Assembly: GCF_032854445.1 (NCBI RefSeq)
Contig: NC_088301.1
Coordinates: forward strand, 22,749,808 to 22,813,807
Reading direction: 5' to 3'
Source: Liolophura sinensis
Taxonomy: Eukaryota; Mollusca; Polyplacophora; Chitonida; Chitonidae
Length of the DNA: 64,000 nt
The notes under the pieces were generated by a model that ran no database searches, had not been told where the DNA came from, and saw only the letters and a list, made by a program, of their open reading frames with translations. Positions 1 to 64,000 of this stretch are shown here, in pieces; positions within the stretch are counted from its first letter, which is position 1, and each line of letters begins with the position of its first letter. The translations under genes and the position numbers were made by a program.

Positions 1-83
1 AAGCCTTGTTAGATAATGGCAAATAAAGGGAGGCCCAGTGGGAACAGACAAAATTCATGAAATGTTGTCTCAATTTAGCTTGA

Positions 84-216
84 ACCTTAGATAATTGTGG
101 GTTTCCCCCTGGGCCTTGCCTAGTTTCCTCTCACCATGATCTTGGCAATCATTGTGTAAGTGAAACATTCTCGAGTACAGCATAAAAAAGCAATCAAATA
201 AAAAAAAAAGAAGAGT
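84..216 (+). mobile_element. tRNA-derived SINE, 5'-truncated, with TSD
   Basis: It contains the family body (GGGTTTCC...CCTCTCACCATGAT...AAGTGAAA..ATTCTCGAGTA) and a CAATCAAATAAA tail. The direct repeat TTTAGCTTGA flanks it at 74-83 and 217-226. Confidence 0.85.
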
Positions 217-727
217 TTTAGCTTGAGTGGCATGTGTCTATCATGAGTTGCATGAGGACATCATAGTGGGGCGAGGGAGTGTACAAGCTTTCATTGTTAT
301 GTAGATCTATTAAAATATTAACTAGTACAGTGGGAAGGGGTGTTTCTATTAAGGAGGATTACTCTAAATGCCAGTAAATCAAATTTTGACTATATAATTG
401 CATTTTTGGAAGCAAATAACAAGCATAAAATGATACTTTTGTTGCTGAAACTAACATTTTTGAAGTGGAATATCATTCTAAGTTCAATAACAAACATGTC
501 AAGTGATCATGGATAATCAATTTCTTGTCTTGTTAATCAAGAAGGTAGAGGGCCCTGCTTTTCCATAAGTTACATGGATTGCTTCCCTTTGCTGAGGGCT
601 GGTGAGCTAAATTAATAAAGGAATATGCACGTACGCCTCTGTAATATCCTGCATTTATTATATCTGTCACAAAAAAGTATTTTTGGTTATGTCGGTACTT
701 ATATTCTTGGGTCTCTGTGATTTTCAG

Positions 728-860
728 TTTTGTAACATGATCGTGAACACTGCCAGCGACTGTAAAAAGATGTCTAAAAAGATTATGGAGAGGAAAGAGA
801 GAAAGAAACAAAAGATGGCAGCAAAGAAGGGAGATGACTCGCCCAAATCGCAGAGAAAAT
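728..860 (+). CDS. EFCAB7: EFCAB7 exon 1 of those in window
   Basis: Acceptor TTTTCAG ends at 727 and donor GTGAGT begins at 861. It encodes FCNMIVNTASDC followed by a Lys/Arg-rich stretch, the segment right after the N-terminal EF-hand pair. It ends one base into a codon (the T completes a Ser codon in the next exon). Confidence 0.88.
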
Positions 861-3800
861 GTGAGTTAGCTTTAAGGAACACTTTATTTGTTGCATTCAT
901 CATTAAATGTAGCTTCACTGTAGGTAGGATTTTGTGGCACATTTCTGTATGGAATGGTAAATTTATTATGCTGAATTACATGTACCATAATTATCATTGA
1001 AAACATATGACGTACATTACATGTGTTGTGGTAAACTTTTGTGCATGTGGATGTCAGAAATTCATTATTACGGAAATAATAGATTCTAAATTGATTTTGA
1101 TGTATTCACAGAATTATTTGAACCTGTAGTATTCATTGTCATTGTATATAGCGTCATTTGATACTGTATGTATTTGTAGTCCATGTATTTACAGTATCAT
1201 GTGCAGACTATGTTTTCTTCGGGCCAAATATAATATATTTGCAGCCTGTGTATTCACAGTGTACAGTGTTATAGAACTATGTATTTGTAGCACACTTATG
1301 AACCGTATCATTTGAACCATGTGTATTTAAAGCCTGTTTATTTGTGGAAGTATGTGGATTGTGTTCAGTTTCAGCCTGTTTATGTTTTCAGGTATATTTT
1401 GACCTCGCCTGCGAATGTGCACTATATTAAATATTAAACCCTACACCTGTTATGCATAATGTAAAAAAATATAATTTGTTTTGATGTCCTAACACTTGTA
1501 CTGTTCAAGTACCAGAAGCCCCTCTTAAGTACTTGTTTTAAGGTATTTGGAGGTCAACAGATATGATACTGACCTTACAACTCCTCTGACTGTACTCCAC
1601 AGATTTCCAGCAGATTTCCCTTATCCTATGACCCAAACTTGTGGTGTCTTAAATTTCGTGGCAATCAGTGCGGTGTTTACAAAGAGGTCTTAAATTTCAT
1701 GGCAATCTGTGCGGTGTTTACAAAGAATACTGTGTGTAATAATAATAATAATAAATGTAAATAATATCTCAGTGATGTGTAGGCCTACCCTGGTGGTGGT
1801 GCCCAGGGTGTACCCAGCAATTTGCCATACCGCTAGCAGACTGCTGGAAATAACATGCACAATTTCCTTTTGGGAGTGGACAGAACTGTATACATGTGCA
1901 TATAAAATGTGGCATGTAGGTAAAGTGTTAACTGAGGACATGGATTGTGACTTCATGCCCTTTTACAATACGCCCTTTTACGATATGTCTTGTTGTTATG
2001 TGTACATGTATGTCTTGTGTTGCTGTCATCAGCCTCCTCTCATCCCGAGCCAAGCCCCAGAGATCGTCGCACCTCTTCCACATCTGACATTTCAGAAAAG
2101 CTCTCCGTAGATTCAGCTTCAAGTAAGATTACATGCAGGACTTCAGTTTACATTTATTCTCTGATTACTGATAACCTGGTATTTTTCTTTCTTTTAAACA
2201 TTGCACAAAATTTGGTTCTCGTGGGTTGCACCATATAAATTCTTGGAATTTTTTCTATATAGTCATGATGTATGTACTATAATGGTGTGTGTACATGTAT
2301 TGAGTGATACTGTTTCTACATCTATGTCAGAACGCTGCATGGCTAAAATTTAGTTTCCTAATACACAAAAGAAAGAGAATAAACATATATATAAAATACT
2401 TTGTAAATGCTTTGTAAAATACAGTTGTCCAGCTTGTGTTTTGATTTATAGAAGAAAACAGAAAAGTTCTTTCACTTATACTAAATCTAAAATAACTCAA
2501 CTGATTGGCCAGTATAGATTAACACGAACCTGTTGGCTAGTCGGAGCGCTCGATCGCTTTAGACTTCCCAGCCCCTGTTAGGAGCATGTGTTATTTCAGA
2601 TTTGAATATATAATTAGCAACAATTCTAGGGAGTTGTTTGTATGTTTACTTGTATGTGTGGATACGACTTTAGTGAGATTGGTTACAAATGTATAAAACA
2701 GACATTGACTTCCTCTCTGGCCATCTGTGGGAAGATCTTTGACCAAACTGCGGATGGTCTTGGGTTTCCTCCCACCATAATGCTCTCGGTCGTCGTTTAA
2801 GTGAAATTTTCTTGAGTACAGCGCGAAACACCAATGAAATAATTAAGCAGAATGTTTATGAAATTAAGACATTTCGTGGTCATCAGGTCAGCCATTTTGA
2901 TTTCTTCCATACCTGAAGGCACCCCCCTGAGAAGTGTCAGTCAGGAATGGGGTCAAGGCAGAGACAAGTTGGATGAAGTGAATACTTTGGACACTTTATC
3001 TCTGCCCCCCTTAGGCAGACTTTCGTCTCTAGAGGAAAGGTGTAAGAGCAATGGCAGCTATGGTTAATGGTAACATGCACCAGACTGAATGCTTGTTTGT
3101 AACTGTGTGTGTCATTCAACAACCAGCTTCCTGCTAACATTTATGAATGTTTAACTGCGACAAACAGCTTTGTAAGTGGCTTTGTTTCATGCCCATCATA
3201 TCAAACATTGTGTGGGGATGACTTAGCTAATTTTTTTATGAAATGATATTGAAATGTACTCTGCTGTCCTGCCTGGCAAGCTTGTGTATAAGAATTGGTA
3301 TGAATTTTCTCATTAATGAGGTGATGTTTTTGGGATGCAGTGAGACAGAACTCAGAAGCAGCCTGTGTACCTTTGACAAGTTAAAATGTTTAAGTCTAAG
3401 AAATACAACAATTTAGTTAATGGTAGTTAATTCCTATGCTACATCTGTATTTGACCTTATTTGTTTAATATTAAATAAATGTGCTGTTTGTGTCATTTGT
3501 AACAGACGATACAGAGTTACCTGTACCTGCCCCTCGGTCCAGCCTAACTCAACATGCTCAAGGCTCTAATGAGGCCACAGGCATGACAGGTACATTAACA
3601 TGTACATTGTATACCTGGTACAATATTGCTGCTTACGCCCCCCTGATGTACCATCAATTCATCATCACTGACTGAGAACGGTTCGGCATATAACATGCAA
3701 TCATTACCATTTGATGGCAATTTGACATCGTCATCTCGTCTCGTCTGCTGGTAGGCCTAGTTTGCAAGTATAGATTTGCAGAGAGCTAAATTCTGATACA

Positions 3801-6800
3801 GCTTTGTATACAGAGAGCCCTGTAGTTTTAAAAGGGATATTTGAAATGACACATTACATGCGGGAAGGTACTGGAAAGTCTAGTTTAATCTCCACAGAGA
3901 TTTCTCCCAAATTCCCGTTTATCAAAAAATAATGATAACAAAACAATCAACCTGTTATGAAGTGCATGTTTTAAAATTTTTATGATTAAAATTAAGGAAA
4001 GCATGACTCGGTGAAGTGTGAGCTTGTTCATTACATTCTCGAACTGTCAATATAATCCCCTAATTACCCCTGATGCTCTCCCACGGTGCCCAGTCAGTTA
4101 GAACCACAACCAAAACAATCAATCCTGGGATACACTTTCCGAGTCCCGGGGCGAAACGTTTGGTCATTACCAAAATATGATCAACATGGGTACACGGAGT
4201 GATTTGTCCGTCAGTGCTATAACCCCATTACCGAACTTTATCTTCCCGGCTTTCAGAGCTTTATAGAATTTTTTACATATTTTTTTGTGATAAATGTCAG
4301 GTATCATTTTTCCTATGTGTATATATATAGTGGCAGACTTTATGTTCACTTTTATTCTGTAGGTTGCATGGCATGATGGTTACCCAGAATTTTGTTTTTT
4401 CACAAAAGCAGGTTGACTACAACAGGCAGCGAAATTTGGCGCGAACGAAACCGTCGGTCGCGCAACGGTTACGTGCGGTTCAATTTGGCTAACCGGAAAA
4501 TCGGTTAGGCCAACTGTCCAACGAGAACGTCCTTAGAGTCAGTGTGCATTAGGTAACTACAGATAAACTGGACTGAACAGCTTTCATAATCACAACGCGG
4601 CCAGTATGCGGTCAGCCACAGCCAGCTGCCTGTGCTGGTCACATGGAAATGTAATCATTCATATATGCTTTACAGGCTTTGAGATAATACTCAAATTATT
4701 TATTTTGACTTATCTTTTCACATATAAGCCTGTATAACGGAATTTCACGTAAAAATGTGCCACAGGAGTCAAGTACCAACCAGGCAACACACAACGTTGA
4801 AACACCGTGTGAGTGTAAAATTTCTCTTTCTTTTGTTCACCAACCTTACGGTATGAGCTGCTAGATATAGAAAAGAAAAACAAACATAACATTGAGCTGA
4901 ATACTTTTATTAATGATCCAGAATGATGCCTGAAACATAAACCACGTAAACAATTAGCGTAACCGATCGGGTTGATAAACATACGTGGCGTAACCGAATG
5001 ATCGGTTAGGCGAGGCGGAAAAGACGTAACCGATTTCTGGGTTTCGCCGGCAGGCCAAATTTCGCTGCCTGCTACAAATAAATGTATCTACTCTGGAAGG
5101 TAGCAAGAACAGGAAATCGTGTATAATTTCACAGAAAGAAAGTTGTTTAGTTCATAAAAATTGTGATCGCTATAAATCATACAAAATTTCTTGTGTGCTA
5201 TTTTTTTTTTCTTCATAGCACAGTGAGTGATTCATACACTCTTGTTGTATGGGTTGATGAAAAATTTCCACAACAGTTTACAATGTGATGAGGTAAAATC
5301 GGAAAATATGGCAAAAATTAAAGAAAATCGGGTATAGACACCTAAATAGCTTATTTTCAAATGTAGTTTTCTGACAAAGGTCAAATTTAAAGTTGATTAA
5401 AGCTGTCCTCCTGTACCAAAGTGATCAGTATCAAATTTGGATTTAATATAGTCGGGTAAAGCGTGACAAAAGACTGGTGTCGAAACTTTCAGGTTCCATA
5501 AAATTTCATGAATAACAGGTTGAACGTTGTAATACCTGTAATTTTACATAAGTTCATGAATAACAGGTTGAACATTGTAATACCTGTAATTTGACATAAG
5601 TTCATGAATAACAGGTTGAATATTGTAATACCTGTAATTTGAAATTTGCTTGTTCACTAAGTGTACAGCCAACCCCACACAATCATTTGTCTAGGTTTGT
5701 CTTAAAGTCCAAGATTTTATGTGTCACCGACTTTAAAATGTTCCTGTTGGCGCTAACCATTGCTTTTTGTTGTGCTGTGAGTATTAACCTACGTATATAA
5801 AGCATGACCTGTATGAAATATTGCTGTGAACTAATTTTGGAAGCCATATTGGAACAGCAATCATACTAATATTGCTTGCCCATGTTAATGAAGGGGTTGC
5901 ACCCTTACCCTCACAAAACAATAGCCAATCAGCCATATTGGTGTCCTATTGACATTGACTGGTATGGCTACAGTACTTCAGTATGGCTGCCAGAAGTAGG
6001 TTATGCAACCCCTCTATACAGCTCCAGTATGGCTAACATTATGCAAATCTATGGACAGGTGTTTAATATTGGCATGATGTGTGCACTTACTAAACTTGAT
6101 CGCTGTGAGTTCAAGTCCAGGTTGTGCTGGCTTCCTCTCTGGCCGTAAGTGGGAAAGGCTTGCAGCAACCTGCTGATGGTCTTGGATTTCTTCCGGGCTC
6201 TGCCCGTTTTCCTCCCACCATAATGCTGCCCGCCGTCGTATAAGTGATATATTCTTGAGTAAAGCTTAAAAACACCAATCAAATAAATCAATAAAAAAAA
6301 ACTAAGCTTGAAACTGAGATATATACATATTTTATGTACTTTACATGTATATTAACATGATGAAATACAAATCAAATGGACAGACAGATTCGTGTTGATT
6401 TGTGTACTTTGATATTGTTAACACTAACATGGGAACAATGCAGTATTGCAGTGGTTATATTAGCGACATCAGACTGTTGTGTATATTTGTCAGTTGTGTT
6501 TGTTATAATGTTATTACATGGGGTTTTGGCCAACATATTTATGGTTTATTTGGCATGTTATCTATGTCATAAGTTTCCATTTGTATTTCATATCAGCAGT
6601 GTGCCTTGTCTTAATTGCAAATCTGGGGATACTTACATGTGTACATGTTACACATGAATGTAATAGTGCATATGGTGGAAAGTAAATATTACAAGTAATT
6701 ATGGTAAATGTAATAGGCCTACCATGCTGTACATGTACCTCAGTAAAGATTACAAGTAAATAAGGTAAATGTAATAGGCCTACCGTGCTCTACATGTACC

Positions 6801-9196
6801 TCAGTAAAGATTACAAGTAAATATGGTAAATGTAATAGGCCTATCATGCTGTACATGTACATCAGTAAAGATTACAAGTAAATAAGGTAAATGTAATAGG
6901 CCTACCATGCTGTAAATATGGTAAATGTAATAGGCCTACCATGCTGTACATGTACATCAGTAAATATTACAAGTAAATAAGGTAAATGTAATAGGCCTAC
7001 CATGCTGTACATGTACATCAGTAAAGATTACAAGTAAATAAGGTAAATGTAATAGGCCTACCACGCTGTACATGTACATCGGTGTGCATAAATATTTAGA
7101 GACCTACCTGTAAAGGTAAAAGTGCACCTGACCAAATAAGTGTGTATACATGTATGTTCAGTGTGATTATTCACATATTTGAGGATATTTTTGACACTGA
7201 CAGACTTCAAGATATCATACATCTCATATGTGCCACATTGGTTGTGGGGAATTATCCTAATTTGTGTCAGCGAATTAATTTCCTTTTCAACAAGCTGATT
7301 TTATTTCTGTATCATTTCTTTTTATCACTTTGTTAAAATTGTGCATGATTTTTAAATAAAGAAGCAGTTTTCATTTGAACTCAAAACTTTGGTTGCATGC
7401 ATAAACTTTGACTATAATTTTAACCTTTAAATATTAAACTTGCTTCCAATTTTAAATGAACTTTGCATCTTCATTATAACCTGCAAATGTCTACATTACT
7501 CTCTCCGACCATGGACACATGTTGTAATGAAAATATGTACCCTAAATGACCTGAAATTTCGCCCTCAAAAGTGCATTTTTAGAGGCAAATAAGTGTCACA
7601 ATATATTATTTTGGGGCATAAAACTTTTTCAGTTTTCCAGTAGATCACCCCATGTTCCAAGCAAACTTCAAAACACTTTTTTCTAAAATCTTTAGAACTG
7701 TCAGAGTGTGAAAAAATGGACAAGCTTGTCATGGATGAAATTTAAGGTCATTTAGGGTGTTTTATAAACTGACTATATAGTCAGTTTATAGTAGAGAGAC
7801 ATATCCATGCATGCATACGTTGTACAGTAACTTATAGGCCTGTCATCTGTATTTGAACACACGGGAAAGTTTCGCCTCTTAGTTATATGTCATGCTATTA
7901 GACTTCACTTGTCACTTTCAGATGACTTGACTCCCCCTAAACCTGCAGCTCGTAAACGAGGGGATGACAGACTTCGCTCACCTGTGGCCAGCAGAAAAGT
8001 GAGACTCTCTGAGCCACGTAATCTCAAGGTACATGTACCTCTATACTGTATGACTAGAGTGAAGTGAGTGAGGGTTGTGATCAGTGCAGGTGCCTGTGGG
8101 TTTTTTAGCTAGAGGAGATTGGGTCGTGGTAGAGGGAATTTCAATCATAGGACACACAAGATGCGGGTTCAAATCCAGCCTTAGACAGAAAATTTGTTCT
8201 CACTGCTCATGGGGCTTGGTACCTGACATTAAATTAAAGCGGTCAAGGATCCTTCAGTGGTTGTTTGTGCAGTCCGACACACCAGAACGGCTCGTGGGAC
8301 TTGGTACCTGACAATAAAATAAAGCGGTCAAGGATCCTTCAGTGGTTGTTTGTGCAGTCCGACACACCAGTGTGGTGTGTATTACATGCTGGAAAGTTTG
8401 TTAGTACTTTGTCAAAGGTTGGTGGTTTACTGGGCGCTCCGGTTTCCCCATCCAGATAACTTATATCTCCCACCGTATAGGAGAAAATTCTTGAGTATGG
8501 CACGTAATAAACAACAATCAAATAAATAAGTTTTCTTATTTTCTTCAAAAATTTTATCAGTTTTAACCGATCAGTCACAAATTATTGCTACACTGTATAA
8601 CCTGGGAACACACCTAGCTCTTCTGACTTTTTGTCATCTAGACAGGCATACATAGCTGGGGTACAAGTGACATTTGTGGCACGACATGTCATTTCCAGTG
8701 TCTCTATCTGAATATGGCATTTTCTGTGACATTGTGAGAATTTCACATTAAATGTTGATTTACAGGGTTACCAGACACATCAGAATAATGGCTGTTTATT
8801 GTTTAGATCTGTTTCCACCCTTTATCTGAAATACTTAATGTGTAACTTAAGATTTATATGTCTGTCTGTTGTTATCTTGGCAGCATTTTCTGACCTGCAA
8901 TGGTTAAGGCAGAAATAGGGTTAATTTAGGAGAATTAATAAAGTTGCTTTATGTATTAAAAGGTATAATTCCAGGACATTTTACAGGCTGTACAATGTTA
9001 GACTATCTGTGAACTTTTTGTGATATATGTATGTCTGTTTCAGGATTGGATGCACATGTTCAGGAAAGGTTGTTTCTTCTTGGAGGATGATGCCAGTATT
9101 GTCAGTCACCAATATATGCTTCATCTGCCCAGTGATTCCAGTGTCTGGTTCACCATCCAGCCTTACAAAGTGGGATCAGGTGCGTCCAATTACATC

Positions 9197-9235
<39 letters not shown>

Positions 9236-12200
9236 CTGCTTAAGTCTTCGTATGACCATCAAACTTTATGGGTGACTATGAATATAAACCAGGCTTTCTT
9301 GCGTTCTTACGATAGTTTCTGTTAACACGTATTTGGCTGCGTTCTTACGATAGTATCTGGGAACACGTAATTGGCTGCGTTCTTACGATAGTTTCTGGTA
9401 ACATGTAATTGGCTGCGTTCTTACGATAGTATCTGGTAACATGTAATTGGCTAATGGGGATTTCCAGAGAAGCTGTTACTAGACACCCGCAGCAAATGAA
9501 GTCTGCATCATTTCGATGAGTTTGCTGTGGAATGCTGGACGATTGCAAAACTGTACTTGTCATCAATTTATTCATTTATAGTGACAAACCTCTAAAAGCC
9601 TGGTTGGGTGTAGCTGTGTAGGGCTGTGATTACTTGTACTATCACAGCCCTCTCCTGATCCAAGCTTACCTCGAACACCTCTGTACCTCCTGTGCTGGCT
9701 TATATACACTACTGCTGGCACCAGATAATGTGTCTGTGCGTACTCATAGTCCTGTCAGCTATTGAATCCATACAGGTGTCCCCATGTGGCATCCTAATAG
9801 TAAATTCTCACACGCTTGAAACTGATGGGAACTGGATAAGTTTGAACTCTACCATGTTTGAATGCATACACGTCACAGCCCATACAAGGGAGATAACTAC
9901 TAACACTACTGGCAATAAGCATATTTTGTACATCTGCTTTAAACTTTTCTTTAAGTGTTTGAGAAATCTTTTTAGTGGTCAGTGTTGATGATGGATTCCC
10001 TCTAGGTCATTACTGGTGAGACTGTTTCTAAACATTTAGCCCATAGGTGTCATAAGGTCAAACTAGTTTAGTAGTTGTCTGCTGTAGTGGTAGTGATAAT
10101 TGTAAACATGATTCCCTCACTGTGAGGATTATGCATTCAAACTTGGCAGTTTTAGCTTGAATTGATCCAGTTTCCACCAGTTTCATTCTTGCAGGGGTGT
10201 CCAAGGTTAAGCTTATTGAACAAGACAGGGGTGTGATAGTATACGTAATCAAAGCCCTACACAGCTAGGTTGGTGACAGTGGTATATTTAACGTCTTTCA
10301 CTCAAGATATCTGTCCGGTAGCCTACATCTAGTGGCAGATTGCAGTGCTATTCCCATGGGGTTTAACATTACCCGTACAGTTTTTCTTCCACCAATAAGC
10401 CTAGATGTTGTCATACAATTGAAGTCCTCTTGAGCACAGTGCAAAACACCCATTGAATATAAGTATTGAAAACCATGCATTCCATTTTAGAAAATTTGCT
10501 CAACATAACCTACTCCTTATCAGTGCAGTAATTTAATTTGCTACATAAAGGTGATGGTGATAAATCCCGGCTGTAGGAATTTGACATCATCAGACTTCTG
10601 TTCAGTTTATTAGCTCGTCATTATGACGTCACATTGAAGATGAACGATGTTACAGTAAAAGCTAACCCCTGCAATTGGTTTTTGTTGAAGAATGGTTTGA
10701 GGTCCTGCTTCACCTAGTGTCACCCTCAAAAGATTAGGTTAAAAACTGTGCCATTCTTTTATTAACCCACACTGTTCTGCCTACAGACTTGAGTGATGAC
10801 GACACTCCAGTGGACACTGCCCTATACATCCTGAGGGACAAGGACACCAGTGGACACAGCCTGGTTACCTTCACAGAGCAGAGGGATCCAAAAGGGGTTA
10901 GTGCTCTGTCTAAAAATCTTATGTAAAAATGTTCTTGAAAAGGACCTGATAAACATATCTACATGTGTATATTTTAATTGATATACATTGTAGTCTGTCA
11001 CCAATATTGGACAGAATTTAGTTGCATGTCCATGTCATTAATTTGTAAGTCAAGACATCTTCAACACATGGTGTCCAATGTAAACAAACTATATCAAAAA
11101 ACATAAAGTTATCCAGAAAATAAAGCGGTACTGCAGTTCTTCAACCTTTTCGCATTTGCAAGGTGTTTATTCAAGCTTATTCTGAAGGCATTACTCTGTG
11201 TACACTGCTAAAATTTCACTTTTTGTGAAGCCCTGAAATTGACCAATCCAACCAATGTAGTTTTGTCTTCAAAATCAACTTAAAAGATGTGTATAAATGG
11301 TACTGATAGGTGCTCCTTCATATGCAAAAAGTTTGAGAAATTAGGGTAATAGCAGATGTCAGAGACCAGTCAGTTTTATTGTTTGCATTGTCGTTTTTTA
11401 TATTTCTTCCCATGATTTTAAATGCATAAATTAATATGACAATCAATTTTGTACTCTAAAATCAGAAACTGCACTGATGTATTGTTTTTACACTTGTTTT
11501 TTTAAACTAATCTATACACAAACCTGTATACAAGGCTTCCGCTGGCGATCGAAACAGTCGCAAATTGCAAATAAAAATTTGGATTGACGATAATATCAGG
11601 GAAATGGCAAAAGTTTTTGGCGACAAAATTATTTACTCGAGAATATATATACTGGCTTTTGAGGAGTTGGAAATGGCCAGTGTGAAGACTCGCAATGCAC
11701 ATGGTCATGTGTTGTTCTCTTTTCAAATGGAAATAATGGGTTGTTGAACGTCATAACGGTTTCATATAAACCATGTGCGATTATTTTATTGTATTTTACT
11801 TTTTAAGAAGGCATCACATCCGTTTTTTTTTATTATTTTTTAAAAAAAGAAGCAGTAGGATTCTAAATGTCTTATGAGACCCCATGTGATAGAAAATGTC
11901 CAACTTAACTGACATATGAAAATGCGGCTTGAATTACTGTGCGTAGTCAACAGATTTTTAGCTGACTGCGTACTTGTATCGCAATTTGTGTAAACAGCAA
12001 GGAGCAAAAATGTCAAGCCAACATTGTTGTGAAGCATTGGCGCTCTACTTTGGAGGCTCTTGTCCGAAATTTAGTCCTGCTACAAAACAGTCTGCTTTAG
12101 ATACGGTTGCAAGAGAGCAAGCTGATAAAAATAAACAGCGAATGGAGACGGTCATCACAGAGGAGAATATGTCGGAAGAACATGCGGGTGCCTCACTTGT

Positions 12201-15200
12201 TCAGTCGGTTGTCAACACTGGCGAGCAGACGGGAAAAGACGCGTGCTCTGGCAGCCGTGACAAACCGGACAATACGTCGGTCAGCTCTGGGCCTAGTGTG
12301 GAGAGAAAATTTCAACAAGATTAGCTGGTTGGGTGATAGTGGTTAAAAGATGATACCGCAAAAAGACAGATGTTTTGCACATGGTGCATCAGTGCCGGAC
12401 ACAACAATGCCTTCACAGATGGGTGTGCAATGGTAAATCTCAATCACTGAACACGAGAACACTGAAGGACAAAATGGACACAACAGTGCAGTGGAAACTC
12501 AGCATCAGAAACAATCCCTGGAGAAGGCCCAATGCAAAGCACAAACAAAAAGTGAAGCTGCCATTACAACCCAGTAACGTAACATCCACTGGCTGATAAA
12601 AAGTGAAGCTGCCATTACAACCCAGTTACGTAACATCCACTGGCTGATAAAAAGTGAAGCTGCCATTACAACCTAGTTACGTAACATCCACTGGCTGATA
12701 AAAAGTGAAGCTGCCATTACAACCCAGTTACATAACATCTACTGGCTGATAAAAAGTGAAGCTGCCTTTAACATCCACTGGCTGATAAAAAGTGAAGCTG
12801 CCATTACAACCCAGTTACGTAACATCCACTGGCTGATAAAAAGTGAAGCTGCCATTACAACCCAGTTACATAACATCTACTGGCTGATAAAAAGTGAAGC
12901 TGCCATTAACATCCGACTGATAAAAAGTGAAGCTGCCATTACAACCCAGTTACGTAACATCCACTGGCTGGTAAAAAGTGAAGCTGCCATTACAACCCAG
13001 TTACGTAACATCCACTGGCTGATAAAAAGTGAAGCTGCCATTACAACTCAGTTACGTAACATCTACTGGCTGATAAAAAATGACTGCCCTAATTCCGTGG
13101 TTTCTGCATTGAATGACCTTTGCAAGGACCAGGTGATATATACAATATATAAAACCAGCATGTAGAATTAAGGCAAACATGAAGACTTTTAAACTTAATT
13201 ATTCCATGATTAGCAACATTAGTCATTATATAGAAGTAACTAATTGAAATATCCAATATCTTTCGGTCATTTTTAAAAGAAATTCTGGCTGTTTTCATTT
13301 CAGCTGTGATTTTCTCCTTGTGAAAGCAGACATTTTTATAACATTTTTGTATTGGACACCTACAGTGATACTGATGCAACAATTGACGGGCTCGTTACGT
13401 TGCCATCGAACACAAACAAATATTTCCAGATAGGTAGTGCTGCGTATTATGGTATTTCACTGGATTATTCATCTTAAAAGATAGCTAAATAAAGTTGCCT
13501 TTGTCGGCAGTTGCATGCAAATTGTTTGTTGTTTTTTATTTTGTTCTACTGAATCTGCCTATAGTATACATGTAATTCAGCTTAGAAAAAGTGCAGGTAA
13601 AACGGCTTCAGCTAAAAGTAAGGAAATATGGCTATAAAACATTTAAATTGGCTAAACTAGTGTTGCTTGAAAAAATGGTGTTGGCTACAAAATCTGTTCA
13701 TTGGCTAAAGTGAGTGGCTACAAAAAAAATTGAGCCAGAGGAAGCCCTGTGTATCTGTACATACAAATTCAGCCAATCAGTGTTGATTTTTTATCACTTT
13801 AAGGTGTGTATTAACCTACATGGGTAACTTGTTTTTCTCCTCCACAGAAATATGGGGTGCGCTGTGACCTTGATGCTGGTTCATACATCCTGTGCCCCAT
13901 GACCACTGGGTGCAGGCTGAGACCCCGTCGCTCTGAACCCAGGACCGAGGCTAAGCTCATGAAGACTGACAAAGATAACAAAGTCGTCCTGTCCAAAACC
14001 TTCAAGTAAGTACATAACCTTTTGTACCGCATTCTTAGTTTCAGGTATAGTTTAGCCGATTATTCTGCAAAGTGTATTCAATGATTCTTCGGGTAGCTGT
14101 AGTTATTATTTACATATTCATGCAAAATGTGAAATATCAAAACTCCAAAACTGCCAAGTAAATGTCATCTTAACTATTACATAAATGTGGAATGTCAGAA
14201 AGAAGATTGTTCTTTCTAAGGTCTTGAAGTAAGTAGCTATAGTTATTTATTAATATTTATGTGCTTTATTAGGGGCAAGGCTTTACTGTCCATTATCCCT
14301 TAAGTAAGTAGGTGATGTTATTGTTTATATAAATGGGGAGTATCACGAACAATATTGCCCTGTCTAAAACATGCAAGTATATGCACTTATGTGTATTTAA
14401 TTTCATTGTTCATGTTGGTTTCCTCTCAGTTCGTACTTGGGAAGGTCATGTAGCACCCTGCGCGTGGCCGTGGGTCTCCCCTAGCACTGCCCAGTTCTCT
14501 CCCACCACAATGCTGGAAATATGCTAGAGTGCAACGTAAAACACTAATCAAATAAATAAATAAATTTTGTTGTTACATACCATTTCGAATGTGTCCGGTT
14601 TTCACATAGAGGTGAAATAGTATAGATCCTTGAAAGTAAGATATATATACTTAATGTCTTTGGAAGTTGTTGAAAAAGAGTTTATTTGGACTAAGTTCTT
14701 AAAAGTGCTTGTTTTTAATTAAATATCATACCGCATTTTGTTCAAATTATACCTGACAAACAATCTGTTAAAAGAGTAAGCAGTAAGATTTTACTTGAAT
14801 AGTGCTGGAAAACAAATTATCTTAGATCCGTGGATGTCCCCCCAAAATATTTTCATTCCATGGATGGGCACCCTATTGAGTACTTGGATATATACGTAAA
14901 ACTCTGGTCTTGAAAGTTTAAAGTTGCTTTGAAGACCGATTCTTCAGCTGCAATATACTACTGTAAATCTTCCATCTTTTCGATCTTAAAAGCACTTTTT
15001 TCAGTGGAATTTATGCATATAATTATTATGCAAATCACCCTGAAAATGATTTGTTGTTTGTGTCACTAAAGATGCAAGCCTCTTTAATACCAACAGCTGT
15101 CAGAGGTGGGACATCTTACGTCATGTCCGTGATGCTGGACATTCCTCTATAGCATCAACCGCGCTTCGTCATAATGGGAAGACAAAATACGTAACAGATT

Positions 15201-18200
15201 AAAATGCTGAACACTGCATGTTTTGCATCACGCAACAAAAGACATATGAGTGCTAATTCGCTCTAGCGCGACCTTTTGTGAAAGAAAAATCTGCTGGTAC
15301 CCGATCTGTTGCCTACACCCTATAGTTCCCTCAGAATGTTTGAAAATATTGGTTGTACGGGCAGTTAAAAGTTTATAGAATTAGGATATAGGAACTACCT
15401 ATGTTAATTGAATCTGAGGAAAAGGAAGAAAAATGAGCCCTTTCAGTGTTCTACTGTGAATCTAACAGAATAATTACGCAGTGTAAGTGAAATATTGCTT
15501 TCTAGAGTTGTCTCCCTTGAATGATACTGCTTTACATGGATGCATGGGCTAGCTTTCTGCTTTGTATATGTGAGATTTCTTGTGTCAGGAAAGCGCTAGA
15601 GGATATATTTGAGATCTCAGATCTTGACGGGAATGGCCTGCTGAGCAGGGAGGAGTTTAACCTGTTCAACTTGAGGACAAGCGGGGAGGAGGTGGCTGAT
15701 GATGAATGGAATGTGGTTGAGGGTGAGTTTGGTTAAATTAAGACAGCTTTGTCTGTGTGCTTTCTGAAAAATAAAAAATATTTTTTTACCCTATATGAAT
15801 TCCAGCAAATGTTTCACTTTCAGTATTATGAGTTCTTATACATTGTTGAAAAAGAAACGAATACCTTCTCATCTGTTCTAAACACAAATATACATTGATA
15901 AGGATTGAATAGTGGATTCAGTTGCCGATTTGTCCTGTTCACAGATAATGTGCCCATGAAGAATGGTCAAGTAACGAAGGCAGGCTTTATTCGTCTGAAT
16001 GAGATGGAGGCTGAGGACAATGACGGGGACACGGAGGATTCCTGGATAACGCTTAATAACATGGGTTACAACAAATCCCTTATACTGGACGAGGTGAGTC
16101 ATGTGAAGGGAGACCACTCTTAATGCTAAATGTTCGCAGCTTCTGTAGTGATAACGTTTCCATTTCCTTAACAGACTCAGATATATTTGTTTGATTGGTG
16201 TTGAATGTTTTACTCAAGAATATTTCACTTACATGACGGTGACCAGCATTATGATAGGAAGAAATCAGACAGAGCCCAAGGTATCCCCACGACCATTCGC
16301 AGATTTCTGGTAGACCTTCGCACATACAACAGGAGAGGAATGAATGTATGAATGATTATGGTTTAACGCCACATCGGCAGTATTTCAGCCATATCGTGGC
16401 GAGAGCAAGGTCGAAACAGGAGGCGGTTGTCAACAGGAGAGGAAGCCAGCACACTAAACCCCTGATAGATATGTGTATAAATGCTGGCAGTCTTACGTGG
16501 GTTTAGTCTGTCAGCAATGGATCTGGGTTTCCCCGTAGGGTCATCCCATCATGATGGTGCCCGCCACTATATAAGTGAGATAATCTTGAGTATGGTGTAA
16601 AACACCTATCAAATAAAAAAAAATTAATTTATCTGCCAATTGTGACATTACACAAAATAATTATGTAGCCCTGTTCAGTTCAGTGACAGTTCGATATTAT
16701 ATGCTTTATGCATTCCTGAATACTTTTTGTCTGTCATATTAGGGCTCTTTAAGGATACACAAAGCTTTGTTTTATGTTGTATGTTGTATGCTGACCGTTG
16801 TATGAAGCAGTATTTATAGTGCTGTCAATACTTGTTGTATCATGCCCTAAGAGTCGTATTTCACCTGGTGAAATGTCATATTGAACTTCCCTGCGCACAC
16901 ATGTTGCTTTTGTTCATCTGTGCAGTGATGAATTTTGCATCTCCTCTCAGCTACCTGTTCATCTGTGCAGTGATGAATTTTGCATCTCCTCTCAGCTAAT
17001 TGTTCATCTGTGCAGTGATGAATTTTACATCTCGTCTCAGCTACTTGTTCATCTGTGCAGTGATGCATTTTGCATCTCCTCTGATCTACTTGTAGACTAC
17101 TGCACAACAGGTAGAGATGATGACAGATTTTTTCATCCATGTTTAAAAATTTAGGCCACACTACAATCAATGTGATCAACAGTTATGGTGGAGTAGAGTC
17201 CTCAGTTGGGGGGAAAAATAGAGATGGCATGGACTACTTATGAATATTTACCGAACTGAGGACATTGACCATTACTTGTTTTTTGTTTTTTTCTGTTTTT
17301 TCACCTGCCATTTACATGGACTTGGTAAATATTGTAATTTATTAAAGTTTTTATATTTGCCCCATGAAATGGTCACCAGCTTACTTGAGGCACTTGAAAA
17401 TGCTGGTACCCTAATTCGTCAACCTTTTCGCACGTGAAAGATCAACTTTCAATGAAATTTATGCACATTTGTTATTTCATTTTGGAGGTAAAACTACACG
17501 TACATCAGTTGGATTGGCCAGTTTTGGGCTTCTTAAAAAGTATAATTTTAACAGTCCATAAAGAAGAATCCCTTCAGAATATGCTTAAATATTGCACATT
17601 GCAGACATGCTATATGGTTGAAGAGTTACAGTACTGTATATATAATCTAATAACATGTGCCAATATCTGCATAAAAATAGCGAAATTCAGTGTACATTAC
17701 AGGTACATGATTGTCTGTTTCATGCTTGTTCATTCCGTGTTACCGAATAAAATACATGTGCTTCAGGCTTGTCCATTCCGTATGGATGTTTATGTAGAGG
17801 ACTGCGACCGAGCCCGACTAACTGTACGTGGCCTGGAAGCCGCCAGTATGCGGCTGGAAAATGCTGTCTGCACATCTGTCATTCAGAAGGTAAGCTGAAA
17901 AATGCTGTTTTTGGATCTGTCATTCAGAAGGTAGGCGGGAAAATGCTTTCTATACATCTATTGTTCAGATGGTAAGCTGGAAAAAGCAGTTTGTACATAT
18001 GTCATTCAGAAGGTAAGCAAGAAAAAAGGAGTTTGTACATATGTCATTCAGAAGGTAAGCTTGAAAAGCAGTTTGTACCTCTGTCATGCTGGAGGTATGC
18101 TAGAAAATGCTGTCTTTACCTCTGTCATTCAGAAGGTAAGCTGGAAAAAGCAGTTTGTACATATGTCATTGAGAAGGTAAGCTGGAAAAAGCAGTTTGTA

Positions 18201-21200
18201 CCTCTGTCATTCAGGAGGTAAGCTAGAAAATGCTGTCTGCACATCTGTCATTCAGAAGGTAAGCTGGAAAAAGCAGTTTGTACATCTATTGTTCAGATGG
18301 CAAGCTGGAAAAAGCAGTTTGTACATATGTCATTCGGAAGGTAAGATAGAAAATGCTGTCTGTACCTCTGTCATTCAGAAGGTAAGCTGCAAAAAGCAGT
18401 TTGTACATTTTTCATTCAGAAGGTAAGCTGGAAAATGCTGTCTGTACCTCTGTCATTCAGAAGGTAAGGTGCAAAAAGAAGTTTGTACATTCATCATTCA
18501 GAAGTTTATGGAATCTTAATCTAATGGACCAGAGACTTTTCTTCATTTGAGCTGACGCATATACTTGTAGTTTCAGCATTGTAGCATTTGTTTTTGTAGG
18601 GCGAGTCAACCAAGGTGAAAGGAGTGAAAGACTTGACCATGTACACTTACATAGGAGAAGCCAGAGCCTCTGCTGTGCTGGAGAACAAGGTGTGTGGTTG
18701 AATTGTTCTGGTTACATGCACATAAGAACATGATGGAGCATCTGTCTCATAACTAATAAATCACATGTTCGACCTTGAGTCAAGTCATGTTCGACATTAT
18801 TTTTATTTTTTTTTTTTTGACAACTTTAAGTAGCATTTTCTGACTTGGGTTTCAGAAGTCAGTTGTTCGTAGATCGATTGGACCTTAAGCTAACCCATAG
18901 GGTATATTCCATATAAACCCAGGCCAGTTACTCCCAGCATGGCCAAAAACAAGAAAAAAACTTGACCAGAACTTCCAGAGTAAGTTTTTTCTCTCACAAC
19001 TTGATTACGAAGTATACAACAGATACAAAAAAAGAGACCGGAACCGGGCTGGTTTGGGCTGTGTGAAACTTTTATTTATTTGATTGGTGTTTTACGTCGC
19101 AGTCAATCTCAGTTATACGATGATGGCCAGCATTATGGTGGGAGCAAACCTGGCAGAGCCTGCGGGAAACCCAAGACCATCTGCAGGTTGCTGGCAAACC
19201 TTCCCGACTGCATTGGTGGGCGGCTTCTGGGTCATTGTGCCTGAAACTTTTAAGTCAGTACATGTTGACAATTTGAGCAATTCCAACAAAGCAACTTGAT
19301 TGGTTACATGTGTAAGATCATTTTCTTGCACTTAAGTGCCTTTGACAGCCATAGAGTCAATGTATACCCTTACATTGTGGGGAGAGCTTTGAAACATAAT
19401 ATTCTTTTAGTTCGACTCTGGCCGACAGTAACATAACCGAATAGTTTCTATTCACTTTATCATAATACAAACCTGTTAGGAGGCAAATGAGTGGTTGCAA
19501 GTGCTGCAGTGGAATGGCTGTCTGTTTTTTTTTTTTAGTGGAATTACTATTCCTAATGTCTGCAGTGGGATACAGAAGAAACAAATGTACATAAAGGCAT
19601 AATTTACTAGAAGTCTTGGTTTTGCTGAAATGCCAGCCTTACCTTTGTGCGAGAAAATGAGCTAAACATTTTATTAGTTTTTTATGTATGTAGTTTTTCC
19701 ATATTTCCAGTCCATCTTTATTTATTTAAACTAAGTTACTAGAAGTGATTCAAGACTAGTTCATGATTTATCTGTGTTATTTTTTTTTATAGTTTTATGT
19801 CAACACGTGGAATAATTTTTATAACTTGATGTTTGATTGACAAAATATTTTTCGTGAGGTTGTCATGTCATTCTTCTAAATAATTGACATGAAAGGTTCA
19901 AGAATATATTGAACTGCATTTTTTAGAGAATGAATTAAGTAGTAGGAAAAGTCAGTATTTTTTTCTCAAAGCTCAAAAGTCTCTTTTACCAGATCAGTAT
20001 AAAAGATCATCAGATAAAAATCGGATACATGCAAATCTATCAGTGCCATCTCATACCTGAACATCAAAACTGAGATGTTAATTTCTTGTCAAGATTATTA
20101 AAGATTAAATTCCCTGGGGCCAAACTTCTGAAAAACAACAAATGTTAGAAACAGATTATCATCTCCAGTTTATACTGGAATGTAAAGTTTTGACAGTATC
20201 AAGGAATACAATGGAGAGATCTACCGACCTTACAGAAGATCAATCAAGAGTAACATACATGTTAAGTTTTTGGACAGTATCAAAGTATTTAAATGCAAAA
20301 TGCCTGTACCTGTATCAGCTTATCATTTGTATTAGGATTTTTATAAAGCCAAGTCTGATTTAAGTCAAAATTTACACCTTAAGACCTTGCCAGAATGCTT
20401 AAAATTTGGTATGGGTACTGGAAATTGAAATTTTGACTGTTTTGTGTAAAGATAAAATTCCCAAAAATAAGCTCAAAGTTGTATTTTAAATTTTGCCATA
20501 AGTAAGAAGTGGCTTTCTCGAATAAGCCCCTGCCAAAGGGGTGGTGGTTTACTGTGTACAATCTGCTTTAATACAATCACCATTGATCACTGCATGACTG
20601 TATTCATGTACTTGTCTGTTTCAGTCTTATCGGTGTCTAGAAGTCCAGCTTGACTGCTCCAAGAGTAAGAATGTAGTGAGCAGTAAGGGTAACTTAACCC
20701 ACACGGTGGAACTGCCAAGTCGCAGTATGATGGTAAGATCATGCTATGTTTGCTTTCTGTCGTATTTAACAGTGAAAGTTGTTCAACATGCTAAAATAAT
20801 GATATACTTATTCATACATTTTCTTACGGCACCGCATATATATTTTCAGAGCTTGCACGATGATAATAAAACTATGTTGTAATGTCATTAAATGCTGCAG
20901 TGTCAAGTGTCTGGTATTCCATTTATAGTAACATCGATTAAGTCTTCATTCTCAAGGACATGCCACTAGCTCATCCATAGGAATGATTGTACATGTAGCA
21001 GGCTTCTAGTATGTCTAGTGTTACATAACCAATCCTGTCTACGAGCTCATCTCAGAATACCTCAAACACACAATCCTGCCAACTAGGTCATTTTAAGACA
21101 CCTCCAGCACACAATCCTGTCTACTAGCTCATCTCAATACACCTCAAGCACACAGTTTTGTCTATAGCTCATCTCTAGACACCTTAAGCACACAACCATG

Positions 21201-22154
21201 TCTACTAGCTCATCTCAACCCAACTCAAGCACACAATCCTGTCTATAGCTCATCTCTACACACAATCCAGTCTACTAGCACATCTCAACACACCTCAAGC
21301 ACACAGTCCTGTCTACTAGCTCATCCCAAGAAACCTCAAGCACACAGTCCTGCTATAGCTCATCTCAAACACACAATCCTGCCTACTACATGTAGCTCAT
21401 CTCAACACACCTGAAACACACAGTCCTGTCTACTAGCTCATCCCAAGAAACCTCTAGCACACCGTCCTGTCTACTAGCACATCCCAAGAAACCTCAAGCA
21501 CAAGATCCTGCTATTTCTCGTCTCAACCAATCTCAAGCACACAATCCTGTCTACTACATGTAGCTCATCTCAACACACCTCAAACACACAGTCCTGCCTA
21601 CTAGCTCATCTCAACACACCTCAAACACACAGTCCTGCCTACTAGCTCATCTCAACACACCTCAAACACACAGTCCTGCCTACTAGCTCATCTCAACACA
21701 CCTCAAACACACAGTCCTGCCTACTAGCTCATCTCAACACACCTCAAACACAATTGTTCAAGATTCTGAGTAATGCATTACCAGTCACAAAGCCTTAATT
21801 TTCAATTTCAACCAGTAACGTCAATAGATTACTAGTGCCACAAGCACACTACTAAATTAACATCTAGCAGGCTTGTAACATTTCATGGCCATTCATCTAG
21901 CCTTTAGTTTCTGTGTCACTTATTCACATGCAGAAGGCTCCTAGCATTCCATTACCAGTCACATTGCCCTCTTCTGTGGATATGATGACCAGTCACCGCG
22001 AAAATTTGCATTCATTCCACAGTCAAACCTGGATTGTTCCAACTGTTTTGTTAACGTTTTTGTCTTTGGCATTTCCCAGGTTGCTCAGCACCTTATCCCA
22101 GATGATGAAAGCGCTGAGTGGTCCGTCAAATTTGGGGATCCAACTTTAAAATAG
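728..22154 (+). CDS. EFCAB7: EFCAB7 orthologue, 3' portion (13 exons)
   Basis: Joined exons: 728-860, 2033-2122, 3506-3589, 7922-8028, 9044-9179, 10787-10896, 13848-14005, 15589-15722, 15945-16093, 17767-17889, 18600-18689, 20625-20732, 22080-22154. All have AG acceptors and GT donors, the phases match throughout, and the product is 498 residues ending at TAG. The order of motifs matches vertebrate EFCAB7 as I remember it: a Lys-rich linker, a proline/serine linker, the DW...KGCFFLEDD...SHQY block, the VDTALYIL block, the TTGCRLR block, a canonical EF-hand loop (DLDGNGLLSREE, residues about 284-295), the LRTSGE and NMGYNK motifs, and ACPF near residue 368. Human EFCAB7 is about 629 aa, so roughly 150 N-terminal residues with the first EF-hands lie upstream. 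In vertebrates EFCAB7 with IQCE anchors EVC-EVC2 at the base of the primary cilium for Hedgehog signalling; conservation of that role here is inferred. Family assignment is firm; exact exon ends are predicted by eye. Confidence 0.93.
1646..1727. repeat. 41-bp tandem duplication
   Basis: Two adjacent copies (1646-1686, 1687-1727) starting GTCTTAAATTTC and ending GGTGTTTACAAAGA, differing at a few bases. Confidence 0.9.
2033..2122 (+). CDS. EFCAB7: EFCAB7 exon 2 in window
   Basis: Acceptor CATCAG ends at 2032 and donor GTAAG begins at 2123. It encodes a Ser/Pro/Arg-rich linker (SSSHPEPSPRDRRTSS...). The linker is poorly conserved, so the call rests on splice signals and frame continuity with its neighbours. 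Confidence 0.8.
2707..2845 (+). mobile_element. SINE fragment, same family
   Basis: It has CTTCCTCTCTGGCC, GCGGATGGTC, CTCCCACCATAATGCT, TTCTTGAGTACAGCG and ACACCAATGAAATAA in family order. No clear flanking duplication. It lies in an EFCAB7 intron. Confidence 0.8.
3506..3589 (+). CDS. EFCAB7: EFCAB7 exon 3 in window
   Basis: Acceptor AACAG ends at 3505 and donor GTACAT begins at 3590. It encodes NDTELPVPAPRSSLTQ..., the counterpart of the PVPKPSP linker in vertebrate EFCAB7. The phase fits both neighbours. Confidence 0.83.
4423..5071. mobile_element. 649-bp MITE with 18-bp TIRs and 6-bp TSD
   Basis: The left end CAGGCAGCGAAATTTGGC (4423-4440) has its exact reverse complement at 5054-5071. 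The 6-bp direct repeat CTACAA flanks it at 4417-4422 and 5072-5077. Subterminal CGGTTAGGC and CGTAACCGA motifs recur in both orientations, as in transposase-bound ends. No transposase frame is present. A 6-bp duplication excludes typical hAT (8), piggyBac (TTAA) and mariner (TA); the superfamily is undetermined. It lies in an EFCAB7 intron. Confidence 0.85.
5505..5641. repeat. 48-bp tandem repeat, about 2.8 copies
   Basis: Copies start at 5505, 5553 and 5601 with TTCATGAATAACAGGTTGAA and TAATACCTGTAATTT. Confidence 0.93.
6100..6300 (+). mobile_element. SINE, 5'-truncated, with TSD
   Basis: The body starts at the tRNA B-box region (GTGAGTTCAAGTCC) and ends in an A-rich tail. Flanking direct repeats ACTAAACTTGA (6089-6099) and ACTAAGCTTGA (6301-6311) differ at one base. 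Confidence 0.85.
6684..7081. repeat. About 62-bp minisatellite, 6-7 copies
   Basis: The unit contains GGTAAATGTAATAGGCCTAC and GCTGTACATGTACATCAGTA. One copy near 6913 has a deletion. It lies in an EFCAB7 intron. Confidence 0.92.
7539..7758. mobile_element. 220-bp MITE-like inverted-repeat element
   Basis: ACCCTAAATGACCTGAAATTTC (7539-7560) is matched, with one mismatch, by the reverse complement of 7737-7758. The interior has no coding potential. Element edges and target duplication are unclear. Confidence 0.65.
7763..7790. repeat. 28-bp perfect palindrome
   Basis: The two 14-bp halves (TATAAACTGACTAT and its exact reverse complement) are contiguous with no loop. It sits 4 bp after the inverted-repeat element ending at 7758. 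Confidence 0.9.
7922..8028 (+). CDS. EFCAB7: EFCAB7 exon 4 in window
   Basis: Acceptor TTTCAG ends at 7921 and donor GTACAT begins at 8029. It encodes a basic linker ending in LSEPRNLK, which runs directly into the DW motif of the next exon. It ends on a codon boundary. Confidence 0.87.
8060..8522 (+). mobile_element. Second SINE type with internal 84-bp duplication
   Basis: A tRNA-like head with B box (GCGGGTTCAAATCCAGCC) is followed by an 84-bp period repeated nearly exactly (from 8212 and 8296: GGTACCTGACA, CAAGGATCCTTCAG). A CACTTTGTCAAAGGTTGGTGG-like middle follows, and the main-family 3' tail (TTCTTGAGTATGG ... CAATCAAATAAATA). The head differs from the main family but the tail is shared. 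Confidence 0.7.
9044..9179 (+). CDS. EFCAB7: EFCAB7 exon 5 in window
   Basis: Acceptor TTTCAG ends at 9043 and donor GTGCGT begins at 9180. It encodes DWMHMFRKGCFFLEDD followed by SHQYMLHLP, a strongly conserved block that opens the central beta-rich domain. A (TA)n tract lies 19 bp into the following intron. Confidence 0.93.
9199..9232. repeat. (TA)n microsatellite
   Basis: An uninterrupted TA run 19 bp after an EFCAB7 exon donor. Confidence 0.95.
9301..9452. repeat. 38-bp tandem repeat, 4 copies
   Basis: Copies start at 9301, 9339, 9377 and 9415 with GCGTTCTTACGATAGT and end in AATTGGCT. Confidence 0.94.
10316..10462 (+). mobile_element. Old diverged SINE copy
   Basis: Recognisable only by the order of degraded family motifs (TTCTTCCACCAATAAG, CCTCTTGAGCACAGTGCAAAACACC). 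It lies in an EFCAB7 intron. Confidence 0.5.
10787..10896 (+). CDS. EFCAB7: EFCAB7 exon 6 in window
   Basis: Acceptor CTACAG ends at 10786. The donor GTTAGT at 10897 is slightly non-consensus. It encodes DLSDDDTPVDTALYILRD and then LVTFTEQ, matching the conserved VDTALYIL / CFTE strands. It ends on a codon boundary. Confidence 0.92.
11974..12324 (+). other. Unrecognised 116-codon frame inside the hAT-like element
   Basis: The frame codes a hydrophilic, Ser/Thr/Glu-rich polypeptide with a Cys-containing start (MSSQHCCEALALYFGGSC after an upstream Met). I recognise no domain. Codon composition is more balanced than in surrounding introns, so it may be a captured host exon or remnant of the element's own gene. 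It may also be chance. Confidence 0.25.
12550..13078. repeat. 51-bp minisatellite in hAT-like element
   Basis: About 10-11 copies of a 51-bp unit containing AAGTGAAGCTGCCATTACAA and CGTAACATCCACTGGCTGAT. Two copies carry internal deletions. Confidence 0.92.
13848..14005 (+). CDS. EFCAB7: EFCAB7 exon 7 in window
   Basis: Acceptor TCCACAG ends at 13847 and donor GTAAGT begins at 14006. It encodes GSYILCPMTTGCRLR and an acidic/basic loop ending VVLSKTFK. It lies just downstream of the hAT-like insertion in the preceding intron. Its 3' end and donor recur in diverged form in the following intron (see findings). Confidence 0.93.
14006..14380 (+). repeat. Degenerate repeat of exon 7 donor region
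   Basis: After the true donor (CTTCAAGTAAGTAC at 14006), similar donor-bearing stretches recur near 14157 (GCCAAGTAAATG), 14226 (TTGAAGTAAGTAG), 14301 (CTTAAGTAAGTAGG) and 14373 (GCAAGTATATG), mostly 70-76 bp apart and preceded by CTGTCC/CTGTCT-like sequence. Confidence 0.5.
14416..14564 (+). mobile_element. SINE fragment with internal deletion
   Basis: The family body runs from TTTCCTCTCAGTTCG to AACACTAATCAAATAAATAAA. The segment between ACAATGCTGG and the tail is shortened. Confidence 0.8.
15589..15722 (+). CDS. EFCAB7: EFCAB7 exon 8 in window (EF-hand)
   Basis: Acceptor TGTCAG ends at 15588 and donor GTGAG begins at 15723. It encodes the third EF-hand of the family. The 12-residue loop DLDGNGLLSREE has all the expected ligands (D1, D3, N5, Glu12) and the invariant Gly6, so calcium binding is likely. 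The LRTSGE motif follows. Confidence 0.94.
15945..16093 (+). CDS. EFCAB7: EFCAB7 exon 9 in window
   Basis: Acceptor TTCACAG ends at 15944 and donor GTGAGT begins at 16094. It encodes KAGFIRLNEMEAEDNDGD and then SWITLNNMGYNKSL, both typical of EFCAB7 (second helix pair after the EF-hand loop). It ends on a codon boundary. Confidence 0.93.
16184..16330 (-). mobile_element. SINE fragment, minus strand
   Basis: The reverse complement of the family: GATTGGTGTTG, ACTCAAGAATATTTCACTTA, GACCAGCATTATG and CCACGACCATTCGCAG appear in order. Confidence 0.8.
16345..16475 (-). mobile_element. Fragment of a different SINE family
   Basis: It contains GGTTTAACGCCACATCGGCA, TATTTCAGCCATATCGTGGC and a degraded AGGAAGCC segment. 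This tail differs from the main family and is common in mollusc SINEs (from memory). It sits between two main-family fragments. Confidence 0.5.
16488..16624 (+). mobile_element. SINE fragment, plus strand
   Basis: TCAGCAATGGATCTGGGTTT, CATCATGATGGTGCCCGCCA, AATCTTGAGTATGGTGTAAA and an ACCTATCAAATAAAA tail. With the minus copy at 16184 it forms an inverted SINE pair in one intron. Confidence 0.75.
16911..17090. repeat. 45-bp tandem repeat, 4 copies
   Basis: Copies start at 16911, 16956, 17001 and 17046 with TGTTCATCTGTGCAGTGATG. On the minus strand they form an open frame of 15-residue repeats (CKIHHCTDEQ-type). Confidence 0.93.
17767..17889 (+). CDS. EFCAB7: EFCAB7 exon 10 in window
   Basis: Acceptor CTTCAG ends at 17766 and donor GTAAGC begins at 17890. 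It encodes ACPFRMDVYVEDCD through LENAVCTSVIQK. The last 33 bases and the first 8 intron bases are copy 1 of the 41-bp array that fills the start of the next intron. Reading through the donor meets TGA at 17896-17898, so use of any downstream donor would truncate the protein. Confidence 0.93.
17854..18510 (+). repeat. 41-bp minisatellite made of exon end plus splice donor
   Basis: Sixteen units of 41 bp (plus or minus 1). Unit 1 (17854-17894) is the last 36 exonic bases of EFCAB7 exon 10 and the donor GTAAG. Each unit keeps the CTGGAAAAnGC ... GTCATTCAGAAG core. Twelve units keep GTAAG, two have GTAGG or GTATG, one has GCAAG, and the last has lost the donor. Two sub-types (AATGCTGTCT and AAAGCAGTTT) partly alternate. 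Confidence 0.95.
18600..18689 (+). CDS. EFCAB7: EFCAB7 exon 11 in window
   Basis: Acceptor TTTTTGTAG ends at 18599 and donor GTGTGT begins at 18690. It encodes VKDLTMYTYIGEARASAVLENK, matching the VHTY...VIENK segment of vertebrate EFCAB7. The acceptor lies about 90 bp after the donor-repeat array ends. Confidence 0.92.
19075..19241 (-). mobile_element. SINE, minus strand, with TSD
   Basis: The reverse-complement body runs from the tail (TATTTGATTGGTG) to a tRNA-like head (TTCTGGGTCATTGTGC). An 11-bp direct repeat TGAAACTTTTA flanks it at 19064-19074 and 19242-19252. Confidence 0.88.
20625..20732 (+). CDS. EFCAB7: EFCAB7 exon 12 in window
   Basis: Acceptor TTTCAG ends at 20624 and donor GTAAGA begins at 20733. 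It encodes the penultimate conserved beta segment (VQLDCSKSKNVVSSKGNL ... VELPSRSMM). The phase is 0 at both ends. Confidence 0.9.
21040..21755. repeat. 41-bp minisatellite in last EFCAB7 intron
   Basis: The unit contains CCTCAAACACACAGTCCTGC and CTACTAGCTCATCTCAACAC. The right-hand copies from 21578 are nearly identical; left-hand copies are diverged and variable in length. Confidence 0.93.
22080..22154 (+). CDS. EFCAB7: EFCAB7 terminal coding exon
   Basis: Acceptor TTTCCCAG ends at 22079. It encodes VAQHLIPDDESAEWSVKFGD, ends PTLK, then TAG. The H-x-x-P...EW pattern matches the C-terminus of vertebrate EFCAB7, although the last residues differ. Confidence 0.9.
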   Translation, partial: VAQHLIPDDESAEWSVKFGDPTLK

Positions 22155-23410
22155 AGGCAAAAATTTCATCACTCCATCAGTGCGGCGTACGGAGGGATTT
22201 CATTGCTTAATGTTTAGACTGATCAGGCGATGATGTCAAAGAGACCATGTCCGGCTACCTTTTGGACTGGCACTCTGTGAGACATTTAGATGACATTCAT
22301 ACCATGTCGCAGTAGGAACAAGAAGGATGGGTCACAATTTAATCACCATTTTTAAAGAAAATATTTGATATGAACTGAAATGGGCATCATCAGGTAAACA
22401 ACTGAATGCTGTGTCTAAAATACCATCATGTCTTTTCCAAAAACTTGTACTTGAACAGAATTTTCTGCATGCAAAATGTGGAATTCTAAGGTGAGCTTTA
22501 TTGATGATGTTGATATTATTAGGTATTGATCATCAATACACAACTGTATAACTATGGCTCAGAAAAGCGAACCTGACAAGTCAAGTATTAGAACGCACTT
22601 GTATGTATTTTAGAAAGGTTTCCAAAGGAAGGTATTGTTTGACACAGTTTGCAGTTTTGTGTCTTGAGATGATGACGATCAACGTTTTATGGTGACATTT
22701 TGAATACCTTCCATTGCGGTGACCAAATGCAAGTGGATTTTAATGTTATATGTATTTATTCATAGATTCATGTATAGAAGAGATTTATATATTTACAACT
22801 GTTTTAACCAACCAAAACGTCCAGTTTTTGTCCGTCCAGATAATTGTGAAATTGGGGGTACCATTCCTTTATTGAAAATGTTAAGTAGTTATGTATACAT
22901 TTAAATAGTTGATGCCTGTGAAGTAGACTTTGACAAGTTTCAGTGATGTCAGCTTGTTAAAAGACGGCATCTAGAACCAAGATCATGTGACATGTGTAGA
23001 ACTTAACTCTTCTGAAAGGTGTTCAGCCGTGATCAGCAGAAAACTCTTTGGTTCACTAAAAGGGTTTCTTAGAATTGCCCACTGTCCAACGTCATGGAAG
23101 CAGGAGTGATATTTCATTTGCCATCAGTGGAGTTCTAATTTCGAGCAGTGTATATAGGCCTAGACTAAGTAACATACTGTCAGAAATACTTTGCTGTGTC
23201 AATATCCCAGTATTCCGTGGGTTCTGTTTTACCCAGAATCATTTAGCAGACGGATGCGAGTGTTGGGAACAGCGTTAAAAGGAAAGAAAAGATAAAAAAT
23301 GAAGTAAACATGAGTAGAAAGTTCATTGGAAATAGTATCTCTCTATTCATTCCCCCCTTTTTTAAAAATTTTTTTGTTATTGAATAAAGTAGTCAAATGT
23401 ATAAATTGTA
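22155..23410 (+). other. Probable EFCAB7 3' UTR
   Basis: This is non-coding, AT-rich sequence with no recognisable repeat after the EFCAB7 stop. AATAAA hexamers occur at 23383-23388 and 23468-23473 and are the first good poly(A) signals I find downstream. The transcript end is therefore probably near 23.4-23.5 kb (inference). Confidence 0.5.
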
Positions 23411-23859
23411 ATGATAATATGTCTCGAATGACTCGAGACTTTTTTTACACCTTGATGTTGAGGTCTAAATAAAATAATTTTTTGTGAACTCTTACATTCG
23501 TGTAAGATTTCTCCCATCCTGATTAGGATTAGAGCCCAGCTTACAAACCAAACCTTATTAGGATAGGAGAAAAGCCCACTGTACAAACCAAACATTTGAA
23601 TGCATTTAGTTCAGTGAAAGGGACCTGAAAACATGAGTAAAATATTTTCAGATGAATTTGAGTTTTAAGTTGTCTTTCTACTGATTTTTACTTGATTTTT
23701 GTGTTTTCTTTTCCATTGAATTGAAATGTATCCACTCGTTATTGGTTATGAAAATCAACGGTTTCACTCACGTTTTAATATATTTATGCATGTACATGTA
23801 GGCCTATGCATTTGTTTTAGAGGAAACGGAAATGGATTTTAGTTTGGTGCATACATTGT

Positions 23860-23945
23860 TCCAACCACACAGTGTAGTGTTCCGGGCCTTCTGGTGCAGA
23901 TGTCATTCAGTGTTCCAACCACAGAATGTAGTGATCTTGGCCTTC
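23860..23945. repeat. Short tandem duplication
   Basis: TTGTTCCAACCACACAGTGT and TGTTCCAACCACAGAATGTA, each followed by GTAGTG... and GGCCTTCT, form two diverged adjacent copies of about 48 bp. Confidence 0.75.
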
Positions 23946-24339
23946 TCCATATGTGGTTGGCATACGCCACTGGCATCTGTATATATGGTATCTTTAATAT
24001 ATCTCGTACGTGGGTAATCATTTCGGTATTAAAAACCACAATCATTCATTGATTCATATAAGCACATCTAAGTAGTATGCAAAGGTACCAGTGTCAACTG
24101 TTTCAATCAACATGGTTCCACTTACAATTTCCCTGTGCCTTGTTAGTATATCCCTAAAATGTCTACCTCCCTTAGGCTATACATATGATCAGAAGTGTAA
24201 TTTGTTATGGGAGTCCACCTCTGGAATCAAATTTGTGCGCGGAGATAGGTGTACAGTACAATGTTTCTCAGCTTTGATCAGCCATGTACCATATTCTGTT
24301 TAGCTTGATATGTGGTCTGTCCCGAGAACAGCCTACATT

Positions 24340-25205
24340 TACTGCATTGGTATTAGCCTATAAATACTGTATTGGTATCAACCTACATTTACATATACAA
24401 TACCGTATTGATATCAGTCAAATACTGTATTGCTATCAACCCATGTATTGTATTGCTATCAGCCTAAATACTGTTTTGCTGTCAGCCTAAATACTCTATT
24501 GCTATCAGCCCAAATGCCATTTTGCTATCGAGCTAAATACTGTATTGATATTTGCACAAATTTTGTTTTGCTATCAGCCTAAAATACTGTTTGCTACAAC
24601 ACCGTATTGATATCAGTCTAAGACTGTATTACTATCAGCCCATGTACTGTATTGCTAACAACCTAAATACTGTATTGCTATCCGCCCAAACTCTGTTTTG
24701 CTGTCAGCCTAAATACTGTATTGCTGTCAGCCTAAACACTGTATTGCTACCAGCCTAAATACTGTATTGCTATCCGCCCAAATTCTGTTTTGCTGTCAGC
24801 CTAAATACTGTATTGCTGTCAGCCTAAACACTGTATTGCTACCAGCCTAAATACTGTATTGCTACCATCCCAAATACTGTTTTGCTATCAACCTAAATAC
24901 TGTATTGCTATCAGCCTAAATACTGTTTTGTTATCTGCCTAAATACTGTTTTGCTATCAGTCTAAATACTGATTTGCTTTCCGCCTAAAAACTGTTTTGC
25001 TGTCAGACTAAATACTGTTTTGCTATCAGCATAAATACGATTTTGCTATCAGGCTAAATACTGTTTTTCTGTCAGTTTAAATACTGTTTTGCTTTCCGCC
25101 TAAAAACTGTTTTGCTATCAGCCTAAATATGATCTTGCTATCAGCCTGAGTGCGGTTTTGCTATCCGCCTGAGTGCGGTTTTGCTATCAGCCTAAATACT
25201 GGGTT
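24340..25205. repeat. 22-23-bp minisatellite, roughly 35-40 copies
   Basis: The unit is CCTAAATACTGTATTGCTAT plus CAG with frequent substitutions. A higher-order block near 24680-24850 is duplicated. It generates short reading frames that are not genes. Confidence 0.93.
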
Positions 25206-25209
25206 GTGT

Positions 25210-27300
25210 TCAGAAAACCTTGTCCATGTAATTTGATTGATTAAGAGCATTCCGAGTGTATTTTGTCATGATACTCATAGATTCCTAATAAAATACCAAC
25301 CTCATTGGATTCCAGAATATGTGTTAATCTGTTTTTCTGATCAATGAATAGCATTAAATTGTCTGTCCCCCATGATCAGTCAACATATATGAACACAATA
25401 GGGTAAGATCCTGTGATAACTGTAATTTATTCATAGAGAATCAATTACCATGCCGTTATCTCTTGGCTACCATGTGCGTCTTAATGCACCGAAGTAGTAA
25501 ATAAAGTGAACATACTTACAGGAACTGCATTTATATTTAATGTGATGTTCATTTTAGTCGCGGATGTACAAGTATACGAGTAATGCAAACTACACGGATG
25601 ATTAGGTGAAGGTATACTTCATACAGCCACAGCTCCCGTAGGGAGTGATTGTAAAGCCAAAATTCAATCTATCTAAAGTCAAATCTGTAGTATAGCCTTT
25701 CGTTATTTATAGATCTGTTGTTCACAATATCTGCACAAACACCTTAGAGCTAGTCCAAAGATCTCCCTTTGGTTCTAAGACAGAAATTGAGTGGAAAAAC
25801 TTAACTTCCCAAAAAGCGGACGCATACACACACATATATACTATTGCAAGGAGGATGCAGTTAGAGTACTTTTTCTGATATATAAGGTTAAACTCTATAA
25901 GACGGCATAAGACTTTCAGTGATACCAGGAAGATGCGGGAAATGTTCTAAGTGCGTGTCTAAACGTTAATAAAAATTTACAAGTTGTTCCTAATCAAAGT
26001 ATATGTGATTGTCTTAGTTGCTCTTTAATTGCAACCTGTTTCTACATTGAATGTCGCAATTCTGTTCAAATACAGTCTTAACCTCCCGTTAAGGGAAATT
26101 AGACACAAAAGTGAAAAGCGTAGATGACCAACCTAGACCCGTGAGGTCACGTTTCGAATCCAGCTCAAACTTGATGCGATGTGGCAAGATATTTGCCTGG
26201 CGAAACACAGGCTAATAGAAGTATTATTTAGTCACAGTAGTGTGTAAAATATCTTACTGAAGATATCAGAACGGTAAACGCATTGAATACGACACAATCA
26301 TAGTTTTACATAAATCTGACAACATTTTCTGGAAAATAATTCAAACATTATTCCCCTTACACGTCGAACCAGGACAAAACCTGGGGGATACCACTGCACC
26401 ACGGGTACGCGACTAAAACACTTGTCTTGATCCGTTAAAGCCAAGTGATCTGAACTGACCAGTCAATCAGGCCCTGGTTGCCAAACAGTTGTCACTTCTA
26501 TTTCACATTATATCCTATGACATCATAGGCATAATTTCATAGTTCAAGTGTGCGACTCTCTGTTAGTGTACTGACCTATTCAAATAAACTTAAAGGCCAA
26601 CGTATCCGTATACAGGTATACCTATATAACGTCATCTACAAACCTTAACAACTGATTAATTGTTATTTGGGGACAAAAAAGTCATAATCATCTATCTGCA
26701 GATTCAGCAATAAGACAGATGAGATGTGGGTTTTTTTTCCTCTTTGTTTTTGTGTCCAGTAATTTCGTAATGAGATGGGCAATTAGTTCGGTAATCGCAA
26801 GTAGCAGTGGTTCAACTCTATTTCACATGTCAGTATATGTATACGTACATACTTTTGTCCCGGAAGGAATTCGTGTATTATTGTCAGTGGTTTATTATTA
26901 ACTATATATCTATGTATAACGTATGGTAACACATGGGCATGATGATCGATTACAGATATTCGTTATGCATGGTAATCTGTTAACTTCACATACTGAAACG
27001 CGCGTTAGTCCCAACATATTCATACGTACAGATTAATGGCTTCCTGTTCTTTTTGCGCAAGCGTCACTCCGATCAAACCGGTTGAAGCGGATGTTCATGA
27101 GCATGACCCTGGAGACAGTTTTGGACGTGGATTTGTAGTTGCTTATTGTTTTTGTACCTCATTTTTCGTTTAATTTTCATTCGGTACGTTGTTTAACTTA
27201 ATACGGGGATATTTTTGGACTAGATAATATTAATTTGACGTATTAATATGACGACGGTGGCCAAGTTAATGGGTGGGGAGGACCAATTTACAGCCCAATG
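25210..27300. other. Gene-free intergenic sequence
   Basis: AT-rich sequence without a supported exon or strong tandem repeat, apart from a tRNA-like SINE head near 26.15 kb. Short frames here lack splice context or family resemblance. Confidence 0.6.
26130..26240 (+). mobile_element. tRNA-derived SINE head, third type
   Basis: GTGAGGTCACGTTTCGAATCC is B-box-like, then CAGCTC and a TTTGCCTGGCGAAACACAGG segment. It resembles the copy at about 31.0 kb. Confidence 0.5.
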
Positions 27301-27389
27301 GAACAACTGCATCTTCGAAGATACCTGAAAAAAAAAACGAATTACGTAAAGTTATGTCCGCCTGGAAGCCGATTAAGGAGTTTTTTGTT

Positions 27390-27560
27390 ACATATCTGCC
27401 TCGCTACTTTTCTTTCGCTTTCCTTTTCTTTCTCTACGCATACCTTGCCCTGTATTACAATGGTCATGTTAGCGAGGCAGGAAGGAGGGCCTATAGCAAC
27501 ATGACTACCTCGCTTCGCTACCTCGTTTTCTCGCTTCATTACCTCGTTTCTCGGCAGCCT
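27390..27560. repeat. Outlying GAGGTAGC-type repeats
   Basis: CTGCCTCGCTACTTTTCTTT, CCCTGTATTACAATGG and GCGAGGCAGGAAGG parallel the sequence at 27795-27860, and CTACCTCGCTTCGCTACCTC follows. It looks like a partial duplicate of the left arm. The frames across it are repeat artefacts. Confidence 0.65.
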
Positions 27561-27789
27561 CTCTAATTCGCCTTATACTACAAAGGTTGACGTAACACGG
27601 TAGCGAAGTCCTCTGACAGTTTCCGTGCCCTTGCATTTGACCATAAATTCCCAGTGCTATACTACACGAAGCTTTTCCCTTTACCACAATTTTCTGAGCG
27701 TCCTCGCCCAGGCGTTTGTCTCTCGAATGTGTAAACACCGGTATCTTCAACCGCAAATGATTTGTATGAAAAATCAGCTGGCGAGACCA

Positions 27790-30020
27790 CGCATGGAAGC
27801 CGATAGATCACATCTCGCTACCTCGCTGCCTCGCCCTGTATTAGAACAATCGAGGCAGCGAAGCAAAGTAAAGGGGTAGCGAAACGAGCTACCGAGTCAG
27901 CAAAGCGAGGTAACAAAGTGGCGGTGTGAGGTAGCAATGCGAGACAGCGATGTAGCAAGATTAACAGTCTTTCTACCCCGCTGCTTCGCATCGCTACCTC
28001 GCTGCCTCGTTACCCCGCTAACTTGACCTTTGAAAAGTCAGCGAGGAAGCGAGGGAGCGAGGTAGCGAGGTGGAGATCAGTTATTATAATCTTTAGTGTC
28101 AGGCTGAGGTTCCTGCATATATGACATCCCCCAACACGACTGCGTCACTCAAATTTCAGCGGCTGAGGAGGTTAGCGTGCTAGAGCGGCGTAATGACACA
28201 AGAGCCTCTCTCCAATGCAGTCCCTGTGAGTTCAAGGCCACCTCTGACCGGCTTCCACTTCGGCCATACTAAGAAAGGTCTGTCAGCAACATGTGAGTGG
28301 TCGTAGGTTTTCCGCAGGCTCTGTCTGGTTTCCTTCCACCATACTGTTGGCTACCGTTGTACAAGTGAAATATTCTTGAGTACGGCTTAGTGAGTAAGCA
28401 ACAATTAGGTAAATAAATAAAAAATAAATAAATAAATAAATAAAGGACCCGGTACGGTGAGGCGGAGAATCAGATCCAGAGAGGTGCGATAAGGAAGTGC
28501 AAATTTCCAAATCGGAATTACACAACTTGATCGAAGCTCCCATACAACTTATATGATCATAAAAGAGATGATTGCTTAGTAATAACCCGGCCTATATTTC
28601 ACTCTCGATCAAAAACGCCAGTTTTTCGTTCAAATGAGACACCGTGTCTTTAATGTAGAGGACACAGATCAACGTTAACCAGAAACACATTTACACTGAA
28701 ACTTTCATGTGTATATTTCTACGTGCTGTCAAAGCTTCGTTTTGGTTACCGTCGGCCTTCATATGTAAGCCATAAAATTTATCAAGTGATCAATTTTGCT
28801 ATATTTTTGCAAGTTTAATAATCCGTATTTCAGTCATCATCTATCACGCATACTATGGAGGACATGTAGCAACTCTAGGAAAAGTTCGAATCTTTGTTGG
28901 TCCTTTTTTGTTTGGAAACATACTTTTGTGTGAATAAAGATGTAGCCCACCTTGCATTAAATAAGTGTTATAATGAATTAGAATGGGTAATTGTTTAGAT
29001 GGTGTTACGTAACGTGTGACAGCTATAACGAAATCACACGTGAATCCTGCTTGATAGCGTAAGTGGTCCTCTATCATTAACATTAACACGTTATGCGTAG
29101 CAGAAGTATAAGGCTGGAAATTACATTTGTTTTATATTTATTTAATTGCCTGGTGCATAACTGCATGCTCGAGAGTTTTTCAAAAAGTTACATTTGTGGT
29201 AGTGTGATTTTCCCCCAATCCACAGTGTCTAATTTTAAAAAAAAAAGACATTTCAGTGTGACTGGAGTAGGCTACCATTTTTCGATTTTATGACGTATTC
29301 ACCTCTTCAGTGCGTGTTTGGAGCTTTATAAGTCTCATGTTTGGTAAATAATAGGAACAGAAGAGTATAACAGAACTGTGTCTGCAGTTGTCACTCAAAG
29401 CTATAGTCAGTTTCGCTTGTTGAGGTGCACAGTTCATTGCACTGTGGCCCGCCTTACCATACCAGGTCCTTTATTTAAATAAGAAATAAATCAATTTCAG
29501 CTTCTAACCACCAACCAGTACTGAAACATGGCGTAGTCAAGATTAATAGGCTGTCCCAGCGCCCCCTCACCCTTTTTCACCGCAACCCCCATGGCTTCCC
29601 TTCACATCTCAGCTAAAGGGAAGCGCTGAACTAGCTGAGACTACTATGTCATAGATCCAGGACCTGGCAATTAGAGTGTGTTGATTTCAACCGGCATCAC
29701 ATCCGGCCAGGTGTCTCAAGAACCCAAATTACACGCGGTGTATGCCTCAGCCTGACACTAAAGTGATTATAATAACTACTCCCTACCTCGCTACCTCACT
29801 GCCTCGCTACCTCGCTCCCTATCTACCTCGCTGCCTTGCTACTTCGTTACCTTTTCAAAGGTCGAGTTAGTGAGGTAGCGAGGTAGCAAGATTATGCACT
29901 TTGCTACCTCGCTGCCTTGCATCGTTACTTCGTTACCTCGCTTCGCTACCTCGTTACCTCGCTTCGCTGTACTAGAAAGGTCGAGGTAGCCAGGTAGCGA
30001 GATGTCCTCTATCGGCTTCG
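27790..30020. mobile_element. Fold-back element with GAGGTAGC-repeat arms
   Basis: The left arm (about 27790-28109) and right arm (29745-30020) are inverted copies. Outer ends match as GAAGCCGATAGA..ACATCTCG, and inner ends as TTATTATAATC..TTTAGTGTCAG plus GCTGAGG (28079-28109 versus 29745-29777). The arms consist of short units such as CTACCTCGCTGCCTCG in both orientations, so each arm can also fold on itself. The 1.6-kb spacer has no recognised gene and contains a SINE. Related repeats extend left to about 27390. Confidence 0.72.
28166..28444 (+). mobile_element. Near full-length SINE
   Basis: It starts with a tRNA-like head (GGTTAGCGTGCTAGAGCGG, B box TGTGAGTTCAAGGCC), then the full body and a long AAATAAATAAAT tail. 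It lies in the spacer of the fold-back element, close to its left arm. Confidence 0.88.
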
Positions 30021-30049
30021 TACTGAAGAACAGTTTCAGAGTGGCGTTA

Positions 30050-30430
30050 ACAGCATCAAGAATAAAGCCGCTAGGTGGTGGTCACGGTATCGTACACTCA
30101 AGATAGTCGCCGGGTGGTTGTTAAGGTATTGTATCCTTGCTGAAGAATAATCGTCACGGCATCGTATTCTTAACTAAGCGTTACCGGATGGAGTAAAGGC
30201 ATCGTATTCGTAACAAAAAGTCGCCATGTGATGGTCACGGTGTCGTGTTGTTAACAAAAAAGTCGCCGTGTGGTGGTCTCTGGATTGTGTTTTAACAAAA
30301 AGTCGTTGAGTGGTTGTTACAGCATCGCTTATTCTTACTGAAGAGCAATCGCCCGAAGGCGGCCTAGCCATCAGTGCTCTTAACAAAATGTCACCGGGTG
30401 ATTGTCACGGCATGGTGTTCTTCATAACAT
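30050..30430. repeat. About 45-bp minisatellite
   Basis: Diverged copies of GTCGCCGGGTGGTGGTCACG, GCATCGTATTCTTAACAAAA, around eight. It lies between the fold-back element and the full-length SINE. Confidence 0.85.
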
Positions 30431-30432
30431 AC

Positions 30433-30681
30433 TAGTCGGTTAGCGCGCTAGCGCAGGGTAGTGACCCAGAAGCCTCTCACCAATGCGGTCGCCGTGAGTT
30501 CAAGACCACCTCATGCTGGCTTCCTCTCCGGCCGTACGTGGGAAGGTCTGCCAACAACCTGCGGATGGTCGTGGGTTTCCCCCGGGTTCTGCCCGGTTTC
30601 CACCCACCATAATGCTGGCTGCCGTCGTATGAGTGAAATATTCTTGAGTACGGCGTAAAAAAACAATCAAAATAAAAAAAA
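30433..30681 (+). mobile_element. Full-length SINE with TSD
   Basis: Best complete copy in the window. The tRNA-like head has an A-box region (GGTTAGCGCGCTAGCGCAG) and B box (GTGAGTTCAAGACC), then the family body and tail. The 11-bp direct repeat TCATAACATAC flanks it at 30422-30432 and 30682-30692, so this insertion is fairly young. Confidence 0.93.
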
Positions 30682-30984
30682 TCATAACATACCATGCTTG
30701 TACCTGACTTCATTTTTTGATGCAATCACTGATTGAATTTGACCATTTCAAACAAAATGTCGCATTCAAAGCTTATAGGTACCTGCATACACAGTACACA
30801 AAGATCAATTCCGAGGTCTGACATCATAAAAGTTAATCAATATGTGCTTATATAATATAACTAAACCAGAAATTAGCATGAAAGAATTTGAATTTAATCA
30901 CACATAACCGATGAGATATACCCAGAACAGACGTAATGCGTTAATCGTGCTGTCATTACCATAGTAACTGAGTAGAAAAACCTG

Positions 30985-31145
30985 GTCAGTGAGTGAGTGC
31001 TTGGGGTTTAACGAACTTGGCCAGTGAGATCTCAGGTTCGAATCCGGCTCTCTCTGGTTTGGGAGCAGTTTTAAATCAGGGCATTTGTCAGGTACATGCA
31101 CGTGGCGAAAGGCAGTTATTTACTCAGGCCCTCCACACATAAACT
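30985..31145 (+). mobile_element. tRNA-derived SINE, third type
   Basis: GGCCAGTGAGATCTCAGGTT with CGAATCCGGCTC (B box), then CATTTGTCAGGTACATGCAC and GTGGCGAAAGGCAG. Minus-strand relatives occur at about 47.8 and 61.0 kb. Confidence 0.6.
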
Positions 31146-32257
31146 GTTATATAAATGAAAAAGTTTTATGTAAGGGATAAACATTATTCAAATAAATGGA
31201 AAACAAAAATCTGACAAGGCTGTGAAGACTTGTAAAATATAACAATATCTTGATATTCTGAGCGAAAAAGGCATTAACAGACGCACTATTCTAAACCAAT
31301 ACGCCAGGAAACAAAACTTTGCTTGTTGTAAACAAACATCTGCATTACTGCCACAACATTCCTCTTTAAGGAATTGTAATTCAGCTATGTTGAATACAAA
31401 AAAAAAAATACTTAAACTAAAAATGATCTAAAAATATTTCGCAAATTCCTAATTCATTGTAAGTTTGAATTGTGGTATGTGTCCATAGTTGTAATGACGT
31501 CAACAACTAAAATGTATATACTCCACGATTTCTGACTGTGTACATGTATTTATGTAGACATATTCAGACTGATGGTCGTTCACCGGCTGTCTGTGTATAG
31601 GTGCATTGAGCGAACACGTGGGAATCATGTATGTGTATATATATAGCTATCTGCTCGAAGCATTTCTCTGCTCTGCTGTCTTTGCACTGATTTCAATTCG
31701 GGTCATCCCTTTCAACGCCCGACGGGGTCGTAATACACAAACCTTAAGGGTAGAGTAGGGTGTAGTACTTTAGAGAGAGGCCCCAGATGGGTACCCCCTA
31801 CGAGCACAGAATGACTTAACGACATTAAGATCTCAGGTAAATAATTCACATATGTTGTTTTTTTTTTGTTTTTTTTTTTTAAAGAATACCTTATGTCAAG
31901 GAAGATTTTATGTAAATTTTGTGTATTTAGAAATGAAGTCATGTATTAAATTGTCTTGTCTTCAAAAATGGAAGATGTCATAAAAAGTGATTCAAATATT
32001 TGTCGTCATCAAAATCAACCTGGTGGAGACAGGATTTTAAGTTTAATATTTAGCTGAATTCAACAAAATGTATACAACAGAGATCCGCGTTTCTTATGTG
32101 ACGGTGTAGGAAAAGCTTTGTGTGTTAATATTGCAAAATGTCTTCTTTTGACATTTTTGTCACTATATAGGTTGATAATTAATACGCATTTGTAAAAGCT
32201 TATACAAGATTTCAATCCAGGAGTCTTATTTCATATAAATGACGTCATTATTTTGAC
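31146..32257. other. Gene-free intergenic sequence
   Basis: I see only poly(A/T) tracts and no recognisable gene or repeat family. Confidence 0.6.
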
Positions 32258-32650
32258 ACCGTGATTGTAAACGTTTGCATCCAATGACTAATTTGATTTA
32301 AATTCTGAATAACGTTAGGATCTGGACACACCGTGATTGTAAACGTTTGCATCCAATGACTAATTTGATTTAAATTCTGAACAACGTTAGGATCTGGACA
32401 CACCGTGATCATACACCTCTTTACAGGTTTGCACCTGGTGAGTCCATTATTACATAAAGTAGAGATAAGGCTGTGAGTATGGGACCATGATCGTAAAATG
32501 GGCATACAGGTTTTCAGTGGATGAGTCTGACTTTATATAAAATAGAAACACCGATATGATTTGGACACCGTGGTCGTAAACGTCCTAACGGGTTTTCAAG
32601 AGGTGGATCTTATAAATGAAGTTATGATTTGGACACCGCGATTGTAAACG
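32258..32650. repeat. About 72-bp tandem repeat, decaying to the right
   Basis: Two near-identical copies start at 32258 and 32329 (CACCGTGATTGTAAACGTTT), then progressively diverged ones at 32401, near 32567 and near 32635 that keep CACCGTGGTCGTAAACG-like cores. Confidence 0.85.
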
Positions 32651-34722
32651 TTCAGATGTATTCAGGTTTTAAATCGAAGAGTCCAAGTTTAAATAAAATA
32701 TAAATACCATCTAATTTAGAAACCCTGAACATCGTTTGCCAATGCCTACCCGAGCTGTATGGCCATCGTTTGGCCTGCGGTAATGACGAGAACTGACCTG
32801 GAGAGAGAATATTAATATCATTGCTTGTGAGGCAGATTTAAAAAAAAAATTCCGGATCTGCTAAATGAACCGTTACGGTGAAACACTAATTAACCCTAAA
32901 CCTTTCTTATGACGTATTGTATAGCCACTGTATATCTTACGGTCGCCTCGTTTTAGGTCAGTGGCATTGAAAGACACACGTTCAGGACTTTGAAAGTGCA
33001 GACGTAAGCCTATACAGATATATGTGAACTGTTGGCCGGTATAGTCTCTCCTCACCGGGCTTGTCTGCGACGTCAGTCATCAACGACTGCGTGTCCACCA
33101 TCCGAGAACTCCCGAGACAGCCGATCTAAATATATAATGCACATTTTTAACTCATTGAACTCGGTCATGCCGATGAATGGCTTCAATTGTGTCGCTGTTT
33201 TCTGACCGCGAGGGTCGACGACTTCGACTGGGAGGACGTGTAAGCAGGTAAGACATATAAATCCTTGGTATATACGGCGAGACCGTGAGAAAATTTCAAC
33301 GTCTCTCTACACATACCCAACAGCCTTCTCAGCTGTTAATTGCATAAACAAAAGAGTCTCCCCAAGCTTTGCGTTTTCCTTTCTATTTACTCATCTAAAC
33401 GTTAACATATTAATTAGCTTGGATTATATATATGCATGCTGTATGCTACTACGAGCTGATGTCTATGTGTGTGGGTATGGTAGGTGTTTATCCTTATATT
33501 AAAGCCTACATAGCAGTGTATAAATTTAGACCCGCATGTAGCTGGACTATTATAGCTGTATCCGCTCCCGAAAATATCCGCGGTGCCTGATGTTTCACTC
33601 ACGACGTTCCTGAATAGACAGGTTTTATGTGAAGGTATTCTACTAGAGCGTCTGTGTATTGTTCTAGTATAATTGATAACTAGATTACTAATTAGACGGA
33701 GGGTCCATATTTAGCATTGTGTCTTGTGCTAGTTCCATGCTAGCCGACACCTTTTTGGGGGGCACTGATGAATTTTATGGAGTCAACTGTGATGTCTGTA
33801 AATGGCGGTAGTATATATATGTAACGCATCATAGGTGGTAAAATCTCTCAATGATCGGTAAGAGGCCTAGATTTTAGGCAAGAACCCTCAATGGTCGGTA
33901 AGAGGCCTAGATTTTAGACAAGAACCCTCAATGGTCGGCAAGAGGCCTACATTTTTGGCAAGAGGGCTCAGCGATCGCCAAGAGCCCTTGATTTTCTTCA
34001 ACTTTACATTTTCGTCAAGAGCTGGTGATGGTTGAGCAGCCTAGATTATCGCTGTAACCATGGAAATTGCATGTTCGAATCAATTTGGCCAAGGCCTATA
34101 CCAGGCTTTTCTCATATCGGTAGGGTCTAAACTTGACCACTGCATTGAAAGAAAACTTCTTCAATATGTATGCCTTAAAAACCAAAGAAGTGAAGAAGAG
34201 GGAATCATAATCCGGAAATTGCAGCCAAATATATAGGCTACATATACGTCTGGCCATTTGAGAATAGTGCTCTTTTTAAGTTCAATCTAAACCATTCTTG
34301 TCATAGTCATCGGATTTCCTACGAGTAATTAACATATTTCCTTTGTGTATTTTATAGGTTATGTAACTAAAGCCCCTTTTTTCATATTGTGAAAGCGTCG
34401 ACGGAAGACTTCAGCCTGTGGATGACTCGGGCGTCCTTGTAAGGACGTATAGTCAGGTTGTCTCCGACATACGTGCTGTTCCTCTAGAGCCCCACCTTTA
34501 TTATATAGTGACACCTTTACCTTAGTGAATGCGGGTGACAACTTGGGAAAGGTAAATTTCTATCAGGTGAAAAAACGGCTCACCTGTTTGTCACCGTGTG
34601 ACAGGTACTGGTCAGTTTTCACACATACACACCTCAGCCGGACATAATGGTCAGACGAACTGACCGGCGGTGAGGCCATATATCGAGGATAGGGACTGTA
34701 CCTGGCGTACGTGTGACGGAAG
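32651..34722. other. Upstream region of CABIT gene 1
   Basis: No coding exon is recognised. A good donor-like site (GCAG then GTAAGAC at 33248) could end a non-coding first exon, and TATATAT-like sequence lies 40 bp before the ATG, but neither is decisive. The 40-bp repeat at 33846 lies within. Confidence 0.35.
33846..33985. repeat. About 40-bp tandem repeat, 3-4 copies
   Basis: The unit contains GGTCGGTAAGAGGCCTAGAT and TTTAGACAAGAACCCTCAAT. Confidence 0.88.
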
Positions 34723-35050
34723 ATGAGTAAAAAACCGGAGCTGTTCAGCAGGAAGAAGGCCAAAGCGCCCGAGTCTCCGTCTGTTGTACCCCAGGGTTAC
34801 CAATGGAGCAACCAAGCTTACACCCTCAAAGACATACTCCGTAAATTCAAGCTTCCCTGTGTGGTGAAATGTAACGTGTCCAGCTGCTCCCTGCTATGGG
34901 AGAACTTCTCTTTCGATATGAGACAGCCTTTAATGCTGTTCTCAGTCCGGAAAGTCAGGAAAGTGTACGCCCGGACATTACAAGTGGACCCCACCTCGTC
35001 CCAGTACGTTCAGTATGGTCCGGCCATCGTCATACCTGAGGACTATGCAG
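34723..35050 (+). CDS. CABIT gene 1, exon 1
   Basis: The ATG at 34723 is the first in frame and gives a short basic N-terminus before the domain. It codes residues 1-109 and one base of codon 110, and contains the first CABIT strands with the LPCVVKC core and the conserved IPEDYAG motif at the splice site. CACCTG/CAGGTG E-box-like hexamers occur within 200 bp upstream; their role is unknown. Confidence 0.88.
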
Positions 35051-38000
35051 GTGAGTTAATTAAATTACAGGTGAAAATTTTACCAGTCGAGTGCAGGTGT
35101 ACTTAGCATGTGAAATGTGGCAAAATTTAACTGAGTGCTGTAGGCTAGGACTTTTAGATGAAGTCGCAAGAAGTGGAGTTACGAGGTTTTTTTTATTTGT
35201 ACATGTAACATATGACAAGTATATGGTGTATTAATGCAATACTTTTTGGCATAGGCCGCTGTCTATCTGGTTTGACCTTAATATTATACACCAAGACACT
35301 CTTCTACCGAGCAATCGTTGTCCAAGTTGTTTGAAAGTGTTTGAGGGTTTTGTCGTACTTAGCAAATTTTCAATCATATGACCACGAGGAGTCATTAGGT
35401 GTGTGTACATATTTAATGTGTCCTCTTGTAGCAGGGCGAGCCCATGCCGCCAAAAATTTGCCGACATTCAAGTAAGACACCCAACTCCGTCACATTATAT
35501 TAACACCGGGCCAACCAGTCCTGTTTCCTTGCTCTAATATCTCAGTGTTAAGCGCCAAGCGAGGCAGCAACGAGTACCATTTTTAAAGTCCTTGGCCTGA
35601 CCCGATCCGAGTTTGATCCCTTGACTCTCGACTACTGGGGTTGCGACCGTTGTTTTCGTAGCATATAGCAAAAATATGGTTGTATTAATGCTGATATTAG
35701 GGTAACAAGGGCAATAGCCTATACAAGACAACGTTTTCCAGTCTTCTAATCCTGTATATCTGGCTTGGCTTCAGTGTTATACATCAGTTCCACAAACCGA
35801 CTGTAGACCGAGTTGATTGTAACTACCATTACAGTGTATGTCTTTGACATCTCCACATGTAGGCCGAGTCATTGTAGTTCCAGTTAACTTGGCCTATCTT
35901 AAATCGCATTGTGGAACGAGGTCTGGAACATTCTACGTCATCACTCGCTGACGTTTTGCCACAAATATTGCCACGTTTCCCAAACGCCGTGTCGTTGCTC
36001 CTGTAAAACACAAATTTCTGATCTGTCTGATCTGATGTCTAACACTGAAACACGTGTGTTTTTTAGTGCATAGGCACTGGAATATAGACCTCGACGATGT
36101 GTTTATTATAGCGTGCAAGAAACTGTGATACTTGAAAAACCTGCCCATGCATAGGTTATTTTGGTTAATTGTTTCTACATTTTTATTTTTCCACCATTTT
36201 GGATCACATTTAACACACACAAACACACTCTTTTTTCTGTAGCAAAAAAAACATGGCAATCCTACATATTTTAAACTTCTTCATAACGAAACAGTATACA
36301 TGCGTGTGCTTGTTGTTCTTAATGTGACGACCCTGTTTTGTTTACAAGCTGTTTGATGGTGAGTTCATTGTGTTTGCAGTGTGATATGTACACAAGGTTC
36401 AGATCTATATCTCCACGCTAATCAATAGTCAGCTTATCTGCCCATAATGTTTGCAGTGGTATTTGAAATAAAACATTGTAACCAGACATCTTTGGCCTAT
36501 ATATGATAATATTGATCATTCTGTTCATTGTTACAAGTGAATCAGAATGTATTGGTCGCTTCTGATCATTGTTGAAGGTGAAAGCATTTGTTACTTCTGA
36601 TCATTAGCTGTTATAACATGAATACATTTAAAAGGGATTTTGAATGAATAAATCTGACGATATATTCTTGAAAAAGTTGAAGAATTTAAAAGTAAAATCT
36701 AGTCAAACCGTTGTGCATACGGCTTGCAATGGTCAAGTCTTCTTAAACCTTTAATTTGGCTTGCCTATTTGAAATAAAACAGTGTACCAAACATCTTTGG
36801 CCTGTGTTTGATGATATTAATTACTTATCTTGGTCATTGTTAAAAGTGAATCAGAATGTATTGGTCACTTTCAGTTACTGTTAAAAGTGATTGCATTGGT
36901 CAGTTCTAGTCACTGTTAAAAGTCAATACATTGGTCACTTCCAGTCACTGATGAAAGTTAATCAGAATGCATTGGTCACTTCCAGTCACTGTTAATAGTG
37001 ATTGCATTGGTCAATTCTAGTCACTGTTAAAAGGGATTACATTGGTCACTTCTAGTCACTGTTAAAGGTGAATACATTGGTCACCTCCAGTCACTGTTGA
37101 AAGTGAATCAGAATGCATTGGTCAATTCTAGTCACTGTTAAAAGGGATTACATTGGTCACTTCTAGTCACTGTTAAAGGTGATTACATAGGTCACTTCCA
37201 GTCACTGTTAATAGTGATTGCATTGGTCAATTCTAGTCACTGTTGAAAGTGAATCAGAATACATTGGTCAATTCCAGTCACTGTTGAAAGTGAATCAGAA
37301 TGCATTGGTCAATTCTAGTCACTGTTAAAAGGGATTACACTGGTCACTTCTAGTCACTGTTAAAGGTGATTACATTGGTCACTTCCAGTCACTATTGAAA
37401 GTGAATCAGAATGCAATGGTCACTTCTGGTCACCGCTAAAAGTTAATGCACTGTTCACCCCTAGTCACTAGCTGGTATAACTTGAATGCATTGAAAAGTG
37501 ACATCGTGAATTTGACGATATATTCTTCAGAAAGTTGCAGAATTTAAAACTAAAATCGAGACATACCATTCCTAAACCCGTGATCTCTGTAATGAAATCG
37601 CATGACGTGCTGTACCTGTATATATATTTACGTGGTACGAACTGGTTGCCAGCATATAGAGGTCACATTCACACGTTGCTTAGGGTATCATGTTAACACT
37701 GGAATGTGATCGGCACAAAGACTATGGATTTTCTCGTCCCCACAGTATCACTGACACTGACAACCCCAATTGGGATGATCGTTCTGTCCCAATTTCAACA
37801 AAAGTTACAGATATATTAAAACTACAACACACTGTACACGTCCGACGCGGGTTTTACGTTTTGTTACAAAATTTTTTGCTATCACAAGCTTAAACATTGT
37901 TGTTAAGTTAACGACGCGCGGTTTTTTTTTTAAAGACTGTTGTGAGCCAGACATCGCGTATTATGTTACAATAACCCAACAGTGCATAAAGTAAGATAAG

Positions 38001-39447
38001 CATAAACTATACCGTGCTATATAGAGTAACAGTAAAATTTTATTACCTCCAAAATGTAGTTCCTTTGTCGATTCCCAACGCCCGGTAAGGAGCTCGGTTA
38101 CTATCTAATCGGTCGAGTCGCCATTTGCGCAGTCTTTATGCTCGTTCAAGACAACTTGCTTTCCACTAATATAGTGTGCATATACCGAGCGTCACGAGCA
38201 GGAAAGTTCATGAGTACTTTGTTAAAGGTCGGTGGTTTTACTTATGCATAGCAGCTAACCACCCAACAAACTGACCACAATCGTATAGAAGATGAAACCT
38301 TGAGCATACACTCGAAAAATTACTCTGTTGATTTTAATTGATACAATACAAATACGGCAACACCCTGAGCAATTTATAACACATTAATGTCTGTAATAAT
38401 CTTAATATGTAAACAGGAATTTAGGAATTTGCTTTTTTTTTAGTTTTTTCGGCTACATGAAGATTTAATTCATTTGCGATATGGCCCGAGGCAATGGACA
38501 CCAAAGCTGTCGCAAGGAATGATGGATTAACTGACTGAATGGTTGTTGTTAAACGGTTTACACACAAAATTTATCTGTTAAATTTGAAGTCTGTTATCTG
38601 AGTGATGATAGAATGTATTCTGTTATTACTGCTAATTGTTGTGTTAAATATAAAACACGCATTCTGATAATTCATTATAACCATTCCACTGGATTAACAT
38701 GATGTTATGTTGAATAAGACACAATATTGTGTTATAATAACAGAATACAGTCCAGCATCACTCAGACAACAGACTGTCTCTGCAATTTAAAACATTAATT
38801 TTGTGTGTATGCCGTTTTACAACAACTAGTCAATCAACCAATACATCATTGCCTCCGGTCATATTGCAAATCAATTCCTAAATTCCTGTTTACGTATAAA
38901 GATTATTGCAGATATTAATGTGTTATAAATTGCTAGTGTATTGCTCTATTAACAGGAATACAAGGAGCCCCTACTGACTGTAATCATTGTGTTAAGTGCG
39001 GCGAATCTGAGGTTCTTGGTATAGCGAAACGATGTATAAAGACACAATGTAGCCTTACGGTGAATAATAGTTCAATGTGAATGATGAGTTGAAAGGACAT
39101 TCCGGATGCTTTTCAGGGTGTACATTTCTCCGGATCCCCATGTATGGATGGGTAAACACACATAAATGTTACAAGTGTAAAAATTGCCCTTATATATATG
39201 AGTAGTCACAATGCGTATAAGGGGCAAAGAAGTAAACACTTTTTACAGTGAAAAGAGACCTGCTAAAGGGTGACCTTAAAATACAATACAGACCTGGGTA
39301 AGAAACTCCATATAACCAGGGATTACGACAACGGCGTGGGAATATTTGCAGCCACACCCTGTATGTACTCAAGACCAACGAAATCAAACACACATGTAAG
39401 AAAAGGCAGTGCTTTGCTTAATTTACCGAGATCGGGTATCCAGGATG

Positions 39448-39521
<74 letters not shown>

Positions 39522-42500
39522 CTATTTTGGAGCGTTGAAACGTACGGTGGTACGCATATAGTAAGTCGCTTTCAGCATTACTGTAGACATTCAACATTAC
39601 TGTAGACATTCAACATTGCTAATGACATTCAACATTACTGTTCATGTTTAACGTTATTGTAGACATTCAACATTACTGTAAACGTTCAACATTACTGTAG
39701 ACATTCAGTATTCAACTTTACCGAAAACTGTCTTCCGATATGCCTGCGAAGACAGACTACTGTAATTTGTCACATGGTCCACTCGGTATTTTAACATTAT
39801 ATAACATTTGACAATCTGACGAACACCACTATCTGACGAACACACGTCGTTTACGGAATTGGCCTTGTGATTATTGATCTAGCTGCAACGTCCATCATGG
39901 TTGAAGGCATGTATACGAATGTCTTTTCGACGTATGGATTAGCTGGATATATAGTGATTCATATAGATAGAGCTGGATTGTGGTTCATATATAGAGCTGG
40001 ATTGCGGTTCATATATAGAGCTGGATTGTGGTTCATATATAAGACTGGTTATATAGTGGTTCATACAGCTGGATTGTTTTTCGGTGTTCTAGGTTGTCGG
40101 TGTACTTTACCTTTTACCATCGCTGTGCATGGACTGATGCATTCTGTATATAGCAGCTGTTTATCATCGCATCATAATGAGTCTCAATATATCATATATT
40201 TATTTGCCTTGAATATTTACAAGCTCACTATTATTGTCGCGATTAGTGCTCCAAAATATGATCAAAGCTGTTTTACGTACAAGTTCTATACGTTAAAGGT
40301 CTGGCAGCAACCTGCGGATGGTCGTGGGTTTCCCCCGGGCTCTGCCCGGTTTCCACCCACCCTAATGCTGGCCGCCGTCGTATAAGAGAAATATTCTTGA
40401 GTACGGAGTAAAACACCAATCAAATAAATAAATAAATAAATCTATACGTTAATTATACAGCTAACAACAGCCAGTATTGTTCGTCATCGCACTTAACCGC
40501 ATCATCCATGAGTGTGTACGTGTAACCTCGCTTTAATCGGCGTTTACAAACATAAGTACACTCTCTACACATACAGCCTAAAAGGATTCCATTCTCGACA
40601 TACATTCTTAGTCTTTATAAAGTGTTTAACTTTTAGGATCTTTTTGCTTCCACATATAGGGTTGTGACACTGTTTGAACTAACACTCAAAAAATTAAACT
40701 GTTAATTTTAACAGAAAATCTGTTGTCTGAGTGATGCTAGAATGTATTCTGTTATTATAACACAATGTTCGGTCATATTCAACATAAAATCCTGTTAGTC
40801 TAATAGAATCATTCTTCATGTTGAATTAATGGAATATGTGTGTTATATTTAACAGAACAATCTGCTGCAGTAGCAGAATATATATTTTAGCATCACTCAG
40901 ACAACAGACTTTCTGTTACAAATTAACAGATTGTTTTTATAGTGTATCCACATCAACGAATTCCATACGTCACTATTTATTTATTTGGTGCGTTACTCCC
41001 TATTATTTTACTTATGCGCGCGAATGCCTGGCTGGACGGTTAGCGCGCAAGCGCAGCACACTGACCCTCTGTCAGTGAGCCTCTCACGATCCAATGAGGT
41101 TTCTGTGAGTTCGTCCAGCTCATGCTGGCTTCTGCGGTCAGATGCAGGTAACCGAAAACGAAACCGGTTACTTCTTGGACGCGTGAAGGTATAGTTCTCT
41201 TGACTGACCATCTGAATATTGGCACAAATATAGCGTATGGGTTAAGACTTCAGTTTAAAGACAGAGCTATACAGTACATAAATATAGGCCTATATTTATG
41301 CCTGATGGAATGTTTAGGAAAATAATTAAAGAAAGAAAAACTATATATCCGCTCCATCAAGGAACGTCAAGCTGAATCATCCGGCATGTTTTTATGTGAC
41401 AAGGTGAAAAGAGACAGCCAGATGATGTGTCATAAGGGCTGGTTATCAGGCACTAAGTATTAATGATTAAGACATGTAGATAGTTTGCTGTTGAATACAA
41501 CACTCATGTAGAACGTTCGGCTAACAGTCTTATACTGGATAATATAGTAAAAGGCTTGCGCCATAGACCGTAAAACCAGAGCAGCGACAACTGTGATAAA
41601 TGATGACGGGTTTCACGTAACCGGTCGAATGCGGCCTCTTGTCAGTTTACCTCAGTAATGGTTTTATTCTAACTGCTCTGTAAATGCTTACATAATAGCA
41701 TACTAGTGCTACAAGCCACATAGCACTATGACTTAAGCAGAACTAGGTAAACAAAATGCATGATGCAATTTATTACACGACACTGGTCTAGAATTAAATC
41801 AAACCATACCACATATGGCCTGGTATAAGAAGTTACATGTACGGGTTGATGATCCTTATTATTTATATCGGTGTAGTACTTTTGTAAATTTCAACCCCCA
41901 AAATATATATTCCCAAACTATTGCGCGGTGCTATGCCATGTCATCATATCATATGTAGCTGCCATTTTTCTCTACAACGTATCAAAAAATTAGACCAGCA
42001 TACTTAACCAGCACTTTTTAGCTGTTGCCTTTGGAAGTGAAATCATGGCATTTTGTCACCTAGGTAGGCCCTAGGGGTGGGAAGTAAATTTGCTTTAGAC
42101 ATTGAAATACGCTTAACAGGAGCACAATTTCAGGACTGTGTATTTGCATATCAGGACAGGACAGAGGAAGTTGGCAGTTTGAATTCTTTAATTAATACAT
42201 GTACATCCACGAACAGAACTTTCAACATAGCAAACGAATGAAATAAGCACTCGGTACACATGCAGGGTCGAATCCTTATGGAAGTCGGAAAAGATCATCA
42301 TCGTGACATGATGTAAAGCGATGGCACGAAGCAAGGGTACGATGCTAACATCTCTTCGTGCCATCGTACCATCGCTTCGTGTCACTGTGCCATCGCTTCG
42401 TGTCATCGTGCCATCGCTTCGCATTATCGTGCCATCGCTTCGTGCCATCGACGGGTGATGGCGCGATGGTACAGTGATGGCCTTATATGGATTCCATAGC

Positions 42501-43886
42501 TCCTTATTAATTTAATCTTAAAAACATTTATAAAAGAAGACAAAAAATAATTTAACCTTATAGTTGTTTCGGAATACTGGTGGAAACAGACCTAAACTGC
42601 CTCAGCTATTTTGTTTACACGAGCTTGGTTACTGCAGACATCAACTTTAAATCTGGGATTCTTACGAACGCGTGGGAGGCGCCATGTTAAAGAATCAAGA
42701 AGCACGATTTCGCGTCATCGGTACCCCAGGCTCAAACGACTAACAGGGTTCGGGTGACGTTAGCGGAAACAAGTGAGGTATATATTTAAAGGAATAACCC
42801 CATCCTGATTGGTTAACGTTGGCAACATGGCGACGAGTTATCTCGGTTATGCGATATCAAAAAATAATAGGTTTGCTTCATATGAGATGCTTTATTGATG
42901 TATGAATGCGTTTGGTTGTCTTAATATAGACAGTAATGACTACTCTTCCACGTGTGTTTACAGGTTGGTTTTCTACGGCTAGCGCGGAGAAGGAGGGTAC
43001 GCCAGTCCACACCAGTCCAGAGCAGCTCATCAAAAATGGCGTCCGCAGTTTCCTAAACACTACTCACGTGGCGTCGCTGCAAATGCAAACGTCGCTAGAT
43101 GGCGCTGTTCGGTTCACTCAGCGGACTCTTAATCCCGGAGAAGTACTCAAGGTGGGGAAGGTTTACATCGGTGGAGTCACGGAGGAGAAAAAATGGAAAC
43201 TGCCCCTCAACAAAACGTCCAAGGAAAAACATAAAGAAATAAAATATCTTCTATGCTACGACGACAAAGACTGGGAAATTTTAATACCGTTTGGCGCGAA
43301 CTGCAGGTTTTACGAAACCTCCACGGAAAATAACAATAAACCCACCGGGTCTTCCGTCGTCAAAATGAACGACGTTTTGGACACGCAAAAATTCCCGGCG
43401 CTTGCGCAGATGATATTCGGGGAACTTCCGGCCTTGATGTGTTATTTCACGGGGTCCCTGCACTTGCTCGACAAATTCGAGGAGGAGACAGTTGTGGCCG
43501 CCACGCTTGGTGAAGAAGTGAACATGATGTTTGAGATTGGCGTGGCCTCGTCCATACGCTATAATCTCGCACTGAACGAGAATCACATACAGAACAGCGA
43601 CGCCTACCGACGAGCGGCGTCAATGTGTAAATCAGATTTACAGAGTTACGTGTCAAACATGAAACTGGCTTTTACACTGAAACCGGAACTGGAGGAGTTG
43701 GATGACCTGAACTATGATTTTTACGACCTGGATAGTATCCCGAGTTACCGAGGGGACGACGATGACAGCATACACTCCACTACCAGCGAGAATCTTCACG
43801 TGAAACCAATCGACAACAACAACGGGTTTAATCGATCATCCACATCCAATTTACAAACGTTTACATACGATACTGTGTCCATATGA
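34723..43886 (+). CDS. CABIT-domain protein, two exons (416 aa)
   Basis: Exon 1 is 34723-35050 (donor GTGAGT) and exon 2 is 42964-43886 (acceptor TTTACAG). They join within a Gly codon to give PEDYAGWFSTAS, the typical junction of the CABIT family, and the frame then runs to TGA at 43884. The protein is 416 aa. A basic N-tail (1-20) precedes one CABIT domain starting near residue 33 (YTLKDILRKFKLPCVVKC) and running to about residue 340. The acidic tail has tyrosines at about 360, 363, 371 and 411. Known relatives (GAREM, THEMIS) are adaptors in receptor-tyrosine-kinase or T-cell-receptor signalling. This protein has only one CABIT, unlike THEMIS, and I see no SAM domain or Grb2-binding proline motif. 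The C-terminus VSI could fit a hydrophobic PDZ ligand (weak inference). No AATAAA lies close downstream; ATTAAA occurs at 44654 and 44668. Confidence 0.88.
36530..37460. repeat. 34-50-bp minisatellite in CABIT intron
   Basis: Roughly 18-20 copies of ATTGGTCACTTCTAGTCACT and GTTAAAAGTGATTACA, some with a GAATCAGAATGC insertion, giving two unit lengths. Confidence 0.92.
38365..38935. mobile_element. About 570-bp near-palindromic element
   Basis: From CAATTTATAACACATTAATG on the left, the reverse complement of the right side aligns almost continuously (TAAACAGGAATTTAGGAATT, GGTTGTTGTTAAACGG, CTGTTATCTGAGTGATGATA) to a loop near 38640-38740. The inner part is a copy of the smaller palindromic MITE also present at 40.7, 45.4, 54.7 and 61.2 kb. 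It lies in the CABIT intron. Confidence 0.8.
39449..39518. repeat. Long (TA)n microsatellite
   Basis: About 35 uninterrupted TA units in the CABIT intron. Confidence 0.96.
39565..39715. repeat. About 20-bp tandem repeat
   Basis: Around seven copies of CATTCAACATTACTGTAGA with small changes. Confidence 0.88.
39945..40070. repeat. About 27-bp tandem repeat
   Basis: Four to five copies of TATATAGAGCTGGATTGTGG followed by TTCA. It creates a repetitive short frame (FIYRAGL units), not a gene. Confidence 0.88.
40297..40440 (+). mobile_element. SINE, 5'-truncated, with TSD
   Basis: The body starts at AGGTCTGGCAGCAACCTGCG and ends (AAAT)n. The 12-bp direct repeat TCTATACGTTAA flanks it at 40285-40296 and 40441-40452. 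Lies in the CABIT intron. Confidence 0.92.
40682..40945. mobile_element. Palindromic MITE, about 264 bp
   Basis: Ends ACACT...AGTGT are inverted repeats, followed inward by AACTGTTAATTTTAACAG versus AAATTAACAGATTG, and CTGTTGTCTGAGTGATGCTA versus TAGCATCACTCAGACAACAG. No coding capacity. Best-preserved member of the family here. Confidence 0.85.
41030..41150 (+). mobile_element. SINE head only (3' part missing)
   Basis: It has GGTTAGCGCGCAAGCGCAG, a B-box region CTGTGAGTTCGTCC and CTCATGCTGGCTTC, after which the body stops. It is the converse of the usual 5' truncation, so later deletion is likely. Confidence 0.75.
41560..41810 (+). repeat. Dispersed repeat family R350, copy A
   Basis: GTAAAACCAGAGCAGCGACA, CGAATGCGGCCTCTTGTCAG, TTTACCTCAGTAATGG, then GCAATTTATTACACGACACT. 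Relatives at 47.9, 48.26, 53.66 and 54.0 kb. Confidence 0.65.
42300..42475. repeat. About 20-bp repeat of ATCGCTTCGTG type
   Basis: CCATCGCTTCGTGTCATCGT recurs about seven times on the plus strand. The sequence before it (GATGGCACGAAGCAAGG) is an inverted copy, so the array can form a hairpin. Confidence 0.88.
42964..43886 (+). CDS. CABIT gene 1, exon 2
   Basis: Acceptor GTTTACAG ends at 42963. It is a 923-bp uninterrupted frame coding residues 110-416: the rest of the CABIT domain (GWFSTASAEKEG, LKVGKVYIGG, LLCYDDKDWEILIPFGANC, FPALAQMIFGELPALMCYFTG) and the acidic, tyrosine-containing tail. It is more GC-rich than its surroundings, as expected of true coding sequence. Confidence 0.92.
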
Positions 43887-45352
43887 ACAAAATAACATAT
43901 TGCCCAGAACGACCTGAAGGTGGTTCTTTTGAGATTTGATGTATATCTTTTTTACTGAAATATTTTCTTGTTTGGTTTAAAATCTATCAGACAAATACAA
44001 GGTTCATGTTATAGTCGATTCCAGTACAGGTCTCATCATGTAATTATACCAGTACAAACCTATTTTGAAAAAACACGACAAGCAAATTGGTTTTCTGTTT
44101 CACTGCATGCATGAAGCAAGCTAAAGTAGTTTCTCGGAGAAAAGTTCGAAATGAAATGACAAGGAACACACCTTTCTCCAAGTAACAAGCCAAAACGCGC
44201 AGAAGTTGAAAAATCCTGCAAAAATTTGATGTCGGCTCACATGCACATCTCAGTTTAGGTGAATGGCCAATGTTAAAAGATAGGATAGACAGACATATAG
44301 ACAGAGCAACTTATAGAGCTGTTTGTCGCATCTAATAATAATTTATAATTGATAATTTACAATTATTAATAGTGGTAAAATAACTACCATAGTTCGCCAT
44401 GCTACCATAAAATGTCCTCATTATTGTTTTGACCACCACATGAGCAACACGTATTGTTCGTTTAAACTCACTCTGTGTAGGCCTATGCAAGGAGTCTCTG
44501 TTGCCATAGTCAACGGAATATCAAAATATTTCTTTCATAACAGAAAATAGCGACAACAAGCGAATTTTCAGAAACCAGCAAGCTTTAGGCAATACCTGAA
44601 ATTTCAAAAGTTGGCCTCATGGGCAACCAAAGACTTTGTCGACCCTTTCGCATATTAAATCGGAAACATTAAATCGAAATCGTGTTCTTCAGTGTTTAAA
44701 GCAATTCGTTTGACTCGAAGCAAAAGACGTGACTGTTTGAAGTTTTGTTGGACCAGCGACATGTTACTTTGTCTAACGGCTCATTTCTACACAAAGCTCT
44801 ATTGAGAGGGTCAGTGTCGTGTAGGCTGTAAATGGTATGGAGTTATAAATAATGCATGACACGTGCGACAGACTGACACAGTCACTCTCAGGGAGGTAGT
44901 TTCATATCAAGACATGTATATAATGTACGTATCTATATATATCCCATACCTACCTGCCTTAGTCAATTCATTACATGATATTTCCATTACGGGGACTTGC
45001 TTGTGAAATCTAACCCACCTTTGTGGATTATTTGTGTACAGAAGCTCTTTGTTTTACGGGATTTTTTTTTCTTCTTCAGGTGTATACGAGTTAGACAGTA
45101 ACACGTTTACCTCGTTAAGTAAGGATTTAAAAATACGTTAATGGATTCATTTATTCTAACGCCTGCGCTATGACTGTCTCTCTTTGTGATGAGACAGCGC
45201 GTTAAGCGATCTCCCTTTGCCCGTAATGCTCTTACGATATAATTCTGTAATGGTTCAGTTAAAACGGATATATTTCTGAAGAAGAAGAAAAAAGATACGA
45301 TCTTGTCGCATAATCGGCGGTTTTTCATTTTTTTATTTGTTATGCTTTACTT

Positions 45353-45570
45353 AGTCAAAACTAAACGGAATGTCTGTTGTCTGAGTGATACTGGAATGTA
45401 TTCTGTTATAACAAAATACTGTGTCATATTCAGCATAATAATCTTTATGTTAAGTAAATAGAACATTTGTGCTTTATTTAACAGAATGATCATTAACCGA
45501 TTGTATCATCACTTCTATCATCACATCTATCAACAGACTTTTTGTTAAATTTAACAGAGAGTTTTTTTTT
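45353..45570. mobile_element. Palindromic MITE copy
   Basis: GTCTGTTGTCTGAGTGATAC and AACAGACTTTTTGTTAAATT flank a TTCTGTTATAACAAAATAC / TTTAACAGAATGATC core. The right half is rearranged. Confidence 0.75.
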
Positions 45571-46054
45571 ACCCGTTATCACATTGAAACACATTAAATC
45601 CCCTTGAATATATTAGTTCTACGTTCTTAGCACATATCTGCTTTTGTCATCTATGAGACATTTTGACATACTAAGTTTAGCTCAAACATGGAACAGCGAA
45701 ACCAAAATAATATCACAAACCGGAGATATGTGATCAAAACGCTTTGTGAGGTCTATATGTAAGGTGAGTGACAACAATATCCATGGTATAGAAGGGCGTG
45801 TATGACGGAAATAAACACTGTGTCTTGTGCTCAAGCGTTGTACATTGTCAGTTATATGTAAATAGTGTAAATCTGTGATAACTGGTATGCTCTGTATAGT
45901 GGCTTTGTCATGGAACCGTATTTATATTCATTTCGCGAGGTCTTTGGGTCAAGGACCGCACCGGTGTCTAATTTATATCTATTCAACCGAAAACAAGGTG
46001 CCCTTTTGCTACATGTACAATTCAACCAATACTTTCTGAGTTTCTGGACTAACT

Positions 46055-46201
46055 GCAGGGGCCTCCGCGGCGGAGGGGGTTAGCACACCCGGCTCGGTTT
46101 CCTTCCATCATAATGCTGGCCGCCGTCGTAATAGTGAAATATTCTTGAGTGCGGCGTAAAACACCGACCAAATAAATAAATAAATAAATAAATAAATAAA
46201 T
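46055..46201 (+). mobile_element. SINE with internal deletion or different head
   Basis: A short tRNA-like start (GGCGGAGGGGGTTAGCACAC) jumps directly to GGTTTCCTTCCATCATAATG and the standard 3' part with an (AAAT)n tail. About 110 bp of the usual middle is absent. Confidence 0.75.
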
Positions 46202-46440
46202 GTATTAACAGTGAAACTCGACTTAAGTTCCTCCGTCTTTAGGTATCCTTTATACTGCCACAAAGTAATATGCGTTTTTTCAGTCTGTTCATTATAACAG
46301 TATAGTCTGTTAGTACTCTAGACCTCGTCGTTGTGCAAAATATTTATGTAGTTTATTACATGTACATATTGGATTGTTTTGTATTCATTTCATATCGATG
46401 TTATCGTGTATTTGTGCACTTTTTTGTGACTTTTCGTTAC

Positions 46441-46560
46441 CCCCCCCCCCCTGAGTTTCCCGTTATCCCTCAGGCCTTACCATTAACCCCCTGACCTTTC
46501 CGTTAACCCCCCCACCCCCTCCCGACATTTCCGTTATTCGCCAGACTTCCGTTATCACAC
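46441..46560. repeat. C-rich low-complexity tract
   Basis: An 11-base C run at 46441-46451 is followed by diverged repeats of CGTTAACCCCCTGACCTTTC type. Confidence 0.8.
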
Positions 46561-46874
46561 AGACTTCTAACTGGTCACATTTTTGTTGCTAGAGGTTAAA
46601 AAAATCTTAATGTATCATGTGACTTGTGATAGAAATGTTAGGCAACTTCTGTTAGCATTAGTTTACCGATCACCTGTCTCACTGTGTTCCGGAGGCACAA
46701 ATGACACCGCCTTCCTTCGGGAATTTCTTACGTTCACCTCCTCAGTTTTTACCATCATTCGTCGAGAATAAACAACTTTTTAGGAAACTTTTTGACAGGT
46801 CACTATGCTACTGTAGAATGTTCTTTGTCTTTAGCGAATCCCTTACTCTGTTATCATCCAGACATTTGTCATTC

Positions 46875-47035
46875 TGAAAATTGTTATCACCAACAAAATT
46901 CTGTTATCACCAACAGAATTCAACAAAATTCTGTTATCACCAACAGAATTCAACAAAATTCTGTTATCACCCACAGAACTCCTTGAGACTATTATCTTTG
47001 AGGCTTCTGTTATCTTTGAGACTTTTGTTATCAAA
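46875..47035. repeat. About 30-bp tandem repeat
   Basis: Copies of AATTCTGTTATCACCAACAG with AATTCAACAA spacers, decaying into CTGTTATCTTTGAGACTT. Confidence 0.9.
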
Positions 47036-47345
47036 CCCTCTGCCTGAGAGGGCGTTCATTTACATGTACGTGTGTGTACACATTAAATCGTGAATTTCTA
47101 CCACCCTGTATTATGTGTTTACATTAGGCTTGTCGCACCTGCTTACCTTGGCACATCCAGTTTAAGGATATATGTTCTGTTTTTAACAAACTTTCACATG
47201 AGCAACCTCTGTTTGATTACTTGAATTTTAATTGTTTACGACTCTTGTGACTATTTGAGTACGTTTCTGCACGAACCTCTGTAATATTATGTCGGTTACA
47301 ATTTCAATGGTTTGGCGTGAATCAACAATGGTCTGGTAGTACATT

Positions 47346-47420
47346 TGTAAGATGAACATGTGTAAGATGAACATGTGTAAGATGAACATGTGTAAGATGA
47401 ACATGTGTAAGATGAACATG
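47346..47420. repeat. 15-bp tandem repeat, 5 copies
   Basis: GTAAGATGAACATGT repeated five times with no changes. It is a multiple of three and so keeps a frame open (MNMCK units). Confidence 0.95.
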
Positions 47421-47739
47421 TTTATATTTGTTTTCTTCATTGGGTGTTTGGCGTCAGTTGCTTTCAGTAATTATTGGTCGTATCACAACAGTGTCTCTTC
47501 GTGCTGTGTTTGTCTCATTGTCGCAATATTTATAATGCTGCCTCACTGGAACATCATGGCGAAGACACCGAATGTGACATCAGAAACAATCACAATATAT
47601 CGACGACAGGCCATCTAGCGTCTGGTCTCTCCACCTATGCTGCGCAAAGACGAGAATAATGAAGTTTAGAGATTGAATTACAATGCGGTGCTCAAGAATT
47701 TATCGCTCATACGAGGCTGTCCTCTTTATGAATGCAAGA

Positions 47740-47880
47740 ACCTCGGTAGAGCCCACGACAGAAATCACCGTCCTTCACAAGGTATCTGACAAACCTCCTG
47801 ACTTACAGGAAGAACTGAACCCGCGACAGCTGGATTTGAACTTGCGACCTCAGTGGTCAAGGGCTCTGTGAAACTGCCGG
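47740..47880 (-). mobile_element. tRNA-derived SINE, third type, minus strand
   Basis: Contains TATCTGACAAACCTCCTGAC and CAGCTGGATTTGAACTTGCG plus ACCTCAGTGGTCAAG, the reverse complement of an A/B-box tRNA head. The short reading frame over it is not a gene. Confidence 0.65.
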
Positions 47881-47894
47881 CAGCCTCCTCCGCC

Positions 47895-48370
47895 ATTTAA
47901 TATAAAGACTATACACCACAGAGAGTAAAACCGGAGCAGTGAAGACAATGTGGTAGTTGGCAAATGGTCACATGTATAATCGGTGAAATCCGGCCACTTA
48001 TCAATTTACTTAAGTTTTTCTAACAGTTCCCGTAAATACTGAAATACAAACAACTTATACGCCCCATGGCACAATGGTTTATGTGTACAATCTCATAAAT
48101 GAATGCAGTGATAATTTTTAGACTTTCCTGGTTTAGAACTTGCAATCAGCTATGCTTTTATCACATTTAATAAACAATCGCATGAAAACAAAGGCAAGGG
48201 GTCAGGCGCCGGAAATGCTTAGTTCACAATCAAGATCCTGCTTTTTGCAGAAATACAATATAAAAGACTACAGCATATAGAGGGTAAAACGAGTGTTGCG
48301 ATAGTTGTTGAATGGCCTCGCGTATCCGGGGAAATCCGGTCTCTTGTCAATTTACCTCCGTGTACTTCAT
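47895..48370 (+). repeat. Dispersed repeat family R350, copies B and C in tandem
   Basis: GAGAGTAAAACCGGAGCAGT / GGTGAAATCCGGCCACTTAT (from about 47925) and GAGGGTAAAACGAGTGTTGC / GGGGAAATCCGGTCTCTTGT (from about 48280) are head-to-tail copies about 350 bp apart. Confidence 0.65.
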
Positions 48371-48728
48371 ATTACCGCTTAGGCGGCTTATCGGTGAAAG
48401 CGTCCGCCTCGAAGTCGTGAGACCTGAGATCAAACCCGGGTGGGATCATACTAAAGATATAAAAATGGTACTTGTTGCTGCCTTGCTTGGCGCTCAGCGC
48501 TGAGAGGTTACAGAAAGTAAACAGTACTGTTGGGCAGCTGTCAGTATAATGTGACTGGGTGGAGTATCATGTCTGGCTTCTTAGGGATGATACTTCGGTC
48601 GCAGAAGCACTCTGGCGGCATGGGTTCGCTCTGCCACAAGAAGATACAGTATATATGTGCAAAGACCGAATGCCTCTTCGTCATATGACTGAAACATTGT
48701 TAAGTACGACATAAAAACCCAACATTCA
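48368..48728 (+). mobile_element. Full-length SINE of a fourth type
   Basis: A tRNA-like head (GTGAAAGCGTCCGCCTCGAA, GAGATCAAACCCGGG) is followed by GCTTGGCGCTCAGCGCTGAG and a long body ending TCATATGACTGAAACATTGT, TAAGTACGACATAAAAACCC. The head pattern is common among mollusc SINEs (recollection, not searched). Confidence 0.72.
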
Positions 48729-49809
48729 TTTTACAAACAAGCAGACAAACAGACAGAACTATATCTGTCTTGCCGAGCAGAACAAGATGTAACCCTACTT
48801 TTCGGGGACTCGCCTGGTGTGGTCGTGCACTTAACCAATATAGAAACATTTATATTGTGAATGTACCGCACTAAAAATCTTTAAAAAATGATGACATTTT
48901 GACGGGCTATTGATTTCACAGTGAAAATATTGCATGTCTCCGGCATGTCGCGTGCTATACGAGTAAACTTTATTATTGTGGCTGTACAGGTTGTTGCTTA
49001 GTATTTGTCGGGGCTGGTGTGAATGTGCATATAAGGCTAATATGTCATTTGGTCAAGTGCCATTTCTTGTTTTACTCATAAGTTAAAAAGTTTCAACTAT
49101 GGCATGGTGATAAGTAGTTTCTGTTCACTGTATAAATGCCGTGCGTAAACCCCTCAATCGCTGCCTGCACACAAGGCGCAGGGAATTTTGAGATTTCTCC
49201 GCTCTGTTCTCGGGTCTGTTACGTGTGCGGGCTGTGAGCTAAGTCTGTCCCTCACATCTACGAAATTCGTTAGTAACTTGCAGAAGGTCAGTGGTTTATC
49301 CCCGCCAGTCCGGTTTTATTCACCCATAAAACTGATCGACATGGTTATAAGCAAATAATTCCTTATTGTGGCTTTAAACAAAACTCAAATAAGTAAAGAA
49401 ATCAAGCAAGTTTATTCAGATGCATTTCAATATTTAAAAGCTATTATAAAATTGGTTCTTCAATGGAAACAACGGTTCGATAGCTAAAAATCTTTTCCAG
49501 AGAACAATAATGGAAACAATCTTTCCTAAATTTGCAATCTTTCAGTCTGTCTGCGAAGCAGAGTTTGAGTTATAATTTCCTTCGTAGGTACCATAATTTG
49601 CCTCCAATTAAGGGGAGGTAACGCTCATTACCAGTTTTATTTGAACTGTTACTATTAGAGTTATCTTTCCTTAGTCCATATCTTAAACGTATCCCACGCG
49701 ATCAGTGCTGTATTTTGATCCTGACATTCAAAGAGATCTCATTTATGTTGTTTGAATGACAGTTTATATTTCTATTATATTCAAGTACTACTACACATTT
49801 ATCTCCACT

Positions 49810-49985
49810 GTTACACTCTGTGACCTCGGCTAATATACCTCTGGGTCAAAACGATTTTTAGCCCGGCCGAAACTCGGCCAGTATAACTCGATGAAAATGA
49901 CGTTCAACTCGGTAAAGACGACTTTCAACTCAGCCCATATATCTCCACCAAAACAACTTTCAACTCGGCCAGTATAAGCTAATGC
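49810..49985. repeat. About 38-bp diverged tandem repeat
   Basis: Four copies sharing CAACTCGGCCAGTATAACTC and AAAACGACTTTCAACTCGG-like motifs. Confidence 0.75.
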
Positions 49986-50184
49986 GGAAGCCTGTTTTAC
50001 CACGACGCGTTAACTGCAATCGGGTAATAGCATACACAAGACATGCATAACTGACAAAAGATGTCGGTAAATGTCTATTCATTACCCAACATTGTTAGAA
50101 TGTTGAGCTATCACAGGGGACAATCTGCATTAGGTGTAAAAAGAAGAAAAAAAAAAGACAGGTGTAAAAGGTGCAGTATGGAGT

Positions 50185-50397
50185 CCCAAGAACCCCTCAC
50201 CAACGCGGGCGCATTTCAGCTCTTGCTGGCATCATCTTCGGTCGTACGTGGGAAGGTCTTCCAGCAACCTGCGGATGGTCGTGGGTTTCCCGCGGGCTCT
50301 GACCGGTTTCCTCCCACCATAATGCTGGCTGCTGTCGTATGAGTGAAATATTCTTGAGTACGGCGTAAAACTGCAAATAAATAAATAAATAACTGTC
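50185..50397 (+). mobile_element. SINE, slightly 5'-truncated, with TSD
   Basis: It begins within the tRNA head (CCCAAGAACCCCTCACCAAC) and is otherwise complete. The 9-bp direct repeat GTATGGAGT flanks it at 50176-50184 and 50398-50406. Confidence 0.87.
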
Positions 50398-50701
50398 GTA
50401 TGGAGTACAATCATCCACAAAACAGTCGTAGGCCATAACTGATTGTATTTAGTATGATAACACAAAGCACCACATGGTACTTTGGAATTCAATCAGCTTG
50501 CGCCCAGTTTCAAAAATCGAAGCGATATGACACTTTATGGTCTTTATGATTTATGGTTGCAATACTTATCTGGAGATTGATTTATTTATGTAGTTAGTTA
50601 GTTAGTAAATAAGTTAATTAGATATTCAATAGAATATTTCAAAAAAACAACGCCTTCGGGTTTTAAGAATGAGGTAGACCGGACAAACTTTTTACGACTT
50701 T

Positions 50702-50935
50702 ATTTATTTCATGTATTTAGTTGGTGTTTTCCGCCGTTTACTCAAGAATATTTCACTTACACCACGGTGGTTGGAGGAAACTCGATAGAGCCAGAGGGAA
50801 ACACACGGCCATCCGCAGATTAGCACAACTTCCCATGTACGACCTGAGATGAAGCCAGCATGGGTAAGACGTGAAATCACAACGACCACAGTGGTGAGGC
50901 TCCTAGCTGAGTCATTGTGCTGCAGGGACGTTATA
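50702..50935 (-). mobile_element. Near full-length SINE, minus strand
   Basis: Reverse-complement motifs appear in order: GTTGGTGTTTTCCGCCG, ACTCAAGAATATTTCACTTA, CGGCCATCCGCAG and GAGGCTCCTAGCTGAGTCAT. Confidence 0.82.
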
Positions 50936-52964
50936 TACATCTAGTGAAGATTTTAACAAATTCAGAAAAAAAAGTCCACTAACGCTCGGCACGGCATACA
51001 GCTTAGGACTCAACTCAACTCAGATAGCGGTTAAACTGAACATGAATTATTTAATATATTACAGCATTGACCATGTGAACTTTTTCTTAGTGTGTGTACT
51101 GCATGATACAGAAACCTATCGACGGGCAAGGATGTCAGTGCTGAGTTAATCACTGTTGTTTATCACGTTTATTTTTTAAGCCAAGCGATTATCCCTATCA
51201 AATAGTCGATGAAGCCCTGGAGAGCCAAGGCGTTTCCCTTCGCAACATTATACCAACTTAGATTTTACAATTGTCTTCGCTAAGAAGTAAACTGAAACCG
51301 TTTTTCAAAATACAGGTTAATGATTAAAATTCGCCAGAGATTATAAAAAACGCGACATAATGTTGAGCAAAAACTGTGAATGTAATTTGAAATATGGCCT
51401 TTTTTCTTTTTTAACCTCAAAGTATTGCAACCTTGTATTTGATCTTCATGATTTCGCGAACAATTTTTAAAATGATATTGCCAGCGTTTAATTGCTTTTC
51501 TTGTGGCAGAGCGGCTTGGTTGCGGAAAGCGTTTTTCTAGAGGGACTGATAACTGTATTCAATTTCATGGGATCTTGCCCAATTTCCGGCAGTCGTTTCT
51601 TGCCCGTGTCCGAATCGATCCACGGCAATAGTAGACTGATAGAGTAGAGGGCGTACTCGTGTCATCTTCACACGTGGATACAATGACAAGACGGTCGACT
51701 CGGATAACCGACTCGGAAATGCAATTATCCCCAAGAAATATCAATATTTATTAATCAATGATAATAATATTTAAGTGACAGCTAAAAGAATGGCATTTCA
51801 CGACTGCCCTGGAAACAGGCACGTCTAGCCTTAGAACGTATTTTTCAGCTTGACTGTATAGCCAGAGGATAGGGATAACAACAGTTATGAGTTATGCCTG
51901 TACCAGATTGCAGTTCTCAAGCACGCAGTCATGCTGCCAACTAAGTTTGCTCACTCCAGATATTAATATGTTTTTGAAGCATGCTGATGAATTTTCTTAC
52001 TATATTACTGAACTGCACCACAGTTTGAAGATTTATATTCTTGTTTGAAAAAAAAAAACAACAAAAAACAGGACGGGTTCAATCTGATATTTGATCAGGA
52101 CTATGAAGGTTTATGCTATGCGTAGCGTATCTCTTCGATTGACTTAATGAGATGCACCAAATGGAACAACTGATGGGCCAGGCGTCTGCATGGTGTGAAT
52201 AGACAGGAGTGTCATGTGCGGTGTTTTCTGAATGGCGTTCCAGTGATGCAGCACTCTATAAATATTGATAAAATGAAACTTCCAAGCCTCCAAAACGCTT
52301 AGTTAATGACACTAGAGAAAGACACCTGCGTGGTTGTCCATCATGATTCACGATGAGATGAGTTAACATTACTATCAGTCTATACATCTGCAGAATGCAT
52401 TGCATGTACTGTGTTAATTTGTATAGGTTGGCGACATGCACTGAGCTGTATCTTGCAGCCTATGATCAGCTGCACATTAAAAGGGTTTTAAAACATCTTT
52501 TGAATTACTGGAGATATAATCGATCAGATTCATCATTCGATCAAAGATAAATTCACCTATACATGTCGTTGAAAAAATTACTGTTACCAGTCTGGAGATG
52601 TCAGATATTGTGTTTTGTTCGAAACTGCCCAATCATGGTTTTATCGATAACGCATAACGGAATCGCTGCCATTGTCTACTGGGCGAACTCGAAAATCAAT
52701 ATGGCGTGTCTCCACAGAAGTTTGTTTTGTTCTCTACGTGAGGTTTAAACAGAAAAATTGTCAAAGTAAATAGTCACTGACTGTCCTCAGACGTGCTTGA
52801 CGCCTATTGTGGACTGAATCGATTGGGTGTCCATATATCGTTTGATCACAGACTACGAGGTGGATGTAGTGGCCATTGCCTCTGGTATCAATCATAGTAT
52901 TCCGACAGTAAAATATTTCATTGAGCGTGGCATTGGGACAGAAGTTGCCACCAATAATCCTATC

Positions 52965-53400
52965 AGACATTTGGACACTAAACGCCAGCAATAGCCCTAT
53001 TCGACATTTGGACACCAGTCACCAGCAACAGACCTATCTGCGATTTAGACACTAGTCACTAGCAACAGACCTATCTGAGATTCGGACATTAGTCACCAGC
53101 AATAGACCTATCTGAGATTTGAACACTAGTCACCAGCAATAGACCTATCTGAGATTTGAACACTAGTCACCAGCAATAGACCTATCTGAGATTTGAACAC
53201 TAGTCACCAGCAATAGACCTATCTGAGATTTGAACACTAGTCACCAGCAATAGACCTATCTGACAAATGACAACTAGTCACCAGCAATAGACCTATCTGA
53301 CAAATGACAACTAGTCACCAGCAATAGACCTATCTGACAAATGACAACTAGTCACCAGCAGTATGTCTATCCGGCATTTGTACACTAAACGCCAATAATG
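52965..53400. repeat. 37-bp minisatellite, about 11 copies
   Basis: The unit contains ACTAGTCACCAGCAATAGAC and CTATCTGAGATTTGAAC. Three copies have GACAAATGACA instead of GAGATTTGAAC. Confidence 0.93.
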
Positions 53401-53654
53401 CAGGCCTATCCTATCCGAGATTTGCTCACCAATTACAAGTGCTCAAGATACGACATGTGGGGAGCAACCACCAGTGCTACCCGGCCCTCGGACATCAGTA
53501 TCAATGAACCCGAATCATATAGATAGTGTGCCATAGGCCCGGACGCAAATGACACACAATCACGTTGCGCATGCCCCATGTGTAATCGAAGCCTGCATAC
53601 GGATCACATATACACAACACGCCTGATATGAACACACTTGCCTCCAAGGTGAAA

Positions 53655-54085
53655 CGTACTACACTGTACAGCATGAAAAGTTGGAAAACGGTTACAGGCA
53701 TTCGGTGAAATACAACCGCTTGTCAGTTTACGTCAGTTATTGTTCCACCCCAATTGTTTATGTAACTGCTTAGGCAATCTAGCAACTTATATATCCCCAG
53801 GCACCATAACTGAACCAGAACTAGGGTGAGTAATGGTATGATGTTAAGGCATGATGTTAATAGCAATTTATTACGCGTCACAGGTCGAGGATTACCCGAA
53901 ATGCTGTGTAACCTATAACAAACAATAACTTGAAAACACTGGAAATAGACGATGCCTCGTTGATACTTAATCCACCACCAGTAGAAACCCGGTTTGTACG
54001 GATGTGCAATATAACATACTTCAGCATGGAGAGTAAACCCAGAGCAGCGAGGACTATGTCACATTGTTGATAGTAAAATCACTCA
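53655..54085 (+). repeat. Dispersed repeat family R350, copies D and E in tandem
   Basis: TACAGCATGAAAAGTTGG / CGGTGAAATACAACCGCTTG and later TTCAGCATGGAGAGTAAACC, CAGAGCAGCGAGGACTATGT, about 350 bp apart. Copy D shares AGCAATTTATTACGCGTCAC with copy A. Confidence 0.62.
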
Positions 54086-54680
54086 CACACGCGTTCTTCC
54101 GCCAAGGACACCCACGCATGTTTTTTTTTTTACGACGAAGCACCTGCTAAAGTTATTTACTCAAGGACTCAAAAGCAAGTCTTGCTACGCTTGTGATTCC
54201 AAAGTTCACGGCCATGTATTATCTCGCCACAGCGAGATCATTTATAAGCTAAAGAATAATAAGGCTTTATTGAACAAAATTTTCATTAAGCCAATCTCAT
54301 AAATCTCTCTTTTTATTTTAGATGTCCTCAAAACAGGTTTTCCCCAAACTGCATATATCGATCCTATACGTTTAACACACGACTGGCTCGTTTACCTTGA
54401 TCATAAAGACAATAAATTTAAAAAATCTTCGCTACTTCGAAATGAACTGGTCTTGCATGCAGTCACGTAAGTGAGGGCTATATGGTTGGTTTCAGAAAAG
54501 CCAGACATTTCTAAGCTCGACGAGGAGACAGTAGACCACAGGCCCCCATTAGCGACAATGTTAACGTTTAGCGCTCTACACCCTAAAATACACAGAATTA
54601 CATTCCGAAAAACGAAAATTGTAATAGGCGTCTATGTCCAGAAAGAAATACACGGCGTAGGACGGCAATGCATATGTAAT

Positions 54681-54915
54681 AGACTCAAAAGATTAATCTG
54701 TTAAATTTATCAGAAAATCTGTTATCTGAATGATGCTAGAGAGTATTCTTTTATTGCAGCAGATTGTTCTGTTAAGTACGACACACATATTCTACTAATT
54801 CAACATGACGACTCTATCAGAATATGACACACTATTGCGTTATAATAACAGAATGCATTTAGCATCACTCAGACAACAGACTCTGCCAAATTTGACAGAT
54901 CAGTTTTCGGAGTGT
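54681..54915. mobile_element. Palindromic MITE copy
   Basis: It has ATCTGTTATCTGAATGATGC on the left and GCATCACTCAGACAACAGAC on the right, and ends in GGAGTGT. Confidence 0.82.
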
Positions 54916-55675
54916 ACAAGTTGAATATAGCACTGGATATACTGTCCAGTTTGAAGGCGGTACATTTTCCCGGCACAGCGGCGACTCGGATCAAAGCCAA
55001 ATTGACAACTATTTCCTTGTAAATTTCTTGTATATGAATACTACAATGTATGTTACTATAGTTTGTCCACAAATCGCCATCGCAAAGCGCCAACAAAGAA
55101 CAATATCCTGGACAGCTTAGATCTGAATTACTTAAGGCCAGAATGGTACATCCGTTCCAGAAAACAAGTTGTATACAGAATGAACTGAATGCTTCTTTTG
55201 GCCTCTACAAAATACTTTCTCTTTTATTTTGTCTGGCCGTCCATGTATGAGCTCCGCTTAGTTTCACCGGACCGTTTCGGTCTAAGGCACATGTACATTG
55301 TATCACGTGAAATGGCTGGTAATTACCTTTATCTTGGTAATTTGTTTGCCACTGTGTGTCCAAGTCACTGGACATACATGGTGCCAAAAGAAACTCACAT
55401 ACGTGAAATTTAATTTCTGTAATTGATTTAACACACCGTCGTGTTCAGCCAAGTTACACAATGAGAAAATCCTAATTTTAGTAATCATAAAATATGAAAC
55501 AATTGGACATTCATGTCAGCATGTATTGCGCCCTCGCTATGTGCATCAGTGCGCTTCTTTCTTGAAAGAGTAGATTTATTGCTCTTTTGGCGATTTATTT
55601 GATCACTTTTTCTGGATATCATGTCATTATTGTAACTAAACAAGCATGGCACTCTGCTTGCTTCGAATCGTGGCA

Positions 55676-56230
55676 CTCACCACCACCATCACCATCATCA
55701 CCACCACCACTAGTATCAGCATCATCGCCATCACCTACCATCATCATCACCATCATTTACCATCACCAACACAATCACAATCATCAGAATAACATCATAA
55801 CATAACCATAACTATCATCACATCATCATCATCACATCATCATTATCATCATCTCCATCATAACCATCACCTTCCCATCATTATCATCATCATCATCATC
55901 ATCACCATAACCATCATATCGATCAGCAGCAGCATCTTTATTCTAATCTTCACTATCATCGCCAGCATCACATCATTATCGTCCTCGTCGTCATCATCAT
56001 CACCATCATAACCATAACCATAACTACCATCAACATCACATCATCATTGTCATCATCACCAATATTACCAAACACCAACCCCACCACCACCACCGCCATC
56101 ATCATCATCACCATCACCATCACCACCTCCACCACCATCACCATCACATCATCACCACCACCACCACCGCCGCCGCCGCCGCTATCATCATCATCATCAC
56201 CATGATCATCATCACCATCACCATCATCAC
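55676..56230. repeat. ATC/ACC trinucleotide-rich block
   Basis: About 550 bp of CATCATCACCACCATCACC-type sequence on the plus strand, nearly free of G in long stretches. Confidence 0.95.
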
Positions 56231-56296
56231 CTCAGATTTATACCAGTAAGAGACAACTACATCTTCAAAAATATTCCTATGTCTTATTTGCCATTC

Positions 56297-56423
56297 TGGT
56301 CGTGGGTTTTCCCCGGGCTCTGCCCGGTTTCCTCCCACCATAATGCTGGCCGCCGTCGTATACGTCAAATTTTCTTGAGTACGGCGTAAAACACCAATCA
56401 AATTTTTAAAAAAATAAAGAAAA
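56297..56423 (+). mobile_element. SINE, 5'-truncated, with TSD
   Basis: The body starts at TGGTCGTGGGTTTTCCCC. The 11-bp direct repeat ATTTGCCATTC flanks it at 56286-56296 and 56424-56434. Confidence 0.9.
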
Positions 56424-56434
56424 ATTTGCCATTC

Positions 56435-56548
56435 CGTACGTGGGAAGGTCTGGCCACAGCCTGCGGATGGTCATAAGTTTCTTCGGGCTGTGCCCGGTTT
56501 CATTCCACCATTATGCTGTCCTCCGTGGTATAAATAAATATTTTGTCA
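56435..56548 (+). mobile_element. Older SINE fragment
   Basis: It starts right after the 3' target-site duplication of the preceding SINE (CGTACGTGGGAAGGTCTGGC) and degrades after CCTCCGTGGTATAAATAAAT. Confidence 0.75.
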
Positions 56549-56689
56549 TTCTTCAAGATTCCACTCCTTACTTTCACTGTTTCCGGGGCCTTGGCAATAA
56601 TCAGGTGACCATGCAGTTTCGTGTAGCCTTACGTGAATCTCTCTGGAGATCGTTTGCCTTTCACAAAAATGACATGTGGACAAATTCGC

Positions 56690-56930
56690 CCGTATTACGT
56701 GCTAAAGGTCACTCCCGTTTTCTCCACCTATAATACACCTGTCATCTTCTTCTAAGTGAAAAATTCTTGAGTATGGGGTTATTTATTTATTTATTTATTT
56801 GATTGATTGGTGTTTGACGCCGTACTCAAGAATATTTCACTTACCACGGCGGCCAGCCTTATGGTGGGTGGGCCAGTTGCTAGTAGAAGCTCCCACTAGA
56901 GTATGGCGTTAAACAACAATCAAATAAATC
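56690..56930. mobile_element. Composite of SINE tails in opposite orientations
   Basis: A plus-strand tail (AAGTGAAAAATTCTTGAGTA, to about 56775) meets a minus-strand copy (TTATTTGATTGATTGGTGTT ... CGGCCAGCCTTATGGTGG, to about 56870), then another plus-strand tail (AGAGTATGGCGTTAAACAAC, AATCAAATAAATC). It could fold back on itself. Confidence 0.7.
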
Positions 56931-57367
56931 AATCTGAGTTCCAGAAATAGTTTTTGACATACGGTTTAGGCAATAATGACGTATTTCTCTCATATGTTTA
57001 GGCATGTTTCGGTTCAGTCCAGGGTCACAGCCATGCAGCGGTTAAGTGCGCGTGACAAAAGCAACGAATGATAAAGACTGATGTTATTGTTTACATCTTC
57101 GTGAAGGTGACAAGCTTGAGCAGTATATCATTCCGATGTGATTATCTCACGCTCGGCACTCTACCAACGCGAAATCAAGTTGTTGGATAAGTAGACCTCG
57201 ACTGACATAGCTCATTTATTTTCGTCTAATTTGTCGTTACATTAACTATGGTAAACAACAAATCTCTATCTCTGTCTCTTGTGTGGCTATAAGCCTGTCT
57301 TCAAGTAACAAATATAAATGTACGCTATTCCTGCTCTCTACAAAATATGAAAACTAACATGTTAAAA

Positions 57368-57430
57368 CGCCGTCGTATCAGTGAAATAGTCTTGAGTACG
57401 GCGTAAAACATCAATCAAATAAATAAATAA
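57368..57430 (+). mobile_element. Very short (63-bp) SINE insertion with TSD
   Basis: Only the last 63 bp of the SINE is present (CGCCGTCGTATCAGTG ... AATCAAATAAATAAATAA). It is flanked by the 9-bp direct repeat ATGTTAAAA at 57359-57367 and 57431-57439, showing it inserted in this form rather than eroding. Confidence 0.88.
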
Positions 57431-57675
57431 ATGTTAAAATGTGATGCCGTGTAACGAATGTTTGCAAGTTGTAACATATAATGTCAGGTTACCACATTTG
57501 AATCATTCATAATGTCGAATACAACACCTAAAAGTGTTAATTTGACATTAGATACTGTTAGATTACAACAGATTTATAGCTTTGAGAATCCGGGTTCCTC
57601 AAGGACCAGGCGATAATAGAGGGAGTAAAATGGGTGAAGTGTTAAATTTTGCCGATTTCTAATGTTTAATTTTTT

Positions 57676-57868
57676 TTCATTTATTTATATGACTGGTGTT
57701 TTACGCCGTACTCAAGAATATTTCACTTATACGATTCACTTATTTCACTTTATGGCGGGAGAAATTGGACAGGGCCTGGCGAAAACCCACGACCATCCGC
57801 AGGTTGTTGGCAGACCTTCCCACGTACGTATGGAGGGAAAGCCAGCATGAGCTGGACTTGAACTCACA
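57676..57868 (-). mobile_element. SINE, minus strand
   Basis: TGACTGGTGTTTTACGCCGT, ACCCACGACCATCCGCAGG and CATGAGCTGGACTTGAACTC (reverse of the B box) appear in order. A short duplication of ACTTATACGATTCACTTATT lies near the tail. Confidence 0.85.
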
Positions 57869-58181
57869 GAGTCTAAAGTTTTAAGTACTTTGGGACAATG
57901 AAACTATCATATTTGAAGGTTAGGCGCATTCTGATTACTTTTCCAGAAACAAATCTTACCTAAAAGGTGTACTTTTCATTATTCATGAAAAAATCGTATT
58001 CAAGGCCTGCGTCCCCTTGGGTGAAATTCGATTTTCACCTCCAGTACTCTAACATATGACCAAAGAGTGCGCTGATGATTGGCTCAGAGCAGCTATGACA
58101 TCCCTCCAACACTATGAACTACATACGCATTTTAAAGTGTTAAATATGTAACGTTTATACAATCTTATATATTGGCTAACG

Positions 58182-58220
58182 CTTTCTAAAGTGTTAAATA
58201 TCATATAACACTTTAGAAAG
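58182..58220. repeat. Perfect hairpin, 15-bp arms
   Basis: CTTTCTAAAGTGTTA (58182-58196) and TAACACTTTAGAAAG (58206-58220) are exact inverted repeats with a 9-base loop. More AAAGTGTTA motifs lie at about 58133 and 57532. Confidence 0.9.
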
Positions 58221-58376
58221 TGTTAATATATAACATTATAAATGCCTTCCCTCCTATAAACCACTACCAAATCGTTAATTTCAATTATTTAAGATATATG
58301 TACATATATAACATTTCAGTTTAAGCGCATGCACTTTTTTCATGTGTGCGTGCACGTGGAGACAGATCGGGGAGTT

Positions 58377-58392
58377 GGGGGGGGGGGGGGGG
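58377..58392. repeat. 16-base G run
   Basis: An uninterrupted poly-G stretch, preceded by GGGGAGTT; potential quadruplex and a likely sequencing-length uncertainty. Confidence 0.9.
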
Positions 58393-59565
58393 TAGGCTCA
58401 GGTTCTGAACAATAAAATAATTCAGGTGAACGCTTTCTTCAGAATTCTATATCTCTTGATATGTACTGCTTCCTCTAAATCCTAGGCGGTGTACGTAAAT
58501 TCCACTGAACGTCATAAGGTTCTGTAAACAGTCGTCTAGTTTATCAGAAAGGCTGTGTGTTTGTCAAAAGTCTACATCGAGTTTGTCAGATCGGGAGATA
58601 TGCCCACTTGGGTGACCTTACTAACAAAATAAGGTCTGCCCAACGCATGCCTGCGGAACGTCCGTGGGTGATAGAATTGACTATATGTAGACACATAAGT
58701 GTTGGCACTATATCCCGGTCTCGTAGTTCTATTTTATAGCTATGGAAAGGGATATATCATGTATAACAACAATGTATCAGCTAACTAGAACGCTGACGAT
58801 CTCAGGAGTACTACAATCATAGAAGCAGAGCCATGCGACATCTTATTCAGATGTAACATTGCTAAGCGACGCGGCGTGCTCACACTCCTCTCCTCACGTA
58901 CTTACATGTAGCAACATAGCAGCTATGCATGGCGGTGTACTGAGCAGTAATTCTGCTGCACCTGTAACAGCGTCATGTATTCGATAGCTTTAACGTCACG
59001 GCACCAGTTATAGTCATACTGTCTGTACCCAATACACCTAACAGTAATTGACGCAATCTCTTTAGAGGTTATTTCAGCCATATCCTTGCCACGTCTCCTT
59101 GTAGCATGTGGGAACATACTGGAACGCCATGCCGAAGATAACAAACAGGAAACCAGCATAGTTATACTACCTCTCTGCCCCTCTGTATGGCCACCTGTCC
59201 TTCAGTTTTCTCCACAAGCGTTCCTCCCATTGACTTCACATTGAAGATCCAAGCAACCATGTTGCCGAGTGCCGAAAAATATGTTTTCAAATTAAGCAAT
59301 CAAGACCTCACAAGTCTTTTCTACAGGCACTTCCTTGTAATTTGTTCACAAATCCTGAATTCAAAAGGGCTTACAGTGGCAATGTTTCTTTAGGAAGGAA
59401 TCTTTTCAACATGGATTTTACAAATAATAAAACCATAATCCCGCTTGTTTATCCATGTAGGTATAGATTAGGATGCTTGTATGTTGTTGAAATAAAAATC
59501 ATGTCATTCCCTGCTCGTGGTTTGTCTATACTTGATTAATTTGTGTTTTCGGAATTTATTACTAT

Positions 59566-59645
59566 TTTTTCATTTGATTGGTCATTCGGACTTGTTTGAT
59601 GTTTTACGCAGTCTTCAAGAACATTTCAATTGTACGACTGTGTTT
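59566..59645 (-). mobile_element. Short diverged SINE tail, minus strand
   Basis: CATTTGATTGGTCATTCGGA, TTTTACGCAGTCTTCAAGAA and CATTTCAATTGTACGAC resemble the tail region; the rest is missing. Confidence 0.6.
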
Positions 59646-60964
59646 TGTTTGTTTGTTTTTTTTTTCAGAATACCACAGTTTTAAAGTTGTTCTTGAAATT
59701 GTTGCGAAGAAAAATTGCCAAGTCCCAATATGACAATTTTGGCACAAAGGAAACCACTGGGCAGCTGACTCAGATAAAGCTCAAGTTTATTTATATAGTT
59801 CGAAGCTGATTCACCGACAAAAGTGCACCAAGCATATAGGGGTAAATGTCAAGATTTTCTTTCACTTGCTTCAATCCCGTTCTTTTTAATAATTACTGCT
59901 TAACTCTTTCTGTTACGCACTGAATTAACAACGACTCCAATCAAAAGTATACATGTGAAGTATGTTCCAATGTGAAGGAAATTTGGAGGCTATATGGTTG
60001 AGGAGAGGGAGTAACTTTACTTACAGGCATGACAAGGTGTGGTGACATCAGACACGAATCTGTCCTGGTTTTTCCGCTAATCGCACTTGTACTATATATA
60101 CGTCGAAAATAATCACCATTGAATGTGTTTAATCCACGTTAGCGTCACGGAAAATTCAATCGCCTGATGCAGCTGTATATATGAAAAACTTTTTCGAAGC
60201 ACGTATGTAAACGGCTGTTATATACAGTAAGTTGGAACGTCAAAAAAAAAAAAACTCAAGGAGGGTTTACGTTCGCAACACAAGAGTTTGACTTTCGCAA
60301 GACAATTTGTATTTATGTCATCATTGTATGAAAGAGAAGATATACTTATATTGCCTACGGTAAGATTACATATCTAAATTTCTTTTCGTCAGTAACACTA
60401 ACGTAATACCCAGTCCCGCAATCTCTTCACACCGACATGTTGGGAGTCCATACATTATTGTAAGGAAATGTGAACAGAATACACTTTTCGTTACTCATAA
60501 AGTTAAAATGAATAAACTTATTTACGAGACCAAGGTGACCCCAAAATTATTCAAAAATAGATGTCATTTTCTGGCCAACAGTCGTTGCCTATAGTGAGGC
60601 TGTTGTATTGAGTTGAAATGACAGATGACAATTTTGTTAGAGTCTTAATGTGGAGAGAGGTGGATATAGGCTGCAGGTTAATAGAAAACAGTGCTGCAAG
60701 ATTTACGATGTTATTAAAATGTATCTACGATACCACGTGGGCTGGATTCAAACCTACGAAATGGGGTTTGACCTTCCTCCTGCTTAAATCTATACTCCCA
60801 ATATACAGAATTAACATAAGCATTTTGCAAACCAATTGCGGTTGAGAATTGTCACCAAACACACCTGTTACCTGTTTGTACGATACAGAATTTCTTTCTA
60901 ATAATATATTTATTTAATATTTGCTTTACGTTGAACCTCATGTCTAAGGGGGGTTATTCATTTA

Positions 60965-61125
60965 CATCGCGGCAGTCGAGGCTTTATGAATGGAAGAAAC
61001 CTGATAGGGGCCAGGGGAAATCACCCCAATTCGCCGAGTACCTGACAAACCTCCTGACGTAAAGCCGCAGCGAAATCAGCCGACAGCTGGATTCAAACTT
61101 GCGACCTCACTGGTCAGCCTAGAGA
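60965..61125 (-). mobile_element. tRNA-derived SINE, third type, minus strand
   Basis: Shares GTACCTGACAAACCTCCTGA and CAGCTGGATTCAAACTTGCG, ACCTCACTGGTCAG with the 47.74-kb copy. Confidence 0.65.
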
Positions 61126-61228
61126 ACTTCCGTCAAAAGCCATTTACCTCAATCTGGAAAATAAAAACAGTGTTTTTTGCCACGTGTTCATCTTCCCGAA
61201 AAATATTTCATGTCAAAAAGATCGCTAC

Positions 61229-61345
61229 ACACTCCAAAAAATGATAAGTTAACAGAAATTAAATCTGTTGTCTGAGTGATGTTAGAATGTGTTCTGTTAT
61301 TATTAAATAAGACTGTGTAATGTTCACATAACATGTGAAATGAAG
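61229..61345. mobile_element. Half copy of palindromic MITE
   Basis: The left half only: ACACTCCAAAAAATGA, AAATCTGTTGTCTGAGTGAT, GTGTTCTGTTATTATTAAAT. The right half is absent, with a SINE beginning 20 bp further on. Confidence 0.75.
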
Positions 61346-61365
61346 AGGTGATCTTCAGTATCTAT

Positions 61366-61605
61366 TTAATTATTTATTTGATTGGTGTTTTACGCGGAAC
61401 TCAAGAATATTTCACTTGTACGATGGTGGGCAGTGTTATGGTGGGAGGAAACCGCGGTAGAGCCCGGGCGAAATCGACGACCATCTGGTTGCTGCCAGAT
61501 CTTCACGCGTACGACTAGAGAGGAAACCAGCATGAGCTGGATTTGAACTCACAGCGACCTAATTGGTCGATGGCTTATGGGTCAATGTGCTGCGCTAAAA
61601 TCGCT
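61366..61605 (-). mobile_element. Near full-length SINE, minus strand
   Basis: The reverse complement runs from TTATTTGATTGGTG to AGCTGGATTTGAACTCACAG (B box) and GGGTCAATGTGCTGCGCTAA (A-box region). It lies next to a truncated copy of the palindromic MITE. Confidence 0.88.
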
Positions 61606-62991
61606 TGCTATTAATAATGCTAATAACATATATATAGTACAGTGTAATTATACACTAATTAATGCGTATAACACACAAATCAGGCCAAAATATTTGACCT
61701 TTAGGCCTGAGCAAAACACTACTATCTCTATAACCTAATTATGTGCTGAGGTTTATTAATCACCTATTTTATTCATGTCTGGAAATATCTAATTTGTTAA
61801 TTGTCATGGAAAGCCGATTATGATATGTGGATGACCACCTTTTGTGTAACGCTAATCTTTCATTCTCCAAGGATCGAAGTGGACAGATGTTTACAGTTAT
61901 AGACCTGATCGTGACTTTGCCGTTACATTGAGTTCCAATCCGGTTTTTCATATCACCCTATATTCATACAGACTGCATGCGTTTCTTTGTGGTCTTTGAC
62001 TCGTCTGTCAGTGTAACGACATAATGACGGAAATAACTACATCAAAAATACCAAATGTCAGTAAAGTTCTATTAAAAGACATCCTGTTGTTTATATTTAA
62101 TATACAGACAGGAGCGCACATTCCGCAGTTGACCGTATACGTCCGCCTGTAGGTTTTAAAAAAAAAAACTAGGGCAAGACAAGACGTCGGTCGCCCGCTG
62201 TGAAATTGCTTGTGACAGTCATGCCGACTCAGTAGGCATAGATAGGCCGTATAAGCACGTAGCCGATCGCACCTGATTGCATTACGACGCTGGCAGGTAA
62301 GCTCCGGTAAACCAGTTTACCTGTAGGTGTTAACAGCTCGCCAGCGTAAACCTTTACAGCTGGAGCTCAGTAGTTGGCTTTGACCACAGCACGCTTGCCT
62401 GGACGCGGGGGACGGGCTGGCCGGCTGGACAGCCACTGTGGTGAGAGACAGTTGAATGACCACAGGCGATTTAAGGACGTGCCATGGTTCATTAGAGCCT
62501 CTGTTCGTCTTACTCAACCCCCACCCACCGGGAATGCATGGGAACTGGTCAAGTGTAACTAAACTCGATCGCCTTTCAATATATGGTGCCAAAGTCGACC
62601 TGCTAACCGCCTGACTGTGCACAGGTAGTACCGTTATCCAGTGGACTTTTTTTAAAATCAACTACGAACAGGTATATCTACTTGTTTCGTTAGCTGCTTT
62701 AACCAAGCAGATTCAATCGAACGAACAGGTAGCAAACAGAAAACAATAGTACTTCAGCTGACTGAATTCGTATATGTCTTACCCAGGAAAGTTAACGCTG
62801 CTGTGGCAAAAAAGGGACACAACGCGCGGAAACTCTTTTTTTCCATTGGGCAACTGAACGGCCGGAAACTGCAACTATTGTTAACATTGAAGCGTGACAA
62901 AAGACGTGCACATAAATCTATGTGAAGGTAAGCAGTGCGAAAAGGACATGTTTCTATAGTTATAGTATAAAGATAGTTTACATCGATCACC

Positions 62992-63320
62992 ATGAACCGC
63001 CGTTCGTACGATCTAGTAAAAGGGTTGAGGACAAACGATGGTTCCAGTCAATGGAGTACCCGGTCTTACAGTTTGGACGAAATCACCCGGAGTTTTTCTT
63101 TGCCGATGGTGATCAAATCGGATATGAAATCTTGTTCACTGGTCCACCAGGATTACAAACTACAGCTGACCGAACAACCCTTGTTGTTGTATGAGACTAG
63201 AACTAAATACAAAATGGTGGCGAAACATTTGCCAATACGGCCAACAGTCCAACATCCCTAGGGACAAGAAGACGTCGCCCGAGGGTGGGGAGAAAGTGAT
63301 TCTACCTGAAGATTACCCTG
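62992..63320 (+). CDS. CABIT gene 2, first exon with apparent frameshift
   Basis: This exon is paralogous to exon 1 of the CABIT gene at 34.7 kb. From the ATG at 62992 it encodes YSLDEITRSFSLPMVIK ... QPLLLYETRTKYKMVAK, aligning with YTLKDILRKFKLPCVVK ... QPLMLFSVRKVRKVYAR. That frame stops at TAG 63259-63261. The conserved exon end (VILPEDYPG, donor GTAAGT at 63321) is in the next frame, which is open across 63222-63320 (NICQYGQQSNIPRDKK...). A one-base indel in or near the AAA run at 63222-63230 would explain this: either a sequencing or assembly error, or an inactivating mutation. The rest of the gene lies beyond the window. Confidence 0.75.
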
Positions 63321-64000
63321 GTAAGTTTGACCACATTTAGGGCTTTTATAACGAACGATCGGAGTAAAACCTCTAATCTGAATATGACAGGTATATTTGA
63401 CACGCTACAGTAGTAGATATATAATTATCGATTCTTTGGGGCAACCATGGAAATGATGGATGTATAAGTATATATTTACACCCTAATTTCGACGAAAGAG
63501 GAAATGACCGGAAGATATCCTTTCCCGGCAATATCCAAGAGATTTCTCAAGAATTTAAACAATTTTTTCTAGTTTCCATGTTGCATTGTGTTGTTATTGC
63601 TTGTGTATAAGGCTATAGTACAGGTATTTGTATCCAACTCTCTTGTATCCGAAAGTCATTACACCAGCAACAAAATGACCCATGGATTATTGCAGTAGTG
63701 TATCATCTTGCCCTCATATCTCCTTCACGTCAACGCATGTTTGAAGAGAAAGTTGCAATCCGCACCCCATTTAAGATCAATGGCGTAATAGGCCTAGTAG
63801 TTCAGTAACAATCGTGCGGATGAATTTGTATCAAAAGAGTGGAGCGGAGAGTGATGGGCTGTATTTTTACGGTGTCGATGTAAACGAGGAGATTTTGGAC
63901 AACACCTAGGCCCCAATATATCAGTCATGTGGATAGGTGTAGATCTATACCAAAATCATGTGGATAGGTGTAGATGTATACATACGTCTACCTGTATATC

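Follow-up and report, generated by a model that had tools for sequence, protein, structure and literature searches.

The window, the whole stretch of 64,000 nucleotides of chiton DNA analysed here, holds a coding exon that runs into a minisatellite in which the end of the exon is repeated together with its splice donor. The question is which of these donors is used and whether their number matters to the gene. The original prediction held that copy number might tune the output of the gene and named a neutral array as the alternative; that alternative fits our results better. With a probability of roughly 0.78, we read the array as a neutral mirage in which the first donor is used and the later ones are decoys.

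Structure of the host gene and the array

The gene model consists of six exons on the forward strand. The first (15589-15722) encodes an EF-hand and ends in phase 1, and the second (15945-16093) encodes an EF-hand-associated domain and ends in phase 0. The third exon (17767-17889; 123 nt, 41 codons) ends as unit 1 of the repeat. It is followed by an exon at 18600-18689 (phase 0), which is in frame with the first donor, by another at 20625-20732 (phase 0), and by a candidate last exon with a stop codon at 21945-22154, whose acceptor was picked by inspection. All six exons are preceded by AG, and all but the last are followed by GT. Joined through the first donor, they give an open frame of 270 residues and a final stop. 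Pfam finds matches to EF-hand and EF_assoc_2 domains, both weak and under the Pfam cut-offs, and the best solved-structure match over this part is a mitochondrial Rho GTPase, obtained with a query that contained a partly wrong exon join. The putative name EFCAB7, with the exon at the array as its exon 10, comes from the original prediction. Searches of the 64-kb window for tRNAs and Rfam families gave no match.

TRF places 15.9 copies of a 41-bp unit at 17853-18504. Cutting at the donor yields 16 units spanning 17849-18504, all of 41 bp except unit 5 (42 bp) and unit 6 (40 bp). The two procedures confirm the prediction of a 41-bp unit that begins inside the coding exon and of sixteen units extending into the intron. 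Unit 1 (17849-17889) is the exonic copy, with a first few bases that are not repeat-like; units 2-16 (17890-18504) are intronic tandem copies of the donor and the exon-like end. The predicted extent of 17854-18510 describes a real array, but its last six bases lie outside the repeat, which ends at 18504. A further 95 bp separate the end of the array from the acceptor.

The array bears two marks of a mirage: it crosses an exon-intron boundary, and its units carry splice signals that pair with U1. As predicted, 12 intact GTAAG sites and several variants stand in a row. GTAAG follows 12 of the 16 units and is replaced by GTAGG after unit 2, GTATG after unit 6, GCAAG after unit 11 and TTTAT after unit 16. 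The 12 sites fall within 662 bases, while the forward strand of the whole window has 67, and the array holds 11 of the window's 14 copies of AGGTAAG; these counts exclude chance. An exon-like core had been claimed for all downstream units, but GTCATTCAGAAG is exact in just 7 of the 15 later units.

Among the later copies, unit 10 (18218-18258), nine units away, comes closest to the exon tail and matches it at 36 of 37 nt. Unit 1 is 97% identical to unit 10 and 83% identical to the adjoining unit 2. Since unit 2 resembles the exon tail less than unit 10 does, an exchange of copies within the array is probable. Two main unit types, with TGCTGTC and AGCAGTT, occur in mixed order, and a variant 3' half is common to units 3 and 11. 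Pairwise identity between units ranges from 60 to 97% (columns 6-42).

Donor strength and reading frame

The first donor, GTAAGC at 17890-17895, alone among the donors of the array preserves the frame of the gene model and is presumably the one used. Reading past it meets an in-frame TGA at 17896-17898, just as predicted. The later units end in GT in 13 of 15 cases, in GC once (unit 11) and in neither once (unit 16), and the last intact donor, GTAAGG, follows unit 15 at 18464-18469. In the gene model, splicing at any of the 14 later GT or GC sites brings in the TGA and stops translation at codon 138, which bears out the prediction that later donors would truncate the protein.

Strength does not single out the first donor. 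Its computed pairing energy with U1 is -9.5 kcal/mol, and ten later donors (units 4, 5, 7-10 and 12-15) reach the same value or lower. The weaker ones are those of unit 2 (-9.2), unit 3 (-8.0), unit 6 (-5.8) and unit 11 (-3.3 kcal/mol). Elsewhere in the surrounding 10 kb, 3 of 599 GTs attain -9.5 kcal/mol. The prediction that U1 could bind at many sites is therefore well founded by calculation, with 10 of the 15 later units equalling or surpassing the first in pairing, and some mis-splicing is to be expected.

One rival reading is a splicing rheostat. Later donors would compete for U1, the TGA and decay would follow, and copy number would set the amount of protein. The proposal draws support from the 10 of 14 later GT or GC sites that equal or better the first donor and from the early stop to which all 14 lead. 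Against it stand the record of sequence change, the occurrence of the same architecture in unrelated genes, and the situation in amphioxus, where RT-PCR suggests regular splicing despite the mirage repeats, according to excerpts of PMC3087553.

Similar arrays elsewhere in the genome

The whole genome was surveyed with two patterns. Three AGGTRAG at minisatellite spacing match 7343 times (3549 + 3794) vs 2985 times (1818 + 1167) for the backward control, and the stricter pattern of three AAGGTAAG matches 546 times (298 + 248) vs 380 (257 + 123); both excesses count matches rather than arrays, and large arrays weigh heavily in them. The first 100 matches listed for the first pattern form eight clusters on C1, and the 100 listed for the second form 28 loci, including two nearly identical copies (L051 and L052). 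The upstream stretch of each cluster and locus was examined.

Among the matches listed for the first pattern, one of the eight clusters (L026) starts in a coding exon. This exon encodes ankyrin repeats, and espin can be aligned to it up to the last codon before the first donor; the top match by E-value is another ankyrin protein that ends three residues earlier. The next exon of this espin-like gene lies 4.6 kb on, in frame with the first donor, and the intron continues for about 4 kb beyond the array.

Three arrays on C1 were noted in passing. L030 (C1:825000-834900) has a 31-bp unit repeated at about 4877-5327 in an espin-like ankyrin gene; it is the second clear exon-end array, and the next exon is in frame with its first donor. 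L028 (C1:1329114-1329328) has about five copies of a 52-bp unit ending in CTCCCCTTTTATAG directly before GTAAG, a unit end that resembles a joined acceptor and donor. In the 49-bp array of L024 (C1:505640 onwards), many units contain CACCACAG, 12 nt and then GTAAGC, and resemble a repeated micro-exon.

With the stricter pattern, 5 of the 28 loci from the matches listed show a protein match in the exon before the first donor. The hosts are MTH1-like (L033), GGA/adaptin-ear-like (L035), glutamate-carboxypeptidase-like (L042), LEDGF-like (L049) and GT18-like (L058) genes. The exon of the GGA-like gene matches the GGA ear, the GT18-like match reaches residue 38 of 40, and the match of L042 is weak (E 0.04). 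In all six further exon-end arrays, the espin-like one included, homology reaches the first donor or stops within two codons of it. The stretch of exon that recurs in a later unit measures 6 nt in the MTH1-like array and 16-47 nt in the remaining five. The MTH1-like array starts practically at the donor and barely enters the exon; the next exon of this gene was not found in the piece examined, which holds another repeat.

Six loci (L038, L039, L047, L048, L054 and L057) look coding and have unproved exon ends. PDB searches gave no match for L038, L039 and L054 (E up to 1) or for L048 (E up to 0.01), and Pfam gave none for L038, L039, L042, L047, L048 and L054. Inspection of the remaining 17 of the 28 loci revealed no good exon end; TRF finds no array at L034.

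Sequence change in the donor columns

On the decoy reading, the later donors leave with the intron and change as freely as the other parts of the unit. In the present array, 9 of 135 positions are changed in the nine donor columns vs 61 of 480 elsewhere (permutation P 0.10; 0.13 by another count). Of 41 windows, the one with the GTAAG columns ranks among the three with the fewest changes (P 0.105 for random columns, 0.13 for a nine-base window). This low level of change is a hint of upkeep and is not significant.

Seven arrays were then pooled: the present one, the espin-, MTH1- and GGA-like arrays, and L047, L048 and L057 with their unproved exon ends. Several of these are shortened by the stretch that was fetched, and five of the seven entered the set through having three or more intact AAGGTAAG, a bias towards kept donors. 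Within this small sample, partly chosen for intact donors, there is no sign of selection on the later donors, since the donor columns (54 of 769 changed) behave much like the other positions (219 of 2841). The direction is mixed, with donor columns changed less in four arrays and more in three; the clearest excess of donor change is found in the MTH1-like array (19 of 239 vs 34 of 988). Neither keeping nor purging of decoy donors is clear over the seven arrays.

Selection on codons within the units was considered and dropped. Third positions of the exon frame lead with 31 changes vs 15 and 16 (permutation P 0.054), but two of the leading columns change almost together, so the excess was not built on. 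The RNA of exon and intron folds better than 20 of 20 shuffled sequences (z -2.06), which perhaps reflects only its repetitiveness.

With donor columns that are not significantly kept, and with similar arrays in unrelated genes, tuning of the gene by copy number is unsupported, and we consider the rheostat improbable.

Origin of the array

To give the neutral mirage, a stretch reaching from the end of the coding exon into the start of the intron would have been duplicated in tandem, and the array would then have expanded through slippage or unequal exchange. Of the donors, the spliceosome would take the first, which adjoins the exon.

A course about as improbable as the rheostat is that a piece of exon with AGGT was duplicated in tandem and so created the intron itself, the array being the relic of this event. 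Most units do end in AAG/GTAAG, and a gain of introns from mirage repeats has been proposed for amphioxus globins in the excerpted parts of PMC3087553. However, the intron extends 95 bp past the array to its acceptor, and about 4 kb in the espin-like case.

The units might, very doubtfully, act as tiny exons or as stepping-stone splice sites, given that most of them also hold TTCAG before AAG/GTAAG and that splicing in AAG by itself would insert a single in-frame lysine.

An artefact of assembly is the least credible explanation: a 1-kb query around the array has one match in the genome (one assembly), a single copy that would suit it, whereas the units differ by 3 to 40%, which is not expected from repeated reading of one unit, and HiFi reads with a mean of 8,347 bp, as given in the excerpts of PMC11068029, far exceed the 0.65 kb of the array.

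Frequency of exon-end arrays

The window and the neighbouring 200 kb (264 kb together) contain 53 minisatellites according to our own filter; in three of them a donor motif is part of the consensus or occurs two or more times. Other large minisatellites in the window lie at 21033-21752, 24399-25201 and 36843-37469; the first of them starts about 300 bp past an exon, with no contact between the two. The stretches 19070-19240 and 16190-16340 look like one interspersed element (TTGATTGGTGTT...), which we take to resemble a molluscan SINE.

The seven exon-end arrays from a shallow survey, the present one and the six further ones, suggest that such arrays are frequent in this chiton. Scaling up 53 minisatellites per 264 kb, with an assumed number of introns per gene, gives a rough estimate of hundreds or more exon-end arrays. 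Random placement alone could account for that many, and so no hotspot is claimed. A bolder view, that minisatellites arise preferentially at exon ends here and that some 100 genes carry donor ladders whose first donor is reliably chosen and whose length sometimes leaks into expression, strikes us as unlikely.

Comparison with known systems

Canestro in 2002 reportedly dealt with amphioxus Adh3, and Turri in 1995 is said to have described a minisatellite with several splice donors in the human 6-16/IFI6 gene. Tandem repeats across exon-intron boundaries are known as mirages in amphioxus, in Adh3 and in globin genes, where their length differs between haplotypes (excerpts of PMC3087553); similar repeats occur in PGBD5 (PMC3902484, in part). 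The chiton array shares with them the boundary-spanning tandem repeat and the repeated splice signals, and differs in that the host is a mollusc. Dimensions also vary. The chiton array counts 16 units, each about 41 bp long, and lies at a donor. In amphioxus, the repeat of BflGb6 is on the acceptor side and consists of 3 or 6 units of 150-160 bp, the 3' boundary of an exon in BflGb9 has a duplicate of 157 bp, and the units of Adh3 measure 10-72 bp.

In 6-16/IFI6 the donor is likewise repeated at an exon end, and two downstream units serve as donors, giving three mRNAs (PMC4526556, as excerpted). Usable in-frame products from later donors are not expected here, since 14 of 14 later sites lead to a stop at the same codon in the gene model. 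Intron gain by tandem duplication, reportedly treated in PMC4974935 and discussed in PMC3087553 (in part), offers a further likeness, a duplicated segment with AG/GT.

No mollusc report of an exon-boundary array was found among the matches listed from the open-licence literature. The nearest is an abalone gene with an intron minisatellite, which the excerpts of PMC6905558 do not describe as lying at an exon boundary. The array is thus a known kind of repeat that recurs in this genome, in a lineage for which no earlier report appeared among those matches. The amphioxus papers, to judge from their excerpts, describe mirages gene by gene. Exon-end arrays provide a natural test of how one donor is selected among many near-identical ones by the spliceosome, and they are a possible source of new introns.
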